Assembly (NCBI RefSeq): GCF_900106035.1
Contig: NZ_FNUC01000004.1
Span: 2,356,001-2,420,000 of the forward strand
Reading direction: 5' to 3'
Length of the DNA: 64,000 nucleotides
Source of the DNA: Jiangella alba
GTDB taxonomy: Bacteria > Actinomycetota > Actinomycetes > Jiangellales > Jiangellaceae
The stretch's first letter is position 1; each line of letters opens with the position of its first letter. The notes beneath the pieces are model-generated. The model ran no database searches. It saw only the letters and a program-made list of their open reading frames with translations, and was not told where the DNA came from. Made by a program: the position numbers and the translations under genes. Positions 1 through 64,000 of the stretch are shown here, one piece after another.

Positions 1-191
1 CCGCACTCCTCGATGGCGTCGAGCAGCACCAGTTGCGGGACGGTGATGTCGTCGAACAGCGGTTGCAGCCGGCCGCGCGTGCGCCGCGACGCCGACAGGA
101 ACGCCATGAGCGCGTCGGCGAACTCGCGGGCCGGCTCGATGGCGCCGACGCTGCGGCCCAGGGCTCCGCTGGTGTGAACATGACCGTCCAC
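1..191 (-). CDS. MarR-family transcriptional regulator, N-terminal part (cut by window edge)
   Basis: The first 63 codons of a minus-strand gene are present; the rest lies outside the window. Translation from GTG at 191 gives a helical N-terminus including the stretches AREFADALMAFL and TVPQLVLLDAIEECG. The T-x-P-Q-L-x-L-L pattern is typical of the dimerisation and first DNA-contact helices of MarR proteins. The start is supported by GGAGG at 200-196, four bases upstream. It is divergent from the LAL regulator gene, with a 119-bp shared promoter region. No DNA-recognition helix is visible, so the family call rests on the N-terminal pattern only. Confidence 0.55.
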   Translation of the reverse strand, partial: MDGHVHTSGALGRSVGAIEPAREFADALMAFLSASRRTRGRLQPLFDDITVPQLVLLDAIEEC

Positions 192-310
192 CGCACCTCC
201 CCCGTGTCGTCGGGAACGAACCTACTCCTCGGCTCCGGCACCCGGCATCGGCCCGGGCCGGAACTGCTCTAGGCTGGCGGACCACACCCTGCGGCGCGAC
301 GGGAGGACGG

Positions 311-3187
311 GTGGACCGCCAGTACGCCTCGCCCGGTCCCGCCTTCGTCGGCCGCGAACGCGAGCTGGCCGCGCTCACCACCGCCCTGTCCGCCCCGTCC
401 GAGCCGGTGTTCGCGCTGGTCGAGGGCGAGGCCGGCATCGGCAAGACCCGCCTCGTGCAGGAGGCACTGGCCCCGCTCGATCCGGCGACGACGCTGGTGG
501 CGGCCTGCCCGCCGCTGGCCGAGCCGTTCCCGCTGGGCCCGCTGGTCGACGCGCTGCACCGGCTGCCGGTCGACGGTGTGCGGCTCAGCCCGCTGGCGGG
601 GGCGCTGCGCCCGCTGTTCCCGGAGTGGGCCGAGCACCTGCCACCCGCGCTGGAGCCGCTGGAGGATCCCAGTTCCACCCGGCACCGGCTGTTCCGCGCG
701 CTGGCCGAGCTGGTCGAGCGGTCCGGCGTCGAGGTGCTGGTGCTGGAGGACGCGCACTGGGCCGACGCCGCGACGCTGGAGTTCCTGCCGCTGCTGGTCG
801 CGGCGACGGCGCACGACCTCAGCCTGGTCGTGACGTACCGCGGCACCGACGTCCCGGCCGCGTCGCCGCTGCTGCGTCTGACGGCGCGCCCGCCGGCCGG
901 GCTGCGCCGCCTGGAACTGGCGCTGGAGCCGCTGACGGTCGGCGAGACGACCGCGCTGGTCGCGTCGATGTTCGCCACCGACGACGTCTCGGCCGAGTTC
1001 GTCTCGTTCCTGCACCGCCGTACCGCGGGCGTGCCGCTGGCGCTGGAGGAGAGCCTGTCGTTGCTGCGCGAGCGCGGCGACATCGTCCGCCGCGGCGGCG
1101 AGTGGTCCCGGCGCGCCGTCGACGACCTGCAGGTGCCGCCGACGGTGCGTGACTCCGTGCTGGAACGGGTCGACCGGCTGCCGCCGCCGGCCCGCCGCGT
1201 CCTCGAGGCCGCCGCCGTCCTCGCCGAACCGGCCGACGGCGTCCTGCTGGCGCGGGTCGCCGGGCTGGACGAGGACGACGCGCGGCCGGGGCTGGCCGCG
1301 GCGCTGACGTCGGGGCTGCTGCGCGAGGCGTCGCCGGGCCGGTTCGTCGGCCGGCACGTGCTGGCGTCGCGGGCCATGGAGGAGGCGCTGCCGGTGTCCG
1401 AGCGGCGGCTGCTGCACGGCCAGGCCGCCGCCGCGCTGCAGGAGCTGCCGACGCCGCCGGTGCTGCGGCTCAGCCGGCACTTCCGCGAGGCCGGCGACGT
1501 CGCCGCGTGGAGCCGGCACGCCGAGGCCGCCGCCGACCTCGCGCTGGAGTCCGGCGAGGACCGCGCCGCCGTCGTCCTGCTGAACGACCTGCTCACCGCG
1601 GCCGCGCACCCGCCGGACCGGGAGGCCCGGCTGGCGCACAAGCTGGGCCAGGCCGCCACCTGGGGCGTCGCGGCGCTCGGTGAGCTGGCCGTGGTGGTCG
1701 CCGCGACGCTGGCCGCCGCGCTGGACCGCCCGGAGCTGCCGTCCGACCGCCGCGGCGAGATCCGGCTGCTGCTCGGGCGGCTGTGGCTGCAGCTGGGCGA
1801 CTTCGACACCGGCATCGAGCAGGTCGAGACCGCCGCCGGCGAGCTGGCCGGCCGCCCGGAGCTGGCGGTGCGGGCGATGATCTCGCTGTCGCATCCGCGC
1901 GGGCAGGTCTGGCCGGTCACCCGGCACCGCGACTGGCTCGACCGCGCGACGGCGCTGTTCCCGCAGGTCCCGGCGGACGAGCAGACGTGGCTCGCGGTCG
2001 ACCGCGCCAGTGCGCTGCTGATGATGGGCGACGCCGCCGGCTGGGCCGCCGCCGAGGAGGTCGACGCCGCCGCGGCGGACAGCCTGTTCGAGCGCCGCCA
2101 GCTGGGCCGCTGCCGGATGAACGTCGGGCACACCGCCATCGGCTGGGGCCGCGACGCCGTCGCCGGGCGGCAGCTGGACGGCGCCGTCGACCTGCTCGCC
2201 GCGACCGGGTACCAGCGGCTGGTCAACTCGGCGCTGATCACGCGGGCCAACCTGGACTGGCACGGTGGCGCCTGGGACGGGCTGTCGGCGCGGGTGACCG
2301 AGCTGGCCGGGTCCGCCGACACGCTGCCGGAGGCGCTGCTCGAGGCGCGGATGATCCTCGGCCTGCTCGACCTCGCCGGTGGCCGCCGCGACGACGCCGC
2401 CGATCAGTTCCGGGTGGTCGTCGCCGAGGCGGTGCGGCGCGGGCTGGTCGACGTGCAGACGGGGCCGGCCGGCGCGCTGGGCCGGCTGTTCCTCGCCGAC
2501 GACGCCGTCGCCGACGCGCTGCGGGTCACCGAGCCGGCCATGGCGATGGTCGTGCGCAAGGGCATCTGGCTGTGGGCCACCGAGCTGGCGCCTGCGCACG
2601 TCGACGCGCTGGTGCGGGCCGGGCGGGCGGACGACGCGCGCCAGCTGACCGACCTGTTCGCGGCCGGGCTGGGCGACCGCGCGGCGCCGGCGCCGCAGGC
2701 GGCGCTGCTGGTGTGCCGGGGCATCGTGGCGGGTTCCGGCGCCGCCGCCGCGGAGCTGTTCGGCGCGGCCGCCGCCGCGTGGGCCGCGCTGCCCCGTCCG
2801 TATCAGGAACTGCTCGCGCTGGAGCGGCAGGCGCTGGTGCTGCTGCCCGACGCCGCCGCGCTGGACCTGCTGGCGACGGTGCAGCAGCGGCTCAGCGACC
2901 TCGGCGCCCGCTGGGACGCCGACCGCGTCGCCCAGGTGCTGCGCGGACACGGCGTCGACGTCGCCCGGGCCTGGCGCGGCGGCCGGCGCGGCTACGGCGA
3001 CCAGCTGTCGCCGCGCGAGGCGGAGGTCGCCGGGCTGGTCGCGCAGGGCCTCACCAACCGGCAGGTGGCCGAGGCGCTGTTCCTCTCGCCGCGCACCGTC
3101 GACCGCCACCTGAGCGCGGCCATGCGCAAGCTCGGCGTCGCGTCGCGGACGGCGCTCGCGGTCGCCGTCGCCGAGAAGAATGGGTGA
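311..3187 (+). CDS. LAL-type LuxR family transcriptional regulator (AAA/STAND ATPase)
   Basis: This is a 958-residue regulator of the large ATP-binding LuxR class (MalT-like). Residues about 10-25 carry FVGRERELAAL. A Walker A loop GEAGIGKT spans residues 39-46 and a Walker B-like VLVLEDAHWAD lies near 145-155. A long helical, TPR-like middle follows. The last ~65 residues form a LuxR/GerE helix-turn-helix (LSPREAEVAGLVAQGLTNRQ, then VAEALFLSPRTVDRHL). The GTG start has GGGAGG at 301-306. In this family ligand and ATP binding drive oligomerisation and promoter activation. The next genes are a small acidic ORF and a secreted subtilisin, each preceded by the same dyad, so these are the likely targets. 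The inducing ligand cannot be predicted. Confidence 0.9.
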   Translation: MDRQYASPGPAFVGRERELAALTTALSAPSEPVFALVEGEAGIGKTRLVQEALAPLDPATTLVAACPPLAEPFPLGPLVDALHRLPVDGVRLSPLAGALRPLFPEWAEHLPPALEPLEDPSSTRHRLFRALAELVERSGVEVLVLEDAHWADAATLEFLPLLVAATAHDLSLVVTYRGTDVPAASPLLRLTARPPAGLRRLELALEPLTVGETTALVASMFATDDVSAEFVSFLHRRTAGVPLALEESLSLLRERGDIVRRGGEWSRRAVDDLQVPPTVRDSVLERVDRLPPPARRVLEAAAVLAEPADGVLLARVAGLDEDDARPGLAAALTSGLLREASPGRFVGRHVLASRAMEEALPVSERRLLHGQAAAALQELPTPPVLRLSRHFREAGDVAAWSRHAEAAADLALESGEDRAAVVLLNDLLTAAAHPPDREARLAHKLGQAATWGVAALGELAVVVAATLAAALDRPELPSDRRGEIRLLLGRLWLQLGDFDTGIEQVETAAGELAGRPELAVRAMISLSHPRGQVWPVTRHRDWLDRATALFPQVPADEQTWLAVDRASALLMMGDAAGWAAAEEVDAAAADSLFERRQLGRCRMNVGHTAIGWGRDAVAGRQLDGAVDLLAATGYQRLVNSALITRANLDWHGGAWDGLSARVTELAGSADTLPEALLEARMILGLLDLAGGRRDDAADQFRVVVAEAVRRGLVDVQTGPAGALGRLFLADDAVADALRVTEPAMAMVVRKGIWLWATELAPAHVDALVRAGRADDARQLTDLFAAGLGDRAAPAPQAALLVCRGIVAGSGAAAAELFGAAAAAWAALPRPYQELLALERQALVLLPDAAALDLLATVQQRLSDLGARWDADRVAQVLRGHGVDVARAWRGGRRGYGDQLSPREAEVAGLVAQGLTNRQVAEALFLSPRTVDRHLSAAMRKLGVASRTALAVAVAEKNG

Positions 3188-3206
3188 TCTCCCCACTCGC
3201 GAACGG
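3181..3206. promoter_or_regulatory. Candidate operator, copy 1 of TGGG-N7-CCCA repeat
   Basis: TGGG at 3181-3184 and CCCA at 3192-3195 form a short dyad with a 7-nt spacer. The downstream bases ACTCGC and AACGG continue the similarity to a second copy 171 bp away (16 of the first 20 positions identical). It overlaps the last codons of the LAL gene and lies 8 bp before the GTG of a small acidic ORF. Binding by the adjacent LAL regulator is inferred from location only. Confidence 0.45.
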
Positions 3207-3213
3207 CGGCGGC

Positions 3214-3330
3214 GTGTCCGACGGTGACCTCATGCAGGTGAGCGACCCGCCCGACCCCGATGACACCGACGACGACGTGCCCGCCCACGAGCCCGAGGCC
3301 GCGGACGGCGAGCGCTGGGAGCCGCTCTGA
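3214..3330 (+). CDS. Small acidic peptide, unknown function
   Basis: A 38-codon frame starting at GTG 3214 encodes a very acidic, Pro/Asp-rich peptide (the run DPPDPDDTDDDVPAHEPEAA) ending in ERWEPL. An alternative ATG at 3232, preceded by GGTGA, would give 32 residues. There are no cysteines, no signal peptide and no recognisable domain. It sits between the LAL regulator and a secreted subtilisin, directly behind copy 1 of the dyad that also precedes the peptidase. That placement is the main reason to list it. It could be a co-regulated peptide or ligand, or simply untranslated leader; codon usage in such a short frame cannot decide. Confidence 0.35.
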   Translation: MSDGDLMQVSDPPDPDDTDDDVPAHEPEAADGERWEPL

Positions 3331-3351
3331 CGGTCCCGCTCCGGACATAAA

Positions 3352-3376
3352 TGGGTGATTCGCCCAATCGCAACGG
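3352..3376. promoter_or_regulatory. Candidate operator, copy 2 of TGGG-N7-CCCA repeat
   Basis: TGGG (3352-3355) and CCCA (3363-3366) have the same 7-nt spacing as copy 1 and the same flank (ATCGC, then AACGG). It lies about 110-134 bp upstream of the subtilisin start codon, a plausible activator position. Its pairing with copy 1 around two genes next to a LuxR-type regulator suggests a small regulon; no binding evidence exists. Confidence 0.45.
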
Positions 3377-3485
3377 ACGGCGCGGTACGGGACGGTGGGC
3401 ACACGGTGATCCCCCGCCGCGGACACCTCGCCGCCCGCCAACCCCCGTCGGGCGGCGGGGCCGCGGCCCGAGGAGACGAGGTCCC

Positions 3486-6400
3486 ATGCCCCGCACCATC
3501 CTGTCCTGGCATCGCATCCGCGCCCGGCTGGTCGTCCCGGCCGTGGCCGCCGCCCTGCTGCTCGGCTCCGGTGCGACGGCGCCCGCCGCCGGCCCCGTGG
3601 GCGGCCCGGCACCGGCGACCCAGGCCACCGGCTCGGCCGCGACCGGGCACACGTACCAGCTGACGCTGCTCACCGGCGACGTCGTGACGCTGCACGTCGC
3701 GCCGGACGGCCGGCAGGCGGCGTGGGCGCAGCCGTCCGACGACACGCCGCCGGCGTTCGCGGAGCGCGACGGCCACGTGCTGGCGCTGCCGGACGAGGCC
3801 GTCCCGTACGTGCAGTCCGGCGTCCTGGACGAGCGGCTGTTCGACCTCACCTACCTCGCCGAGGCCGGCTACCACGACGCCGCCCGCACCGACCTCCCAT
3901 TGCTGGTGTCGGCACCCGACGGCCCCGGGATCCGCAGCGTGCCCGAGGCTCCCTCGGGCACCCGGGCCGAGCGGGAACTGCCCAGCATCGGCGCGCTGTC
4001 GGTGTCGGCGGCGAAGGACGACGTGGGCTCGGTCTGGGACGACGTCGTGTCCGGCGCGGTCGGCCGGGTCTGGCTGAACGGCCGGGTCGAGGCGACGCTG
4101 GCCGAGTCGGTGCCGCAGATCGGCGCGCCGGAGGCGTGGGACCAGGGGCTGGACGGCACCGGCAGCACCGTCGCCGTCCTCGACACCGGGTGGGACCCCA
4201 CCCACCCGGACCTCGCCGGCCAGGTCGTCGGCGCCGGCAACTTCACCGAGGACACCGACCCCGAGGGTCAGGTCGCGGTCGACGGACAGGGCCACGGCAC
4301 GCACGTCGCGGCGACGGTGGCCGGCACCGGCGCCGCGTCCGGCGGCACCCACGTCGGCGTCGCACCCGGCGCGGACCTGCTGATCGGCAAGGTGCTGGAC
4401 AACACCGGGTCCGGCTACGAGGACTGGATCATCGCCGGCATGGAGTGGGCGGTCGCTCAGGGCGCCGACGTCGTCAGCATGAGCCTGGGCACCGACGGGG
4501 CCAGCGACGGCACCGACCCGATGAGCCAGGCCGTCGACCGCCTCAGCGCCGAGTCCGACACCCTGTTCGTCATCGCGGCCGGCAACGCGGGCCCGGGCGA
4601 GAGCACCGTCGGCTCGCCCGGCGCCGCGACGTCCGCGCTCACCGTCGGCGCCGTCGACAAGCAGGACCAGGCCGCGTCGTTCTCGTCGCGCGGCCCGCGG
4701 CTCGGCGACGGCGCGGTGAAGCCCGAGGTGGTCGCGCCGGGTGTCGGCATCGTCGCCGCCCGGGCGGCCGGCACGGCGCTGGGCAACCTGCTGGACGAGC
4801 ACTACACGTCGCTGAACGGCACCTCGATGGCGACGCCGCACGTCGCCGGGGCGGCCGCGATCCTGGCCCAGCAGCACCCGGACTGGACCGACGAGCAGCT
4901 CAAGCAGCGGCTGGTCACGTCGAGCACGCCGCTGGACGAGGACCTGACGTTCCAGGGCGCCGGACGGGTCGACGTCGCCACCGCCGTGAGCGAGTCGGTC
5001 ACCGTCGACCAGGGCGTCGTCGACTTCGGGCAGCTGGCGAAGGATGCGCCGGTCGTCAGCCGCACGCTGACCTACCACAACCCGACCGACCGCCGCGTCA
5101 CGCTGCGCGTCAGCGCCGACGTCACCCGGCCGGACGGGTCGGACCGCGGCCGGCCGGCGATGCGGGTGCGCAACCCCGTCCTCTCCATCCCGCCGGGCGG
5201 CAGCGCCAGCACCCGGGTCGAGGTGTCCGCCGAGGCCAGCACCGGCGGCACCTACAGCGGCCGCATCGTCGCGCAGGACCCGCGCGACCGCGACACGTCC
5301 ATCCAGAGCGTCACGACGTTCACCGTCGAGCGGCCGGTCCACACCGTCACCGTCGACGTCGTCGGCCGCGACGGGCAACCCGCCACCGGAGCCGTCGACC
5401 TCTGGAACACCGAGACCGGCGAGTGGACCCGCGCGTTCGCCTCCGGCGGCGTCGCGACGGCCGAGGTCCCCGAGGGCACCTACACCGTCGTCAGCAGGAT
5501 CGAGACGCGGGGCCGCGACGGCGCCAGCAGCTACACCCTGGCCGCCGAGCCGGACCTGCGGGTCCGGGCCGACGTCGCGCTCGCCTACGACGCCCGCGAC
5601 GCCGAGCGGGTCGAGGTGAGCACCCCGCTCGACATGGAGGAACCCGGTTTCGACGCCGTCTGGGAGCGCACGGTCGGCGAGCGATCGATGCGGATGATCA
5701 TGGCGCAGGGCTTCAACGGGGCCGACCTCTACACGCTGCCCAGCCGCCGGGCGAAGACCGGCACCTTCGAGTTCTCCACCGCGTGGCAGGGCGCGCAGCC
5801 GCTGCTCGAGGTGCGCGCCGGCGGCGAGCGGCTGCTGCCGTCACCGCGCCTGATGACCTCGCCGACGGTGTACGTGGGCGACGAGGCGCTGCCGCTGGCC
5901 GACGCCGGCTCCGGCACCGCCGCCGAGCTCGCTGCGGCCGACGTCGCCGGCAAGGCCGTGCTGGTCACCCGGGTCGAGGGCAACGAGGGCGAGCAGCTGC
6001 GACTGGCGGCCGAGGCCGGCGCCGCGCTGCTGGTCCTGGCCAACGACGCCGACGAGGAGTGGGGCGTCTACCTCGGGCGAGGGACGCTGCCGGCGTACAC
6101 CGTCGACCGCGCGTTCGGTGAGCGGCTGCGGACCGCGCTGGCCGCCGACCCCGGCCTCGAGCTGGACCTCACCGGCCGGCGCGACGCCACGTACAGCTAC
6201 TACCTCACGTACACCGAGGACCGGCTGCCCGGCGGCGTCACCTACGCCCCCGACCCGGACGAGCTCGCCGTCGTCGAGGCCGACTACCGGCAGGCGTCGG
6301 AGCGGATGGGCCGCAACGAGGCGTGGATCCCGTACGCCGGGAGCTCCGCGCTGGGGACGTCGATGTCGATCTCGCGCAACGGGCCGGTGCACCGCACCGA

Positions 6401-7214
6401 GTACCTCACCGCCGACGGCGTTGAATGGCAGCGCTTCGCCCAGCCGCACTGGGAGTTCGCCAACATGTACTGGACGTGGGCGGCGATCCAGCCGTTCGCG
6501 GCGGGCAGCAGCACCGAGCAGGTGTGGTGGGGCCCGCTGGTCGCGCCGGGCATGCCGGCGGTGAGCGGGTCGGAGGAGTACGGCCTGCCGGCCGCGCGGT
6601 TCCGCGACGCGATCCGGGTGTCGATGCCGCAGTACAGCTACGACCCGATGACGTACGGCTTCAACCAGCAGCAGCTGGGCGACGCGACGGAGCTGGTGCT
6701 GCGCCGCGACGGCGTCGAGGTGGGCCGGGTTCCGTGGTCCGAGGCGCAGTTCACCGTGCCGGGCGCCGCGGCCGACTTCGAGCTGTCGCTGGAGACGACC
6801 GCCGGTCGGGGCAACTTCTCCGACCTGTGGACGCACACGCTGACGACGTGGGGCTTCCGGTCCGAGCGGCCGTCGGAGCCGCGCGAGGTGCTGCCGCTGA
6901 TCCAGCTGGACTACGGGCTGGACACGGGCCTGTACAACGAGGTCCCGGCCGGCGCGTCCTACCCGCTGGAGCTGCGGCCGTCCTACCCGGCGGGCGCCGA
7001 GGGCCCGGGCGAGTTCACCGCGACCGCCGAGGTCTCCTTCGACGACGGCGCCAGCTGGCAGCCCGCCCCCGTGACGCCGTCGGCCGACGGCACGCTGGTG
7101 GCGACCGTCCCGGCCGCGGCCGACGGGTTCGCGTCGCTGCGGGTCACGGTCGCCGACGCCGCCGGCACCACCGTCAGCCAGCAGATCGACCGCGGCTGGC
7201 GGGTCGGCGGCTGA
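3486..7214 (+). CDS. Secreted S8 family serine peptidase (subtilisin-like) with PA-type insert
   Basis: This is a 1242-residue exported protease. ATG 3486 is chosen because AGGAG (3471-3475) precedes it and it gives a signal peptide (IRARLVVPAVAAALLLGSG, then AxA-type sites). The subtilisin triad is complete: Asp233 in VAVLDTGWDPTHPDL, His270 in GHGTHVAATVAG, Ser447 in GTSMATPHVAG. The C-terminal two thirds contains a beta-sandwich region, a stretch near 815-870 resembling a protease-associated domain (GKAVLVTRV, then AGAALLVLAN), and a final beta-rich domain. It has no LPXTG motif, so it is predicted to be released. Substrate is unknown. It sits behind a LAL regulator and a repeated dyad, suggesting regulated secretion. 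A bidirectional terminator follows the stop. Confidence 0.93.
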   Translation: MPRTILSWHRIRARLVVPAVAAALLLGSGATAPAAGPVGGPAPATQATGSAATGHTYQLTLLTGDVVTLHVAPDGRQAAWAQPSDDTPPAFAERDGHVLALPDEAVPYVQSGVLDERLFDLTYLAEAGYHDAARTDLPLLVSAPDGPGIRSVPEAPSGTRAERELPSIGALSVSAAKDDVGSVWDDVVSGAVGRVWLNGRVEATLAESVPQIGAPEAWDQGLDGTGSTVAVLDTGWDPTHPDLAGQVVGAGNFTEDTDPEGQVAVDGQGHGTHVAATVAGTGAASGGTHVGVAPGADLLIGKVLDNTGSGYEDWIIAGMEWAVAQGADVVSMSLGTDGASDGTDPMSQAVDRLSAESDTLFVIAAGNAGPGESTVGSPGAATSALTVGAVDKQDQAASFSSRGPRLGDGAVKPEVVAPGVGIVAARAAGTALGNLLDEHYTSLNGTSMATPHVAGAAAILAQQHPDWTDEQLKQRLVTSSTPLDEDLTFQGAGRVDVATAVSESVTVDQGVVDFGQLAKDAPVVSRTLTYHNPTDRRVTLRVSADVTRPDGSDRGRPAMRVRNPVLSIPPGGSASTRVEVSAEASTGGTYSGRIVAQDPRDRDTSIQSVTTFTVERPVHTVTVDVVGRDGQPATGAVDLWNTETGEWTRAFASGGVATAEVPEGTYTVVSRIETRGRDGASSYTLAAEPDLRVRADVALAYDARDAERVEVSTPLDMEEPGFDAVWERTVGERSMRMIMAQGFNGADLYTLPSRRAKTGTFEFSTAWQGAQPLLEVRAGGERLLPSPRLMTSPTVYVGDEALPLADAGSGTAAELAAADVAGKAVLVTRVEGNEGEQLRLAAEAGAALLVLANDADEEWGVYLGRGTLPAYTVDRAFGERLRTALAADPGLELDLTGRRDATYSYYLTYTEDRLPGGVTYAPDPDELAVVEADYRQASERMGRNEAWIPYAGSSALGTSMSISRNGPVHRTEYLTADGVEWQRFAQPHWEFANMYWTWAAIQPFAAGSSTEQVWWGPLVAPGMPAVSGSEEYGLPAARFRDAIRVSMPQYSYDPMTYGFNQQQLGDATELVLRRDGVEVGRVPWSEAQFTVPGAAADFELSLETTAGRGNFSDLWTHTLTTWGFRSERPSEPREVLPLIQLDYGLDTGLYNEVPAGASYPLELRPSYPAGAEGPGEFTATAEVSFDDGASWQPAPVTPSADGTLVATVPAAADGFASLRVTVADAAGTTVSQQIDRGWRVGG

Positions 7215-7224
7215 CCCACTGAAC

Positions 7225-7279
7225 GTGCCCGGCGATGGGGTGTCGAGTTGTCCCTCCCAAGGCCCCCATCGCCGGGCAC
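7225..7279. terminator. Bidirectional rho-independent terminator hairpin
   Basis: A perfect 16-bp inverted repeat, GTGCCCGGCGATGGGG at 7225-7240 and its complement at 7264-7279, encloses a 23-nt loop. It sits between the convergent stops of the S8 peptidase (7214) and the DUF3352 gene (7288). There is no U-tract, which is usual for high-GC actinobacteria. Confidence 0.85.
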
Positions 7280-7287
7280 AGCAACAC

Positions 7288-9003
7288 TCAGCCGGTGGTG
7301 ACGCGCAGGCTCAGCTCCAGGTGGCCGTCCTCCAGGTGCAGGGCGATGCCGAGCGCCTGGAGCGCCTCGATCGACTGCCGCTCGGCGTCGCCGAGGTCGT
7401 CGCCGGCGGCGGAGAGGAGCTGCTCGGTGACGGTGTCGGCGTTGAGGTAGAGGACGGAGTCGGCGTTGTCGGCGTCGGCGACCGCGGTGCGGTAGGCGTC
7501 GGAGTCGCCGAGGCCGCCGCCGTCGAGCAGGACGCCGGCGTACGCGTCGGAGGTGGCCAGCACGTAGCCGTCGTCGGTGGTCTGCAGCGGCAGCCCGTCC
7601 AGCGGCGCGCCGGCGTCGGAGGCCAGGCCCTGGACGCGGTCCCAGAGGTCGGCGAACGCGTCGGGGTCGGTGACGACGCGGGCGCCGATCTCGACGCCGA
7701 ACAGGCCGTCCGGGTCGTCGAGGTCGAAGCCGCTCGCGTCGGCGGCCACGACGAGGTCGTCGCCGAGGACGGTGGCGAGGTCGTCGGGCAGGGTGAAGCC
7801 GGTCTGGGCCTCCAGCTCGGCCAGCATCTCCGCGCCGTCCGGGACCGACTCCAGCGAGGTGTCCCAGGTGTCGCGCAGGTACTGGCCGGCGTCGTGCTGC
7901 CCGATGAACAGGGCGGTGTCGTCGGGCACGGACGCGTCGACGCCGCCGCCGGAGAGGGCGCGGTACGCGCTGCCGGTGACGACGCCGGCCAGCTCGGCGT
8001 ACCGGTCGTCGAAGCGGACGGACAGCGCGACGCTGCGGTAGGTCTGGTCGACGACGTCGCGCAGGTCGTCCACCGACGGCATGCCGTCGTCGGCGGAGGA
8101 GCCCGCGCCGATGCCGAACGAGCTCGCCGACCCGTCGAACAGGTCGAACATGGCGCCGCCGGACAACCACGCCGACGCGATGCCCTGCTCGCCGAGAAGG
8201 TCCATGGCCTCGGTGAACTCGGCGTTGTCGGCCAGCGACGAGTCGGCCGCGGCGCCCGCGTAGGCGTCGGCGTTCTCCTGCGTGTCGGTGACCAGCAGGT
8301 AGCCGTCGACGTAGGCGCGGCCGAGGCCCTCCGCCTCGCCGCCGTCGCTGCCGCAGCCGAGGATGCGGTCGATCGCCTCGGTGGCGGCGTCCTCGTCGCC
8401 GGCCTGCAGCGCGACGACGTAGCCGGGCTCGCCGCCGTCGCCCGAGGGCGGCGTCATGGCGGCGCCGATGCGCTCGCCGACCCACGGCTCGACGTCCCTG
8501 GCGAAGTCGATGTCGCAGCCGGTGGCCGCGGCCAGCTCGTCGACGAACCGCTCGCGCAGGTCGACGTCCTCGTCGGTGATGCCGGTGGCCTCGGTGAACA
8601 GCGGGAAGTTCTGCAGGAACCTGAACGCCTCGATCTTCTGCCCGGCGGACGGGTCGAGGTCGAGCCGGACGTAGCCGACGGCGTCGGACGGCAGCACGTC
8701 GTGCGGCTGCGTGCCGCCGCCGTCGAGCGCCTGCCAGGCGAACACCCCGCCGGATCCCGCGACCAGGACGGCCGCCGCGATGCCGCCGGCCAGCAGGCCG
8801 CGGCGCTTGCGCGGCACGATCGCCGGCTCGGCGTCGCCGGCGTCGGGGTAGGGGAGCGGCCGGGTGCCGGGGTCGGGCACGGACGCGACCGGCTCACCGG
8901 CCGGGACCTGGCCGGACGGCGGTGGGGGCGGCGGCACCGGCCCGGGACCCTGCTCGTCGGGACCCTGTCCGTCGGGACCCGTGGGCGACCCTGGATACAC
9001 CAT
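7288..9003 (-). CDS. DUF3352 domain-containing membrane protein
   Basis: A 571-residue protein with a Pro/Gly-rich cytoplasmic N-terminus, one transmembrane segment (LLAGGIAAAVLVAGSGGVFA, residues about 83-102) and a large outside domain of the DUF3352 type. Features of that domain include the DVLPSDAVGYVRLDLDPSAG stretch and repeated 'variation within a score' segments. ATG 9003 is preferred over upstream starts because GGAGG lies 6-7 bases before it. DUF3352 proteins are common single-copy membrane proteins of actinobacteria with no firmly known biochemical role. It is convergent with the S8 peptidase and divergent from the Bax-inhibitor gene, so probably monocistronic. Confidence 0.85.
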   Translation of the reverse strand: MVYPGSPTGPDGQGPDEQGPGPVPPPPPPSGQVPAGEPVASVPDPGTRPLPYPDAGDAEPAIVPRKRRGLLAGGIAAAVLVAGSGGVFAWQALDGGGTQPHDVLPSDAVGYVRLDLDPSAGQKIEAFRFLQNFPLFTEATGITDEDVDLRERFVDELAAATGCDIDFARDVEPWVGERIGAAMTPPSGDGGEPGYVVALQAGDEDAATEAIDRILGCGSDGGEAEGLGRAYVDGYLLVTDTQENADAYAGAAADSSLADNAEFTEAMDLLGEQGIASAWLSGGAMFDLFDGSASSFGIGAGSSADDGMPSVDDLRDVVDQTYRSVALSVRFDDRYAELAGVVTGSAYRALSGGGVDASVPDDTALFIGQHDAGQYLRDTWDTSLESVPDGAEMLAELEAQTGFTLPDDLATVLGDDLVVAADASGFDLDDPDGLFGVEIGARVVTDPDAFADLWDRVQGLASDAGAPLDGLPLQTTDDGYVLATSDAYAGVLLDGGGLGDSDAYRTAVADADNADSVLYLNADTVTEQLLSAAGDDLGDAERQSIEALQALGIALHLEDGHLELSLRVTTG

Positions 9004-9218
9004 GCTGACCTCCGCTTTCCCCCGTGGATGCCCGACCCGGCCGGGCGCGCGGCCCAGGGTAGCGGAAAAGTCCGGATTCATGGGTTGTGGCAACGTGTAC
9101 GCGAGATGTCGCGATCACGGCTCGCGGCGCCATGCCCGGGGGTGCCCGCACAGCGGTTGATCAGTAGACTTGTCAAACGCACCTGATTCGCCCCGCCGTG
9201 GGGCGTTGGAGGAGAACG

Positions 9219-10019
9219 ATGCAGGGAAACAACCCGATCTTCGGCCGGGCTGAGGGCTTCAACGGACGGCACGCGACCTACGACGCCGCCGCGCCGAGTG
9301 CTGAAGAACTGCAGAACATGTACGCCGCGCCGTCGGCGACCCCGGTTCAGACCGGGCGGATGACGTACGACGACGTCATCATGAAGACCGGCATCACCTT
9401 CGCGGTGCTGCTCGCCGGCGCCGTCGTCGGCTGGATGAACCCGGGCCTGGCCATGATCGGCCTGATCGTCGGTCTGGTGCTCGGTCTGGTCAACGCGTTC
9501 AAGCGCAACCCGTCGCCGCCGCTGATCCTCGCCTACGCCGCGTTCGAGGGCGTGTTCGTCGGTGGCATCAGCCAGATCTTCGAGAACTACGCCATCTCCG
9601 GCCGCCCGCTCGACGGCATCGTCGCGCAGGCGGTGCTCGGCACGCTGGCCGTGTTCGGGGCCACGTTGCTGGTCTACCGCAGCGGCAAGGTCCGGGTGAC
9701 GCCGAAGTTCCGCCGCGGCGTCATGATCGCGCTCATCGGCTACGGCATCTTCAGCCTGGTCAACCTGCTGTTCATGTGGTTCGGCTCGTCCGACAGCGCG
9801 TTCGGTTTCCGCGACGGCGCCTTCGGCATGCTGATCGGCGTGTTCGCGGTCGGCCTGGCGGCGTTCTGCCTGATCCTCGACTTCGACTTCATCGAGAACG
9901 GCGTCAAGCAGGGCCTGCCGGCCAAGTTCGCCTGGACGGCGGCGTTCGGCCTCACCGTCACGCTGGTCTGGCTGTACCTCGAGATCCTGCGGCTGCTGGC
10001 CATCCTCCGGGGTGAATGA
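9219..10019 (+). CDS. Bax inhibitor-1 / YccA family membrane protein
   Basis: A 266-residue polytopic protein with about seven hydrophobic helices after a ~60-residue soluble N-terminus (NNPIFGRAEGFNG). The BI-1 family pattern is visible: helix pairs such as GITFAVLLAGAVVGW and AMIGLIVGLVLGLVNAF, and a late acidic helix CLILDFDFIENGVKQGLP matching the conserved acidic pore region. Bacterial homologues are proposed pH-sensitive calcium leak channels or FtsH-associated proteins; which applies here is unknown. ATG 9219 is fixed by GGAGGAG at 9208-9214. A strong hairpin follows the stop, so it is probably a single-gene transcript. Confidence 0.92.
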   Translation: MQGNNPIFGRAEGFNGRHATYDAAAPSAEELQNMYAAPSATPVQTGRMTYDDVIMKTGITFAVLLAGAVVGWMNPGLAMIGLIVGLVLGLVNAFKRNPSPPLILAYAAFEGVFVGGISQIFENYAISGRPLDGIVAQAVLGTLAVFGATLLVYRSGKVRVTPKFRRGVMIALIGYGIFSLVNLLFMWFGSSDSAFGFRDGAFGMLIGVFAVGLAAFCLILDFDFIENGVKQGLPAKFAWTAAFGLTVTLVWLYLEILRLLAILRGE

Positions 10020-10046
10020 CCCCGGCGGCAGCACCGCCTGACGTAC

Positions 10047-10085
10047 GAACGGCCCGTCCCGTGCACTTCACGGGGCGGGCCGTTC
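10047..10085. terminator. Terminator hairpin after the Bax inhibitor-1 gene
   Basis: GAACGGCCCGTCCCGTG (10047-10063) pairs with CACGGGGCGGGCCGTTC (10069-10085), a 17-bp stem with one G-U pair and a 5-nt loop. It separates the convergent Bax-inhibitor and DUF4287 genes and could act in both directions. Confidence 0.85.
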
Positions 10086-10097
10086 GTCGTCAGCGTC

Positions 10098-10328
10098 TCA
10101 GCCGAAGTTGCGGGCGGCGCGGCGCAGGTCGGCCTCGTGCACGATGGCCGTGGCGTGTCCGTGCGCGAGTCCGTGTTCGTCGCGGAGCCACCTCACGCGG
10201 TCGTCGAACCGCAGGAAGGACGGTCCGGCCTCCAAGGCCGCGAACCACTCCGGAAGTTCTCGCCCGGTGACGCCGGGAACGCGGGCGAGAAGATTGCGAT
10301 GGGTCTCGTCGGAGTGATTCAGGCTCAT
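10098..10328 (-). CDS. DUF4287 domain-containing protein
   Basis: A 76-residue soluble protein of the DUF4287 type. The opening NHSDETHRNLLARVPGVTG and the closing ATAIVHEADLRRAARNFG match the family pattern of a short helical protein with a conserved Trp (ELPEWFAALE). Start ATG 10328 is supported by GGAGG about 7 bases upstream; a longer N-terminus would include non-conserved residues. No function is established for the family. It lies upstream of nothing co-directional and close, so it is probably transcribed alone. Confidence 0.8.
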   Translation of the reverse strand: MSLNHSDETHRNLLARVPGVTGRELPEWFAALEAGPSFLRFDDRVRWLRDEHGLAHGHATAIVHEADLRRAARNFG

Positions 10329-10425
10329 GGCTGCCTCCGGGGTGTCGAGGTCTCCGTACATCGACTGTGCCGCAGGACTCCGAAGGGCACAACCCCTTCG
10401 TTCAAGACCATCGGCCCGCGGGGCG

Positions 10426-11649
10426 TCAGCCCATGCGCTCGAGGATGATCGCCATCCCCTGGCCGCCGCCGACGCACATCGTCTCGAGGCCGATCGACGC
10501 GTCGCGCGTGCGCAGGCCGTTCACCAGCGTGGTCATGATGCGCGCGCCGGTGGAGCCGAACGGGTGGCCGAGCGCGATGGCGCCGCCGTGCACGTTGAGC
10601 TTGTCGTGGTCGATGCCGAGCTGCCGCGCGCTCGGGACCACCTGGGCGGCGAACGCCTCGTTGATCTCGACGAGGTCGACGTCGCCGATGGTCATGCCGG
10701 CGCGGTCGAGCGCCCGGCGGGTCGACTCGACCGGGCCGAGGCCCATGATCTCCGGCGAGAGCGCCGACGTGGCCGTCGCGACGATGCGGGCGAGCGGTGT
10801 CAGGCCCAGCTCTCGGGCGCGGGTGTCGGACATGATGACGACGGCCGCGGCGCCGTCGTTGAGCGGCGTGCAGTTGCCCGCCGTCACCGTGCCGTCCGGC
10901 CGGAACACCGGCTGCAACGCGGCCAGCTTCTCCAGCGTGGTGCCCGGCCGCGGGCTGTCGTCGGTGTCGACGACCTGGCCGTCGGGCCGGGTGATGGGGA
11001 CGATCTCGCGGGCGAAGAAGCCGTCCTTCACCGCCTGCTCGGCCCGCGACTGGGAGAGGACGGCGAACTCGTCCTGGTCGGCGCGGGTGACGCCGGCGTA
11101 GGTGGCGACGTTCTCGGCGGTCTGGCCCATCTGGATGTAGATGTCGGGCAGCCGGCCGTCGGTGCGGGGGTCGTGCCACGTCTCGTTGGTCTCGGCGTAC
11201 CGGGCCGTGCGCGCCTGCGCCTCGGCGAACGCCGGGTTCTGCGTCTCGACCGGGTCGACGCCGGCGCCGCCGAAGCCGACGTAGCGCGACACGCACTCGA
11301 CCCCGGCCGACACGAACACGTCGCCCTCGCCGGCCTTGATCGCGTGGAACGCCATGCGGGCCGTCTGCACCGACGACGCGCAGAACCGGTTGATCGTCGC
11401 CGCCGGCAGGTCGTCGAGGCCGAGCTGTACGGCGATGCGGCGGGCGACGTTGCCGCCCTGCTCGTCGCGCGGCTCGGCGCAGCCGACGTAGAGGTCGTCG
11501 ATGGTGGTGGGGTCGAGCGCGGGGATCTGGTCGAGCGCCGCCCGGATGGTCGCCGTGGCAAGGTCGTCCGGCCGCACGTCGACCAGCGACCCCTTGTAGG
11601 CCCGCCCGATGGGCGACCGCGCGGTGGCGACGATGACTGCCTCGGGCAT
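10426..11649 (-). CDS. fadA: Acetyl-CoA C-acyltransferase (thiolase)
   Basis: A 407-residue thiolase, normal length for the family. It catalyses CoA-dependent cleavage of 3-ketoacyl-CoA, or the reverse condensation, in beta-oxidation. Catalytic motifs are intact: the nucleophilic Cys in NRFCASSVQTARMAFHAI, the His motif GGAIALGHPFGSTGARI and the C-terminal CVGGGQGMAIIL. The ATG at 11649 has AAGGAG upstream. The promoter carries a 7-bp-arm dyad overlapping the likely transcription start, consistent with TetR/FadR-type repression by acyl-CoA. In M. tuberculosis the corresponding neighbourhood holds fadA3 next to an SGNH hydrolase, as here. Confidence 0.93.
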   Translation of the reverse strand: MPEAVIVATARSPIGRAYKGSLVDVRPDDLATATIRAALDQIPALDPTTIDDLYVGCAEPRDEQGGNVARRIAVQLGLDDLPAATINRFCASSVQTARMAFHAIKAGEGDVFVSAGVECVSRYVGFGGAGVDPVETQNPAFAEAQARTARYAETNETWHDPRTDGRLPDIYIQMGQTAENVATYAGVTRADQDEFAVLSQSRAEQAVKDGFFAREIVPITRPDGQVVDTDDSPRPGTTLEKLAALQPVFRPDGTVTAGNCTPLNDGAAAVVIMSDTRARELGLTPLARIVATATSALSPEIMGLGPVESTRRALDRAGMTIGDVDLVEINEAFAAQVVPSARQLGIDHDKLNVHGGAIALGHPFGSTGARIMTTLVNGLRTRDASIGLETMCVGGGQGMAIILERMG

Positions 11650-11668
11650 GGCGGGCTCCTTCGACCAT

Positions 11669-11695
11669 GGGTTACTCGCTGGTAACCCCAGTCTA
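11669..11695 (-). promoter_or_regulatory. Thiolase promoter with TetR-type operator dyad
   Basis: GGGTTAC (11669-11675) and GTAACCC (11682-11688) are perfect 7-bp inverted arms with a 6-bp spacer. On the minus strand a -10-like TAGACT occupies 11695-11690, placing the start of transcription inside the dyad. The core resembles TTAC-N6-GTAA palindromes bound by TetR-family regulators of fatty-acid genes in actinobacteria. Repression by such a regulator is inferred. Confidence 0.65.
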
Positions 11696-11981
11696 ATGCC
11701 GCCGCCCGCGCCGGCCACCCACCCGGTCCCCGGAATACCCTCTGGCTGAGTTGATCAACAACGCCAAGCGAGCGAAGGCGACGACCCGGGCCGACCTCGA
11801 TAGCCAGAACCACGCGAACAGGCCACCAACGGCACCCCAAACGCGACTCCCGCTATCGAAGACGGGCCAACCGCCGTCGGCACGAGCTCAGGCAACGGGC
11901 ACCGGACGGCAGGCAGCCAACAGTGCACCGGCGAACCGCCCCACGACGGCGAGCGGCTGCCGGCGCTCGAGGCGGGCCGGG
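11696..11981. other. Intergenic region, no supported gene
   Basis: About 285 bp with lower G+C and poorer codon bias than its surroundings. On the minus strand a short hydrophobic frame (GAVGGLFAWFWLSRSARVV) is open, but an in-frame TGA precedes it with no start codon. I see no convincing gene, hairpin or repeat here. It may be degraded coding sequence. Confidence 0.5.
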
Positions 11982-12974
11982 TCAGACTCGCTCGGGCGCC
12001 TCGGGGAGCGGGCGGCGCCGGCGGTTGCGTAGCTGGGCCCAGGGGCCGCGCGGCCCGCGGGCCCGGCCGCCGAGCGTCGCGGCGGCGACCTCGGTGCCGG
12101 CGTGGTCGGCGGCCGCGACCGCCGCGAGCGACACCGGCAGCACGCTGTCGCCGCGGCCGAGCTCGGGCGTCTCGTCGCCGGGCGCCCACAGGCCGAGCGC
12201 GCCGATCAGCGACGGCAGCACGGCGGCGGCCGCGTGCGCGTAGCCGGCCGACGACGGGTGGAACTGGTCCTCGCTGAACAGCTCGCCGGGTGCCGCCTCG
12301 AACTCGGGGCCGAGGATGGAGCCGAGCGAGACGGTACGGCCACCGGCCGCGACGACGGCCATGGTCTGGGCGGCGGCCAGCTGCCGGCTCGCGTGCCGGG
12401 CCAGCCAGCGCAGCGGCGGGCGGATGGGCCGGATGGTGCCGAGGTCGGGGCAGGTGCCGACGACCACCTGGCAGCCGGCGTCGCGCAGCCGCCGCACGGC
12501 GTCGTCGAGCAGCCGGACGGACTCGGCCAGTTGCACCTGGTGGGTGATGTCGTTGCCGCCGACGATGATCAGCGCGACGTCGGGGTCGGCGGCCTTCGCG
12601 CGGTCGAGCTGGTCGGCGAGGTCGGCCGTCTGGGCGCCCACCTGCGCGACCGTGGTGAGGGTGACCGGGCGGTGCGCGACCTCGGCCAGGCCGGCGGCGA
12701 GCAGCGCGCCGGGCGTCTCCTCGGCGGTCGCGACGCCGTACCCGGCCGCCGCGGAGTCGCCGGCCACGACGAACGAGAGCGGCGGGTCGTCGCCGTCGCC
12801 GTAGCGGCCGTCGGGGTCGGGCGGGCCGCCAAGCGGGCGGCCGGTGATGGTGCGCCGGGCCAGCTTCGCCTGCAACCGCAGGAGTCCGTAGCCGGCGGCG
12901 CCGAGCAGGCTGAGCCCTCCACCCCCGTACGCGGCGGCAGCGGCGAGACGACGTGCCGTCCGAGCGCTGACCAT
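11982..12974 (-). CDS. SGNH/GDSL-type hydrolase (secreted or membrane-tethered)
   Basis: A 330-residue esterase-like protein. An N-terminal hydrophobic segment (AAAAAYGGGGLSLLGAAGYG) suggests export or anchoring. The SGNH blocks are present: VVAGDSAAAGYG (block I Ser), a Gly in block II, GGND (block III Asn) and DQFHPSSAGY (block V Asp/His). The C-terminal 70 residues are Arg-rich and variable. Likely substrates are acyl esters of lipids or cell-wall glycans; specificity cannot be read. ATG 12974 follows a weak GGTGG. It is divergent from cystathionine beta-synthase across 75 bp. The M. tuberculosis region equivalent (Rv1075c) is also an SGNH protein. Confidence 0.88.
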   Translation of the reverse strand: MVSARTARRLAAAAAYGGGGLSLLGAAGYGLLRLQAKLARRTITGRPLGGPPDPDGRYGDGDDPPLSFVVAGDSAAAGYGVATAEETPGALLAAGLAEVAHRPVTLTTVAQVGAQTADLADQLDRAKAADPDVALIIVGGNDITHQVQLAESVRLLDDAVRRLRDAGCQVVVGTCPDLGTIRPIRPPLRWLARHASRQLAAAQTMAVVAAGGRTVSLGSILGPEFEAAPGELFSEDQFHPSSAGYAHAAAAVLPSLIGALGLWAPGDETPELGRGDSVLPVSLAAVAAADHAGTEVAAATLGGRARGPRGPWAQLRNRRRRPLPEAPERV

Positions 12975-13036
12975 GCCGACCACCGTTCGACTGTAGCGAA
13001 CCGGACGGCTCGGCCGAGGCGAGCCACGCCCTCGGC

Positions 13037-13050
13037 TAATCTCAGCAGCG
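13037..13050 (+). promoter_or_regulatory. -10 element for leaderless cbs transcript
   Basis: TAATCT at 13037-13042 fits the TAnnnT -10 consensus and ends 7 bases before the GTG start at 13050. No Shine-Dalgarno sequence is present, so transcription probably starts at or next to the start codon. No clear -35 is visible. Confidence 0.5.
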
Positions 13051-14417
13051 TGGAGTACTACGAGAGCGTCCTCGACCTCATCGGCAACACCCCGCTGGTC
13101 CGGCTGAGCACCGTCGCCGACGGGCTGCCGGCCACCGTGCTGGCGAAGGTCGAGTACCTGAACCCGGGCGGCTCGGTGAAGGACCGCATCGCCACCCGCA
13201 TGATCGAGGACGCCGAGAAGGCCGGCCTCATCGGGCCCGGCGGCACCATCGTCGAGCCGACCAGTGGCAACACCGGCGTCGGGCTGGCGCTGGCGGCGCA
13301 GCGCAAGGGCTACCGCTGCATCTTCGTCTGCCCCGACAAGGTGAGCGAGGACAAGCGGAACGTGCTCAAGGCGTACGGCGCCGAGGTCGTGGTCTGCCCC
13401 ACGGCGGTCGCGCCGGAGGACCCCGACTCCTACTACTCGGTGTCCGACCGCCTGGTCCGCGAGACCCCTGGCGCCTGGAAGCCCGACCAGTACTCCAACC
13501 CGGCGAACCCGCGCTCGCACTACGAGACCACCGGCCCGGAGCTGTGGAAGCAGACCGACGGCCGCATCACCCACTTCGTCGCGGGCATCGGCACCGGCGG
13601 CACCATCACCGGCGTCGGGCGTTACCTCAAGGAGGTGTCCGGCGGCCGGGTGAAGGTCGTCGGCGCCGACCCCGAGGGCTCGGTCTACTCCGGAGGCACG
13701 GGCCGGCCGTACCTCGTCGAGGGCGTCGGCGAGGACTTCTGGCCCACCACCTACGACTCCGACGTCTGCGACGAGATCGTCGCGGTGTCCGACAAGGACT
13801 CCTTCGACATGACCCGCCGGCTGGCCCGCGAGGAGGGCCTGCTGGTCGGCGGCTCCTGCGGGCTGGCCGTCGTGGCCGCGCTGCGGGTGGCCGAGCGGGC
13901 CGGCCCCGACGACGTCGTGGTGGTGCTGCTGCCCGACGGCGGCCGCGGCTACCTGTCCAAGGTCTTCGACGACGCCTGGATGACGTCGTACGGCTTCCTG
14001 CCGCCGGTCGAGGGCGCCACCGTCGGCGACGTCCTGCGCGGCAAGTCCGGCGAGATGCCGGCGCTGGTGCACACCCACCCGGGCGAGACCGTCGCCGACG
14101 CCGTCCACATCCTGCGCGAGTACAACGTGTCGCAGATGCCGGTCGTGCGGGCCGAACCGCCGGTCATGGCCGCCGAGGTGGCCGGCGCCGTCGTCGAGCG
14201 CGACCTCCTCGACGCGCTGTTCACTGGCGCCGCGCACCTCACCGACCGCGTCGAGCAGCACCTGTCGAAGCCGCTGCCCATGGTCGGCGCCGGCGAGGCC
14301 GTCACCGCGGCCGTCGACGCCCTGCGCACGGCCGACGCGCTGCTCGTCGTCGACGACGGCAAGCCGGTGGGCGTGCTGACCCGCATCGACCTCCTCGGCT
14401 ACGCCGCCACGATCTGA
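13050..14417 (+). CDS. cbs: Cystathionine beta-synthase (PLP enzyme with CBS pair)
   Basis: A 455-residue fold-type II PLP enzyme converting homocysteine and serine to cystathionine, the first step of reverse transsulfuration. The PLP lysine is Lys44 in NPGGSVKDR; the substrate loop TSGNTG and phosphate loop GTGGTITG are intact. The C-terminal ~120 residues form two CBS domains (GDVLRGKSGEMPALVHTHPG and PVGVLTRIDLLGYAA), usually a regulatory adenosyl-ligand module. There is no Cys-rich heme-binding N-terminus, as in other bacterial and yeast forms. GTG 13050 appears leaderless. Cystathionine gamma-synthase/lyase lies at 22,842, with an accessory block inserted between the two. Confidence 0.95.
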   Translation: MEYYESVLDLIGNTPLVRLSTVADGLPATVLAKVEYLNPGGSVKDRIATRMIEDAEKAGLIGPGGTIVEPTSGNTGVGLALAAQRKGYRCIFVCPDKVSEDKRNVLKAYGAEVVVCPTAVAPEDPDSYYSVSDRLVRETPGAWKPDQYSNPANPRSHYETTGPELWKQTDGRITHFVAGIGTGGTITGVGRYLKEVSGGRVKVVGADPEGSVYSGGTGRPYLVEGVGEDFWPTTYDSDVCDEIVAVSDKDSFDMTRRLAREEGLLVGGSCGLAVVAALRVAERAGPDDVVVVLLPDGGRGYLSKVFDDAWMTSYGFLPPVEGATVGDVLRGKSGEMPALVHTHPGETVADAVHILREYNVSQMPVVRAEPPVMAAEVAGAVVERDLLDALFTGAAHLTDRVEQHLSKPLPMVGAGEAVTAAVDALRTADALLVVDDGKPVGVLTRIDLLGYAATI

Positions 14418-14418
14418 C

Positions 14419-15159
14419 TCAGATCAGGTAGCCGCCGGTTACCCGCAGGTTCTGCCCGGTGATGAAGCGCGAGTCGGGCCCGGCCAGGAACGCCACGACG
14501 TCGGCGATGTCGGCCGGCTGCCCGAGCCGGCCGAGCGCGCTGTACGTCTCGGCGAGGGCCAGCGCCTCCGGCGGGTTGGTCGAGCGCAAGAGGTCGGTGT
14601 CGATGGCGCCTGGCGAGATGGCGTTGACGGTGATGCGCCGCGGGCCGAGCTCGCGCGCCGCGATGGCCGTGAACCGCTCCAGCGCGGCCTTGCTGGCGGT
14701 GTAGAGCGCGCCGCCGGGGCCCGGGATCACCGTGTTCAGCGTCGAGATGCTGACGATGCGGCCGTCGTCGCGCATGGTGCGACCGGCGTGCTGGATGGCG
14801 AAGAACGGCGCCTTCGCGTTGATCGTCATGACGCGGTCGAAGTCGGCCTCGGTGACGTCGTCGATGGGCGCCGGCTCGCTGGCGGCGGCGTTGTTGACCA
14901 GGATGTCCAGGCCGCCGAGACGGTCGGTCGCGGTGTCGAGCAGGGCGCGGACGGCGTCGAGGTCACCCTGGTCGGCCCGGACGGCGTGCGCGGCGCCGCC
15001 ACCGGCCCGCACCGCCTCGACGACGGAGTCAGCCGCGTCGTCGTTGCTCTGATAGCTGAACACGACCTGCGCGCCGTCGCGGGCCAGCCGCTGCACGATG
15101 GCCCGTCCGATGCCGCGGGACCCGCCGGTGACCAGCGCGGCCTTGCCGCTCAGCGGCAT
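14419..15159 (-). CDS. SDR family oxidoreductase
   Basis: A 246-residue classical short-chain dehydrogenase/reductase. The NAD(P) loop is TGGSRGIGRAI, the central motif is NNAA, and the active site is Ser in IVSIST with Tyr-x-x-x-Lys in YTASKAALERF. The C-terminal FITGQNLRVTGGYLI matches FabG-like 3-oxoacyl reductase/glucose dehydrogenase relatives, but the substrate is not determinable. Its ATG (15159-15157) overlaps the NfeD stop as TGATG, so the two are translationally coupled. The stop lies 2 bp from the convergent cbs stop. Confidence 0.92.
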   Translation of the reverse strand: MPLSGKAALVTGGSRGIGRAIVQRLARDGAQVVFSYQSNDDAADSVVEAVRAGGGAAHAVRADQGDLDAVRALLDTATDRLGGLDILVNNAAASEPAPIDDVTEADFDRVMTINAKAPFFAIQHAGRTMRDDGRIVSISTLNTVIPGPGGALYTASKAALERFTAIAARELGPRRITVNAISPGAIDTDLLRSTNPPEALALAETYSALGRLGQPADIADVVAFLAGPDSRFITGQNLRVTGGYLI

Positions 15160-15620
15160 CAGGACTCGTCCAGCACGAGTGCGGTGGCGCCGCGGATCTC
15201 GACGACGCCGACGGTGGCGCCCGCCTCGAACGCGGACCGGCCGTCGTAGCTGCGCGCCGACCACACCTCGCCGGCCAGCTTGATCAGCCCGTTGTGGGCG
15301 TCGACCCGTTCGATGACGACGCCGCTCTGGCCGACCAGCGCGGCCACGCCGAACGACGACGGGGTCGGCTTGAGCAGCCGTTTCTTCGCGATCGGCCGGA
15401 CCACGCCGAGCAGGGCCACGGCGACCGCGACCGCGACCAGCACCTGGACGAGGAACTCCGCGCCCAGGCCCGCCGCGACGGCGCCGCTGGCCGCGCCGAT
15501 GGCCAGCATGAGGAAGAAGAAGTCGAGCGTCGTGAGTTCGATCGTCCCGAGGACGAGCGCGGTGCCGACCCATGCCAGCACCCAGGCGTGTTCGCCGAAC
15601 CAGTCCCACATCGACTGCAT
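15159..15620 (-). CDS. NfeD family membrane protein
   Basis: A 153-residue protein with two or three transmembrane helices (VLAWVGTALVLGTIELT; LMLAIGAASGAVAAGL; VQVLVAVAVAVALLGVV) followed by a C-terminal OB-fold (VGQSGVVIERVDAHNGLIKL, then GATVGVVEIRGATALVL). This is the short NfeD form, lacking the ClpP-like serine protease domain of long NfeD. Such proteins are thought to act in membrane quality control with SPFH/stomatin partners, none of which is encoded nearby. The start codon at 15620 lies 6 bp after a -10-like hexamer with no ribosome site, suggesting a leaderless message. Co-transcribed with the SDR gene. Confidence 0.88.
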   Translation of the reverse strand: MQSMWDWFGEHAWVLAWVGTALVLGTIELTTLDFFFLMLAIGAASGAVAAGLGAEFLVQVLVAVAVAVALLGVVRPIAKKRLLKPTPSSFGVAALVGQSGVVIERVDAHNGLIKLAGEVWSARSYDGRSAFEAGATVGVVEIRGATALVLDES

Positions 15621-15626
15621 GGCCGA

Positions 15627-15657
15627 AGTTTATTGACCATCGCCGCATTTGTGTCCA
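15627..15657 (-). promoter_or_regulatory. Promoter for the NfeD-SDR operon
   Basis: On the minus strand TAAACT (15632-15627) ends 6 bp before the ATG, and TGGACA lies about 19 bp further upstream. The geometry fits a housekeeping promoter giving a leaderless transcript. Confidence 0.5.
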
Positions 15658-15734
15658 TTGGCGCGATGCCAGGGTGTCGCGCGACCAGTCGCGGACGAAT
15701 CGGGGCAATGCCCCGCGAGCCGGTCCGGCGCGGT

Positions 15735-15821
15735 GAAATTCCTGGTCGGAACGGGTGTTGCCGGGTCCGCACGGGGGCGGCTTCCGGTACCGTTCCCCGC
15801 GTTCCGGGACCGGCGAATTTC
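15735..15821. repeat. Imperfect inverted repeat upstream of the S1 protease gene
   Basis: GAAATTC...GGTC...GGAACG at 15735-15753 is mirrored by CGTTCC...GACC...GAATTTC at 15800-15821, with about 46 bp between. It lies within 90-150 bp of the protease start and could be a regulatory site or RNA stem. Significance is unproven. Confidence 0.35.
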
Positions 15822-15885
15822 CCTGCCGTCCCGAGTGAACAGTGATCATCGAATGCGAATCCACGTGCCGAATCGGAGTGAATCC

Positions 15886-17247
15886 TTGCGTTACCACTTG
15901 CGTCATCGCGCCCGCGTCGCGGGCGCCCTGCTGGCCACCGTCCTGGCCGGCGCCGGCCTGCTCGGAACGGCCGGGGTCGCGTCGTCCGAGGAGACGCCGG
16001 AGCCCGCGGTCACCCTGCTCGACCAGGCCTTCGAGACGCTCGACGTCCTGCCGCGCATCGTCGGCGGCGACCCGGCCGCCGAGGGCGACTACCCGTGGAT
16101 GGTCCGCCTCGACATCGGCGGCGGCCTCTGCGGCGGCGCCCTGTACGCGCCGGACCTGGTGCTGACGGCGGCGCACTGCGTCGCGCCCGGCACCGGTCCG
16201 AACACCGACATCACCGCGCTGATCGGCTCGGTCGACCTCGCCAGCGAGGACATCGTCGAGGTCGGCGGCGAGTACGTGTGGTCGGCCAACGCCGAGGGCA
16301 TCGGCGGCGGGTCGCCCGACTGGGCGCTGATCCAGCTGGAGGAGCCGGTCGAGGACGTCCCGACGCTCGGCCTCGCCACCACCGACGAGTACGACGAGGG
16401 CATGTTCACGGTGGCCGGCTGGGGCGCCGACGCCGAGGGCGGCGAGCAGCAGCAGTTCCTGCTCGAGGCCGAGGTGCCGTTCGTCTCCGACGACGAGTGC
16501 CTGGCCTCCTACCCCGACGACGAGGGCTGGGGCTTCGCCCCCGGCGTCGAGCTGTGCGCCGGGTTCGCCGAGGGCGGCATCGACAGCTGCCAGGGCGACT
16601 CCGGCGGCCCGCTGTTCCGTGAGGACGAGAACGGCGAGGACGTCCAGGTCGGCATCGTCAGCTGGGGCAACGGCTGCGCCCGGCCGAACTACCCGGGCGT
16701 CTACACGCAGGTGAGCGCCGTCGCGGCGGCCATCGCCGACACCGCCGAGACCCGCACCGAGCCGGTCGTCGAGACCACCGCGGCCGAGACGACCATCGAC
16801 ACGCCGGTGACGATCGAGCTGGCCGGCAGCGACCCCGAGGGCGACGAGCTGGAGTACAAGGTCTACGCGCCGGAGTTCGGCGAGCTGAGCTACGAGGACG
16901 ACCCGAGCACGCTCACCTACACCCCGGCGCCGGGCTTCGAGGGCGAGGACACGTTCTACGTCGTCGTCAACGACGGCAAGATCGACTCCGCGCCGGCGGT
17001 CGTGACGGTGACGGTGGAGGGCGCGGCGCCGACGCCGACCCCGACGCCCACCGAGGAGCCGACGTCGCAGCCGACCGAGGAGCCCACGCAGGAGCCGACG
17101 GCCACCCCGACCGACGACCCGGGTGACGGCGAGGAGCTGCCGGACACCGGCTCCGGCTCCGGCGCCGGCCTCGCGCTGGCGCTGCTGCTGGCCGGCGGCG
17201 CGGCTGCGGCCTTCACCGCCCGGCGGCGGCTGGCGACGCACAGCTGA
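15886..17247 (+). CDS. Sortase-anchored trypsin-like serine protease (S1 family)
   Basis: An exported chymotrypsin-fold protease of about 453 residues. I chose TTG 15886 because GGAG sits 7 bp upstream and it gives a compact signal peptide; ATG 15853, 33 bp upstream and lacking a ribosome site, is the alternative. Mature protein begins near [16 protein letters not shown], as in zymogen-activated trypsins. The triad is His97 (LTAAHC), Asp145 (DWALIQL) and Ser239 (GDSGGPL). Residues about 290-370 form a cadherin/Big-like domain ([20 protein letters not shown]). A Pro/Thr/Glu spacer then leads to the sorting signal LPDTG near residue 418, a hydrophobic helix and the basic tail ARRRLATHS. It should be covalently cell-wall linked. 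No sortase gene is in the window. Confidence 0.92.
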
Positions 17248-17261
17248 GTCGCAGCACCGAT

Positions 17262-17302
17262 CGACGGCGGCGCCGCCCCACTCACGGGCGGCGCCGCCGT
17301 CG
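17262..17302. terminator. Terminator hairpin after the S1 protease gene
   Basis: A perfect 17-bp stem: CGACGGCGGCGCCGCCC at 17262-17278 and its complement at 17286-17302, with loop CACTCAC. It begins 14 bp after the stop codon. Confidence 0.88.
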
Positions 17303-17375
17303 TCGTCTGCCGGCATGCATAGTGAACCGGTGGCCACGTCGTCATAGCGGGTGAGGGCGACGGCGAGGAGTGGTT

Positions 17376-17894
17376 GTGGACGCAGCGGCGGAACGCGAGT
17401 TCACCGAGTTCGTGGCGGCGCGGTCGATGGCGCTGCTGCGGACCGCCGTGGTGCTGACCGGTGACCGGCACCGGGCCGAGGATCTCGTCCAGGGCGCACT
17501 GGCGAAGCTGGCGGCGCACTGGCGGAAGGTGGACCAGCCGGAGGCGTACGTCCGGCGCATCATCTACCACGACCACGCCCGCTGGTGGCGTCGTCGCTCC
17601 GCCCGGTCCGAGGTGCTCGGGCCGGACGTGCCCGAGCGGCCGGCCGCCGACCGCTCCGCCGACGCCGTCCGGCGCCTGGACCTCCGCTCCGCGCTGCGGC
17701 TGCTCGGGCCGCGGCAGCGGGCGGTCCTCGTGTTGCGCTACTTCGAGGACCTGCCCGAGGCCGAGATCGCGCAGATCCTGGGGTGCTCGGTCGGGACGGT
17801 GCGCAGCCAGGCGCACCGGGCGCTGGCCCGGTTGCGGGTCCTCGTGCCTGAGCTCGACGAACGCGCCGACGACGTGGAGGAGCTGCACCGATGA
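17376..17894 (+). CDS. SigE-family RNA polymerase sigma factor (ECF-like)
   Basis: A 172-residue two-domain sigma factor. Region 2 covers about residues 10-75 (TEFVAARSMALLRTAVVLTG, HRAEDLVQGALAKL, YVRRIIYHDHARWWRR) and region 4 about 105-160 (LGPRQRAVLVLRYFEDLPEA, CSVGTVRSQAHRALARLR). This matches the actinobacterial SigE-family group (TIGR02983-like). GTG 17376 is preferred over GTG 17370 because GAGGAG ends 5 bp upstream. The next gene overlaps by 4 nt and encodes a membrane protein with a short cytoplasmic head, the usual place of an anti-sigma partner. Confidence 0.9.
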   Translation: MDAAAEREFTEFVAARSMALLRTAVVLTGDRHRAEDLVQGALAKLAAHWRKVDQPEAYVRRIIYHDHARWWRRRSARSEVLGPDVPERPAADRSADAVRRLDLRSALRLLGPRQRAVLVLRYFEDLPEAEIAQILGCSVGTVRSQAHRALARLRVLVPELDERADDVEELHR

Positions 17895-18649
17895 GCATCG
17901 AGACGACCCTGCGATCGGCCCTCGAGGACGTCGCTGCCGACGCCCTGCCGGTGCCCGCGCTGGCCGCCACCGCGCTGCGCCGGGCCCGCCGTCGCCGTAC
18001 CGCCGTTCGGAGCGCGGTGGCCGCGGGCGCGGTCGCCGCCGTCGCCGTGCCGGCCGGCGTTCTCGGCCGCGGCGACGACGACGCGACCGGCCTCGCCGTC
18101 GCCCAGGCGGGCGTCGTGCCGGCGCCCGGGTGGCGCGAGCTGACCGCGGACGAGGTGGCGGCCGCCGTCGACGCCTGCTATCCCGGCCCGGGGGATCCCG
18201 CCCCGGCCGACGAGTGGGACGCGGTACACGGGATCCGGCTCACCGAGCCGGCGTCGCCCACGTGGGTGATCTCCGAGTCCGGCGGTGAGCGCCGGGTCGA
18301 GTGCACTCTCCCGGCCGGCGCGGACGGCGCCCCGCTGCTGCGGACCGCCGGGCCGGACCGCGACGGCGGGACGCTGATGACCGACGACGGCCTGGGCGCC
18401 GGCAGCTATGCCGATCCGGTGACGCGGGTGACCGTCCAGTACGGCGACCGGCCGGAGCAGGAGGCCGTGCTGTGGGACGGGCTCTGGTTCGACCCGCTGG
18501 ACCACGCCCGGCTGCGCGGCTCGTGCGAGGGGCCGTTGCCGTACGTCGTGCGCGGCTACGACGAGGGCGGCCGGGCCGTGACCGGGGCGTCGTTCGACGT
18601 CGAGGAGGCGGCCGGGCCGGCGCTCCCCGCCGTCGCGTGCCCGCCGTGA
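17891..18649 (+). CDS. Membrane-anchored protein, probable partner of the SigE-type sigma factor
   Basis: A 252-residue protein starting with ATGA overlap at the sigma factor stop. A ~35-residue cytoplasmic N-terminus (TTLRSALEDVAADALP) is followed by an Arg cluster (RRARRRR), one transmembrane segment (AVAAGAVAAVAVPAGVLG, residues about 40-57) and an external domain of ~190 residues with three Cys. In this sigma group the translationally coupled membrane gene often acts as anti-sigma factor. No zinc-binding HxxxCxxC motif is present, so the role is inferred from position and topology. No characterised domain is recognised outside the membrane. Confidence 0.75.
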   Translation: MSIETTLRSALEDVAADALPVPALAATALRRARRRRTAVRSAVAAGAVAAVAVPAGVLGRGDDDATGLAVAQAGVVPAPGWRELTADEVAAAVDACYPGPGDPAPADEWDAVHGIRLTEPASPTWVISESGGERRVECTLPAGADGAPLLRTAGPDRDGGTLMTDDGLGAGSYADPVTRVTVQYGDRPEQEAVLWDGLWFDPLDHARLRGSCEGPLPYVVRGYDEGGRAVTGASFDVEEAAGPALPAVACPP

Positions 18650-18703
18650 TCCGGACGGGGCCGCACGGCGGCTCTGAGATCGGTCCGAGATCCGTGTGAG
18701 AAC

Positions 18704-19528
18704 ATGATCCGCATGGCCTCCCGAGTGCGTCGCGCCGGTCATCGCGGCCGGGGGCGTCGCCGGGCACCCGACTCACCGCCGCCGCGTCGTCGCGGCCGCC
18801 GGGGTCGCCGCGTCGCCGGGTTCGCGCTCGGGCTGGTGGCGCTGGGCTTCGCCGGCTGGATGCTGATGCCCGACGGCGAGCCGATGGCGGGCAACGCGGC
18901 CACGCCGCCACCCGAGCGGCATGCGCCCAAGATGGTCGTCGTCATGGCGGCCGAACGGCCGCCGCCACCGCCCACCGCGACGCCGACGCCGTCCACCCCG
19001 GAGGTCCCCGCCACCGGTCCCGGCACCTTCGTCGTCACGCCGGGCGAGAGCGGCCGGGCCGGCGAGGGCAGCACGCTGCTGACGTACACCGTCGAGATCG
19101 AGACCGGGCTGCCGTTCGACCCGATCGAGGTGGCCGCCGTCGTCGACGCCACCCTGGCTGACCCGCGCAGCTGGATCGCCGACGGCCACCACTCCTTCCA
19201 GCGCGTGCCCGCCGGCGGCGATCTGCGCATCCTGGTCGCCAGCCCGGGCACCACCGACCAGCTGTGCGCGCCGCTGCGCACCCGCGGCGAGGTGTCGTGC
19301 CGCAACGGCGACAACGTCGTGCTGAACGGCCTGCGCTGGGCCGTCGCCGTCCCGCACTACAACGGCGACCTCGCCGGTTACCGCCAGTACGTCGTCAACC
19401 ACGAGGTCGGCCACGCCCTCGGCCAAGGCCACGTCGACTGCCCGGGGCCGGGTGAGGTCGCGCCGGTCATGCTGCAGCAGACCTACGGCCTGGACGGCTG
19501 CCTGGCCAACAGCTGGCCATTCCCCTGA
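18704..19528 (+). CDS. DUF3152 domain-containing, metalloprotease-like exported protein
   Basis: A 274-residue protein with a very basic cytoplasmic N-terminus, one transmembrane segment (VAGFALGLVALGFAGWMLM, residues about 38-56), a Pro-rich linker and a DUF3152 domain. The domain contains the zincin-like NHEVGHALGQGHVDCPG, a third His two helical turns on (GHxDCPG), and paired cysteines (LCAPLRTRGEVSCRNG). This is the normal DUF3152 architecture, widespread in actinobacteria, with peptidase activity predicted but not demonstrated to my knowledge. ATG 18704 is taken; ATG 18713 is possible. It lies 55 bp after the sigma/membrane pair and may be its target or simply a neighbour. Confidence 0.87.
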   Translation: MIRMASRVRRAGHRGRGRRRAPDSPPPRRRGRRGRRVAGFALGLVALGFAGWMLMPDGEPMAGNAATPPPERHAPKMVVVMAAERPPPPPTATPTPSTPEVPATGPGTFVVTPGESGRAGEGSTLLTYTVEIETGLPFDPIEVAAVVDATLADPRSWIADGHHSFQRVPAGGDLRILVASPGTTDQLCAPLRTRGEVSCRNGDNVVLNGLRWAVAVPHYNGDLAGYRQYVVNHEVGHALGQGHVDCPGPGEVAPVMLQQTYGLDGCLANSWPFP

Positions 19529-19563
19529 GCTCGGCTGGCCACCCTGGCGCCGGCCCCGGCCGG

Positions 19564-19961
19564 CAACGGTGCCGCCGTCAAGGACTTCCTGGCTCGCACC
19601 GGTCCGGACGACGATTTCGCGGCAGACGTCGCGGCGACCCGGGAGCTCCTCACGGCGGAGGAGAGCTCGGCGTGGCCCGACGCCGGATCCTCGACACCGG
19701 CGTCCTCTCAACGCAGAGCGCGACGGCGGCGGCAGGAGTTCGTCGACGGCGTGCGCACTGATCCCCGTCGAGGACGACACGACCGATGTCGCTCTGGTCC
19801 ACGCCCGGTTCCTCGCGGACGTCAGGCGCTCAGGCAAGCCCCGGGGCGCCCACGACCTGATCATCGCCGCCACCGCGGCCGCCACTGCTCGCGCGCTGGT
19901 GACGAGCGACGATCAGGCGAGGTTCGACGATCTGCCCGGAGTGCACACACTCCGGGCGTGA
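19564..19961 (+). pseudogene. Degraded VapBC-type toxin-antitoxin pair
   Basis: Three fragments lie in order. (1) An antitoxin-like C-terminus without a start, including DDDFAADVAATRELL and ending near SAWPDA. (2) At 19672 a GTG overlaps it and opens a PIN-domain N-terminus, ARRRILDTGVLSTQ, with the first catalytic Asp; it stops at 19761. (3) In another frame the PIN C-terminus follows: SGKPRGAHDLIIAATAAAT and ALVTSDDQARFDDLPGV, ending 19961. About 40 central PIN residues and the antitoxin N-terminus are missing, so both genes are broken. Overlapping antitoxin-toxin order is typical of vapBC. It marks a past mobile or addictive module. Confidence 0.65.
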
Positions 19962-19974
19962 CCGTCGCCGGGCC

Positions 19975-20643
19975 TCAGAGCGACGTGCCGGTGCCGATGG
20001 GGCAGGAGACGCCGGTGCCGGAGAGGCCGCAGTAGCCGTTCGGGTTCTTCGCGTCGCTCAGGTACTGCTGGTGGTAGTCCTCGGCGTAGTAGAACGCGCC
20101 GAGCGGCTCGACCTCGGTGGTGATGTCGCCGTGGCCGGCGGCGCGCAGCTTGGCCGCGTACGCGTCGCGCGAGGCGAGGGCGGTCTCGAGCTGCGACGGC
20201 GACGTGGTGTAGACGGCCGAGCGGTACTGCGACCCGATGTCGTTGCCCTGCCGCATGCCCTGGGTGGGGTCGTGCTCCTCCCAGAACGCCTTGAGCAGCG
20301 CGGCGAAGCTGATGACGGCGGGGTCGAAGACGACGCGGACGACCTCGGCGTGGCCGGTGCGGCCGGTGCACGTCTCTTCGTAGGTGGGGTTCGTGGTGTA
20401 CCCGCCGGCGTAGCCGACGGCGGTGGTCCACACGCCGGGCAGGCGCCAGAAGATGCGCTCTGCGCCCCAGAAACAGCCCATGCCGAAGACGGTCTCCTGG
20501 AAGCCGGCCGGGGGCTCGGCCTCGATCGGGGTGCCGAGGACGGTGTGCGTGCCGGCCAGCCCGAACGGACGGGCGTCGCGGCCGGGCAGGGCCTCCTCGG
20601 GGCCGACCTTCCTCGTCTTCACCAAGCGATCGAACAGCGACAT
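19975..20643 (-). CDS. msrA: Peptide-methionine (S)-S-oxide reductase
   Basis: A 222-residue MsrA that reduces methionine-S-sulfoxide in proteins using thioredoxin. The catalytic GCFWG motif is intact ([15 protein letters not shown]), followed by the conserved GYAGG, GxTGHAEVV and [20 protein letters not shown] segments. Recycling cysteines lie near the C-terminus ([14 protein letters not shown]). The ~45-residue N-terminal extension is common in actinobacterial MsrA. The ATG at 20643 is fixed by GGAGG upstream. It lies head-to-tail with the MocR regulator gene and may share its transcript, with 58 bp between. Confidence 0.96.
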
Positions 20644-20701
20644 TCGCAGACACCTCCGTTCACTGGAACAACGGCGACGGCCGCGGCGTTCCCGGCGCGG
20701 T

Positions 20702-22156
20702 TCAGGCGACGGCGTCGACGGGGTCCGCGGTGGCTCCGCCGTCCGCCGTCACCGCCCGGAACGCCTGCTCCAGCGCCTCGACGGCGGGCTCGATGACGTC
20801 CGCGGGATGGGTGTACGGCAGCCGCAGCCACCGCTCGAACGCGCCGTCGACGCCGAAGCGGGGGCCGGCCGCGAGCCTGATGCCGTGCCGTTCCGCCGCG
20901 CCGACGAGCCGGGTGGACACCGGCGCGCCGAGGTCGCACCACAGCACCAGCCCACCCGCCGGTACCCGCGTCCGCCACGTCGGCAGCCGCCGCGCCAGGG
21001 CGTCCAGCAGCGCGTCGCGGCGGGTGCGCAGCTCCGCCCGGCGGGCCGGCAGGGCCGCGTCGAGGCCGCCGAGCAGCTCCGTGACGGCCAGCTGCTCGAC
21101 CACCGCGGAGCCCATGTCGACGCTCGCGCGGACGGCGGCCAGCCGGCGGATCAGCGCGGTGCTCGCGCGCGCCCACCCGACCCGCAGCCCGCCCCACAGC
21201 GTCTTGCTCGCGCTGCCGACGGTGACGGTGAGGTCGTCGGGCAGGTGCGTGGCCAGCGGAGGCGGCACCGGCCCGTCCAGCGCCAGCTCGACCAGCGTCT
21301 CGTCGACGACGGTGAGCGTGCGGCTGCGGGTGAGGACGGCGCCCAGCTCGCGCCGCTCGGCGTCGGTGGCCAGCAGCCCGGTCGGGTTGTGGAAGTCGGG
21401 CATGAGGTAGGCCAGTCGCGGCGCGGTCTGCCGGACGGCGGCCGCGACGGCGCCGAGGTCCCAGCCGTCGGCAGCCAGCGGGACGGGCACCGCGGTGGCG
21501 CCGTGCCGCCCGATCGCGTCCAGCGCGTTCGGATACGTCGGCTGCTCCACCAGCACGCGGTCGCCGACGCCGGTGGCCAGCTGCAGGACCAGCGTGAACG
21601 CGTGCTGGGCCCCGGCCGTCACGAGCACCTGGGCGGGCAGCGTGGGCAGGCCGCGGGCCGTCAGGCGGTCGGCGACGGCGGCACGCAGCTCCGGCAGCCC
21701 GAACAGGTGGTACCCGGAGCCGGGCAGGTGCCGCGGCAGCTGCTCCAGCGCGGCGTCGTAGGCGCGGCGCACCTCGGCCGGGGCCTCGGGCGCGGCGTGC
21801 GCGAGGTCGAGCAGGTCCGAGCCGTCGGCGGCCCACGGCGTCCACGCGGGGCCGCCGCGGGCGTCCCCACGCGTCCCGCCCCGCGACGGCGGCAACGCGC
21901 TCCGCGTGCCCGAGCCCTGCCGGCTGACGGCGTACCCGCCGTCGCGCAGCTCGTCGTAGGCGGCGGTGACCGTCGTCCGGCTGACGCCCAGCGCCGCGGC
22001 CAGCTCGCGCTCACCCGGCAGCCGAGTGTCCAGCGGCAGCCGGCCGTCGAGCACCAGCCGCCGGATCGCCGCCGCGACGCGGGCGTAGGCCGGACCCCCG
22101 GCCTCGGGCCGGTCACCGATCATCGTCGCCAGTTGCGGTCCTGTGACAGTGCGCAC
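20702..22156 (-). CDS. MocR/PdxR family transcriptional regulator (GntR HTH fused to aminotransferase)
   Basis: A 484-residue fusion: winged HTH at residues about 20-90 ([20 protein letters not shown]) and a fold-type I aminotransferase domain. The PLP lysine motif SASKTLWGG is present, with the NPTG stretch (MPDFHNPTG). MocR proteins sense PLP or amino compounds, and many control PLP synthesis, GABA use or linked membrane proteins. It starts at GTG 22156 and is divergent from a YczE-type membrane protein gene only 65 bp away. MocR/YczE head-to-head pairing is recurrent in actinobacteria and suggests YczE is the regulated gene. Confidence 0.92.
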
Positions 22157-22221
22157 CAGTCCACTCTGGCACGATTGGCTATGGAAGAACAGGCCACTTG
22201 TCGGTGAGTATGGGGTCCGTG

Positions 22222-22830
22222 ATGACCCGCCGCCTGATCCAGCTCTTCGCCGGCCTGCTGCTCTACGGCTTCAGCATGGCCCTGCTCGTCGAGGCCGGCC
22301 TCGGCCTGGACCCGTGGGACGTACTGCACCAGGGCATCGCCGAGCGCGCCGGCCTCAGCATCGGCACCATCGTCATCCTGGTCGGCGTCGTGGTGCTGCT
22401 GCTGTGGATCCCGCTGCGGCAGCGGCCCGGCGTCGGCACCATCGCCAACGCACTGCTGGTCGGGCTGGCCGCCGACGCGTCCATCTGGCTGCTGCCGTCG
22501 CCCGATCCGCTGGCCGTGCAGATCGTGTTCCTGGTCTCGGGCGTGGTGCTGAACGCCGTCGCCACCGCGGCCTACATCGGCGCCCGGCTCGGGCCCGGCC
22601 CGCGCGACGGCCTGATGACCGGGCTGGTCCAGCGGACCGGCCGATCGGTGCGAGTGGTCCGGACCTCGATCGAGGTGACGGTGCTCGCCACCGGCTGGCT
22701 GCTCGGCGGCACCGTCGGGGCCGGGACCGTGGTCTATGCGCTCGCGATCGGCCCGCTGGTGCACCTGCTGCTGCCGAGGTTGCAGGTCCGTGAGCCGGTT
22801 CGCGTCGCCGCCGCCACCGCGGCGACGTAG
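22222..22830 (+). CDS. YczE/YyaS/YitT family membrane protein
   Basis: A 202-residue protein with five or six transmembrane helices (LFAGLLLYGFSMALL; GTIVILVGVVVLLLW; IANALLVGLAADASIWLL; IVFLVSGVVLNAVATAAYIG; TVLATGWLLGGTVGAGTVVY). The LDPWDVLHQG and GPRDGLMTG signatures are typical of the YczE subgroup. ATG 22222 is chosen because GGGG lies 6 bp upstream and the protein then begins MTRRLIQLFAG; upstream in-frame ATG/GTG codons lack spacing. Its function is unknown, possibly vitamer or amine transport given its constant link to MocR regulators. The stop overlaps the likely -10 of the next gene. Confidence 0.85.
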   Translation: MTRRLIQLFAGLLLYGFSMALLVEAGLGLDPWDVLHQGIAERAGLSIGTIVILVGVVVLLLWIPLRQRPGVGTIANALLVGLAADASIWLLPSPDPLAVQIVFLVSGVVLNAVATAAYIGARLGPGPRDGLMTGLVQRTGRSVRVVRTSIEVTVLATGWLLGGTVGAGTVVYALAIGPLVHLLLPRLQVREPVRVAAATAAT

Positions 22831-22842
22831 AGTCGCATGTCG
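22828..22842 (+). promoter_or_regulatory. -10 element for leaderless metB transcript
   Basis: TAGAGT at 22828-22833 (its first three bases are the stop codon of the YczE gene) ends 8 bp before the GTG at 22842. There is no ribosome-binding site. The arrangement matches the other leaderless genes of the window. Confidence 0.45.
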
Positions 22843-23978
22843 TGCACGGATTCGAGACGCGAGCCATCCACGCGGGGCAGGACCCCGACCCCCGCACCGG
22901 TGCGGTCATCACCCCCATCTACGCCACCAGCACCTACGCCCAGGACGGCGTCGGCGGGCTGCGCGAGGGGTACGAGTACAGCCGCACCGCCAACCCCACG
23001 CGCACCGCGCTCGAAGAGTGCATCGCCGCGCTCGAGGGCGGCGTCCGTGGTCTCGCGTTCGCCAGCGGCATGGCCGCCGAGGACACCCTGCTGCGCACCG
23101 TCCTGAAGCCAGGCGACCACGTCGTCATCCCCGACGACGCCTACGGCGGCACGTTCCGGCTGGTCAGCAAGGTCGCCGAGCGGTGGGGCGTCAGCTGGAC
23201 GGCGGCGCCGGTCACCGACGTCGCGGCGGTCCGGGCGGCGGTCCGTCCCGAGACGAAGCTGATCTGGGTCGAGACGCCGACCAACCCGCTGCTCAGCGTC
23301 GCCGACATCACCGCTCTCGCCGCCGTCGCCCGCGACGCCGGCGTGCTGCTGGTCGTCGACAACACCTTCGCGACGCCGTACCTGCAGCAGCCGCTGGCGC
23401 TCGGCGCCGACATCGTCGTGCACTCGACCACCAAGTACTGCGGCGGCCACTCCGACGTCGTCGGCGGCGTGCTGGTGGTCTCCGACACCGCGCTCGGCGA
23501 CGAGCTGGCCTATCACCAGAACGCCATGGGCGCCGTCGCCGGCCCGTTCGACGCGTGGCTGGTGCTGCGCGGGCTGAAGACGCTCGCCGTCCGCATGGAC
23601 CGCCACTGCGACAACGCCGAGCGCGTCGTCCAGCTGCTCGAACGGCACCCGCGGGTCTCACAGGTGCTGTACCCGGGGCTGCCCGGGCACCCCGGCCACG
23701 ACGTCGCCGTCAAGCAGATGAGCCGGTTCGGCGGCATGGTGTCGTTCCGCATGGCCGACGGCGAGCAGGCCGCCGTCGACGTCTGCAACAGCACCCGGCT
23801 GTTCACCCTGGGCGAGTCGCTGGGCGGCATCGAGTCGCTGGTCGAGCACCCCGGCCGCATGACGCACGCCAGCGCCGCCGGCAGCGCGCTCGAGGTGCCC
23901 GGCGACCTCGTCCGGCTCTCCGTCGGCATCGAGACCGTCGAGGACCTCCTCGCCGACCTCGGCCAGGCGCTGGGCTGA
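22842..23978 (+). CDS. metB: Cystathionine gamma-synthase / cystathionine lyase (Cys/Met PLP family)
   Basis: A 378-residue fold-type I PLP enzyme. The start [20 protein letters not shown] and [11 protein letters not shown] segments are typical, and the PLP lysine is Lys198 in [15 protein letters not shown]. The late region [19 protein letters not shown] is conserved in both gamma-synthases and gamma-lyases. In actinobacteria with a cbs gene nearby the enzyme often works as a cystathionine gamma-lyase in reverse transsulfuration, so the direction is uncertain. The GTG start lacks a ribosome site and is probably leaderless. It pairs functionally with cbs at 13,050. Confidence 0.93.
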
Positions 23979-24042
23979 CACTTCCCCCTCCGATGCGGCG
24001 ACCGCTAGGGTGTGCCGACGCCGCGCGAAACCGAGGGGATTC

Positions 24043-25047
24043 ATGAGCTTTCAAGACGACCCGGGCCAGCGCTGGGGCAACCCCCAATGGGCGCCCCAGC
24101 CGGCGGCCGGCGAGCCGTCCCGGCTGGGTGGCCAGCGCACCGCGCTGACCGTGCTGCTGGCGATCATCGCGGTGGTCAGCGTGCTGTCCATCGCCGCGTA
24201 CGCCGGCCGCATCGGTTACGTCGACGAGGTCCTCGAGTCCGGCAGCATCGACCGTGCCGCGGCCGAGGACGCCGACGGCTTCGTGGCCGTCGGCGAGATC
24301 CTGTGGGTGCTGCTGATGCTCGCCATCGCCCCGGTGTTCATCGTGTGGCAGTACCGGCACGCGAAGAACGCTCGCCTCCTCGGCTCCCAGGACGGCGGCG
24401 TCGCCAGCCCCGGCTGGGCCATCGGCGGCTGGTTCATCCCGCTGGCGAACTTCGTCATCCCGGCGATCAACCTGTTCGGCAACGCCCGCCACAGCACGAC
24501 CTCCGCCGAGCGGCGCGGGCCGGCGATCGTCCCCGTGTGGGCGGTGTGCTGGGGTCTGGCGGCCGCGCTGGACCGCGGCGCCCAGGCCAGCATCCCCGAC
24601 GAGCTGTCCTCCGACTACCTCGACCGGCTGCGCACCGCCGACACCCTCTCGCTGGCGGCGAACGTCGGCTACATCGCGGCGGCCGTGCTGGCCGTCGTCA
24701 TGGTGCGGACGCTGACGACGCGGCAGGAGGCGGCGCTCGCGACCCGCATGACGTCGATCGGCCACCAGCAGCCGTACGCCTCGTGGCCGGCCGCCCCGCC
24801 CGGGGCGCAGTACGGCCAGCAGCCCTACGGCCAGCCCGGCTACGGTCAGCAGCCGTACGGCCAGCCCGCCTACGGCCCGCCGCCGGCCGGGCCGCCGTAC
24901 GGTCAGCCGGCGCCGCCGTACGGCCAGCCGCAGCCCGGCCCGAACCCGCCGCCGTCGCCGTTCGCGCCCAGCGACCCGCCGCCGAACGCGGACGGCCCGG
25001 CCGCACCGCCCGCCCCGCCGCCCCCGGTGCCGCCGCCCGCCCCCTGA
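24043..25047 (+). CDS. DUF4328 domain-containing membrane protein with Tyr-Gly-Gln-rich tail
   Basis: A 334-residue protein with about five transmembrane helices: ALTVLLAIIAVVSVLSIAAY, ILWVLLMLAIAPVFIVWQY, GWFIPLANFVIPAINLFGNA, VWAVCWGLAAALDRG and a last helix before residue 235. This matches DUF4328. The cytoplasmic C-terminal ~100 residues are low complexity: repeated PYGQPGYGQQ units and then a poly-Pro run. ATG 24043 is supported by GAGGGG 5 bp upstream. No function is established. A strong hairpin follows. Confidence 0.85.
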   Translation: MSFQDDPGQRWGNPQWAPQPAAGEPSRLGGQRTALTVLLAIIAVVSVLSIAAYAGRIGYVDEVLESGSIDRAAAEDADGFVAVGEILWVLLMLAIAPVFIVWQYRHAKNARLLGSQDGGVASPGWAIGGWFIPLANFVIPAINLFGNARHSTTSAERRGPAIVPVWAVCWGLAAALDRGAQASIPDELSSDYLDRLRTADTLSLAANVGYIAAAVLAVVMVRTLTTRQEAALATRMTSIGHQQPYASWPAAPPGAQYGQQPYGQPGYGQQPYGQPAYGPPPAGPPYGQPAPPYGQPQPGPNPPPSPFAPSDPPPNADGPAAPPAPPPPVPPPAP

Positions 25048-25062
25048 CCCGCACGCACGCGA

Positions 25063-25094
25063 ACGGCCGGCGACCCCGCAGGGTCACCGGCCGT
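25063..25094. terminator. Bidirectional terminator hairpin
   Basis: ACGGCCGG-cg-ACCC (25063-25076) pairs with GGGT-ca-CCGGCCGT (25081-25094), leaving a 4-nt loop. It lies between the convergent DUF4328 and LLM-oxidoreductase genes. Confidence 0.75.
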
Positions 25095-25108
25095 CGGCTG
25101 GACGCGGA

Positions 25109-26095
25109 TCAGGACGCGGCGGCCTCGCGCAGCGCCGGCAGCACCTCGGCGCCGATGCGCCGGATGGTGTCGGCCGGGTCGGCGCTGGCCACCTGGATGG
25201 CCACGTAGTCGGCGCCGACGTCGTGGACGAGCGGCCGGTACGCCTCGGTGAGCTGCTCGAGGTCGCGGACGATGGTGTACTTGCTGAGGATCTCCTGACG
25301 GTCCATGGCGTCGGCGCGCTCGCGCAGCACCATGGGATCGGCCACCTCGAGCCGGCCGGGCGCCCGCAGGCCACGCATCGAGACCAGCGCCTCCCACGCC
25401 TCGTCGTCGCTGCCGGCGAGGACGACCCAGCGGGTGGCCATCACGGTGGTGTCGGCCCCACGGGCGGCAGCGGCCTCGCGGTACGGCGTGATGATGTTGG
25501 CGACGGTCTCGGCGGGGTCCTTGACGCTGGTGATGAGGCCCTCGCAGGTCTCGCCGGCGAACGTCGCGGACTTCGGGCCGCCGGCCGCCATCCAGACCGG
25601 CGCGCGCCCGACGGGCGGGCTGTACAGCTTCGCCGTCCGGGCCTGGTAGAACTCGCCGTCGATGTCGAGCTTCTCGCCGGCCAGCAGGCCGTGCATGATG
25701 GTCAGCGCCTCGCGCATGCGGGCGATGCGCTCCTTGTAGCCGGGGAAGGCGTACCCCAGCGGCGCCTCGTTGATGGCCTCGCCGGTGCCGACGCCCAGGA
25801 TGAACCGGCCGTTGGAGAGCCGGTCGACGGTGGCGGCGGCCTGCGCGATCAGCGCCGGGTGGTAGCGGAACAGCGGGGCGGTGACGCTGGTGGCCAGCTC
25901 GACCCTGGACGTGGCCTGCGCGACGGCGCCGAACCAGGACCAGACGTAGCTCGCGGCCGAGACGTCGTCGACCCAGGGGTGGAAGTGGTCGGCCCCGGTG
26001 ACGACGTCGAATCCCACCTGTTCGGCGAGGACGGCGTGCTCCAGCAGGACCTCGGGCTGGTAGGACTCATGACTGCACAACCAGGCTAGTTTCAC
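25109..26095 (-). CDS. F420-dependent LLM-class oxidoreductase (TIGR03557-like)
   Basis: A 328-residue luciferase-like TIM-barrel protein. The opening MKLAWLCSHESYQPEVLLEH, the ADHFHPWVDD loop, the FILGVGTGEAINE phosphate-binding stretch and APVWMAAGGPKSA match F420-dependent G6PDH-like enzymes. The tail YVAIQVASADPADTIRRIG is also typical. It should use coenzyme F420 as hydride carrier; the substrate is unknown, and residues for glucose-6-phosphate phosphate binding cannot be confirmed by eye. The GTG at 26095 lies 6 bp after TAGAGT with no ribosome site, so it is probably leaderless. Divergent from threonine ammonia-lyase. Confidence 0.88.
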   Translation of the reverse strand: MKLAWLCSHESYQPEVLLEHAVLAEQVGFDVVTGADHFHPWVDDVSAASYVWSWFGAVAQATSRVELATSVTAPLFRYHPALIAQAAATVDRLSNGRFILGVGTGEAINEAPLGYAFPGYKERIARMREALTIMHGLLAGEKLDIDGEFYQARTAKLYSPPVGRAPVWMAAGGPKSATFAGETCEGLITSVKDPAETVANIITPYREAAAARGADTTVMATRWVVLAGSDDEAWEALVSMRGLRAPGRLEVADPMVLRERADAMDRQEILSKYTIVRDLEQLTEAYRPLVHDVGADYVAIQVASADPADTIRRIGAEVLPALREAAAS

Positions 26096-26101
26096 GGTCT
26101 C

Positions 26102-26107
26102 ACTCTA
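26102..26107 (-). promoter_or_regulatory. -10 element of leaderless LLM oxidoreductase gene
   Basis: On the minus strand the AT-rich run TATAGAGT ends 6 bp before the GTG at 26095; TAGAGT (26107-26102) is the -10 candidate. There is no Shine-Dalgarno. The same hexamer precedes metB. Confidence 0.45.
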
Positions 26108-26186
26108 TATCTTGTATCCGAGCACGGCTAGAGGCGCGTGCAGGTCGAGAAGCGATCATAGGCAGCCGGGTGACAGGATCGTCGTC

Positions 26187-27401
26187 ATGAGTACTGTCTC
26201 CATGGCGGACGTCGAAGCCGCGCGCGAGCTCCTGCGCGACGTCGTGCGGCCCACTCCGCTCGAGGACTCCCGCTGGCTGGCCGGACGGGTCGGCGGCCGG
26301 GTCCATCTGAAGTGCGAGAACCTGCAGCGCGCCGGATCGTTCAAGATCCGCGGCGCTTACGTGCGCATCGCCCGGCTGTCCGAGCAGGAGCGCGCCCGCG
26401 GCGTGGTGGCGGCCAGCGCCGGCAACCACGCCCAGGGTGTCGCGCTCGCGGCCAGCATGCTGCACACGAAGGCGACGGTGTTCATGCCCGAGGGCGCCGC
26501 CATCGTCAAGGAGAAGGCCACCCGGGCCTACGGCGCCGACGTCCGCTTCGCCGGCGCCAGCATCGACGACGCCCTGCTCGCGGCGCGCGCGTTCGCCGCC
26601 GAGACCGGTGCCGTGCTCATCCACCCGTTCGACCACGCCGACATCGTCGCCGGTCAGGCCACCGTCGGCATGGAGATCCTGGAGCAGTGCCCGGACGTCC
26701 GCACCATCGTCGTCGGCACCGGCGGCGGCGGCCTGACGGCGGGCATCTCGCTGGCCGTGCACCACCTCAAGCCCGGCGTGCGGGTGGTCGGCGTGCAGGC
26801 CGAAGGCGCCGCGGCGTACCCGACGTCGCTGGCCGAGGGGAAGCCGGTCGCGCTGGAGCGCATGACGACGATGGCCGACGGCATCGCCGTCGGCTGTCCC
26901 GGCGACGTCCCGTTCGCGATGATCCAGGAGTACGTCGACTCCGTCGTCACCGTCTCCGAGGAGTCGCTGTCGCGGGCGCTGGTGCTGCTGCTGGAGCGGG
27001 CCAAGCTGGTGGTCGAGCCGGCCGGTGCGGCCGCCGTCGCCGCGCTGCTCGACGACCCCGGCGCCTACGAGCCGCCGGTGGTCGCCGTCCTGTCCGGCGG
27101 CAACATCGATCCGCTGCTGCTGCTGCGGGTCATCAGGCACGGCATGGCCGCCGCCGGGCGGTACCTCGCGCTGCGGGTCCGGGTGCCCGACGCTCCCGGC
27201 GGGCTGGCGCGGCTGCTGGCCGACCTCGCGGCCGTCGACGCCAACGTGCTCGACGTCGTGCACGAGCGCACCGCGTCGACGCTGTCCATCGACGAGGTCG
27301 AGATCGCGCTGCAGCTGGAGACCCGTGGCCCGGAGCACTGCGAGCGGGTGCTGGGCAAACTACGCGAGTCGGGCTACCAGATTGCCATTTCGAGCGACTG
27401 A
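26187..27401 (+). CDS. ilvA: Threonine ammonia-lyase (threonine dehydratase) with ACT-like domain
   Basis: A 404-residue fold-type II PLP enzyme that deaminates threonine to 2-oxobutyrate. The PLP lysine is Lys53 in AGSFKIRGAY, with SAGNHAQGVA, the glycine-rich GTGGGGLTAG and the C-terminal-side SGGNID. The last ~80 residues (LRVRVPDAPGGLARLLADLA) form a single ACT-like domain. The length fits the short catabolic/biosynthetic type (TIGR01127) rather than the two-ACT IlvA. Feedback control by isoleucine or valine is therefore possible but not certain. ATG 26187 has AGGATCG upstream. Confidence 0.93.
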   Translation: MSTVSMADVEAARELLRDVVRPTPLEDSRWLAGRVGGRVHLKCENLQRAGSFKIRGAYVRIARLSEQERARGVVAASAGNHAQGVALAASMLHTKATVFMPEGAAIVKEKATRAYGADVRFAGASIDDALLAARAFAAETGAVLIHPFDHADIVAGQATVGMEILEQCPDVRTIVVGTGGGGLTAGISLAVHHLKPGVRVVGVQAEGAAAYPTSLAEGKPVALERMTTMADGIAVGCPGDVPFAMIQEYVDSVVTVSEESLSRALVLLLERAKLVVEPAGAAAVAALLDDPGAYEPPVVAVLSGGNIDPLLLLRVIRHGMAAAGRYLALRVRVPDAPGGLARLLADLAAVDANVLDVVHERTASTLSIDEVEIALQLETRGPEHCERVLGKLRESGYQIAISSD

Positions 27402-27459
27402 CTTACCAATCTGGAAGGCGCACTTGACGTTTTGATAGTCCAGGTCCCACCATGGTGGC

Positions 27460-28392
27460 ATGAACACCCTCAGCGTGCGTGAAATCCTCGAGCAGGTGGC
27501 CGACGGGCGGCTCGACCCCACCCGGGCGGCCGTCCTGCTCGACCAGATCGAGGACGAGAAGGCGGCCGCGCCCACCGGCGCCGAGGCCGCCGAGCCCGCC
27601 GGCGCGGCGACGGCCGACCCCGTCGACACGACCACCGGGACCGCTGGGACGCCCGCCGGAACGGCCGCGGGGGCCGCGTCCGGCACCGGAACCGCTGGGC
27701 GGTCCGGACCCTCGGGCGGCTCGGTCACCGCGCAGAGCATCACCCGGGTGCAGGTGCGGGCCACCTCGCGGCGGGTGGTCATCGTCGGCGACCCCAGCGT
27801 CGCCACGGTGGCCGTCAACGGCCAGCACACGGTGCGGCGCGACGGCGCCACACTGCACGTCACCGGCGAGTCCGACCTCATGCCCGGCGACGGCGCGTTC
27901 GTGCTGCTGGCCGGCGGCCGGTGGCGCGACATCGCCAGCCGCTTCCAGAACCCCGGCCAGCTGCTCGACCTCCACGTCCGCGTCAACCCCGAACTGTCGG
28001 TGGGCGCCGAGGTCATCGCCGGGTCGCTCCAGGTCGACCACGTGCCGGCGCTCGACCACGTCCGCGTCACGGCCGGCTCGCTGCGCGTGCGCGGCCTGGC
28101 GGCGCCGGTCGACCTCCTGGTCCAGGCCGGGTCGGCGCAGGTCGAGACGCAGCAGGTGGCGGGCCACTCGCGCATGCGCTGCGAGTCCGGCTCGCTGCAG
28201 CTGACGCTGCTCGACGGCTCCGACGTCCGCATCCGTTCCGACGTCCAGCTCGGCCGGTTCCGCACGGTGCCCGAGCGCACCGGGCGCGACCGCGACCGCG
28301 ACATCGTGCTCGGCACCGGTGCCGCGCAGATCCAGGCCGAGGTGGTCATGGGCGACATCACCGTCCGCCTGCCCGAGGGGTCCTTCCGATGA
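27460..28392 (+). CDS. DUF4097-like beta-repeat protein with N-terminal SHOCT-like helix pair
   Basis: A 310-residue protein. Residues 1-27 (VREILEQVADGRLDPTRAAV) resemble the helical YvlB/DUF2089 C-terminal motif. A 55-residue Ala/Thr/Gly-rich linker follows, then a beta-solenoid-like domain with recurring short strands (VIAGSLQVDHV, VTAGSLRVRGLA, VQAGSAQVETQQ). This resembles DUF4097/YvlB putative adhesin folds. No signal peptide or membrane segment is present. It overlaps the DUF2089 gene by 4 nt and shares with it the helical motif L-x-x-G-x-L-D-x-x-x-A. In related loci such proteins accompany ABC exporters and stress regulation. Confidence 0.72.
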   Translation: MNTLSVREILEQVADGRLDPTRAAVLLDQIEDEKAAAPTGAEAAEPAGAATADPVDTTTGTAGTPAGTAAGAASGTGTAGRSGPSGGSVTAQSITRVQVRATSRRVVIVGDPSVATVAVNGQHTVRRDGATLHVTGESDLMPGDGAFVLLAGGRWRDIASRFQNPGQLLDLHVRVNPELSVGAEVIAGSLQVDHVPALDHVRVTAGSLRVRGLAAPVDLLVQAGSAQVETQQVAGHSRMRCESGSLQLTLLDGSDVRIRSDVQLGRFRTVPERTGRDRDRDIVLGTGAAQIQAEVVMGDITVRLPEGSFR

Positions 28393-28787
28393 TCGGCGGC
28401 TTCCCGCAGCACCTGCACCAGCCGCCGTCCGACTGCCCGGTCTGTGGCGTGAAGCTGCACGTCACCCGGCTCGGCTGCGAGTCCTGTGGCACCGAGCTGT
28501 CCGGCCGGTTCGCCTCCTGCCCCTACTGCTCGCTCACCGCACAGGACCAGAAAATCCTTGGCACCTTCCTGGTGTCCCGGGGCAACATGAGGGAGCTCGC
28601 GCGCGAGCTGGGGGTGAGCTACCCGACCGCCCGGCAGCGTTTCGCCGAGTTGCTCGAGCGGCTCGGCCTCGAGGCGCCGGCCGAGACCGCCCCTGCCGCG
28701 GCCAGCGCCGTCGACCGCGAGGAGATCCTGCGCCGGCTGGCCGCCGGTGAGCTGGACCTCGACGAGGCGACCACGCTGCTCGGCTGA
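28389..28787 (+). CDS. DUF2089 family zinc-ribbon / HTH protein
   Basis: A 132-residue regulator-like protein. Two zinc-ribbon knuckles CPVCG...CESCG and CPYC occupy residues about 16-50. A helix-turn-helix follows (NMRELARELGVSYPTARQRF), and the C-terminus carries EEILRRLAAGELDLDEATTL, the SHOCT/YvlB-like motif. This is the full DUF2089 layout. DNA binding is predicted; targets may be this operon and the drrAB-like operon just downstream. ATG 28389 overlaps the previous stop (ATGA). Confidence 0.85.
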   Translation: MIGGFPQHLHQPPSDCPVCGVKLHVTRLGCESCGTELSGRFASCPYCSLTAQDQKILGTFLVSRGNMRELARELGVSYPTARQRFAELLERLGLEAPAETAPAAASAVDREEILRRLAAGELDLDEATTLLG

Positions 28788-28789
28788 GG

Positions 28790-28818
28790 TTGATAGTAGA
28801 AGACTTCGCTTATATAAG
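28790..28818 (+). promoter_or_regulatory. Promoter of the DrrAB-like exporter operon
   Basis: TTGATA (28790-28795), a 17-bp spacer and TATAAG (28813-28818) make a near-consensus housekeeping promoter, unusually AT-rich for this genome. The -10 is inside the perfect palindrome CTTATATAAG (28809-28818). The octamer TTGATAGT also occurs at 27432-27439, 21 bp upstream of the DUF4097-like start codon. The leader to GTG 28924 is about 100 nt. Confidence 0.65.
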
Positions 28819-28923
28819 TAATCACTGGCACTGGTAGCCGGCGGGGACGGGCGCATCGACGCGCGCCGACCTTGTCGGGGGCACCTGCCACGATGCCTCC
28901 ACCTACCACGAGAGGACACCACC

Positions 28924-29909
<986 letters not shown>

Positions 29910-29913
<4 letters not shown>

Positions 29914-30746
29914 CCACCGAGGTCGCACCGACCACCATCGCGCCCAACCGCGTCGGCTTCAACCAGGCGTTCGCCGACGCCATGACCATCACGTGGCGCA
30001 ACATCCGGGCCGGCTGGCGGGTCCCGGACAACCAGATCTACATGTTCATCCAGCCGATCATGTTCGTGCTGCTGTTCGCGTACGTGTTCGGCGGCGCCAT
30101 CAACGTGCCCGGCGTCGACTACGTCGACTTCCTCATGGCCGGCATCTTCGTGCAGACCATGGCGTTCGCCTGTGCGCCGGCCAGCGTCGGCCTCGCCGAC
30201 GACATGCAGAAGGGCCTGATCGACCGGTTCCGGTCGTTGCCGATGGCGCGGTCCGCGGTCATCGCGGGACGGGTGATCGCCGACCTGGTCAACCAGTTCA
30301 TCGTGCTGGTCATCATGATCGTCTGCGGCTTCATCGTGGGCTGGACGTTCCACAACGGATTCGGCCAGTTCCTGGCGGCCGTTGGGCTGCTCATGCTGTT
30401 CGCGTTCGCCATGCTGTGGGTCGGCGCGTACATCGGCCTGTCGGTCGGCAGCCCCCAGGTCGCGGCGTCCGCCGGGCTGATCTGGCTGTTCCCGGTCGTC
30501 TTCATGTCCAACGTCTTCGTCGACCCGTCGACCATGCCGGCCGTTGTCCAGGCGATCGCCGAGTGGAACCCGGTCAGTGCCATCGCGTCCGGCGCGCGCG
30601 AGCTGTTCGGCAATCAGAGCCTGGTCCAGTCAGATGCCTGGCCCATGCAGCACTCGGTGGCCGCCGCGCTGCTGTGGTGCCTCTTGATCGTCGCGGTGTT
30701 CGCGCCGCTGGCGGTGCGCAAGTACAAGAAGACGGCCAGCAAGTAA
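29910..30746 (+). CDS. ABC-2 type transporter permease (DrrB-like)
   Basis: A 278-residue membrane component with six hydrophobic helices (QPIMFVLLFAYVFGGAINV; FVQTMAFACAPASVGLA; IVLVIMIVCGFIVGWTF; AVGLLMLFAFAMLWVGAYIG; AGLIWLFPVVFMSNVFV; VAAALLWCLLIVAVFAPLAV). The ABC-2 motif KGLIDRFRSLPMARSAVI between helices 2 and 3 is clear. GTG 29910 overlaps the ATPase stop by 4 nt and has GGGGAGGG upstream. Together the two genes form a complete half-transporter pair for export; substrate unknown. Confidence 0.92.
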
Positions 30747-30759
30747 CGGCCGCCGAACG

Positions 30760-30802
30760 CGACGCCGCCCGCCCGGTCGCGATGACCGGGCGGGCGGCGT
30801 CG
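30760..30802. terminator. Bidirectional terminator hairpin
   Basis: A perfect 19-bp stem: CGACGCCGCCCGCCCGGTC at 30760-30778 and its complement at 30784-30802, with loop GCGAT. It separates the convergent DrrB-like and greA genes. Confidence 0.9.
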
Positions 30803-30812
30803 GTGCGTGCGC

Positions 30813-31316
30813 TCAGGCGCCGTACGGCTTGGCGCTGACCACCTCGACGGTGATGGTGGCGCCGTTGGGCGCCTGGTAGGAGGCCTGCTCGCCGACCTTC
30901 TTGCCGCTGATGGCGGCGCCGAGCGGCGACTTCAGCGAGTAGACGTCGATGTCGACGGAGTCGTCGAGCGAGGCCAGCTCGCGCGAGCCGAGCAGGAAGC
31001 GCTCGACGTCGTCGTCGCCGTCGAACTTGATCTCGATGATCATGCCGGGCTCGACGACGCCGTCGTCGGGCGGGTCGCCGACCTGGGCGCGCTGGAGCAG
31101 CTGCTGCAGCTGGTGGATGCGGGCCTCCTGCTTGCCCTGCTCGTCCTTGGCCGCGTGGTACCCGCCGTTCTCGGACAGGTCACCCTCGGCGCGGGCCTCT
31201 TCGATCTGCCGCGCGATCTCGAGCCGGGCCGGGCCCATCAGGTGCTCGAGCTCCTGCTTGAGGCGGTCGTAGGCATCCTGGGTGAGCCAAGCAACGTTGT
31301 CGCTGGTAGCGGTCAC
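30813..31316 (-). CDS. greA: Transcription elongation factor GreA
   Basis: A 167-residue Gre factor that rescues backtracked RNA polymerase by stimulating transcript cleavage. The N-terminal coiled coil spans residues about 10-75 with the acidic tip EARAEGDLSENGGYHAAKDE; both catalytic-loop acids (Asp, Glu in GDLSENG) are present. The C-terminal FKBP-like domain ends SPLGAAISGKKVGEQASY and VEVVSAKPYG. GTG 31316 is chosen because GAGGAG lies 8 bp upstream and the protein then aligns in length with actinobacterial GreA. A hairpin (CCGGGCG-gtt-CGCCCGG, 31377-31393) lies in its leader. Confidence 0.95.
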   Translation of the reverse strand: MTATSDNVAWLTQDAYDRLKQELEHLMGPARLEIARQIEEARAEGDLSENGGYHAAKDEQGKQEARIHQLQQLLQRAQVGDPPDDGVVEPGMIIEIKFDGDDDVERFLLGSRELASLDDSVDIDVYSLKSPLGAAISGKKVGEQASYQAPNGATITVEVVSAKPYGA

Positions 31317-31418
31317 GGCAACTGCTCCTCGGGTGTCTATCGGTCGCGTCGCACGCCGTGTGGGTGTGCTTCGCCGCCGGGCGGTTCGCCCGGTCGAAGT
31401 GCTGACGGGGAAAGAACA

Positions 31419-31424
31419 AGAATA
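31419..31424 (-). promoter_or_regulatory. Possible -10 element for greA
   Basis: On the minus strand TATTCT (31424-31419) sits in a locally AT-rich stretch about 100 bp before the greA start, in the 163-bp gap after the DUF4307 gene. No good -35 is visible, so confidence is low. Confidence 0.3.
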
Positions 31425-31479
31425 CAAGCAATGTGGCAAGCAGACGATTGTCGCAGGTCAGCGCTATCGGTCGCCGCCG

Positions 31480-31911
31480 TTATTCCGACGCGGGCTCGCA
31501 GCCGCGCAGTTCGGGGACGATGCCGTCGCCTTCGAGCGGGATGTCGGCGGACACCACCAGGTGCTCGTCGGGTCCGGCCGGAACCGCGAGGTCCAGCTGC
31601 CCGACGATGATGCGCCGCAGGTCGACGGCGATCAGCTCGCAGTTCAGTGCGAGATCGGCGTCGCGGCGGATCTCGACCCGGGCGGTCAGCACGCCGTCGC
31701 GCGGCTCGTCCCAGGACAGCAGTTCGGCGTCGACGTCGGGACCGCTGGCCGAACGGACGATCATCCAGCCGACGACGGCCGTGACCAGGAGTACGCCGGT
31801 GATGACCCCGGCGAGGACGCCGCGGCCGTTGCGGGCCCCGGGGGCGCCGGCCGGCACTCGTCCGTACCGCTGCGCCAGGAGGTCGCGGTCGGCGGTGTCG
31901 TGGTCGCTCAT
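31480..31911 (-). CDS. DUF4307 domain-containing membrane protein
   Basis: A 143-residue protein with a ~30-residue cytoplasmic N-terminus containing [10 protein letters not shown], one transmembrane segment ([20 protein letters not shown], residues about 32-51) and an external beta-rich domain. The LAQRYG motif and topology identify DUF4307, a conserved actinobacterial family of unknown function. It lies between greA and mca, the same order I recall for Rv1080c-Rv1082. It is divergent from mca. Confidence 0.88.
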
Positions 31912-32093
31912 CGGGATGTCCCCAGGGGCTGCGGGCGTTGTTGTCAGTGGCGTGCGGCACCATTATCCCGGAGGCGGCGGTCGAGGGCACGCCCGCCCCA
32001 CCTATGGACGGCGCCGCTCCGGGCGGCGGGAGCGAACCCGCCGGTGGGCGCCGTCACGCATACAGGTTTCCGTTTCGACCGATGGGGTTTCCG

Positions 32094-32957
32094 GTGTCCG
32101 AGCAGCTGCGGCTGATGCACGTCCACGCACATCCCGACGACGAGTCCAGCAAGGGCGCGGCCTCGACGGCCCGCTACGTCGCCGAGGGCGTCGACGTCCT
32201 CGTCGTCACGTGCACCGGCGGCGAGCGCGGTTCCATCCTCAACCCGAAGATGGACCGGCCCGAGGTGCTGGCCAACATCTCCGAGATCCGCCGGCGCGAG
32301 ATGGACGCCGCCCGCGAGATCCTCGGCATCCGGCAGGAGTGGCTCGGCTTCGTCGACTCCGGGCTGCCCGAGGGCGACCCGCTGCCGCCGCTGCCCGAGG
32401 GCTGCTTCGGCCTCATGCCGGTCGAGAAGGCGGCCGAGCCGCTGGTCGAGGCCATCCGCCGGTTCCGTCCGCACGTCATCACCACCTACGACGAGAACGG
32501 CGGCTACCCGCACCCCGACCACATCATGTGTCACAAGATCACCGTGGCGGCGTTCGAGGCGGCCGCCGATCCCACCCGCTACGTGGGCAGCGGCGAGCCG
32601 TGGCAGCCGCTGAAGCTGTACTACCACCACTCCTTCAGCCGCATGCGCATGCAGGAGCTGCACGACGCCATGCTGCAGCGCGGCTTCGAGTCGCCGTACG
32701 CCGAGTGGCTGGAGAAGTGGGACGGCGAGGAGAACTGGGACGACCGCGTCACCACCCGGGTCGAGTGCGCCGAGTACTTCCCCGTGCGCGACCGCGCGCT
32801 GCTGGCGCACGCCACCCAGATCGACCCCGACGGCCACTGGTTCGCCATCCCGCTCGAGCTGTCCCAGGAGATCTGGCCGACCGAGGACTACGAGCTGGTC
32901 AGGTCGCACGTGCCCACGTCGGCGCCCGAGGACGACCTCTTCGCGGGGCTGCGGTGA
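32094..32957 (+). CDS. mca: Mycothiol S-conjugate amidase
   Basis: A 287-residue zinc amidase that cleaves mycothiol conjugates of electrophiles to mercapturic acids for export. The LmbE/PIG-L zinc motif HAHPDDES is near residue 12, with TGGERGS downstream and the third His in [10 protein letters not shown]. The segment NGGYPHPDH and the C-terminal EDLFAG-like end match Mca rather than MshB. GTG 32094 is chosen: GGGG lies 6 bp upstream and the product begins [13 protein letters not shown], the usual start; ATG 32082 is the alternative. Its presence implies that the host makes mycothiol. Confidence 0.95.
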
Positions 32958-33024
32958 GCACGACGCCGGCCAGCGGTGACACAATGGACCGGCGGGGGAT
33001 GACACGAGGAGAAGCTGGGTTCTG

Positions 33025-33249
33025 ATGGGCATCCTGCAGGCGGTGGCGTTCACCGCGGCGGAGTCGGAGGCGGAAGACTCCGGGATCGGCCCAGGCCTGT
33101 ACGGCCTCCTGGTCCTGATCTTCCTGATCGTCGCGCTGTTCCTGCTGTACCGGAGCCTGCGCAGGCAGATCCGCAAGGTCGACTTCGACCCCGAGGGCGT
33201 CGACGACGCCGAGCGCATGCGCGGTCACCGCGAGCCGCCGGAGCGATGA
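33025..33249 (+). CDS. Small single-pass membrane protein downstream of mca
   Basis: A 74-residue protein. A short acidic N-terminus is followed by one transmembrane helix (GLYGLLVLIFLIVALFLLYR, residues about 24-43), then a basic juxtamembrane region (SLRRQIRKVDFDPEG) and a charged tail. Its location immediately after mca is conserved in other actinobacteria (M. tuberculosis Rv1083 as I recall). No function is known. GAGGAG lies upstream, though at long spacing. The stop overlaps the AraC gene start by 4 nt. Confidence 0.8.
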   Translation: MGILQAVAFTAAESEAEDSGIGPGLYGLLVLIFLIVALFLLYRSLRRQIRKVDFDPEGVDDAERMRGHREPPER

Positions 33250-33749
33250 CCGGTCCGGACCGGCCGCGCGCCACGCGGCGGCCGTCGGTGCAGCCCGGGT
33301 CGGCCGCCGTCGAGACGCTGGTCGCGGTGCGCCGCGCCCGCGACTTCGTCGACCGGCACTACGCCGAGCCGCTCGACCTCGCCGGCATCGCGGCGGCCGC
33401 GGGCTACTCGCGCTACCACCTGGTCCGCGCGTTCAAGGCGGCCTACGGCGAGACGCCGGGACGGTACCTGCAGCGCCGCCGGGTCGAGCGGGCGCAGGAG
33501 CTGCTGCGCGTCGCCGACCTCAACGTCACCGAGGTCTGCCACCTGGTCGGCTTCACCAGCCTCGGCTCGTTCAGCCGGCTGTTCTCCGAGCTGGTCGGCG
33601 TGTCGCCGTCGCAGTTCCAGCGCGACGCGCTCGCGTCCGGGCCGCGGCTCATCCCCGGCTGCTACGTGCTCATGTGGGGCCGGCCGCTGCCGAAGAAGGC
33701 ACTGAACACAGCAATGGCGGAGAAGCCAGAGACCGCCCCCGCCTTCTAA
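33246..33749 (+). CDS. AraC family transcriptional regulator
   Basis: A 167-residue regulator consisting mostly of the AraC/XylS double HTH. HTH1 is LDLAGIAAAAGYSRYHLVRA and HTH2 is VTEVCHLVGFTSLGSFSRLF, followed by the conserved GVSPSQFQR. There is no N-terminal cupin; only ~40 residues precede HTH1. It overlaps the small membrane gene by 4 nt and is followed after 33 bp by a VOC protein gene. Short AraC regulators are frequently paired with glyoxalase-fold or GyrI-like partners that may bind the effector or be regulated. Confidence 0.92.
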   Translation: MTGPDRPRATRRPSVQPGSAAVETLVAVRRARDFVDRHYAEPLDLAGIAAAAGYSRYHLVRAFKAAYGETPGRYLQRRRVERAQELLRVADLNVTEVCHLVGFTSLGSFSRLFSELVGVSPSQFQRDALASGPRLIPGCYVLMWGRPLPKKALNTAMAEKPETAPAF

Positions 33750-33782
33750 CGTCGAAGCATCGACGAAAGGAAGGAACCGACC

Positions 33783-34241
33783 ATGATCACCAAGCTGGGC
33801 GTCGCGACCGCATACGTGAGCGACTACGACCAGGCGCTCGACTTCTTCGTCGGCAAGCTCGGCTTCGAGCTGCGCACCGACGTCATGATGGAGAACGGCT
33901 TTCGCTGGCTGACGGTGGGCCCGCCGGCCAGCCCGGAGTTCCAGCTGAACCTCACCGTCCCGGGGCCGCCGATGCACGACGAGCAGACCGCGGCGGCGCT
34001 GCGCGAGCTGATGGCGAAGGGTGCGCTCAGCTCCGGCGCCTGGAACACCGACGACTGCCGCGCCACGTACGAGCAGTACAAGGCCCGCGGCGTCGAGTTC
34101 ATCCAGGAACCGGCCGACCGCCCGTACGGCGTCGAGGCGGTGTTCCGCGACGACTTCGGCAACTGGTACAGCCTCAACGAGCTCAACGACAAGGCGCTGG
34201 ACCAGCAGGCGATGGCGGAGGCGTTCGAGCCCGGCCGCTGA
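33783..34241 (+). CDS. VOC family (glyoxalase/bleomycin-resistance fold) protein
   Basis: A 152-residue vicinal-oxygen-chelate protein with two beta-alpha-beta-beta-beta modules: VATAYVSDYDQALDFFVGKL and, in the second half, DDCRATYEQYKARGVEFIQE with GVEAVFRDDFGNWYSL. The FRDDFGNWYSL end carries the usual metal Glu-equivalent region. ATG 33783 has GGAAGGAA upstream. An inverted repeat CGTCGA-agca-TCGACG (33750-33765) lies between the AraC stop and this start and could be an operator. The substrate is unknown; dioxygenase-like or resistance roles are equally possible. Confidence 0.9.
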   Translation: MITKLGVATAYVSDYDQALDFFVGKLGFELRTDVMMENGFRWLTVGPPASPEFQLNLTVPGPPMHDEQTAAALRELMAKGALSSGAWNTDDCRATYEQYKARGVEFIQEPADRPYGVEAVFRDDFGNWYSLNELNDKALDQQAMAEAFEPGR

Positions 34242-34362
34242 TTCCACCTGCCAGCACCCCTTGACCGTCCCGCGGCCGCACGGTTTATTGCCTGAGTGGG
34301 CCCGCGTCAGAGGCCTTGGCCTCACAGGGGGACGCGGGCGACGGGGGAACTGGGGGGTTCTC

Positions 34363-35463
34363 ATGGTGCGTTCGCCGCGTGCACGTGCAGCAGCAGCAGT
34401 CCTGGCCACGGGGGTGATGGCCGTCTCGGCGGTCGCGGTCGCTCCGTCCGCCGCCGCGAAGGGGTCGTCGACGCCGACGCCGATCGCGAGCTTCGACGGC
34501 CCGCGGGGCGTGGACGTCGACCGGGCCGGCCGCATCGTCGTCGGCGCGTCCGACGGGACGGTCAGCCTCGTCACCGATCGGGGCCGGCACCCGAAGGTGC
34601 GGGTCATCGGCTCGGTGCCGGGCGGGTTCGCCCCGGCGGTGGCGGCCGGCCGGCCCGGCACGGTGTACGCCCTGACCGGCGGTGGCGACCCGGGCACCGG
34701 CGCGGCGACGCTGTACGTGCTGCGTCACGGCAAGCCCGCGAAGCCGATCGCCGACATCGCCGCCTACCAGCAGGGCGACCCCGACCCGTACAACCAGGAG
34801 GGCGAGCCCACCGAGTCGAACCCGTTCGGCGTGGCCGCGTTGAAGGACGGCAGCGTGCTGGTCGCCGACGCCGCCGGCAACGACCTGCTCCGGGTGTACC
34901 CGGACGGGCGCATCGTCACGGTCGCACGGCTGAAGCCGCGCACCGTCGAGGTGCCCGAGGGCCTGCCGCCGGAGATCGACGACGAGCCGACGCCGCCGGC
35001 CGGCACGCCGATCACGGCGGAGGCCGTGGCGACGTCGGTGACGGTCGGCTCGGACGGCTACTGGTACGTCGGTGAGCTGCGCGGCTTCCCGGCGACGCCG
35101 GGCACGTCGCAGATCTGGCGGATCAAGCCGGGCAGCCGCAACGCCGTCTGCGACCCGGAGCGGCCGAACAAGGGCGACTGCCGGCGCTTCGCCGACGGCC
35201 TGACCTCGATCGTCGACCTCGGAGCCGGCCGCCACGGCAGCGTGTACGCCGTGGAGCTGGTCAAGGAGAGCTGGCTGCGCTTCGAGCTGGGCCTGGCCGA
35301 CCCGCCGGTCGGCGGGCTGTTCCGGGTGCGGCCTGGCGGTGAGCGCACCGAGCTGGCGGCCGATCAGCTGATCCTGCCCGGTGGCGTCGCGGCCGGATCG
35401 CATGGCCGGCTCTATGTCACGGGCCCGGTATTCGGTCCGGGAACGCTCTCGCGCATCGGCTGA
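34363..35463 (+). CDS. Secreted ScyD/ScyE family beta-propeller protein
   Basis: A 366-residue exported protein. The signal peptide is ARAAAAVLATGVMAVSAVAV with a cleavage site near SAAAKG. The mature part shows repeated NHL/propeller-like strands (GPRGVDVDRAGRIVVGASDG; GVAALKDGSVLVADAAGNDL; GGVAAGSHGRLYVTG) and the PYNQEGEPTESNPFGVA motif characteristic of ScyD/ScyE relatives. In cyanobacteria such proteins accompany scytonemin genes, but actinobacterial members are widespread without pigment genes, so the function here is unknown. ATG 34363 follows GGGGGG. It precedes the adhesin gene by 334 bp. Confidence 0.85.
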   Translation: MVRSPRARAAAAVLATGVMAVSAVAVAPSAAAKGSSTPTPIASFDGPRGVDVDRAGRIVVGASDGTVSLVTDRGRHPKVRVIGSVPGGFAPAVAAGRPGTVYALTGGGDPGTGAATLYVLRHGKPAKPIADIAAYQQGDPDPYNQEGEPTESNPFGVAALKDGSVLVADAAGNDLLRVYPDGRIVTVARLKPRTVEVPEGLPPEIDDEPTPPAGTPITAEAVATSVTVGSDGYWYVGELRGFPATPGTSQIWRIKPGSRNAVCDPERPNKGDCRRFADGLTSIVDLGAGRHGSVYAVELVKESWLRFELGLADPPVGGLFRVRPGGERTELAADQLILPGGVAAGSHGRLYVTGPVFGPGTLSRIG

Positions 35464-35562
35464 ATGCCATTCGGTCCGCGCCCGCTTCGCGTGGCGGCGG
35501 CGTGAATTCCCGTCACGTCCGCCGTCACGCCAGCGTGCTGCATGGCAATCTGCGTGTTTGCG

Positions 35563-35592
35563 TTGACAGCCATCCGGTAGCGGGTGCATGCT
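35563..35592 (+). promoter_or_regulatory. Candidate promoter of the adhesin gene
   Basis: TTGACA (35563-35568), an 18-bp spacer and CATGCT (35587-35592). The -35 is consensus, the -10 is weak. Transcription from here would give a leader of about 200 nt that includes the compound hairpins described next. Confidence 0.45.
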
Positions 35593-35676
35593 CTGCTGCG
35601 TTAGCCGAGTCCACGAGCGGTCTCGGCGGGTCGACTTCCATAGCGCGGAGAAATCTCTCCAAGGCCGGGGGGCACT

Positions 35677-35781
35677 CGCCCTTCGGTGCCGGAGTCACGA
35701 ATTCTCGTGGCTCGGCCGGCGCCGAAGGGCGTTTGACCTTTCTACGTTGTCCCCGGCCATTCGGCGCCGGGCATTCTTTTC
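35677..35781 (+). ncRNA. Attenuator-like structured leader of the adhesin gene
   Basis: Three mutually exclusive pairings are visible. (A) CGCCCTTCGGTGCCGG (35677-35692) pairs with CCGGCGCCGAAGGGCG (35716-35731), 15 of 16 Watson-Crick plus one wobble, enclosing a small hairpin CACGA-ATTC-TCGTG. (B) The right arm of A, CCGGCGCCGAA (35716-35726), is also perfectly complementary to TTCGGCGCCGG (35760-35770). (C) CCCGGC (35752-35757) pairs with GCCGGG (35766-35771), followed by CATTCTTTTC, a terminator-like hairpin. Formation of B blocks C and breaks A. The end of C is only a few bases before the ribosome site. No known riboswitch consensus is recognised. Confidence 0.5.
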
Positions 35782-35797
35782 ACATGGGGGCGGACAA

Positions 35798-38700
35798 ATG
35801 ATGTCCGGTATGCGACGCCCGTTCTTCCGGGTTGTGGTGGGGGTCCTTCTGGTCGCCGGTTCGGTGACGGTCACCGGCGGCGGCGCGGCCGCGAACCAGA
35901 ACGGCAACGAGCTGGTCGGCGGCTTCGAGATCGACGGCAACTTCTACGAGGGCTTCGACAACACGACGACGGCCACCGGCCCTGACGGCGACCCGATCGA
36001 CTGGGGCAGCGCGGAGATCTTCCCCGCCCAGGTCGACGTCGTCCCCGACCCCTTGGGCGGCACCGACGAGACCGTCTTCGACCAGGGCAGCGCGGAGAAC
36101 GACCCCGCCTCCTGGAACGACGACGGGTCCGCGGCCGCGCCCGGCAAGGGCGACATCGGCGACGCCTACCTCTTCGACCGCGTCGTGAACGGCGACCAGT
36201 TCCTGTACGTGGGGTGGGAGCGCGGCACCGACAACGGCACCGTTCGCTGGTACGTCGAGCTGAACCAGCTGCCCAACACCGTCAACGGCAACGACACCCC
36301 GGTGCCCGACCGCAGCGTCGACGACCTGCGGCTGCGGCTGTTCAACCAGGGCAGCCAGCCGCTGGCGCTGGAGGCGATCGACCGCTGGGACGGCACCGCG
36401 TGGGTGTCCGCCGGCGACGTCGACGACATCTCGCTGGCCGTCAACGACTCCACCATCACCACGCCGAGTGCCGTGTCGCCGCTGGGTGCGGAGCAGTTCG
36501 TCGAGCTCGCGTTCGACCTCACCGCCCTGCTCGGCCCGTCCGACGACTGCGACTTCGCCGGCTTCTCCTCGCTGTGGATCCGCAGCTCGCCCGGCGCCAG
36601 CATGAACTCGGAGCTGAAGGACTACCTCACCGGCACCGTCGACACGGCGGCCCCGTGCGGCCCGCTGACCATCCTCAAGCACGACCCGGACGGCCAGCCT
36701 CTCGGCGGCGCGACGTTCACCGTCGAGCCGAACCCGATCCCCGGGGCGGACGACCCGGACAGCCTGACCATCACCGACAACGACGCGAACGACGCCGACC
36801 CGGCCGACGGCGTCATCGTCATCGACCCGGCATTGCCCGGCGACTACACGATCACCGAGGCCACGCCGCCGCCCGGCTACCTCCAGGACGGCGAGCCCCA
36901 GGACGTCACGCTGGAGGAGTTCGGCGCCGCCACGGTCACGTTCGTCAACGGCCTCGGCTCGCTCGCGTGGAGCAAGCTCGACGCCGAGTCCGGCGACCCG
37001 GTCTGCTGCGCGACGTTCACCGTCGAGGGCACCGGCGGCGCCGCCGAGGGCGTGTCGATCACCGTCGTCGACAACGGCGAGAACGACGCCGACCCCGCCG
37101 ACGGCGCGATTCTGGTCGAGGGCCTGCTGACCGGCACGTACACCGTCACCGAGACGGCGCCGCCGACCGGCTACGACCTGCCCGCCGACCCCGTCCGCGA
37201 CGGCCTCGTCATCGACTCCGAGAACCCCGACCTCGTCATCGAGGCCGCGTTCGAGGACCCGCGGCTGCCGTCCGAGCTGACCGTCCTGAAGCTCGACGCC
37301 GACACCCAGGAGCCGCTGGCCGGCGCCACCTTCGAGCTGTACCTCGACGACGGCGACGGCGTCATGGAGGCGCCCGACGGCGACACCCTGATCGGCGACT
37401 GCACCACCGGCGACGACGGCACCTGCACCATCGGCGACCTCGCCTGGGGCAGCTACTACTGGTACGAGACCGCCGCGCCGCCCGGGTACGAGCTGCCCGC
37501 CGACCGGCTCAGCGGCATGACCACGATCGACCGCGACAACGCGGGCGGCGAGCTGCCCGTGTCGACGCTGACCGACCGGCAGATCCGCTCGTCCATCGAG
37601 ATCGTCAAGACCGACGCGAGCACCGGCGACGAGTTGGCCGGCGCCACGTTCGTGGTGCGCCGCGACGACGGCGACGGCGTCTTCGAGCCCGGCGACGACG
37701 CGGTCGTCGACCCGCCCGGCGAGGTCGTCACCGACGCGACTGGCACGGTCACCGTCGACGGCCTGCTGTTCGGCGACTACTGGGTCGAGGAGACCGCCGC
37801 GCCGACCGGCTACGAGCTGCCCGACCCGGCGTACCAGGGCCCGTTCGGCATCGGCCCGGACAACGCCGGCGAGACCGTCACGGTGACGTTCGCGGACCCG
37901 CAGGTGCTCACCGACCTGTCCGTGCTCAAGCTGGACGGCGGGTCCGACAGCGCCGAGCCGCTGGCCGGCGCCACCTTCGAGCTGTACGTGGACGATCCTG
38001 CCGACGGCGTCATGGACGCGCCCGGGGGCGACACCCTCGTCGGCGAGTGCACCACCGGCGACGACGGCCTGTGCACCGTCACCGGCCTCGGCTTCGGGGC
38101 GTACTACTGGCTCGAGACCGTCGCGCCGCCCGGCTTCGACCTGCCCGACGACCCGTACAGCGCGTTCGTCAACGTCACCGCCGAGAACGCCGGCACCGAG
38201 ATCGCCCCGCTGGCGTTCTACGACCCGCGCAAGCCGGGTGAGCTCGCGGTGCTCAAGCTCGACGACACCGACGGCGCGCCGCTGGCGGGTGCGGAGTTCG
38301 AGCTGCGCGCCGACGACGCCGACGGCGAGGTCGTCGGCACCTGCACCACCGGCGACGACGGCACCTGCACCGTCGGCGACCTCGACTTCGGCACCTACGT
38401 CTGGGTCGAGGTGGCGGCGCCGCAGGGCTACGACCTGCCCGCCGACACCGTCAGCGACCCGATCGTGGTCGACGAGTCCACCGTCGGCGAGGAGCCGACG
38501 CCGTTCGAGTACCGCGACCCGCGCCTGCTGTCGGAGCTGTCGGTGCTGAAGGTCGACGCGTTCGACGGGACGGCGCTGGCGGGTGCGGAGTTCGAGCTGC
38601 GCGCCGACGACGCCGACGGCGAGGTCGTCGGCACCTGCACCACCGGCGACGACGGCACCTGCACCGTCGGCGACCTCGACTTCGGCAGCTACGTCTGGGT

Positions 38701-39313
38701 CGAGACCGCGGTCCCGCAGGGCTACGAGCTGCCCGCCGACCCGGTCAGCGGCCCGGTCGTCATCGACGCGTCGAACGCCGGCGGCGACATCACCCGGGTC
38801 GTCGTGCACGACCCGCGGCTGCTGTCCGAGCTGGCCGTGCACAAGGTGGCCGAGGACACCGGCGAGTCGCTGCCCGGCGCGGTCTTCGACCTCGTGCTCG
38901 CCGACGGCGACATCGTCATCGGCACCTGCACCACCGGCGACGACGGCCTGTGCACCGTCGGGAACCTCGACTTCGGCGACTACTACTGGGTCGAGATCAC
39001 CGCGCCCGAGGGGTACCTGCTGCCCGACGACGTCACCAGCGACGTCGTGTCGATCACGGCCGAGAACGCCGGCACCCAGATCGCCGCCGTGACGTTCGTC
39101 GACCCGCCGGCCGAGGAGCCGCCGACACCCACCCCGACACCGACGCCGACCCCCACGCCGACGCCCAGCCCGTCGCCGTCACCGTCGCCGAGCCCGGAGC
39201 ACCCGCTGCCCGACACCGGCGCCGGTGGCCCGCTGGGCCTGGTGGCGCTGGTCGCCGCGGCCGGGCTCGCGGTGGGCGCCGCGCTGCGGTGGAGGTCGCG
39301 CCGCACCGTCTGA
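35798..39313 (+). CDS. Giant SpaA/Cna-B-type sortase-anchored surface adhesin
   Basis: An 1171-residue surface protein. The signal peptide (FFRVVVGVLLVAGSVTV) ends near residue 30. A ~250-residue N-terminal beta domain (NELVGGFEIDGNFYEGF, then DCDFAGFSSLWIRSS) precedes eight prealbumin-like repeats starting near residues 288, 386, 493, 600, 706, 815, 913 and 1011. Most begin with a Lys strand (ELTVLKLDAD) and end with a Glu strand (YYWYETAAPPGYELP), the residues that form isopeptide bonds in this fold. Repeats 3 and 5-8 also hold a Cys pair (CTTGDDGTC type). A Thr/Pro-Ser/Pro spacer leads to LPDTG near 1137, a hydrophobic helix and RWRSRRTV. ATG 35798 follows GGGGG; ATG 35801 is possible. Confidence 0.9.
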   Translation: MMSGMRRPFFRVVVGVLLVAGSVTVTGGGAAANQNGNELVGGFEIDGNFYEGFDNTTTATGPDGDPIDWGSAEIFPAQVDVVPDPLGGTDETVFDQGSAENDPASWNDDGSAAAPGKGDIGDAYLFDRVVNGDQFLYVGWERGTDNGTVRWYVELNQLPNTVNGNDTPVPDRSVDDLRLRLFNQGSQPLALEAIDRWDGTAWVSAGDVDDISLAVNDSTITTPSAVSPLGAEQFVELAFDLTALLGPSDDCDFAGFSSLWIRSSPGASMNSELKDYLTGTVDTAAPCGPLTILKHDPDGQPLGGATFTVEPNPIPGADDPDSLTITDNDANDADPADGVIVIDPALPGDYTITEATPPPGYLQDGEPQDVTLEEFGAATVTFVNGLGSLAWSKLDAESGDPVCCATFTVEGTGGAAEGVSITVVDNGENDADPADGAILVEGLLTGTYTVTETAPPTGYDLPADPVRDGLVIDSENPDLVIEAAFEDPRLPSELTVLKLDADTQEPLAGATFELYLDDGDGVMEAPDGDTLIGDCTTGDDGTCTIGDLAWGSYYWYETAAPPGYELPADRLSGMTTIDRDNAGGELPVSTLTDRQIRSSIEIVKTDASTGDELAGATFVVRRDDGDGVFEPGDDAVVDPPGEVVTDATGTVTVDGLLFGDYWVEETAAPTGYELPDPAYQGPFGIGPDNAGETVTVTFADPQVLTDLSVLKLDGGSDSAEPLAGATFELYVDDPADGVMDAPGGDTLVGECTTGDDGLCTVTGLGFGAYYWLETVAPPGFDLPDDPYSAFVNVTAENAGTEIAPLAFYDPRKPGELAVLKLDDTDGAPLAGAEFELRADDADGEVVGTCTTGDDGTCTVGDLDFGTYVWVEVAAPQGYDLPADTVSDPIVVDESTVGEEPTPFEYRDPRLLSELSVLKVDAFDGTALAGAEFELRADDADGEVVGTCTTGDDGTCTVGDLDFGSYVWVETAVPQGYELPADPVSGPVVIDASNAGGDITRVVVHDPRLLSELAVHKVAEDTGESLPGAVFDLVLADGDIVIGTCTTGDDGLCTVGNLDFGDYYWVEITAPEGYLLPDDVTSDVVSITAENAGTQIAAVTFVDPPAEEPPTPTPTPTPTPTPTPSPSPSPSPSPEHPLPDTGAGGPLGLVALVAAAGLAVGAALRWRSRRTV
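38281..38687 (+). repeat. Identical 113-bp direct repeat inside adhesin repeats 6 and 7
   Basis: Positions 38281-38393 and 38575-38687 are identical by eye over 113 bp, 294 bp (98 codons) apart in the same frame, encoding GAEFELRADDADGEVVGT and the following Cys-pair segment. Surrounding repeat sequence has diverged. This implies recent duplication or gene conversion and a possible site for loss or gain of one adhesin domain. Confidence 0.8.
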
Positions 39314-39338
39314 GCCGCCACCGGTGGCTCGTGCTCGG

Positions 39339-39374
39339 GAGCCTCGACGCGTTGATGCGTACGTGTCGAGGCTC
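39339..39374 (+). terminator. Terminator hairpin after the adhesin gene
   Basis: GAGCCTCGACGCGT (39339-39352) pairs with ACGTGTCGAGGCTC (39361-39374), 14 bp with one G-U pair and an 8-nt loop, 25 bp after the stop. Its right arm overlaps the first dyad of the Fic operator region. Confidence 0.65.
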
Positions 39375-39453
39375 CTGACACGTCCCGAGAATGTGTTAAG
39401 TTTTTCCAGAATTCTTAACACGTGGCGCGGATGTGTCGAAGGAGTTGACACGT
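39361..39453. promoter_or_regulatory. Stacked dyads in the fic promoter
   Basis: Three inverted repeats in 93 bp: ACGTGTC/GACACGT (39361-39367 and 39377-39383); GTGTTAAG/CTTAACAC (39393-39400 and 39414-39421), 8-bp arms; GTGTC/GACAC (39433-39437 and 39447-39451). The first and third share the form TGTC-N9-GACA. The third covers the ribosome site and touches the GTG start. The tract is AT-rich for this genome. Autoregulation by the HTH of the Fic protein is a plausible inference. Confidence 0.6.
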
Positions 39454-40534
39454 GTCCTGGAGCCCCGACGTCCCCTTCAACGATCTGCCGCCGCTGCCGC
39501 CTGCCGGCCTGGACCTCGAGCCCAAGCCAGTGCTCAAGGCGACTGTCGAAGCCCGAACGGCGCTGGCGACACTCGCCCAGGCCGGCCGGTTGCTGCCGAA
39601 CCCCAACATCCTCATCCACGCCGTCCCGCTGCTCGAGGCGCAAGCCAGCTCCGAGATCGAGAACATCGTGACCACGGCCGATGAGCTGTTCAAGCACGCC
39701 GACTCGGGTGGTGGAAACCACGCCACCAAGGAGGCACTGCGCTACCGGACCGCGCTGTTCGCAGGGGTCGAATCGATCAGGAGCCGGCCGCTCACGTCGG
39801 TGACGGCTGCTCGAATCTGTTCTGAGTTGCAGGGTCGGGAGATGGCCATTCGTGCGGTGCCTGGCACGCGCGTCGCGAACCCGACCACACGGCAAGTCGT
39901 GTACGCCCCGCCCGAGGGTGCCGACCTCATTCGCGAGAAGCTTTCGGCCTGGGAGCGCTTCGTCCATGCTGAGGACGATCTCGATCCGCTGGTGCGCATG
40001 GCAGTGGCCCATTACCAGTTCGAGGCGATTCACCCGTTCCACGATGGCAACGGGCGCACCGGCCGTGTCATCAACATCCTGATGCTGATCGAGGCCGGTC
40101 TGCTGCACGACCCGATCCTCTATCTCTCGCGTGCCATCATCGCCCGCAAGAACGACTACTACCGACTCCTGCGAGCCGTGACCGCGGATCGCGCCTGGAG
40201 CGAATGGGTCCTCTACATGCTCGACGTCGTCCGCGACTCCGCGGAGTCGACGACGCGAAAGATCGGCGCCATCCGCACGTCTCAGGACGACATCGCGGAG
40301 CGAGCTCGTGCCGCCACTCCGGGTGGACGCGACGCGCAGTTCCTGGCCGTCCTGTTCGAGCAGCCCTACTGCCGCATCAACACCGTTGCCGACCGATGTG
40401 ACGTCTCGCGGCAGACCGCGTCGTCCTGGTTGCACGCCCTGGTTGAGGCGGGGCTCCTCCGCGACATCAAGGCCGGTCGAGAGCTCCTCTTCGTGAACCA
40501 CGAGTTCCTGGACGTGTTGACGCGCCCCGAGTGA
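39452..40534 (+). CDS. Fic family protein (AMP-transferase fold) with C-terminal HTH
   Basis: A 360-residue class II Fic protein. An N-terminal inhibitory helix carries S-x-x-x-E-N (Ser66 to Asn71 in ASSEIENI), which blocks ATP until relieved. The catalytic loop HPFHDGNGRTGR is at residues 194-205 with the catalytic His194 and all anion-loop residues. The C-terminal ~80 residues contain a winged-HTH-like segment (NTVADRCDVSRQTASSWLHA). Fic enzymes modify protein hydroxyls with AMP or other nucleotides; the target is unknown. GTG 39452 has AAGGAG upstream. Codon usage is slightly less GC-biased than its neighbours, which with the AT-rich promoter hints at acquisition. No separate antitoxin gene is present. 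Confidence 0.92.
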   Translation: MSWSPDVPFNDLPPLPPAGLDLEPKPVLKATVEARTALATLAQAGRLLPNPNILIHAVPLLEAQASSEIENIVTTADELFKHADSGGGNHATKEALRYRTALFAGVESIRSRPLTSVTAARICSELQGREMAIRAVPGTRVANPTTRQVVYAPPEGADLIREKLSAWERFVHAEDDLDPLVRMAVAHYQFEAIHPFHDGNGRTGRVINILMLIEAGLLHDPILYLSRAIIARKNDYYRLLRAVTADRAWSEWVLYMLDVVRDSAESTTRKIGAIRTSQDDIAERARAATPGGRDAQFLAVLFEQPYCRINTVADRCDVSRQTASSWLHALVEAGLLRDIKAGRELLFVNHEFLDVLTRPE

Positions 40535-40604
40535 GCCGGCCCGAGCGACGAGGCGATCACCGTAGCGCCACCGGCCCGGGACCCGGGCGCTTAGGCTGGC
40601 CGGC

Positions 40605-42656
40605 ATGGCCAACCGCTTGCGCGACGCCCGCAGCCCGTACCTGCTGCAGCATGCGGACAACCCGGTCGACTGGCAGGAATGGGGCGACGACGCGTTCGCG
40701 GAGGCGCGCCGCCGGGACGTCCCGGTGCTGCTGAGCGTCGGGTACGCCGCCTGCCACTGGTGTCACGTCATGGCGCACGAGTCGTTCGAGGACGAGCGGG
40801 TCGCCGCGTACCTCAACGCGCACTTCGTCGCGATCAAGGTCGACCGCGAGGAGCGGCCCGACGTCGACGCCGTGTACATGGAGTCGGTGCAGGCGCTGAC
40901 GGGGCAGGGCGGCTGGCCGATGACCGCGTTCCTCACGCCCGACGGCAAGCCGTTCTACGCGGGCACGTACTTCCCGCCGCAGCCGCGGCACGGGCTGCCG
41001 TCGTTCAGCCAGCTGCTGCAGGCCGTCGACGAGGCGTGGACGCAGCGGCGCGGCGACGTCACGGAGTCGGCGGACCGCATCGGCGCGGCGCTCGGCGGGG
41101 GAGCGCGGGTCGGGTCCGGCGACGGCCCGCCCGGCGCCGACCGGCTCGACGCCGCCGTCGCCCGGCTGGCCGGCGAGTTCGACCCGTCCGCCGGCGGCTT
41201 CGGCGGGGCGCCCAAGTTCCCGCCGTCGATGGTGCTGGAGTTCCTGCTGCGCCACCACGCCCGCACCGGCGACGCCGAAGCGCTGTCGATGGTGGAGCAG
41301 ACCTGCGCGTCGATGGCCGGCGGCGGCCTGTACGACCAGCTCGGCGGCGGGTTCGCCCGCTACAGCGTCGACGCCGGGTGGGTCGTGCCGCACTTCGAGA
41401 AGATGCTGTACGACAACGCGCTGCTGCTGCGCGTGTACGCGCACCTGTGGCGCGTGACGGGGTCCGCCGAGGCGGCGCGGGTGGTGCGCGAGACCGCGGA
41501 GTTCCTGCTGCGCGAGCTGCGCACGGCCGAGGGCGGCTTCGCCAGCTCGCTGGACGCCGACTCGCCGCCGGTCGAGGGGGCGGCGCCGGTCGAGGGCGCG
41601 TTCTACGTGTGGACCCCGGCTCAGCTGCGCGAGGTCCTGGGCGACGACGACGGCGCGTGGGCCGGCGAGCTGTTCGGCGTCACCGAGGCCGGGACGTTCG
41701 AGCACGGCGCGTCGACGCTGCGGCTGCTGCGCACTCCGTCGGCCGACGACGCCGGCCGGTGGGCGCGGGTGCGCCGCCAGCTGTTCGACGCGCGGCTGCC
41801 GCGGCCCGCGCCGGGCCGCGACGACAAGGTCGTGGCCGCCTGGAACGGGCTGGCCATCGCGGCGCTGGCCGAGGCCGGTGCGCTGTTCGACCAGCCGGCC
41901 TGGGTGTCCGCCGCCGTCGACTGCGCCGACCTGCTGGTCCGGCTGCACCTGGACGACCACGGCCGGCTGCTGCGCGTCTCCCGCGACGGCGTCGCCGGAA
42001 CGCCCGCCGGGGTGCTGGAGGACTATGCCGACGTCGCTGAGGGGTTCCTCGTGCTGGTCGCGGTCACCGGCGACCCAGTCTGGCTGTCGTTCGCCGAGCA
42101 GCTCCTCGACGTCGTCCTGACGCAGTTCGCCGACCCCGAGGGCGGCTTCTTCGACACCGGCGCCGAGACGACCGACGTCCGGCTGGCCGGGCTGCGCCGT
42201 CCGCAGGACCCCACCGACAACGCGACGCCGTCCGGCTGGTCGGCGGCGGCCGGCGCGCTGCTTGCGTTCGCCGCGTACACCGGCTCCGACCGGCACCGCT
42301 CCGCCGCCGGCGACGCGCTGCGGCTGTACGACGCGCTGGCGGCGCGGGCGCCCCGGTTCGCCGGCTGGGGACTGGCGGTCGCGGAGGCGTGGCTGGCCGG
42401 CCCGGCGGAGGTCGCGGTCGTCGGCCCGGCGCACGATCCGCGCACGGCGGCGCTGTACGAGGTGGCGCTGCGGTCCGCGTCGCCCGGCGCCGTGGTGGTC
42501 GCGGGCGACCCCGCCGACCCCGCGACGTCTGCCGTGCCGCTGCTGCGCGACCGCACGGTGGTCGGCGGCGCCCCGGCCGCGTACGTCTGCCGCGGCTTCG
42601 TGTGCGACCTCCCGGCCACCGACCCCGAGCGGCTCGCCGCCCAGCTCGCCGGCTGA
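40605..42656 (+). CDS. DUF255 thioredoxin-domain protein (YyaL / spermatogenesis-associated 20 family)
   Basis: A 683-residue two-part protein. The N-terminal DUF255 thioredoxin-like domain (residues 1-165) has the hallmark NPVDWQEWG and the CHWCH motif ([18 protein letters not shown]), plus [15 protein letters not shown]. The rest is an (alpha/alpha)6 barrel similar to N-acylglucosamine epimerases ([37 protein letters not shown]). Full length for the family (about 670-700). The biochemical role is not established; redox or sugar-related functions have been suggested. It corresponds in order to Rv1084 of M. tuberculosis as I recall. A short hairpin follows the stop. Confidence 0.92.
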
Positions 42657-42663
42657 GTCCGGG

Positions 42664-42682
42664 CCGCCCGGCCGCCGGGCGG
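42664..42682 (+). terminator. Short GC hairpin after the DUF255 gene
   Basis: CCGCCCGG (42664-42671), 3-nt loop, CCGGGCGG (42675-42682). It starts 7 bp after the stop. All-GC, without U-tract; probably a terminator. Confidence 0.6.
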
Positions 42683-42733
42683 ATGAGAGCACGCTCATCG
42701 CCGGTTCATCCGCACGCCACGTGCGGGCTGAAC
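42682..42733. promoter_or_regulatory. Two dyads upstream of the glycosyltransferase operon
   Basis: GATGAG (42682-42687) / CTCATC (42694-42699) is followed by a larger dyad: GTTCA-t-CCGCACG (42704-42716) mirrored by CGTGCGG-gc-TGAAC (42720-42733). They lie 52-103 bp before the first gene of the six-gene operon and could be operators or leader RNA stems. Confidence 0.5.
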
Positions 42734-42784
42734 TGTGGTCACCGAGCAGTCATCTCGACGCCTCGGTGAAAGGGTGCCCCCTCC

Positions 42785-44002
42785 ATGACGGTGCAATCGC
42801 TGTCCGGCCTCGGACGGGCGCGCGTGGCCCTGTACTCCCACGACGCCCAGGGCCTCGGCCATGTCCGGCGCAACCTCGCCATCGCCGGGGCACTCGCCCG
42901 CATCCGGCCGGCGCCCGACGTGCTCGTGCTCACCGGCGCCCCGGAGGCGTCCGCCCTGACCCGTCCGCCCGGCTGCGACATCGTGGGCCTGCCGGGGATG
43001 GCCAAGGACGAGGGCGGCCGATACCGCTCGCGGCATCTGTCGGTGCCGGTGGGCGAGCTGGTCCGGCTCCGGTCCGCGACCATCGACGCGGCGCTGCGTG
43101 CGTTCGACCCGGACCTGCTGATCGTCGACCGCCACCCGTGGGGCTTCGGCCGCGAGCTGGTGCCGATCCTCGAGACGCTGGCCGAGCGCAGCCGGGTGGT
43201 GCTCGGCCTGCGCGACGTCCTCGACGAGCCGGGCCGGGCGCGGCGCGAGTGGGCGCGCGACCACGCGTCCGAGGCGATCGAGCGCTGGTACGACCAGATC
43301 TGGTACTACGGCGACCCGCGGGTGCACGATGCGACGGCCGACCTCGGGCTGCCGGAGCGGCTGGCCGGCATGGTGGTCCCGACGGGGTACCTGGCGCGCG
43401 GGCGGCACCGGCGCCCGCACGACGTGCCGCCCCGTCCGGTCAGCGGCCCGTTCGTGCTCGGCCTGGTCGGCGGCGGCGCCGACGGCTGGGCGCTGGCCCG
43501 GGCGTTCGCGACGGCGCCGATGCCGGTCGGGCACGTCGGCGTGCTGGTGACCGGCCCGCGGATGCCGCACCACCGGCAGGCCGAGCTGCGGGCGATCGCG
43601 CGGACCCGGCCGGAGCTGCGGGTGTTCGAGTTCGTCGACGAGGTCGAGTCGTGGCTGGAGGGCGCCGACGCCGTCGTCTCGATGGGCGGCTACAACACGG
43701 TCTGCGAGGTGATCGCGGCCGGGCCACCGCTGCTGGTGGTGCCACGCGTGCGGCCACGGGCCGAGCAGCTGGTCCGGGCCGAGCGGCTGGCCGCCGCCGG
43801 ACTGCTGGACGTGCTGCACCCGGACCGCCTCGACCCCGCCGCGCTGGGCGGGTGGCTGGCCGACGCGGCCGGCTCGCGGTCCGCCGTCCGGCGCCCGGCC
43901 TCCACCGTCGACCTGGACGGGCTCGAGCGCATCCCGGCGCTCGCGCTGCCGCTGATCGAGTCCGCGCCCGCCCGTCGGGAGGAGCCCGGCCATGTCGCCT
44001 GA
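42785..44002 (+). CDS. Glycosyltransferase, GT28/MurG-like fold
   Basis: A 405-residue GT-B glycosyltransferase. The N-terminal loop LYSHDAQGLGHVRRNLAIAG gives the G-x-G-H-x-R pattern of MurG-like enzymes. The C-terminal domain has FVLGLVGGGADGWALA and the nucleotide-sugar site VVSMGGYNTVCEVIAAGPPL, then VPRVRPRAEQLVRAERLAAAG. No membrane segment. It is the first gene of a six-gene operon with overlapping reading frames (three glycosyltransferases, an ABC exporter, two kinases). The donor is probably a UDP- or GDP-sugar; the acceptor is unknown. The start ATG 42785 has a weak ribosome site (AAAGGG). Confidence 0.85.
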   Translation: MTVQSLSGLGRARVALYSHDAQGLGHVRRNLAIAGALARIRPAPDVLVLTGAPEASALTRPPGCDIVGLPGMAKDEGGRYRSRHLSVPVGELVRLRSATIDAALRAFDPDLLIVDRHPWGFGRELVPILETLAERSRVVLGLRDVLDEPGRARREWARDHASEAIERWYDQIWYYGDPRVHDATADLGLPERLAGMVVPTGYLARGRHRRPHDVPPRPVSGPFVLGLVGGGADGWALARAFATAPMPVGHVGVLVTGPRMPHHRQAELRAIARTRPELRVFEFVDEVESWLEGADAVVSMGGYNTVCEVIAAGPPLLVVPRVRPRAEQLVRAERLAAAGLLDVLHPDRLDPAALGGWLADAAGSRSAVRRPASTVDLDGLERIPALALPLIESAPARREEPGHVA

Positions 44003-45203
44003 CCGCGCCCGCATCGGCTACGTGCTGAAGGTCTACCCCCGCTTCTCCGAGACGTTCGTCGTCACCGAGATCCTGGCCCGCGAGAGCCGCGGCACCGACA
44101 TCGAGATCTTCTCGCTGCGGCCGCCGGCCGACAGCCGGTTCCACGACACGCTGGCCCGGGTCAGCGCGCCGGTGACCTACGTGCCCCGCATCCGCCGGCC
44201 GGACGAGCTGTGGACGGCGCTCGCCGCGGCCGCCGCCGAGCTGCCCCGGCTGCCGGAGACGCTGCCCGAACTGCTGGCCGCCGACGCCGAGGACGCCGGG
44301 CAGGCCGTCGACCTGGCGGTGCGGGTGCGCCGGGCCGGCCTCACCCACCTGCACGCGCACTTCGGCTCGGTGGCGACGACGGTGGCCCGGCTGGCGTCGC
44401 TGCTGACCGGAGTGCCGTACTCGTTCACCGCGCACGCCAAGGACATCTTCCACGAGTCCGTCGACCCCGCCGACCTGCGCCGCAAGCTGGCCGGCGCCGG
44501 GCACGCCGTCACCGTCAGCGACTGGAACGCCGCCTACCTGGCCGACCGCTACGGCGCCGCCGCCGGCCGCGTCCACCGGGTCTACAACGGCCTCGACCTC
44601 GACGCGTTCCCGTTCGCGCCCGACGCCGCGGCCCGCCCGCCGGTCGTCGCCGCAGTCGGCCGCCTGGTCGAGAAGAAGGGCTTCGACGTGCTGCTGGACG
44701 CGTGCCGGCTGCTGGCCGACGCCGGGCGGGAGTTCCGCTGCCGCGTCGTCGGCACCGGCCTGCTCGAGGCGGAGCTGCGCGAGCGGTCGGCCCGGCTGGG
44801 GCTCGGCGGGCTGGTGGAGTTCACCGGGCCGCTGCCGCAGCCGCAGGTCCGCGCCGTCGTGCGTTCCGCCGCCGTCCTGGCCGCGCCGTGCGTCGTCGGG
44901 GCCGACGGCAACCAGGACGGCCTGCCGACGGTGCTGCTGGAGGCCATGGCGCTCGGCACACCGTGCGTCTCGACCGACGTCGCGGGCATCGGCGAAGTGG
45001 TGCGCGACGAGACGACGGGGCTGCTGGTGCCGCAGCGCGAGGCCGGCGCGCTCGCCCGCGCCCTCGCCCGGCTGCTCGACGACACCGCGCTGCGGACCCG
45101 GCTGGCCGCGGCCGCGCGCGGCCTGGTCGAGAAGGAGTTCGACGCGGTCCGGCAGGCCCGTGAGCTGGACGAGCTGCTCGTCACACCGGAGCCGGCGCCA
45201 TGA
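43992..45203 (+). CDS. Glycosyltransferase family 4 protein (WcaL/AmsK-like)
   Basis: A 403-residue GT4 enzyme. The N-terminal IGYVLKVYPRFSETFVVTEI and the stretch THLHAHFGSVATTVARLASL, FTAHAKDIF resemble colanic-acid and exopolysaccharide transferases. The retaining-GT E-x7-E motif lies in LLEAMALGTPCVSTDVAGIG, preceded by DGNQDGLPTV. The nucleotide-binding AAVGRLVEKKGFDVLLDA is typical. ATG 43992 overlaps the previous gene by 11 nt and has GGAGGAG upstream. It probably adds a hexose to a growing glycan or glycolipid. Confidence 0.92.
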   Translation: MSPDRARIGYVLKVYPRFSETFVVTEILARESRGTDIEIFSLRPPADSRFHDTLARVSAPVTYVPRIRRPDELWTALAAAAAELPRLPETLPELLAADAEDAGQAVDLAVRVRRAGLTHLHAHFGSVATTVARLASLLTGVPYSFTAHAKDIFHESVDPADLRRKLAGAGHAVTVSDWNAAYLADRYGAAAGRVHRVYNGLDLDAFPFAPDAAARPPVVAAVGRLVEKKGFDVLLDACRLLADAGREFRCRVVGTGLLEAELRERSARLGLGGLVEFTGPLPQPQVRAVVRSAAVLAAPCVVGADGNQDGLPTVLLEAMALGTPCVSTDVAGIGEVVRDETTGLLVPQREAGALARALARLLDDTALRTRLAAAARGLVEKEFDAVRQARELDELLVTPEPAP

Positions 45204-46375
45204 GGGTCGCCTACGTCTGCGCCGACCCCGGTGTGCCGGTGTTCGGGTCGAAGGGCGCGTCGGTGCACGTCACCGAGGTCCTGCGGGTGCTGGTCGGCCT
45301 CGGCGCGCGGGTCGACCTGTTCTGCCGGCGCACCGGCGGCGTGGTGCCGCCCGGCCTGAGCGGCGTCCGGGTGCATCGCCTGCCCGCGCCGGTCGCCCAC
45401 GACGCCGCCGCCCGCGAGCTCGAGCTGCTCGGCCAGGCCCGGGAGATCGAGGCGGCCGTGCAGGCGGCCGGGCCGTTCGACCTGGTCTACGAGCGGTACT
45501 CGCTGTGGAACGCCGCGACCATGGGCTGGGCGCGCTCGGCCGGCGTGCCCGCGGTGCTGGAGGTGAACGCGCCGCTGGTCGACGAGCAGGCGGAGCACCG
45601 CACGCTCGTGCACCGCGACGAGGCGTTGTCGGTGCTGCGAGCCGCCGCGATGTGCGCGACGGTGGTGAGCTGCGTGACCGAGCCGGTGGCCGGCTGGGTT
45701 CAGTCCGTCGCCGGGCCGGCGCCGGTGCTGGTGCAGCCCAACGGCGTCGACGTCGACCGGTTCCGGCCCGCGCCCGGGCGGCGACCGCACCCGTTCACCG
45801 TCGGCTTCGTCGGCACCCTCAAGCCGTGGCACGGCGTCGGCGTGCTCGCCCACGCGTTCGCCCTGCTCAGGCACGAGTGCCCGGAGGCGCGGCTGCTCGT
45901 GGTCGGCGACGGTCCCGGCGCGCCCGGCCTGCGGGCGTCGCTGGAGGCGTCGGGCTGCGCCGGGTCCGCGGAGCTCACCGGCGCCGTCCCGCCGTCCGCG
46001 ATCCCCGCCCTGCTGCGCACCATGGACGTCGCGACCGCGCCGTACCCGGCCGACGCCGGTGCGTACTTCTCGCCGCTGAAGGTCTACGAGTACCTCGCCA
46101 CCGGGCTGCCCGTCATCGCCAGCCGCACCGGGCAGCTGCCGAAGGTCGTGCGCGACGGCGTCGACGGCGTCCTGGTGCCGCCCGGCGACCCGGCGGCGCT
46201 GGCGCGGGAGCTGATCCGGTTGCGGCGCGACCCCGGCCGGCGGCGCCGGCTCGGCCGGGCCGCGCGGGCGGGCGTCGAGCGGCACCACACCTGGCGCGCC
46301 GTGGTGACGCGGACGCTCGCCGCCGCCGGCGTCGGCCTGGACGCCCCCGGCCGGGCCGTGCCGGAGACGGTGTGA
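45200..46375 (+). CDS. Glycosyltransferase family 4 protein
   Basis: A 391-residue GT4 enzyme. The opening MRVAYVCADPGVPVFGSKGA, SVHVTEVLRVL is the subtype with a G-x-x-G-A-S-V-H loop. The C-terminal domain has TVGFVGTLKPWHGVGVLAHA and SPLKVYEYLATGLPVIASRT (E-x-Y/L and donor loop). ATGA overlap with the preceding gene (45200-45203) and TGATG overlap with the exporter gene indicate coupled translation. With two other glycosyltransferases the operon can make at least a trisaccharide-like decoration. Confidence 0.92.
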   Translation: MRVAYVCADPGVPVFGSKGASVHVTEVLRVLVGLGARVDLFCRRTGGVVPPGLSGVRVHRLPAPVAHDAAARELELLGQAREIEAAVQAAGPFDLVYERYSLWNAATMGWARSAGVPAVLEVNAPLVDEQAEHRTLVHRDEALSVLRAAAMCATVVSCVTEPVAGWVQSVAGPAPVLVQPNGVDVDRFRPAPGRRPHPFTVGFVGTLKPWHGVGVLAHAFALLRHECPEARLLVVGDGPGAPGLRASLEASGCAGSAELTGAVPPSAIPALLRTMDVATAPYPADAGAYFSPLKVYEYLATGLPVIASRTGQLPKVVRDGVDGVLVPPGDPAALARELIRLRRDPGRRRRLGRAARAGVERHHTWRAVVTRTLAAAGVGLDAPGRAVPETV

Positions 46376-48141
46376 TGGCGGCCCGCCGGGCGGACCTGCG
46401 CTCGGCGCTGCCCGGGCTGCGCCGCACCCTGCGCTACCTGCGCCCGCACCTGCGGCCGGAGCGCTGGCTGCTGGCCGGCGGCTTCGGCTGCCTGCTGGCC
46501 GAGGTGGCGTTCCGGCTGATCGAGCCGTGGCCGCTGAAGTACGTCATCGACGCGGTGATCGAGCCGGGTGCGGCGGACCGGTCCGGGATCGTCGCGCTGC
46601 TGCTGCTCTGCGCGGTCGCGCTGGTGGCCGCCGCCGGGCTGCGCGCGCTCTCGGCGTACCTCATGACGGTCTGCTTCGCCCTGGCCGGCACCCGCGCGAT
46701 GACCGCCGTCCGTGCCGACGTCTTCGCCCACGTGCAGCGGCTCTCGCTGCGCTTCCACGGCTCGACCAAGACCGGCGACCTGCTGACCCGGCTGGTCGGC
46801 GACGTCGGCCGGTTGCAGGAGGTGGCGGTGACGGCGGCGCTGCCGCTGCTCGGCAACGTGGTGGCGCTGCTGGGGATGACGGCCGTCATGGTGGTGCTGG
46901 ACTGGCGGCTCGCGCTCATCGTCGTCGCGGCGTTCCCGGTGTTCGTGCTGGCCAGCTCGCGGTCCAGCCGGAAGATCACGTCGGCGGCGCGGCTGCAGCG
47001 CCGCCGCGAGGGCGAGCTGGCCGGCACCGCCGGCGAGACGCTCGGCGCCATCACCGTCGTCCAGGCCTACTCGCTGGAGCGGATCCTGCAGCGGGTCTTC
47101 GGCGCGGACAACCAGCGGGCGCTGCGCGACGGCGTCAAGGCGTCGCGGCTGGCGGCCGGGCTGGAGCGCAAGACCGACCTGCTGGTCGGCGTCGCGACGG
47201 CGGCCGTGCTGCTGGTGGGCGGGACCCGGGTGCTCGACGGCGCGCTGACGCCGGGCGAGCTGGTGGTGTTCGTCAGCTACCTCAAGGGCGCCTTCAAGCC
47301 CATGCGCGACCTCGCCAAGTACACCGGCCGGCTGGCCAAGGCGGCGGCGTCGGGGGAGCGGATCGTCGACCTGCTCGAGACGGTGCCCGACATCACCGAC
47401 GCCCCGCACGCCCGGCCCGCGCCGCGCTTCCGCGGCGAGCTGCGCTTCGAGCAGGTCGACCTCGACTACGGCACCGGCGAGCGGGCCCTGCGCGACGTCA
47501 GCCTGCGTATCCCGGCCGGCTGCCGGGTCGGGCTGGTCGGCCCGTCCGGGTCGGGCAAGTCGACGCTCGCCGCGCTGGTGCTGCGGCTCTACGACCCCAC
47601 CGGCGGCGCCGTCACCATCGACGGGCACGACCTGCGCGACCTCACGCTGGCGTCGGTGCGCGGGCAGGTCGCCGTCGTGCTGCAGGAGAGCGTCCTGTTC
47701 GCGACGTCGGTGCGCGAGAACATCAGGTACGGCCGGCCCGATGCCACGGACGCCGAGGTCGAGGCGGCCGCCCGGGTCGCGCACGCCGACGAGTTCGTGC
47801 GCCGGCTCGAGTACGGCTACGACACCGTGCTCGGCGAGCGCGGGACCGGGCTCTCCGGCGGGCAGCGGCAGCGCGTCGCCGTCGCCCGGGCCGTCCTGCG
47901 CGACGCCCGCATCGTCGTACTCGACGAGGCCGCCACCGGGCTGGACCGGGAGAGCTCGGCCGCCGTCCGCGACGCGATCCGCGCGCTCACCCGCGGCCGG
48001 ACCACGCTCGTGATCTCGCACGTGCCCGAGGAGGTCGCCGACTGCGACGTCGTCGTGCGGCTGGAGGCCGGGCGGGTGGTCGAGTACCGGCCCCGCGCGC
48101 TGCCGAGGCGAGGGGAGACCGTCGATGCTCGCCGACGCTGA
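46375..48141 (+). CDS. ABC transporter, fused permease-ATPase (ABCB/MsbA-like exporter)
   Basis: A 588-residue half-exporter. The membrane domain (residues about 15-310) has six helices, including WLLAGGFGCLLAEVAFRLIE, ALLLLCAVALVAAAGLRALS, GNVVALLGMTAVMVVLDW and LALIVVAAFPVFVLA. The ATPase has Walker A GPSGSGKST, Q-loop VLQESVLFATSVREN, signature LSGGQRQRVAVARA, Walker B ARIVVLDEAATGLD and switch His (ISHVPEEV). It should act as homodimer. Position inside an operon of glycosyltransferases suggests export of the glycosylated product or its lipid-linked form. ATG 46375 overlaps the previous stop. Confidence 0.94.
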   Translation: MAARRADLRSALPGLRRTLRYLRPHLRPERWLLAGGFGCLLAEVAFRLIEPWPLKYVIDAVIEPGAADRSGIVALLLLCAVALVAAAGLRALSAYLMTVCFALAGTRAMTAVRADVFAHVQRLSLRFHGSTKTGDLLTRLVGDVGRLQEVAVTAALPLLGNVVALLGMTAVMVVLDWRLALIVVAAFPVFVLASSRSSRKITSAARLQRRREGELAGTAGETLGAITVVQAYSLERILQRVFGADNQRALRDGVKASRLAAGLERKTDLLVGVATAAVLLVGGTRVLDGALTPGELVVFVSYLKGAFKPMRDLAKYTGRLAKAAASGERIVDLLETVPDITDAPHARPAPRFRGELRFEQVDLDYGTGERALRDVSLRIPAGCRVGLVGPSGSGKSTLAALVLRLYDPTGGAVTIDGHDLRDLTLASVRGQVAVVLQESVLFATSVRENIRYGRPDATDAEVEAAARVAHADEFVRRLEYGYDTVLGERGTGLSGGQRQRVAVARAVLRDARIVVLDEAATGLDRESSAAVRDAIRALTRGRTTLVISHVPEEVADCDVVVRLEAGRVVEYRPRALPRRGETVDARRR

Positions 48142-49273
48142 CCGGCTGCTGGCCGGCCGCGACCCGGACGTCCCGGGGCTCGCGGTGCTGCTCGACCCGG
48201 ACGCGCTGACCGCCTGGCTGGGGTCGCGCTGGGACGCCCGCGACCGGCCGCCGCCCGACGCCGTCACCGTCAGGTACCTTCGCTACAAGCCGGGCACCGC
48301 CCTGGTGGCCGCGGTCGAGCTGAGCTGGCCGGGCGCGACCCGGGCCGGCTTCGTCAAGGCGGTCGCCCCGGGCGCGGCGCCGAAGCTGGCGAAGCTGCGC
48401 GGCGCGACGGTCGACGACGTCCGGCTGCTCGCGTACGGCGACGCCGCCGACGACCGCCGGCTGCCGGGGCTCGCCAGGCTCGGCCCGGGCCTGCGCACCC
48501 TGCGGTACAAGCCCGAGCGCCGGTGGGTCGGCGTCGCCGGCGACCGGGTCGTCAAGGTGCACCGCCCGCCGCTCCCGCCGTCGGTGGTGTCCGACCACCA
48601 GGCCGTGCGCGCGGCGGGACTGCCGGTGCCCGAGCTGCTGGCGGCGCGGCTGCGGCACGGGCTGGTCGTGTACCGCTGGGTCGACGGCGAGCCGCTCGAC
48701 CGGTCTCCCGGCGGGCCGGACGGCGCCGCCCGCCGGGAGACCGGTGCGCTGCTGCGGCGGCTGCACGACTGCGCGGTCGTGCCGGCCCGGACCCGACCGC
48801 CGCACCGGCTGGAGCTGGCCGGAGCGGTGCGGGCGGTCGCGGCCGTGCTGCCGGAGGCCGCGGCGCCGGCCGTGGCCACGGCGCGGGCGATCACCGGGGC
48901 GCTGGCCGGTGCGGACCGCCCGGTCGTCCCGGTGCACGGCGACTTCTCGGCCGACCAGGTGATCGCCGGGCCGGACGGGCTCGCCGTCATCGACCTCGAC
49001 CGCTTCTGCGCCGACGATCCCGCCGCCGACCTCGCCGGCTGGGCCGCCGCCGAGATCGTCGCCGGCCGGGCTGGTCCGGACGACGGCGCGGCGCGGGTGC
49101 TCGGCGAGCTGCTCGACGGCTACCGGCCGGCGCCCGACCTGCTGGACCGGCTCGACCCGCTGACCGCCGCCGCGCTGCTGCGCCGGGCCGCCGAGCCGTT
49201 CCGTACTCGGCAGGCCGACTGGCCCCGCCAGGTGGCGGAGCACGTGCGGCGCGCCCACCGGCTGGTGTCGTGA
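48125..49273 (+). CDS. APH-fold phosphotransferase, first of tandem pair
   Basis: A 382-residue protein of the aminoglycoside/choline kinase fold. The catalytic loop is VPVHGDFSADQVI (H-G-D with Gln in place of the more usual Asn) and the metal-binding motif is VIDLDRFCADDPAADLAGW. An N-terminal Lys in RVVKVHR could bind ATP phosphate. The first ~110 residues are an extra domain containing VRYLRYKPGTALVAAV, and LRTLRYKPERR repeats the RYKP motif. It overlaps the exporter gene by 17 nt. It may phosphorylate a sugar or the operon product; antibiotic resistance is only one possibility. Confidence 0.85.
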   Translation: MLADADRLLAGRDPDVPGLAVLLDPDALTAWLGSRWDARDRPPPDAVTVRYLRYKPGTALVAAVELSWPGATRAGFVKAVAPGAAPKLAKLRGATVDDVRLLAYGDAADDRRLPGLARLGPGLRTLRYKPERRWVGVAGDRVVKVHRPPLPPSVVSDHQAVRAAGLPVPELLAARLRHGLVVYRWVDGEPLDRSPGGPDGAARRETGALLRRLHDCAVVPARTRPPHRLELAGAVRAVAAVLPEAAAPAVATARAITGALAGADRPVVPVHGDFSADQVIAGPDGLAVIDLDRFCADDPAADLAGWAAAEIVAGRAGPDDGAARVLGELLDGYRPAPDLLDRLDPLTAAALLRRAAEPFRTRQADWPRQVAEHVRRAHRLVS

Positions 49274-50430
49274 CGGCCGCGTCGCCGCCGCCCGCGGGCC
49301 GGCTGCGGGAGGCGTCGTCGCACCGGCACACCGTTCCGTCGCGCCATCCCGACCGGATCACCCACCCGGCGACGGGCGCCGAGCTGACCCTGCTGCGGGC
49401 CTGGCCGCGCCGCGACGGCCACGTCCTCCTGGAGTTCGCCACGCCGTCCGGCGCGCGGCTGGCCGGACAGTGGTTCGCCGACCCCGTCCGGCGGGCCTCG
49501 GTCGCCGCGGCGACCTGTGGCGGCCTCGACGTCCCCGCGCACGGCGTCGTGCTGCAGCCGGACGGCGCCGACCGGAGGCTCGCCGCGCTGGCCGGGCTGG
49601 TGGCGCGGCCGGGCAGCCGGCTGCTGGTGCACCGTCCGGAACGCCGCGCGGTCGTCCTGCTCGACGACGACGGTGACCGGCGTTACGCGAAGGTGCTGCG
49701 GCCGGGGGCGGACGCGGCGCTGGCCGGACGGCTCGCCGCGCTGGCCGCCGCGCTGCGCGGGGTCGCCGAGGTGCCGCGCCCGCTGGCCCTGAGGCTGGGC
49801 GACGGCGTCCTGGCGCAGTCCGAGCTGCCCGGGCCGACCCTGTACGAGGCGGCCGCGTCGCTCGGCCCGTCGGGCCTGCTGGCCGGGTGGGAGCGGCTGG
49901 GCGCGGCGCTGCGCCGGCTGCACGGCACGCCGGCGCCGGCCGTGGCCGTCACCGCCACCCACGACGCCGCCGACGAGGAGGCCGTCACCGCCCGCTGGCT
50001 CCGGGCCGCGGCCGCGTCCGGGCTGCTGCCGCCCGTCGACGTCGCCGCGCTGCTGACGTCGCTGCGGTCCGGCTCGCCCGGCCCGGCCGGACTGCTCCAC
50101 CGCGACCTGCACGACAAGCAGGCGGTCCTCCAGCCCGGCGGCCGGCTCGGGCTGCTCGACCTCGACACCGTCGCGGCCGGGGAGCGGGCCCTCGACGTCG
50201 CCAACGTGCTGGTCCACCTCGAGTTGCGGGTCGCCCAGCGGGCGCTGACGTCGTCGCTGGCCCGGTCGGCGCGGGCGGCGTTCCTCGCCGGGCTCGACCC
50301 GGACGACGCGACGCTCGCGCGGGTGCCGGCGTACGAGCGGGCGACGCGGCTGCGGCTGGCCGGCGTCTACGCGTTCCGGCCGCGCTGGCGGGGGCTGTCG
50401 CGGTCGATGCTGGCGGCGGCTTCGCCGTGA
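49270..50430 (+). CDS. APH-fold phosphotransferase, second of tandem pair
   Basis: A 386-residue kinase-like protein. The catalytic loop is GLLHRDLHDKQAVLQ (H-R-D with Gln replacing Asn, as in the first kinase) and the metal motif is LGLLDLDTVAAGERALD. An ATP-site Lys may be in RRYAKVLRPGADAA. The N-terminal ~110 residues (VPSRHPDRITHPATGAELTL) form an unrelated-looking extra domain. GTG 49270 overlaps the previous stop by 4 nt. The two kinases share fold and active-site variation but little overall sequence, so they are likely to have different substrates in one pathway. Last gene of the operon. Confidence 0.85.
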   Translation: MTAASPPPAGRLREASSHRHTVPSRHPDRITHPATGAELTLLRAWPRRDGHVLLEFATPSGARLAGQWFADPVRRASVAAATCGGLDVPAHGVVLQPDGADRRLAALAGLVARPGSRLLVHRPERRAVVLLDDDGDRRYAKVLRPGADAALAGRLAALAAALRGVAEVPRPLALRLGDGVLAQSELPGPTLYEAAASLGPSGLLAGWERLGAALRRLHGTPAPAVAVTATHDAADEEAVTARWLRAAAASGLLPPVDVAALLTSLRSGSPGPAGLLHRDLHDKQAVLQPGGRLGLLDLDTVAAGERALDVANVLVHLELRVAQRALTSSLARSARAAFLAGLDPDDATLARVPAYERATRLRLAGVYAFRPRWRGLSRSMLAAASP

Positions 50431-50457
50431 GCGGACGACCCTAGGCGTAGCGGTGTA

Positions 50458-50470
50458 ATGATGTAATCAT
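50458..50470. promoter_or_regulatory. Palindromic operator candidate before the 172-residue protein gene
   Basis: ATGAT-gta-ATCAT (50458-50470) lies 6 bp before the ATG at 50477 and overlaps a TAATCA -10-like hexamer. There is no ribosome-binding site, so the message may be leaderless and the dyad would cover the start of transcription. Confidence 0.5.
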
Positions 50471-50476
50471 CGCAAC

Positions 50477-50995
50477 ATGAGTAAAGACGATGAGGTCGGG
50501 AGGATCCGGGGCTGGCTCACCGGCCGGCTGCCGGACGACTGGTTCGAGGGTCCCCTCGAGGTGACCATCGACCGCGAGGAGATCACGGTCGTGGGCCGCA
50601 TCGCGGCGCCCGCCACCGACGACGTCTCCGATGTAGAGCGCGACGCCGCCGTGAGCGGCCGCATCGGCGCGTTCCGCGAGAGCACGCGGGAACGTCGCAT
50701 CGAGATCGCCCGCGAACTGGAGCACCGCAGCCGCCGCAAGGTCGCCTGGGGCGTCGACTGCGGCGACCGGCGCGAGCTGTTCACCCGGCTCGCCGCGCCC
50801 GTCATGACGCGGCTGCGGCAGCCCGAGCGGCAGGTGCTGGACACCCTGGTCGACGCCGGGGTGGCGCGGTCGCGGTCCGAGGCGCTCGCCTGGTGCGTCC
50901 GCCTGGTCTCCACGAACGCCGACGAGTGGCTCGCCGACCTGCGTCAGGCGCTGACCCACGTCGAGGAGGTCCGGGCCGCCGGACCCACCCCCTGA
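50477..50995 (+). CDS. Conserved-looking actinobacterial protein, unknown function
   Basis: A 172-residue soluble protein I cannot assign to a named family. It begins with DDEVGRIRGWLTGRLPDDWF and a beta stretch VTIDREEITVVGRI. A basic helical middle (RESTRERRIEIARELEHRSR) and a C-terminal part (RQVLDTLVDAGVARSRSEAL, AWCVRLVSTNADEWLADL) follow; the latter resembles ribbon-helix-helix-like segments. The palindrome at its start fits autoregulation. It is convergent with hemolysin III, 4 bp from it. A DNA-binding role is a guess from the C-terminus and operator. Confidence 0.7.
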   Translation: MSKDDEVGRIRGWLTGRLPDDWFEGPLEVTIDREEITVVGRIAAPATDDVSDVERDAAVSGRIGAFRESTRERRIEIARELEHRSRRKVAWGVDCGDRRELFTRLAAPVMTRLRQPERQVLDTLVDAGVARSRSEALAWCVRLVSTNADEWLADLRQALTHVEEVRAAGPTP

Positions 50996-50999
50996 CCCG

Positions 51000-51686
51000 T
51001 CAGGTGGCGGCGACTGCGCCCACGCCGAAGGCGGCCAGCCAGATGCCGACGTGGTGGCTGGCGAAGCCGGCCAGGGTGAACGCGTGGAACACCTCGTGGA
51101 AGCCGAACCACCGCGGCGACGGGTTCGGCCGCTTCATGCCGTAGACGATGGCGCCCAGCGTGTACATGAGCCCGCCGACGATGATCAGCGTGACGACCGC
51201 CGCACCGCCGTGCGTGGCGAACGCGGGCAGCCAGAACACCGCCGCCCAGCCGAGCGCCACGTAGATCGGCACGTACAGCCAGCGCGGCGCGCCGTCCCAG
51301 AACACCCGGAACAGCACGCCGAGCAGCGCGCCCGCCCACACCAGCCACAGCAGCAGCGTCCCGTCGGTCTCGGGCAGGACGAGCAGCGTGAACGGCGTGT
51401 ACGTGCCGGCGATGATCAGGAAGATGTTGGCGTGGTCGAACCGGCGCAGCACGCCCTGCGCCCGCGGCGACCAGCGGCCGCGATGGTAGACGGCGCTGAT
51501 GCCGAACAACAGCGCCGCCGTGGCGGTGTAGATGGCCGCGCTGACCCGCACCTGGGTGGTCGGCGCCACGATGACCAGCACCACGCCGGCCAGCACCGCC
51601 ACCGGGAACGTCCCGGCGTGCAGCCAGCCACGCAGCCGTGGCTTCACCGCGGCGACCGCGTCGCGCACCTGCTCGTCGAACGTCAT
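51000..51686 (-). CDS. Hemolysin III family membrane protein (TrhA/PAQR)
   Basis: A 228-residue protein with seven hydrophobic helices (FPVAVLAGVVLVIVA; IYTATAALLFGISAVYH; IFLIIAGTYTPFTLL; LLLWLVWAGALLGVLFRVFW; YVPIYVALGWAAVFWLP; AAVVTLIIVGGLMYTLGAIV; TLAGFASHHVGIWLAAFG). Conserved family residues include SAVYHR, FDHANIFLIIAGTYTP and GFHEVFHAF, whose His/Asp/Ser cluster binds zinc in the PAQR fold. Such proteins influence membrane energetics; haemolytic activity is not implied. ATG 51686 has GGTGGGG upstream. Same order as Rv1085c in M. tuberculosis. Confidence 0.93.
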   Translation of the reverse strand: MTFDEQVRDAVAAVKPRLRGWLHAGTFPVAVLAGVVLVIVAPTTQVRVSAAIYTATAALLFGISAVYHRGRWSPRAQGVLRRFDHANIFLIIAGTYTPFTLLVLPETDGTLLLWLVWAGALLGVLFRVFWDGAPRWLYVPIYVALGWAAVFWLPAFATHGGAAVVTLIIVGGLMYTLGAIVYGMKRPNPSPRWFGFHEVFHAFTLAGFASHHVGIWLAAFGVGAVAAT

Positions 51687-51728
51687 GAACCCCACCGTAC
51701 CTGTGAATTCACCGCACATCCGGTGCAT

Positions 51729-51740
51729 GAGAGTACTCTC
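51729..51740. promoter_or_regulatory. Perfect 12-bp palindrome between hemolysin III and prenyltransferase genes
   Basis: GAGAGTACTCTC at 51729-51740 is a perfect palindrome in the 110-bp divergent promoter region. It could be a binding site controlling one or both genes. Confidence 0.4.
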
Positions 51741-51796
51741 GGGCGGGGAGAAATGACGTTCGGCGAACGGCCACGATGCTGGAGGTGCATCGGTCG

Positions 51797-52558
51797 ATGG
51801 GTCTGTCCGACCTGGTCTACCGCATCTACGGAAAGCGCATCAAGCGCCAACTCGACCGCGGCCGCCTGCCGCAGCACGTCGCGGTGCTCATGGACGGCAA
51901 CCGCCGCTGGGCCCGCGCGCTCAGCGCACCCACCTCGAGCGGCCACCAGGCCGGCGCCGAGAAGGCGCGCGAGTTCCTCGGCTGGTGCGACGAGCTCGAC
52001 GTCAACGTCGTCACCCTCTGGATGCTGTCCACCGACAACCTCAACCGGCCCGAGGACGAGCTCGTCCCGCTGCTCGGGATCATCGAGAACCTCATCCAGG
52101 ACATCGCCGCCACCGGGCGCTGGCGGGTGTACCCCATGGGCGCGCTCGACCTCCTGCCGCCGCGCACCGCCACCGTCATCAAAGAGGCCGCCGACCGCAC
52201 CCGCGACCTCGACGGCATGCACGTCAACGTCGCCGTCGGCTACGGCGGCCGCCGCGAGATCGCCGACGCCGTCCGGGCCCTCCTGCACGAGCACGCCGCG
52301 CGCGGGGCTTCGATCGAGGAGGTGGCCGAGGTGGTCACCGTCGAGGGCATCGCCGAACACCTCTACACCAAGGGTCAGCCCGACCCCGACCTCGTCATCC
52401 GGGCCAGCGGAGAGCAGCGGCTGTCCGGGTTCATGCTGTGGCAGAGCGCCAACTCGGAGTTCTACTTCTGCGAAGCCCTCTGGCCCGACTTCCGCCGGGT
52501 CGACTTCCTCCGGGCGCTCCGGTCGTACAGCGAGCGCGAACGCCGCTACGGCCGCTAG
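51797..52558 (+). CDS. uppS: Isoprenyl transferase (cis-prenyltransferase, UppS/Z-FPP synthase family)
   Basis: A 253-residue cis-prenyl diphosphate synthase. The catalytic Asp is Asp33 in AVLMDGNRRWAR; other family motifs are GHQAGAEKAREFL, TLWMLSTDNLNRP, VAVGYGGRREIAD and the C-terminal PDLVIRASGEQRLSGFML with FYFCEALWPDF. ATG 51797 is preferred (GGAGG about 11 bp upstream); ATG 51776 would add VHRS-type residues. The neighbour order matches Rv1086, a short-chain Z,E-farnesyl diphosphate synthase, so this may be that enzyme rather than the polyprenyl-producing one. Product chain length cannot be read by eye. Confidence 0.93.
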   Translation: MGLSDLVYRIYGKRIKRQLDRGRLPQHVAVLMDGNRRWARALSAPTSSGHQAGAEKAREFLGWCDELDVNVVTLWMLSTDNLNRPEDELVPLLGIIENLIQDIAATGRWRVYPMGALDLLPPRTATVIKEAADRTRDLDGMHVNVAVGYGGRREIADAVRALLHEHAARGASIEEVAEVVTVEGIAEHLYTKGQPDPDLVIRASGEQRLSGFMLWQSANSEFYFCEALWPDFRRVDFLRALRSYSERERRYGR

Positions 52559-52635
52559 GCTCACCGCCCGCCCGCCTCGACCTGCTCGCCGGGCCCTGGC
52601 CGGCCGACCTGCTCGCCTGCCCCCACGTCGTGCTG

Positions 52636-53310
52636 ACCCGCGGCCCGCCGACCTGCTCGCCGTCACCCGGCCGTCCGCCGCGGTCTGGCCTGCCGATCTG
52701 TTCGCTGTGGCCCGGTCGTCCGCCGCGGTCTGGCCTGCCGATCTGTTCGTTGTGGCCCGGTCGTCCGTCGCGGTCTGGCCTGCCGATCTGTTCGTTGTGG
52801 CCCGGTCGTCCGTCGCGGTCTGGCCTGCCGATCTGTTCGTTGTGGCCCGGTCGTCCGTCGCGGTCTGGCCTGCCGATCTGTTCGTTGTGGCCCGGTCGTC
52901 CGTCGCGGTCTGGCCTGCCGATCTGTTCGTTGTGGCCCGGCCGCTCACCGTGGCCTGGCCTGCCGATCTGTTCGTTGTGGCCCGGCCGCTCACCGTGGCC
53001 TGGCCCGCCGATCTGTTCGCTGTGGCCCGGCCGCTCACCGTGGCCTGGCCCGCCGATCTGTTCGCTGTCGCCCGGCCGCTCACCGTGGCCTGGCCCGCCG
53101 ATCTGTTCGCTGTCGCCCGGCCGTCCGCCGCGGCCTGGCCCGCCGATCTGTTCGCTGTCGCCCGGCCGTCCGCCGCGGCCTGGCCCGCCGACCTGCTCGC
53201 TGTCGCCCGGCCGTCCGCCGCGGCCTGGCCCGCCGACCTGCTCGCTGTCGCCCGGCCGCTCACCGCGGCCTGGCCCGCCGACCTGCTCGCCGCCGCCCGC
53301 GCCCGCGCCG
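52636..53310. repeat. Minisatellite: 15 tandem copies of a 45-bp unit
   Basis: Units start at 52636, 52681, 52726 and so on every 45 bp to 53310. The core is CTGCCGATCTGTTCG on the plus strand. Subtypes are grouped: units 3-6 nearly identical, 7-10 changing the last third, 11-15 more GC-rich. That is expected from slippage or unequal crossing-over. All six frames are open because no unit contains a stop. Differences between units are not mainly synonymous in any frame I compared, so coding is unproven. Confidence 0.9.
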
Positions 53311-53672
53311 CGTCTTGCCCACCGCCGCCCCGCTGCCGCTCGCCGCCGATGGCGGGTCGCCCGCCCTCCGTTGCCGGACGCCTGCCGAGCGCTCGCGGCC
53401 GGCGCACGCCGTGACGCACCGACCATCGCGGCCGACGGCCGTCTACCCGCTCGCCGCCGACACCCGCGGTGCTCGCCGCGCTCGCCGTGCCGCCGCGTCC
53501 GCCGTGCCGCCGCCGCGCCGGCGCGCCCGCCGTGGTCTGCGGCATTGTGCCCTTCGCCGTCGGCGGCCCGTCGAGCGTGCGCCGCCGGCACCCGCCGCAC
53601 CCGCATCGCCCACCCTGGTCCGCGGCCTTCTGACCGCTCGCCGCCGGCATCCGCCGCGCCGCGCTGCCCGCT
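53311..53672. other. Low-complexity GC-rich spacer between two minisatellites
   Basis: About 360 bp dominated by GCC/CGC runs, weakly reminiscent of the flanking repeats (scattered CTCGCCG and CCGCCG). I see no gene with a ribosome site, no hairpin stronger than background and no mobile-element signature. Confidence 0.5.
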
Positions 53673-53903
53673 GCGGCCGGGCCCTGCTCGCGCCATCCGC
53701 CCACTGCGGCCGGGCCCTGCTCGCGCCATCCGCCCACCGTGGCCGGGCCCTGCTCGCGCCATCCGCCCACTGCGGCCGGGCCCTGCTCGCGCCATCCGCC
53801 CACCGTGGCCGGGCCCTGCTCGCGCCATCCGCCCACTGCGGCCGGGCCCTGCTCGCGCCATCCGCCCACCGTGGCCGGGCCCTGCTCGCACCATCCGCCC
53901 ACC
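53673..53903. repeat. Minisatellite: 7 tandem copies of a 33-bp unit
   Basis: Units begin at 53673 and recur every 33 bp to 53903. The core GGCCGGGCCCTGCTCGCGCC is followed by ATCCGCCCAC. Units alternate between two forms (ending ACTGCGG or ACCGTGG), so the true duplicated block is probably 66 bp. A degraded partial copy follows at 53904. Confidence 0.9.
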
Positions 53904-53957
53904 GCGGCCCGGCCCGCCGTCGTCGCCTGCCGTTCGCCGTCCGCGGGGTAGGTATGA

Positions 53958-53995
53958 CCCGCCCCTCTAGGGAGGGAGCCCACCCTACGGGCGGG
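53958..53995 (-). terminator. Terminator hairpin for the DinB-fold/sigma operon
   Basis: CCCGCCC-ct-CTAGGG (53958-53972) is complementary to CCCTA-c-GGGCGGG (53983-53995) with a short loop. It lies 24 bp beyond the stop of the minus-strand gene ending at 54019. Confidence 0.65.
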
Positions 53996-54018
53996 CACCG
54001 ACAACGTTCGTCCGCTCG

Positions 54019-54624
54019 CTACCGCCGAGTCCCGGGAGCCACTCCCTGCGCCGTCGCACGGCCGAGGAACGCCAGCAGCCGCACGTCCACCCCGCCGCCG
54101 TCGTGCACGGGCAGCGGCGGCGCGAACCGGGCCGGCCGATCTCCGTCGTCGACCAGTAGGTTCGACACCTCCAGCAGCCGCCGCGCGAACGACGACGGCA
54201 GCGGCCGGTCGGCGCCGCACGCGCGGGCGACGTCCCAGCCGTGGACCGCGATCTCCAGCGCGCCGGTCGCCGCGACCGTCCGAGCGGCCAGCCACCGCTC
54301 GCCGACCGCGACGACGTCCGGCCCGGAACCGGCGGCGCACCGCGCCAGCAGCGTCCTGGCCCGCCACCGAAGCGTGCCGACGGGGTCCGCGTCGCCCCCC
54401 GCTTCATCCGCCGCGCTGGACGGGACGGCGACCCGGCCGGTGTCCGTCGCCTCGAGCAGCGCCAGCAGCGAGTCGTTCAGGTGCCGCAGCAGCGCACCGA
54501 GGTCCCAGCCCGCGCACGGCGTCGGCCGCGACAACAGGTCCGGCCGCACCAGTCCCAGGCTGACCGTCGTGTAGCCGAGCGCCCGTTCGAGCAGTTCCGC
54601 CGCGTCGGCCGGCGGGCCGGTCAC
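54019..54624 (-). CDS. TIGR03086-like metal-binding protein (maleylpyruvate isomerase / DinB fold)
   Basis: A 201-residue four-helix-bundle protein. The RPTPCAGWDLGALLRHLNDS motif and the later GALEIAVHGWDVARACG give the metal-binding His pattern of mycothiol-dependent DinB-like enzymes. The end VRLLAFLGRAT is typical of TIGR03086. These proteins often use mycothiol as thiol cofactor, matching the mca gene in this window. GTG 54624 overlaps the sigma factor stop by 4 nt (GTGA), so the two are co-translated. Exact reaction unknown. Confidence 0.83.
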   Translation of the reverse strand: MTGPPADAAELLERALGYTTVSLGLVRPDLLSRPTPCAGWDLGALLRHLNDSLLALLEATDTGRVAVPSSAADEAGGDADPVGTLRWRARTLLARCAAGSGPDVVAVGERWLAARTVAATGALEIAVHGWDVARACGADRPLPSSFARRLLEVSNLLVDDGDRPARFAPPLPVHDGGGVDVRLLAFLGRATAQGVAPGTRR

Positions 54625-55613
54625 GGCAGCACGTCCGGCAGCCCGAATCGCGGGAACAGGCTCACGTCGAAGAACTGCGCGATGTGGGTGAGGCCGGTCG
54701 GGCCGGCCGACACGACCTGCACCGCGAACGGCCGGTAGACGCCGTCGTCGCCGCGCAGGTACTGCGCCAGAGCCGGCTGCCCGTTCGCGGACGTGCGGAC
54801 GATGCGGAGGTCGCCGGCGCGCTTCATCGGGCACTGGACCCGGATCAGCTCGCCGATGTCGGACGGGCCGACGAACCAGGCGGCGAACGGCGGCATCTCC
54901 CAGACGGCGTCGGCGGTGAGCAGCCGCACGAGCGCGTCGATGTCGTAGGACTCGAACGCGGCGACGTACTGATCGAGCAGCTCCTCGCGCTCAGGCGGCA
55001 GCGGTTCGATGGCGTCGTCCTCGGACGGCGCGACCTTGTCGAGCTGGGCGTGCGCGCGCTGCAGCATGCTGTTGACGGCGGCGGTCGAGGTGCCGATCAG
55101 GTCGGCGACCTCCGCGGCCTTCCAGCGCAGCACGTCACGCAGCACCAGGACGGCGCGCTGCCGCGGCGGCAGGTGCTGCAGCGCCGCGACCAGCGCCAAT
55201 CGGACGCTCTCGCGGGACGTGACGACGGACGCGGGGTCGGCGCCGTCGCTGCCGACCCCGACCGCGACGTCGGGCAGCGGCTCCAGCCACGGCACCTCGG
55301 ATCGTTCGGCGAGGTCGCCGCTCGGCTCGGTGCTCGGCCCGCCCAGTCCCGTCGGCATGGGCCGGCGACCGCGGCTCTCCAGCGCGGTGAGGCAGGCGTT
55401 CGTCGCGATGCGGTAGAGCCACGTGCGCAGTGACGAGCGGTCCTCGAAGCGGTCGTAGGCGCGCCAGGCGCGCAGATACGTCTCCTGCACGAGGTCCTCG
55501 GCGTCGTGGACGGAGCCGAGCATGCGGTAGCAGTGCGCGAGCAACTCGCGCCGGTACGGCTGGGCCAACTGCTGGAAGTCGCCCGCAGTCTCGCCGGTGG
55601 TCGTGGTGTGCAC
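54621..55613 (-). CDS. ECF sigma factor with C-terminal SnoaL-like domain (SigG-type)
   Basis: A 330-residue sigma factor. Region 2 covers residues about 12-80 (FQQLAQPYRRELLAHCYRML, HDAEDLVQETYLRAWRAYDR) and region 4 about 145-200 (LPPRQRAVLVLRDVLRWKAA, EVADLIGTSTAAVNSMLQRA). The last ~110 residues (LLDQYVAAFESYDIDALVRL, DAVWEMPPFAAWFVGPSDIG) form a SnoaL-like domain replacing a separate anti-sigma factor. GTG 55613 is set by GGGAGG 6 bp upstream. It overlaps the DinB-fold gene, and a VOC gene lies 92 bp upstream, suggesting a small detoxification or thiol-stress regulon. Confidence 0.92.
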   Translation of the reverse strand: MHTTTTGETAGDFQQLAQPYRRELLAHCYRMLGSVHDAEDLVQETYLRAWRAYDRFEDRSSLRTWLYRIATNACLTALESRGRRPMPTGLGGPSTEPSGDLAERSEVPWLEPLPDVAVGVGSDGADPASVVTSRESVRLALVAALQHLPPRQRAVLVLRDVLRWKAAEVADLIGTSTAAVNSMLQRAHAQLDKVAPSEDDAIEPLPPEREELLDQYVAAFESYDIDALVRLLTADAVWEMPPFAAWFVGPSDIGELIRVQCPMKRAGDLRIVRTSANGQPALAQYLRGDDGVYRPFAVQVVSAGPTGLTHIAQFFDVSLFPRFGLPDVLP

Positions 55614-55705
55614 CGTCGCCTCCCTCGTCCTCCGCCGACGATACGCCGCCGAATGGTCTGCTCGGCGACCGTCGGCAATGGACGGGAGGGCGGTGAGCGC
55701 GGTGG

Positions 55706-56110
55706 TCATGCCTGGTCCGGTGCGTGGTCCGCGGCCAGCTGGGCCTGGTGCTCGGGGCTGATCTGGATGAGCTGGACGTAGTTGCCGTCCGGGTCGATCG
55801 CCGTGGCGAAGAGGCTGCCGTCGCGGTCCTCCAACGGGGCCAGCCAGCTGACGCCCATGTCGTCCAGCCGGGCGACGACGGAGCGCGCGTCGTCGACGTC
55901 GAAGTTGAGGATCATCCGGCCGGGCTCGGGGTTCGCCGCCCCGACGTCGTCGCGCTGGTCGATCATCAGGTGGAAGGCGCCGTAGCGCAGCATCCGGTAG
56001 TCGCCAACGCGCGCGTCGTCGGACGGCGTGAGCGCGGCGGCGTACCAGGCGCCGAGGCGGTCCGGGTCGGTGCTGGACAGCAGGATGCTCGCGAGGCTGG
56101 CGGTGCTCAT
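55706..56110 (-). CDS. VOC family protein
   Basis: A 134-residue single glyoxalase-like domain. The first half holds SILLSSTDPDRLGAWYAAAL and the second VARLDDMGVSWLAPLEDRDG with FATAIDPDGNYVQLIQIS, the usual metal-ligand strand. ATG 56110 has GGGAGA upstream. It is the first gene of the minus-strand set VOC-ECF sigma-DinB-fold protein and divergent from the NmrA-type gene. Substrate unknown. Confidence 0.9.
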   Translation of the reverse strand: MSTASLASILLSSTDPDRLGAWYAAALTPSDDARVGDYRMLRYGAFHLMIDQRDDVGAANPEPGRMILNFDVDDARSVVARLDDMGVSWLAPLEDRDGSLFATAIDPDGNYVQLIQISPEHQAQLAADHAPDQA

Positions 56111-56202
56111 CGGGTCTCCCTCTGGTGGCTGTACTCGGGTAGACCGGTGGGCGCGCGGAAAGTCATCGCTGCCGGACGTTGTCAGTGGCCCCTGGTTCAC
56201 TG

Positions 56203-57027
56203 ATGATCATGAACGAGCAAGCCATCCTGGTCCTGGGCAGCACCGGCACCGTCGGCCGCCGGTTGTCCGACCGGCTGCGCGACGCGGGTGCGCCCGTGCG
56301 TGCGGCCTCCCGCCACGGCGACGTCCGGTTCGACTGGTCCGCGCCGCCGACGTGGGAACCCGCGCTCGCCGGCGCCGACCGGTTGTTCCTCATGGCGCCC
56401 GACGGCGTGCCGGTCGATCCCGCGTTCGTCGCCCTGGCGGTCGAGTCCGGCGTGCGCCGCGTGGTGCTGCTGTCCAGCCGCGGCATCGACGTCATGGGCG
56501 ACGACCGGCTGCTCGCCGCCGAGTCCGTGGTGCGTGGGTCGGGTGCGGAGTGGACCATCCTGCGGGCCGACTGGTTCGACCAGAACTTCGACGAGGGCTT
56601 CTTCCGGCCCGCCGTCGTCGCCGGTGAGCTGGCGTTGCCCCTGGGCGACCTCCGCCAGGCCTTCGTCGACGCCGGCGACATCGCCGCCGTGGCCGCTGTC
56701 GCCCTCACCTCGTCCGGCCACGGCGGCGTTCGTTACGACGTCACCGGCCCGCGGGCGCTGTCGTTCGGCGCGGCGGCCGAGATCATCGCCCGCGCGTCCG
56801 GGCGTCCGCTGCGTTACCTCGGTTCAGAGGACGACTACCTCGCCCAGCAGTCCCGCCTCGGCGTGCCCCGCGACGCGGCCGCCGCCGCTGCCTCGGCGTT
56901 CGCCGCCCTCCGTTCCTCCGGCCACAGCGAGCCGTCCGAGGTCGTGCTCCGGCTCACCGGACGGCCACCGCTGTCCTTCGAGACCTACGCCGCCGGTGCC
57001 GCGGCCGCCGGGGCGTGGGCCGAGTGA
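56203..57027 (+). CDS. NmrA-like NAD(P)-binding protein (atypical SDR)
   Basis: A 274-residue Rossmann-fold protein. The dinucleotide loop LVLGSTGTVGRRLSDRLRDA is intact; the middle has RVVLLSSRGIDVMG and the NmrA-typical WTILRADWFDQNFDEGF. There is no Tyr-x-x-x-Lys, as usual for NmrA/HSCARG-type proteins, which may be redox sensors or quinone reductases. ATG 56203 is taken; ATG 56209 is equally possible and neither has a clear ribosome site. It is divergent from the VOC/ECF sigma operon with a 92-bp shared promoter region. Confidence 0.9.
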   Translation: MIMNEQAILVLGSTGTVGRRLSDRLRDAGAPVRAASRHGDVRFDWSAPPTWEPALAGADRLFLMAPDGVPVDPAFVALAVESGVRRVVLLSSRGIDVMGDDRLLAAESVVRGSGAEWTILRADWFDQNFDEGFFRPAVVAGELALPLGDLRQAFVDAGDIAAVAAVALTSSGHGGVRYDVTGPRALSFGAAAEIIARASGRPLRYLGSEDDYLAQQSRLGVPRDAAAAAASAFAALRSSGHSEPSEVVLRLTGRPPLSFETYAAGAAAAGAWAE

Positions 57028-57538
57028 TGGCGGCCGCGATGGTCAGGCGCGCCCGGGGTCGAGGCCCGGGGCACCGAGGGCTGGGGACGGGCTGGTCGTG
57101 GCGGGCCGGCGGCATCCTGGGCGTCCGGGGCGTCCGGGGCGTGCGGAGAAGGGAGGACTGACTGGAGAGCTCGAGTGAAGTAACTGGTGCTACGGTGCGC
57201 GCCGATCGGTGCGCACTGGACATGCTCCGCGCTTGGCGGTGACACGGCACATCTCCTGGTCCGGCGGACGACGCTCGTGCGTCTGCCCGCTGGACCGGCG
57301 TCCCGTCCCGGTCGGCGGCTGGTTGATGGGCCCGTGTGGGTGGCCCGGCGGACGGCCACCCCGACTGGCCCGTGCTGGGTCGGGCCGCCGTGGTACCGAG
57401 CTCAGTTGGCGACCGCTTCTGGGTCGGCGTTGTCTGAGTCGAGCCGCCTGGCGCGTGAGGTCACGGCGTGCGAGCGCCGCCGGGCGGCACCTACAGCCCG
57501 CGGCCCGAAGTGCGAGCCCCCTGACACCCGGTCCGAGA
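57028..57538. other. Gene-free region before the 73-bp repeats
   Basis: About 510 bp without a convincing gene: open frames lack ribosome sites and show no domain. A small dyad GTGCGC...GCGCAC lies near 57198-57220. Nothing else stands out. Confidence 0.5.
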
Positions 57539-57757
57539 CCGGGTCCGGGACCGGGGTCGGCGGCTTCGGCGGGATCCGGGGCGGCGCTCGGCGGGACCGG
57601 CGAACCAGGGCGATACCCCGGGACCGGGACCGGCGGCTCCGGCGGGATCCGGGACGGCACTCGGCGGGACCGGGGAACCAGGGCGATACCCCGGGACCGG
57701 GACCGGCGGCTCCGGCGGGATCCGGGACGGCGCCCGGCGGGACCGGGGAACCAGGGC
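57539..57757. repeat. Three tandem copies of a 73-bp unit
   Basis: GATACC-containing units recur exactly every 73 bp: one more diverged copy from about 57539, then copies from 57612 and 57685, with a fragment from 57758. The second and third are almost identical. Core segments are GGCGGGATCCGGGACGGC and GGGACCGGGGAACCAGGGC. 73 is not a multiple of three, so the unit is unlikely to encode a repeat protein. It lies between the NmrA-type gene and the 3' end of the peptide-uptake operon. Confidence 0.85.
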
Positions 57758-57859
57758 GGTGCCCGGCGGGACCGGGCCGGTACCCGGGGTGCGGTTGGTG
57801 CAGGCGGCCGTCAGACCGCCCGCACCGCGGCTGCGCGAGACCCTGGGCCGAAGCCCGGC

Positions 57860-58846
57860 TCAGCGCAGCCGCGGGTCCAGGGCGTCGCGGATGAGGTCGC
57901 CGAGGACGATGAAGCTGAGCACCGTCAGGCTGAGGAACAGCGACGGGAAGATCAGCAGGTGCGGGGCGGCCGCGAAGTCCGTCGACGCGTTGGAGAGTTG
58001 CAGGCCCCAGGAGATCGCGGGCGCCTGCAGGCCGACGCCGAGGAAGGTGAGGGTGGACTCGACGACGATGACCGTGCCGATGTCGAGGGTCACCATGACC
58101 ATGATCGGCGTGATCGCGTTGGGCAGCACATGCCGTCGCAGCAGCCACAGTTTGCTGCCGCCGAGGCCGACCGATGCGCGCACGTAGTCCATGTCGCGGA
58201 CCTGGATGACGCTCGACCGCATCACCCGGGTCATCGAGGGCCAGCGGAAGAGGGCGAGGACGAGGGCGACGGTCCAGATGCTGCGCGCCTCGAACGCCGT
58301 CAGCACGACCAGCGCGCCGAGCAGGAACGGGAACCCGAAGAACACGTCGGCGAACCGCGACACGACGGCGTCGACCACCCGGCCGAAGAAGCCGGCCAGG
58401 CTGCCCAGCACCAACGCGAGCGCCAACGTCAGCGCCGTCACCAGCACGCCGACGCTGATCGAGGCGCGGGCGCCGTAGACGACGTTCGCGTACACGTCGC
58501 AGCCCTGCTTGTCGAAGCCGAACGGATGCCCCGACGCCGGTCCCTCGATGCTGCGCGACAGGTCGCACACCCGGGGGTCGCCGTTGCCGAACCAGCCGGC
58601 GAACAGCTGCGGCGCGATCGCCACCACGATCAGCAGGATCACCAGCAGCGACGCGACGACGAACAGCGGGCGGCGGCGCAGCTCCCGCCAGGCGTCGCCG
58701 ACGAGCGTCGACGACTTCCCGGCCGCGTCGGAGCCGGCGCCCGAGCCCGAACCCGGCACCCCCGAAGCCCCCGCAGCCCCGGAGGACGCCGGCGAGCCGG
58801 CGGCCCCCGGATCGCTGGTCGTGATGGCGGACGTGGGATCACTCAT
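57860..58846 (-). CDS. dppC: Oligopeptide/dipeptide ABC transporter permease (DppC type)
   Basis: A 328-residue permease. A ~45-residue Ser/Gly/Ala-rich cytoplasmic N-terminus precedes the first helix (LFVVASLLVILLIVVAIAPQ); five more follow (ISVGVLVTALTLALALVLGS, and so on). The coupling motif YVRASVGLGGSKLWLLRRHV, LPN is the EAA loop. It overlaps the DppB-type gene by 8 nt. It forms the membrane channel with that protein for peptide or nickel-type import. No ATP-binding component is encoded downstream within the window. Confidence 0.92.
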   Translation of the reverse strand: MSDPTSAITTSDPGAAGSPASSGAAGASGVPGSGSGAGSDAAGKSSTLVGDAWRELRRRPLFVVASLLVILLIVVAIAPQLFAGWFGNGDPRVCDLSRSIEGPASGHPFGFDKQGCDVYANVVYGARASISVGVLVTALTLALALVLGSLAGFFGRVVDAVVSRFADVFFGFPFLLGALVVLTAFEARSIWTVALVLALFRWPSMTRVMRSSVIQVRDMDYVRASVGLGGSKLWLLRRHVLPNAITPIMVMVTLDIGTVIVVESTLTFLGVGLQAPAISWGLQLSNASTDFAAAPHLLIFPSLFLSLTVLSFIVLGDLIRDALDPRLR

Positions 58847-59765
58847 GACGGATCCTCGGGTCGAGCACGCCGTAGAGCAGGTCCACGACGAGGTTGGCCA
58901 GGAGGAAGATCACGACGAGGACGGTGGCGACGCCGACGACGACGGGCCCCTGCTGCGACGCGATGGACGTGAACAGCAGCTGGCCGACGCCGGGCAGGTT
59001 GAAGACGCCCTCGATGATGACGGTGCCGCCGAGCAGGTAGCCGAGGTCGATGCCCAGGAACGTCACGGCCGGGATCAGCGAGTTCCGCAGCACGTGCCGG
59101 TACACCACCCGCCGCCGGCTCAGCCCCTTCGCCGTCGCCGTCTTGACGTAGTCGGCGCGCAGGTTCTCCAGCATGCTGGCTCGCACCAGCCGCGCCACCG
59201 ACGCCAGACCGAAGATCGCGAGGATCAGCGACGGCAGCAGGTAGCTCACCGGCCACCCCTCGTCGACGCCGGAGACGGGGACGATGCCGAGCTTGACGCC
59301 GAACACGATCTGCGCGGTGTACGCGAGCACGAACACCGGGATCGAGATCACGCCGACGGTGAAGAACAGCACCGTGTGGTCCAGCCAGGTGCCCTTGCGC
59401 AGCGCCGTCAGCACGCCCAGCCCGATGCCCACGACGACCTGGATCACCCACGCCGTCAGCGCGAGCCGGATCGTCACCGGCCAGCGCTGCCCCATGAGGT
59501 CTGCCACCGGGCGGCCGTTGAAGTCGGTGCCGAGGTCGCCGGTGAACAGGTTGCCGAGGTACTTCACGTACTGCAGCAGCACCGGGTCGTTCAGGTTGAA
59601 CTGCTCCCGCATCGCGTTGACGACGCTCTCCGGCAGCTGGCGGTCGCCGCCCAGGGCGCGGATCGGGTCGCCCGGCAGCGCGTAGACGGCCAGGTAGATG
59701 AGCAGCGTCACGCCGAAGAACACCAGCACCAGCTGCAGCAGGCGCGAGACGACGTACTTGCTCAT
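58839..59765 (-). CDS. dppB: Oligopeptide/dipeptide ABC transporter permease (DppB type)
   Basis: A 308-residue permease with six helices, the first being LLQLVLVFFGVTLLIYLAVY followed by the DppB signature LPGDPIRALGG. The EAA loop is YVKTATAKGLSRRRVVYRHV, LRN. The family end VDLLYGVLDPRIRHE is present. ATG 59765 lies 11 bp after the peptidase stop; a GAGG is nearby upstream. Partner of the overlapping DppC. Confidence 0.93.
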   Translation of the reverse strand: MSKYVVSRLLQLVLVFFGVTLLIYLAVYALPGDPIRALGGDRQLPESVVNAMREQFNLNDPVLLQYVKYLGNLFTGDLGTDFNGRPVADLMGQRWPVTIRLALTAWVIQVVVGIGLGVLTALRKGTWLDHTVLFFTVGVISIPVFVLAYTAQIVFGVKLGIVPVSGVDEGWPVSYLLPSLILAIFGLASVARLVRASMLENLRADYVKTATAKGLSRRRVVYRHVLRNSLIPAVTFLGIDLGYLLGGTVIIEGVFNLPGVGQLLFTSIASQQGPVVVGVATVLVVIFLLANLVVDLLYGVLDPRIRHE

Positions 59766-59776
59766 ACCGGGCGACC

Positions 59777-61147
59777 TCAGCCCTGCCGTGCGGCGTGGGC
59801 GGCGGTGACGAGGATGGCGGCGTACTGCACGGCCGCAAGCTTGCCGTACGGGATGGCCTCCGCGGGGGTCACTTCGGCGGCTTCGGCGGCCCAGGTCTCG
59901 TAGAGCGCGTCCATCGCGGCCCGCTGCTCGCGCAGCACCGGCGTGCCGTTGCCGATGGCCAGCTCGCCGTCGAGCGCCCGCAGCAGCGTCCCGCCCCAGC
60001 GCAGCCGGAACATGTGCACGACGTCGAGGCAGCCGAACTGCTCGGACACCGACGCCGGCCGCTGCGAGGACGGGTCGGCGGCACGGTGCTCGCTCTGCTT
60101 GGCCGCCTTGGCCAGTATCGGCACGAACGCCTCGGACGAGCGCAGGAACGGCGAGCGCGCGGTGAGGTCGGGCCGGGCCGCGGTGAGGAGGCGGTCCAGC
60201 CGGGCGTGCGTCTCGCGCAGCCCTTCGGCCTGCTCACGGAGGACGTCGGCGTAGCTGCGGGTGAGCAGGGTGTCGTCGTTGGCGTCGGGATGGATCCAGT
60301 ACGGCATCTCCGTGACCAGCGTCAGCGTGCCGTACTTCGCGGCGTACGCCGCGCTGGACCCGCCCGCCTGCCGGTCCGTCGGGTCGAGCCCGGCGGCCTC
60401 GGTGAAGTCGTACTGGTCCTCGCTGCGGATCATCCCGAAGATCGCCGGCGCGTACCGGTCGACGTACGGGGCCTCCGGCTCGCCGGTGTCCAGCGGCAGG
60501 TCGACGTCGGCGGCGATCTGGTGCAGCAGCGGGTAGAGCTCGGGCTCCGGGCGGGACAGGTAGTAGTAGACGCCGCCGTACTCGCCGTTGTGCAGCGAGC
60601 ACATGAAGGCCGGCTCGGTGTCGTCGATCAGCCGCATCAGCGCGACCGTCTCGGGCATCATCCGGTCGAAGTACGCCTTCTTGTAGGCGAACGGGAACGT
60701 CCACTCGACCTGCTCGTCCGGGGCCGGACGGTAGAACCGGCGGCCGTACGCGGGCCGGTTCAGGGGGCCGCGGAACCAGCCCTCGTTGAGCCGCATGCCG
60801 TCGGGGTCGATGCACGGCACGATGTGCCAGGTGTAGTCCAGGCGGTCCAGCAGTTCGCGGTCGGCCGTCAGCCGCTCGATCAGGTGCAGGGCGGTGATGT
60901 TGCCGATCGGCTCGTTCGGGTGCACGCCGCCGAAGACGACGGCGTGCCGGTCCGCGGAGCCGATCGTGATGGCCTCGATCGGCTCGCCGAGCCGCGACGT
61001 GCCCACCCGGCGGATCCGGGTCACGTCCGGGTGCGCCGCGTGCGTGCGCTCCAGCGCCGCGGCCAGCTCGTCGACCGTGGGGAACGCGTCGGCCTCCGGC
61101 TGTACCCGTAGTGCCTCGTCGACCAGGTGGGACGTCGGGATCGTCAC
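59777..61147 (-). CDS. M14 family zinc carboxypeptidase
   Basis: A 456-residue metallopeptidase of the carboxypeptidase A/H fold without a signal peptide. Zinc ligands are His76 and Glu79 (GGVHPNEPIG) and the later His in CSLHNGEYGGV; the catalytic Glu is probably in TLVTEMPYW. The substrate Asn-Arg-like region lies at WHIVPCIDPDGMRLNEGW. Being cytoplasmic and inside a peptide-uptake operon, it probably trims imported peptides or a specific conjugate. GTG 61147 has AAGGG upstream. It lies 43 bp after the binding-protein gene. Confidence 0.88.
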   Translation of the reverse strand: MTIPTSHLVDEALRVQPEADAFPTVDELAAALERTHAAHPDVTRIRRVGTSRLGEPIEAITIGSADRHAVVFGGVHPNEPIGNITALHLIERLTADRELLDRLDYTWHIVPCIDPDGMRLNEGWFRGPLNRPAYGRRFYRPAPDEQVEWTFPFAYKKAYFDRMMPETVALMRLIDDTEPAFMCSLHNGEYGGVYYYLSRPEPELYPLLHQIAADVDLPLDTGEPEAPYVDRYAPAIFGMIRSEDQYDFTEAAGLDPTDRQAGGSSAAYAAKYGTLTLVTEMPYWIHPDANDDTLLTRSYADVLREQAEGLRETHARLDRLLTAARPDLTARSPFLRSSEAFVPILAKAAKQSEHRAADPSSQRPASVSEQFGCLDVVHMFRLRWGGTLLRALDGELAIGNGTPVLREQRAAMDALYETWAAEAAEVTPAEAIPYGKLAAVQYAAILVTAAHAARQG

Positions 61148-61190
61148 TCTCTGCCCTTCTCTGCGCGTGCTGACCTTGGCGCGGCCGCCG

Positions 61191-62804
61191 TCAGTTGACG
61201 ACGACCTCGTTGAGCTCGATCTGGTCGAACCCGATGATCACGTTGGAGACATTGCTGCTGTGCGCGTAGACGTACTTGGCGTAGAACAGCGGGACGATCG
61301 GGAAGTCCTCGATGATCCGCTCCTCGGCCGCCTTGTACAGCTCGGTCGCCTCGTCCAGCGACGGCGCCGCGTCGGCCTGCGCGATCAGCTCGTCCACCTC
61401 GGGGTTCGAGTAGCCGCCGCCACCTTCGCGGGCGTCGCCGTGCGAGCTGAACACCGCGAAGAGCTGGCTCTGCATGCTCGGGTAGAGCGAGCCCCAGCCG
61501 CCGCGGAAGGGGCCGCTGGCCTGCTGCGTGCGCAGCGCGTCGAGGAACTGGACGAAGCCCGGCTGGCTGCGCGTCGTGACCTCTTCGATGCCCAGGTTCT
61601 GCCGGATCTGGTTGGCCAGCGCCTCGAACGTCTGGTCGTAGCCGACGCCGCCGGGGAACCAGATCTCCATCGGGCCCTCCCAGCCGCCGGCCTCGGCCAG
61701 CAGCTCCTTGGCCCGGTCGGGGTCGAACTCGCAGAATTCACCGCACATGCCCTCGGTGCCGCCGCCCGGGGCGGACGGGCCGTGGTACGACGTCGCCGGC
61801 GTGTAGAGGCCGCCGAAGATGGCCTCGTTGACGGCGTCGCGGTCGATCGACATCGAGATGGCCTGACGCAGCCGCGGGTCCTGGAAGCGCGGGTCCCACA
61901 GCGGGAAGCCGAGCCAGTCCAGCCGGACCGCGTTGAACGCGACGAAGCTGTCCGCGAAGTCGGTGGCGACCTGCTTGTACTTCTCCTGCGGCACCGACAC
62001 GATGTCGACGGCGCCGCCGATCGCGTCGGTGTAGGCCGTGGTGGTGTCGCTGTAGATGCGGAACGTGATGCCGTCGGCGTTCGGCTGCGGACCCTGGTAG
62101 TCCTCGTACCGGGTCACCGCCAGCTGCACGTCGTGTTCCCACGCGCCGTCCATCATGTACGGCCCGTTGCCGACCGGTGCCTCGTTGAACGCGTCGAAGT
62201 CGGCGAACGCGACCTCGGGCAGCGGGTAGAAGCCCGGCTGGCCCAGCTTGTACGGGAACTGGCTGTCGGCCGCCTTGAGCGTCACCCGCAGCGTGTTCTC
62301 GTCGACCACCTCGACGCCGGACAGCGTGTCGGTGGCGGGGGTGCCCTCGGCCGGGTTCAGCTCGTCCCAGCCGACGATGCCGGACAGCTGGGCGTTGTTG
62401 GCCCACGCGTTCGGCCCGTACGCCGTGGCGTTCCAGGCGTCGGCGTAGCTCTGTGCGGTCACCGTCGTGCCGTCGTGGAACGTCCACCCCGGCTTGAGGG
62501 CGATGGTCCAGACGATGTTGTCGTCGCTCTCGATCGACTCGGCGTTCAGCATCTGCGGTTCGCTCTGGTCGCCGAACCTGACCAGGCCGGAGAAGAGCGC
62601 GTGCATCTCGTCGAACGCGCCCTGGGACCGGCCCGGAAGAAGGGCGTCGGGTTCGTCGATGCCGACGGAGAACGTGCCGCCGGTGCTCTCGCCGCCGCCG
62701 TCCCCGCCGGTGTCGGAGGTGTCGTCGGAGCCGCCACCGCAGGCGGTGACGGTGAAGAGAGCAGCACCGACAGCGAGTGCTGCGAGCCGTTGCCACGTGC
62801 GCAT
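61191..62804 (-). CDS. ABC transporter substrate-binding lipoprotein (family 5)
   Basis: A 537-residue extracytoplasmic solute-binding protein. The signal peptide (LAALAVGAALFTVTACGGGS) ends in the lipobox T-A-C, giving a lipid-anchored Cys at about residue 21. Family SBP_bac_5 features are VWTIALKPGWTFHDGTTVTA, the RLRQAISMSIDRDAVNEAIF signature and the C-terminal LYKAAEERIIEDFPIVPLFY. Ligands of the family are peptides and related molecules. ATG 62804 is chosen because AGAGG lies just upstream, within which GTG 62810 would fall. It is divergent from a GbsR/MarR regulator. Confidence 0.93.
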   Translation of the reverse strand: MRTWQRLAALAVGAALFTVTACGGGSDDTSDTGGDGGGESTGGTFSVGIDEPDALLPGRSQGAFDEMHALFSGLVRFGDQSEPQMLNAESIESDDNIVWTIALKPGWTFHDGTTVTAQSYADAWNATAYGPNAWANNAQLSGIVGWDELNPAEGTPATDTLSGVEVVDENTLRVTLKAADSQFPYKLGQPGFYPLPEVAFADFDAFNEAPVGNGPYMMDGAWEHDVQLAVTRYEDYQGPQPNADGITFRIYSDTTTAYTDAIGGAVDIVSVPQEKYKQVATDFADSFVAFNAVRLDWLGFPLWDPRFQDPRLRQAISMSIDRDAVNEAIFGGLYTPATSYHGPSAPGGGTEGMCGEFCEFDPDRAKELLAEAGGWEGPMEIWFPGGVGYDQTFEALANQIRQNLGIEEVTTRSQPGFVQFLDALRTQQASGPFRGGWGSLYPSMQSQLFAVFSSHGDAREGGGGYSNPEVDELIAQADAAPSLDEATELYKAAEERIIEDFPIVPLFYAKYVYAHSSNVSNVIIGFDQIELNEVVVN

Positions 62805-62880
62805 GGTCACCTCTCGGGGTGTGCCGCGGGCAGTCTCGGTGCCCGATCGCTTGAAGTGTGGGTGAATCTAGTGACACTCT

Positions 62881-62923
62881 GAACTTTCAAGCAAGAGATA
62901 TTCTCATCGAACTTTCAGAAGTT
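62881..62923. promoter_or_regulatory. AT-rich divergent operator/promoter region with GAACTTTCA repeats
   Basis: GAACTTTCA occurs at 62881-62889 and 62909-62917, 28 bp apart. The second copy overlaps the dyad AACTT-tcag-AAGTT (62910-62923), and GAGA-tat-TCTC (62895-62905) lies between. The tract is strikingly AT-rich against the genome and separates the divergent binding-protein and GbsR/MarR genes, so it probably holds both promoters and the regulator's operators. Confidence 0.6.
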
Positions 62924-63032
62924 ACTGAGACTTAATCGTAGGCGTCGGAGGGGCGGCACATGCCCCGAACGCCGAATCACCACTGGCGGACCCCGGTGGT
63001 CATGGCCCACCATGTGGGCCGGAGGAGGTGTC

Positions 63033-63527
63033 ATGGCGGACGACCGGGCCAAGCTCGAGTTCTTCGTCGAGGAGCTCGGGCTGCTCTTCGAAGAGATGGG
63101 GGAGCGGCGCATGAACGGCCGCGTCCTCGGCTACCTCATGCTGAGCGCCGACCCCCACGTGTCCACGGCGGAGCTGATGCAGGAGTTGAACGCCAGCGCC
63201 GGCTCCATCTCCGCGGCGACGCGCGCGCTCTCGGCGCCGGGTTTCATCCGCCGCGTGTCGGTCCCCGGCTCTCGCGGCCACTTCTACCGTGCCGACGACG
63301 ACGTGTGGGGCGCGTTCCTCGCGACGGAGCACCGCTACCTCTACAAGCGGCAGCGTTTGGCCGACGAGGTCGTGGCCGCTCTCGGCGCCGAGGACGACAT
63401 CGTCCGGCGCCGGATGGCCAACATGCGCGACTACTTCAACTGGCTCGAGGCCCGGCACCGCACCCTGGGTAACGAGTGGGAGGAGTACAAGCGCCAGCGC
63501 GATGCGGAGCGCGGCGACGCCGGCTGA
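63033..63527 (+). CDS. GbsR/MarR-type transcriptional regulator
   Basis: A 164-residue winged-HTH regulator. An N-terminal helix (KLEFFVEELGLLFEEMGERR) precedes LMLSADPHVSTAELMQELNA and the recognition helix SAGSISAATRALSAPGFIRR, then a wing (VSVPGSRGHFYRAD). A long C-terminal helical region supports dimerisation. ATG 63033 has GGAGGAGG upstream. It is divergent from the peptide-uptake operon with repeat elements between, so control of that operon is the natural inference. Confidence 0.9.
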   Translation: MADDRAKLEFFVEELGLLFEEMGERRMNGRVLGYLMLSADPHVSTAELMQELNASAGSISAATRALSAPGFIRRVSVPGSRGHFYRADDDVWGAFLATEHRYLYKRQRLADEVVAALGAEDDIVRRRMANMRDYFNWLEARHRTLGNEWEEYKRQRDAERGDAG

Positions 63528-63546
63528 TCACGCGCGCTCGCCCGTT

Positions 63547-63602
63547 CCATGATCATCAACCATTCGTGTCGTGATGACAGCCCAGATTGCGGATGATCAT
63601 GG
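63547..63602. repeat. Perfect 11-bp inverted repeat
   Basis: CCATGATCATC (63547-63557) and GATGATCATGG (63592-63602) are exact inverted copies with 34 bp between. It starts 20 bp after the regulator stop, so a terminator-like stem is possible. The arms are themselves rich in the GATC palindrome. Confidence 0.75.
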
Positions 63603-63947
63603 CGACGCTGGGCGGGGACCGTGCTCCACCGAACGCGCGGCCGCCCCCGGTTGTGCCGTCGACCGCGCTGGGGCCGCGGGGTAGCGCTCGGCGGCCCGGA
63701 ACCGAACCCTCACGCACCCGGTCCGGCCTGGACGAATCCACCGTCACCGCGGGCTGGCGGCGGAGAATGCGCACGTCAGTGGCCCCACACGGCCGATCCG
63801 TCCGGTCGTCGCCGCCGTTCGCGCAACACATCGTTAACGCGCCGTTCAGGCGTGTCCTATCGCCGGGATCATGCTTGGCAGTAATCTTGGCAGTGGCGGA
63901 CGGTGGGTAGCCGGCCGCTCGGGAGGCCCGTCCTACGTGCTGACACC
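63603..63947. other. Right-end region without a supported gene
   Basis: About 345 bp. Frames here lack ribosome sites and family features. CTTGGCAGT occurs twice within about 20 bp near 63874-63896, and an AT-richer patch (CATCGTTAACGCG) lies near 63828. These could belong to the promoter of a gene starting near the window end. Confidence 0.45.
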
Positions 63948-64000
63948 ATGGCGCGAACGGAGGGCCGGCACCCGGCCCAGTGGGCTCGGTCCCGGCACTC
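63948..64000 (+). CDS. Possible start of a gene cut by the right edge
   Basis: ATG 63948 opens 17 codons (ARTEGRHPAQWARSRH) to the window end. GGGAGG lies upstream but about 18 bp away. The upstream AT-rich patch and direct repeats are compatible with a promoter. Too short for any functional statement. Confidence 0.2.
   Translation, partial: MARTEGRHPAQWARSRH

Follow-up and report, generated by a model that had tools for sequence, protein, structure and literature searches.

A coupled glycosyltransferase, ABC exporter, and kinase module found in several bacterial phyla is most likely a surface-glycan export locus

The stretch of DNA analyzed here, hereafter the window, comprises 64,000 nucleotides of Jiangella alba (contig NZ_FNUC01000004.1, positions 2,356,001 to 2,420,000). 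It encodes six plus-strand open reading frames, from 42785 to 50430, which overlap at all five junctions, by 11, 4, 1, 17, and 4 bases from the first gene to the sixth (Table 1). These coordinates bear out the original prediction of six genes overlapping at every junction, except that its start at 42,682 must be moved 103 bases downstream, to the first ATG. The ABC gene begins with an ATG at 46375 lying inside a TGATG, and the K2 gene with a GTG in a GTGA overlap with K1. No promoter-like or terminator-like consensus was found within the six-gene operon.

Table 1. Genes and catalytic loops of the six-gene operon in the Jiangella alba window
Feature	Coordinates	Strand	Description	Evidence
GT1 (gene 1)	42785..44002	+	GT28/MurG-like glycosyltransferase	Pfam Glyco_tran_28_C, 2.5e-8
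GT2	43992..45203	+	GT4 glycosyltransferase, EpsE/WcaL-like	Pfam Glycos_transf_1, 2.3e-35
GT3	45200..46375	+	GT4 glycosyltransferase	Pfam Glyco_trans_1_4, 5.1e-30
ABC	46375..48141	+	Full-length MsbA/P-glycoprotein-type exporter	ABC_membrane, 4.3e-43; ABC_tran, 8.4e-33
K1	48125..49273	+	APH-fold kinase, N-terminal domain of ~105 residues	Pfam APH, 5e-17
K1 catalytic loop	48935..48958	+	HGDFSADQ, residues 271-278	
K2	49270..50430	+	Predicted divergent APH-fold kinase, N-terminal domain of ~97 residues	AlphaFold, Foldseek, PDB profile matches
K2 catalytic loop	50098..50121	+	HRDLHDKQ, residues 277-284	

GT1 retains the conserved motifs GLGH..RR and MGGYN and matches MurG (1f0k) in a profile search at 1.2e-12; GT2 scores 180 bits with the EPS_EpsE model and 136 bits with the WcaL model, each under the model's own cut-off. 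The ABC protein, whose relatives in the PDB are P-gp, Sav1866, and MsbA, reaches 418 bits with the MsbA_rel model, short of the cut-off of 780. It combines ABC_membrane and ABC_tran in one chain; a Wzm/Wzt (ABC-2 type) transporter is not in the module, and neither a Wzx flippase nor a Wzy polymerase was found among the six operon proteins. A role in anti-phage defence was considered and rejected: PADLOC matched the ABC protein only (mad3, mad8 ATPase-like) and none of the kinases or glycosyltransferases.

K2 matches no Pfam family at an E value of 1, yet its AlphaFold model (pLDDT 92.8) retrieves aminoglycoside kinases as the top Foldseek matches (5e-10), and a profile search of the PDB likewise returns APH-fold proteins; by its predicted structure, K2 is thus an APH-fold kinase despite the missing Pfam match. 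The nearest folds to the K1 model (pLDDT 93.5) in Foldseek are maltokinase (best match 4u94, with an rmsd of 13.6 over 441 columns) and glucosamine kinase, whereas the best match by VIA-align is not maltokinase but LxmK, a kinase acting on peptides; the structural neighbours of K1 also include the viomycin, capreomycin, and amicoumacin kinases. The fold, the catalytic Asp, and the metal-binding Asp of the APH superfamily are all present in both proteins. Since the structure alignments begin only near residues 105-114 of K1 and 97-105 of K2, each kinase must carry an N-terminal domain of approximately 100 residues. The two domains show no similarity to each other in a profile comparison, in line with the distinct domains of about 110 residues that had been predicted, and the cap domain of maltokinase (Mak N-cap) gave no Pfam match in K1. 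As a side observation, the N-terminal domain of K1 weakly resembles the N-lobe of its own kinase domain, RYKP recurring in both (P 2.9e-4 and probability 18% by hhalign; six K1 control pairs gave P values of 0.051-0.95); hhalign detected no such likeness in K2.

Both kinases had been singled out for a Gln replacing the catalytic-loop Asn, and this substitution is confirmed. By regular expression it occurs in 65/67 K1 and 67/70 K2 proteins among the K2-anchored loci listed, the K2 count being biased because those loci were retrieved with a pattern that contains the motif. Unbiased support comes from Gln284, invariant in 26/26 K2 homologues together with D279 and D282, and H271, G272, D273, and Q278 of K1 are likewise invariant across 18 sequences. 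However, the residue is not unique to the Jiangella operon: maltokinase 4o7o aligns with a Gln at the same position, and glucosamine kinase carries HGDFHVGQ (PMC6520443). Its presence in both enzymes indicates that the change in K1 and K2 points towards sugar kinases, with which they further share an APH-like fold and an N-terminal cap-like domain. The gene context differs, K1 and K2 lack a Pfam cap-domain match, and the actinobacterial glucosamine kinase signature given in the same text, Q-x(2)-RE-x(2)-YA-x(3)-LP-x-W (PMC6520443), is found in 0/67 K1 and 0/70 K2 proteins of the listed K2-anchored loci.

An alignment scan of GTDB genomes with K2 yielded at least 70 loci, whose gene content was determined by tblastn, first with the proteins of the window as queries and afterwards with divergent seeds, using simple GC-based gene calls. 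Among the matches listed, 62 of the 70 K2-anchored loci show GT1-GT2-GT3-ABC-K1-K2 in the same order (59 actinobacterial, two from Planctomycetota, and one from Roseobacter). Six of the others are truncated where their contigs stop (L041, L044, L057, L063, L064, and L082), L035 has K2 alone, and L083 reads GT1-K1-GT2-GT3-K2, with no ABC gene detected by tblastn. In 58, 55, 54, 59, and 59 of 59 loci, for junctions 1 to 5, respectively, the stop codon of one gene falls within the already open frame of the next, which shows that the overlaps are not a product of chance. Pairwise distances among the module proteins correlate at r 0.78-0.92 across 59 loci, shared ancestry being uncontrolled, and mean identities among these loci are 47-54% for the glycosyltransferases and the ABC protein and 33-37% for the kinases. 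Searches anchored on GT1, and hence independent of K2, concur. In such genome-sample searches four to nine candidates were scored per genome, so that the counts are lower bounds; GT1 was present in at least 18 of 396 sampled Actinomycetota genomes. Four of the 17 GT1 loci other than that of the window stop before the ABC-kinase part, and all 13 that reach it carry at least one kinase match. Some depart from the standard arrangement: L125, L129, L130, and L136 have two K1-like matches each, L127 has two K1-like and three K2-like matches, and the module is rearranged in L134 and L135. A single ORF encodes both K1 and K2 in 8/62 listed loci; the same fusion is present in Paracoccus aestuarii, where it spans 740 aa, and in the Rhodobacteraceae locus L164, where it spans 761 aa. 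Many K1 relatives retrieved by protein search are 670-800 aa long. Thus, the six translationally coupled genes are inherited as a unit across phyla, and both the predicted functional unity of the operon and its co-occurrence across genomes hold.

Beyond the actinobacteria, the distribution is uneven. At least 23 of 199 Planctomycetota genomes match GT1, and 20 of the 22 loci besides that of the centre genome were examined: 18 carry at least GT1-GT2-GT3-ABC or the start thereof, and the remaining two contain only GT1. Relatives of GT1 occur in at least 50 of 198 genomes from the family to which the Roseobacter genome belongs. Eight stretches from this search fall into the module itself (L163 and L164), a variant with a long GT1, extra kinases, and a histidine phosphatase (L167 and L168), and a different cluster without K1 or K2 (L162, L165, L166, and L169). 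The GT1 of L167 is fused to a response regulator by Pfam, and that of L168 is longer by a similar N-terminal portion. In Pseudomonadota, at least 31 of 398 genomes match GT1, mostly through the other cluster; no K1-K2 pair was detected in the 20 loci examined of the 30 besides the centre, and a fused-kinase model matched among 378 Pseudomonadota genomes only the centre genome, preselected as a carrier. The kinase pair is therefore rare in this phylum. The module is present in 18/5,426 complete Escherichia coli genomes, plasmid-borne in all, in the order GT28-GT4-GT4-ABC-APH-APH-alginate export-nucleotide sugar dehydrogenase. The E. coli copy is 37-42% identical to the window in the glycosyltransferases and the ABC protein and 28% in K1; its K2 aligns with that of the window over only 90 residues and is 31% identical over 302 residues to the Roseobacter K2. 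The catalytic motifs HGDFSADQ and HRDFYPDQ are retained in the E. coli and Paracoccus copies. Locus L215 combines GT1-GT2-GT3-ABC with a UDP-glucose dehydrogenase and an epimerase-family gene; no kinase was detected there, indicating that the kinases are not universal in the module.

An alginate-export barrel (PF13372) lies 3' of the module in E. coli, L083, L096, and L179 (E values of 1e-23 to 4e-30), and by tblastn it occurs on the same strand in 13/13 Planctomycetota loci that contain the ABC gene and extend for over 700 more bases, five other ABC-bearing loci that end within 689 bases having been left out of this count. No barrel was found near the module in the Planctomycetota locus L038 or the Rhodobacteraceae loci, and none was seen at the actinobacterial loci; the criterion of an AlgE-type barrel is not applicable to Jiangella, which we take to be monoderm. 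Comparison of 354 kb of near with 404 kb of far flanks shows UDP-glucose-dehydrogenase-like genes within 3 kb of the module in 12/62 listed loci versus one farther out; such genes also adjoin the module in E. coli and L215. These proteins pass the NDP-sugar-dehydrogenase cut-off, and their best matches are UDP-glucose models, under the equivalog cut-offs. Histidine kinases, sought with query proteins taken from other parts of the Jiangella genome, are within 3 kb in 20/62 listed loci versus 5 farther out, a count that spans nine genera and one Planctomycetota MAG and is inflated by relatedness. Other ABC genes, for which the queries came from the same neighbourhoods, are also commoner nearby (9 versus 2), so that proximity alone is non-specific; the MFS control (0 near, 1 far) is too small to be informative. 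The absence of sugar-nucleotide genes in the original prediction stands for the Jiangella operon and fails elsewhere, other lineages carrying them at the module. In Jiangella itself, no dehydrogenase gene and no two-component system lie next to the module.

Within Jiangella, GT1 is found in 4/12 genomes and strong K2 matches in seven. In three genomes (G001, G008, and G011) both flanks match the window, GT1-K1 is absent, and only K2 lies between. These orphan K2 proteins have lost K141, H277, R278, and D297, including the ATP-binding Lys and one metal-binding Asp, and have kept D279, D282, and Q284. Their frames stay open, with dN/dS of 0.29-0.35 among themselves. From sequence comparison, the simplest reading is that GT1-K1 disappeared in an ancestor and that K2 later lost its catalytic activity while keeping some other role. 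The downstream UppS gene (51776-52558) was considered as a member and rejected, because its neighbourhood is kept in the three genomes without GT1-K1.

We consider it reasonably probable that the module assembles, phosphorylates, and exports a glycan, and that the product is a secreted or surface acidic phosphoglycan rather than a lipid or small molecule. GT1, GT2, and GT3 would use nucleotide sugars to assemble the glycan in the cytoplasm; it would probably include a uronic acid, which in many hosts would be made by the nearby UDP-glucose 6-dehydrogenase. The sugar-kinase-like APH enzymes K1 and K2 would phosphorylate it, and the MsbA-type ABC exporter would move it over the inner membrane, making a Wzx/Wzy pair unnecessary. 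In hosts with an outer membrane, the alginate-export-type barrel would release it, and an adjacent two-component system may often control expression. The phosphate could serve as a decoration or as a chain-ending export tag; the sugars used, the chain length, and this role of the phosphate are inferred. The glycolipid or glycosylated small molecule first proposed as the product is less likely, as the barrel and the UDP-glucose-dehydrogenase-like neighbours favour an acidic glycan.

Several known systems resemble parts of this scheme. WbdD and the Klebsiella pneumoniae O7 kinase terminate chains and tie them to export through an ABC transporter (PMC3482155, PMC11231755), a cytoplasmic glycan being modified by a kinase and exported by an ABC transporter as proposed here. 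By analogy with WbdD of E. coli O9a, phosphate added by K1 or K2 at the chain end might stop elongation and mark the glycan for the exporter. This is a plausible but rather unlikely account: the module lacks a polymerase and flippase, and the ABC and kinase genes are adjacent and coupled in 59/59 loci, but the exporter is not of the Wzm/Wzt type, and the variable number of kinases, with none detected in L215 and up to five kinase-like matches in L127, fits decoration better than a cap. The WbdD-type system also differs in having a methyltransferase-kinase where the present module has two APH-fold kinases, and the transporter here is MsbA-type (ABC_membrane). Similarly doubtful is the more general proposition of a cross-phylum glycan route, shared by monoderms and diderms and carried on conjugative E. 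coli plasmids, in which an MsbA-type exporter would replace Wzx or Wzm/Wzt and a phosphate cap added by the APH-kinase pair would set length and license export. The Sinorhizobium meliloti msbA2 operon (SMb21188-SMb21191), comprising two glycosyltransferases and an MsbA-family exporter, is activated by the two-component regulator ChvI, and a role in the synthesis and export of an uncharacterized polysaccharide has been proposed for it (PMC3687685), and removal of msbA2 is harmful only while the upstream glycosyltransferase genes remain (PMC12239276). Judged by description only, it shares the pairing of glycosyltransferases with an MsbA-type exporter; however, its first gene is annotated as an acyltransferase, and the cited passages do not mention kinases. 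The barrel family of AlgE, shared by the Planctomycetota and E. coli copies, provides a link to uronic acids, whereas the module has GT4/GT28 enzymes and an ABC exporter in place of the alginate synthase, or family GT2 membrane synthase, of alginate-type pathways. Alphaproteobacterial megaplasmid clusters of the form GT-GT4-GT4-(histidine phosphatase)-GT-deacetylase have a similar GT1-GT2-like start and MsbA-type ABC genes nearby, but carry a deacetylase and no K1-K2 pair. None of the precedents (WbdD, the O7 kinase, msbA2) is the same system.

Other readings change the product or the role of the kinases. The glycosyltransferases could, in line with the main idea of the original prediction, glycosylate a lipid whose headgroup is phosphorylated by the kinases and which the MsbA-type protein flips to the outer leaflet. 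GT28 enzymes such as MurG use lipid-linked acceptors, GT1 is GT28-like and matches MurG, and both MsbA and ABCB4, a translocator of phosphatidylcholine, are similar to the ABC protein; yet a lipid product would sit oddly with the outer-membrane alginate-export barrel of the Planctomycetota and E. coli copies, and neither the six genes nor the annotated modules examined from E. coli, Paracoccus, and Planctomycetota include an acyltransferase or lipid-priming enzyme. We regard such a flippase as unlikely, although a lipid-linked intermediate is possible. Antibiotic producers are often protected by APH kinases and ABC exporters, and the viomycin, capreomycin, and amicoumacin kinases near K1 are compatible with self-protection against a secreted, phosphorylated antibiotic-like molecule. 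The absence of a scaffold gene, the same gene order in E. coli plasmids, Planctomycetota, and actinobacteria, and the polysaccharide-export barrel make this highly improbable. Nor does it seem at all probable that K1 and K2 are protein kinases or pseudokinases regulating the glycosyltransferases, given their conserved catalytic residues in module copies and their nearest folds among small-molecule kinases, even though the response-regulator fusion of L167 would fit and the orphan K2s, open despite their lost catalytic residues, indicate that a non-catalytic role can exist.

The module is thus most likely a locus for the export of a surface glycan, in which exporter and kinases are paired in an unusual way. 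The prediction that no characterized pathway has this composition agrees with a search of the open-licence literature, in which no description of such an operon was found, and annotated records use generic names only, namely "glycosyltransferase," "aminoglycoside phosphotransferase," "ABC transporter," and "alginate export." If the glycan-export reading is true, these generic names would have left a multi-phylum glycan system unannotated, and chromosomal genes recorded as "aminoglycoside phosphotransferases" would in some cases encode glycan kinases, a point relevant to the annotation of resistance genes. The orphan K2 of three Jiangella genomes offers a natural case in which catalytic residues were lost after the partner genes. 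Together with the E. coli and Paracoccus copies, the Jiangella losses open the question to genetics and biochemistry.

Expansion of the kinase complement is seen in several variants of the module. One actinobacterial locus (L127) carries, in a single operon, two matches resembling the APH-fold kinase K1 and three resembling K2, and L128 is an expanded actinobacterial variant of similar form. In a Rhodobacteraceae-family variant (L167), the MurG-like glycosyltransferase GT1 is fused to a response-regulator receiver domain, and additional kinases and a histidine phosphatase are also present. Three Jiangella genomes without GT1-K1 retain an orphan K2 at a syntenic position (L118 in G008, L119 in G001, and L120 in G011), with Lys141, His277, Arg278, and Asp297 substituted and the reading frame intact.

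A related GT-GT4-GT4-GT-deacetylase cluster, with ABC exporters nearby, is found in alphaproteobacteria (L162, L165, L166, L169, L218-L220, and L222); relatives of GT1 place it on 274 plasmid records, mostly from Rhizobium and Sinorhizobium.

Within the window, two short-period tandem arrays directly follow the UppS-like gene (51776-52558). Separately, a surface-type protein gene contains a 294-base repeat; by eye, its product displays repeated collagen-binding-B-like segments and a C-terminal LPDTG-like anchor.

Features in the window and in variant loci
Feature	Locus	Coordinates	Strand	Remarks
Surface-type protein, 1241 aa	window	35588-39313	+	motifs by eye
294-base repeat	window	38037-38996		inside surface-type protein gene
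Tandem array	window	52642-53290		45 bases x 14.4, 95%
Tandem array	window	53666-53915		33 bases x 7.6, 93%
Receiver domain-GT1 fusion	L167	9435-11018	-	Rhodobacteraceae-family variant
Sulfatase-family gene	L188	2454-4283	-	Planctomycetota; downstream of barrel
Beta-helix protein	L188	15661-17943	+	Planctomycetota; close to module

The E. coli copy (L223; CP057155.1) resides on an IncF conjugative plasmid; fimbrial genes of the F4 (K88) type lie next to it, as does an autotransporter. In the planctomycetotal locus L188, the sulfatase-family gene beyond the alginate-export-type barrel and the beta-helix protein are possible glycan-processing partners of the module.
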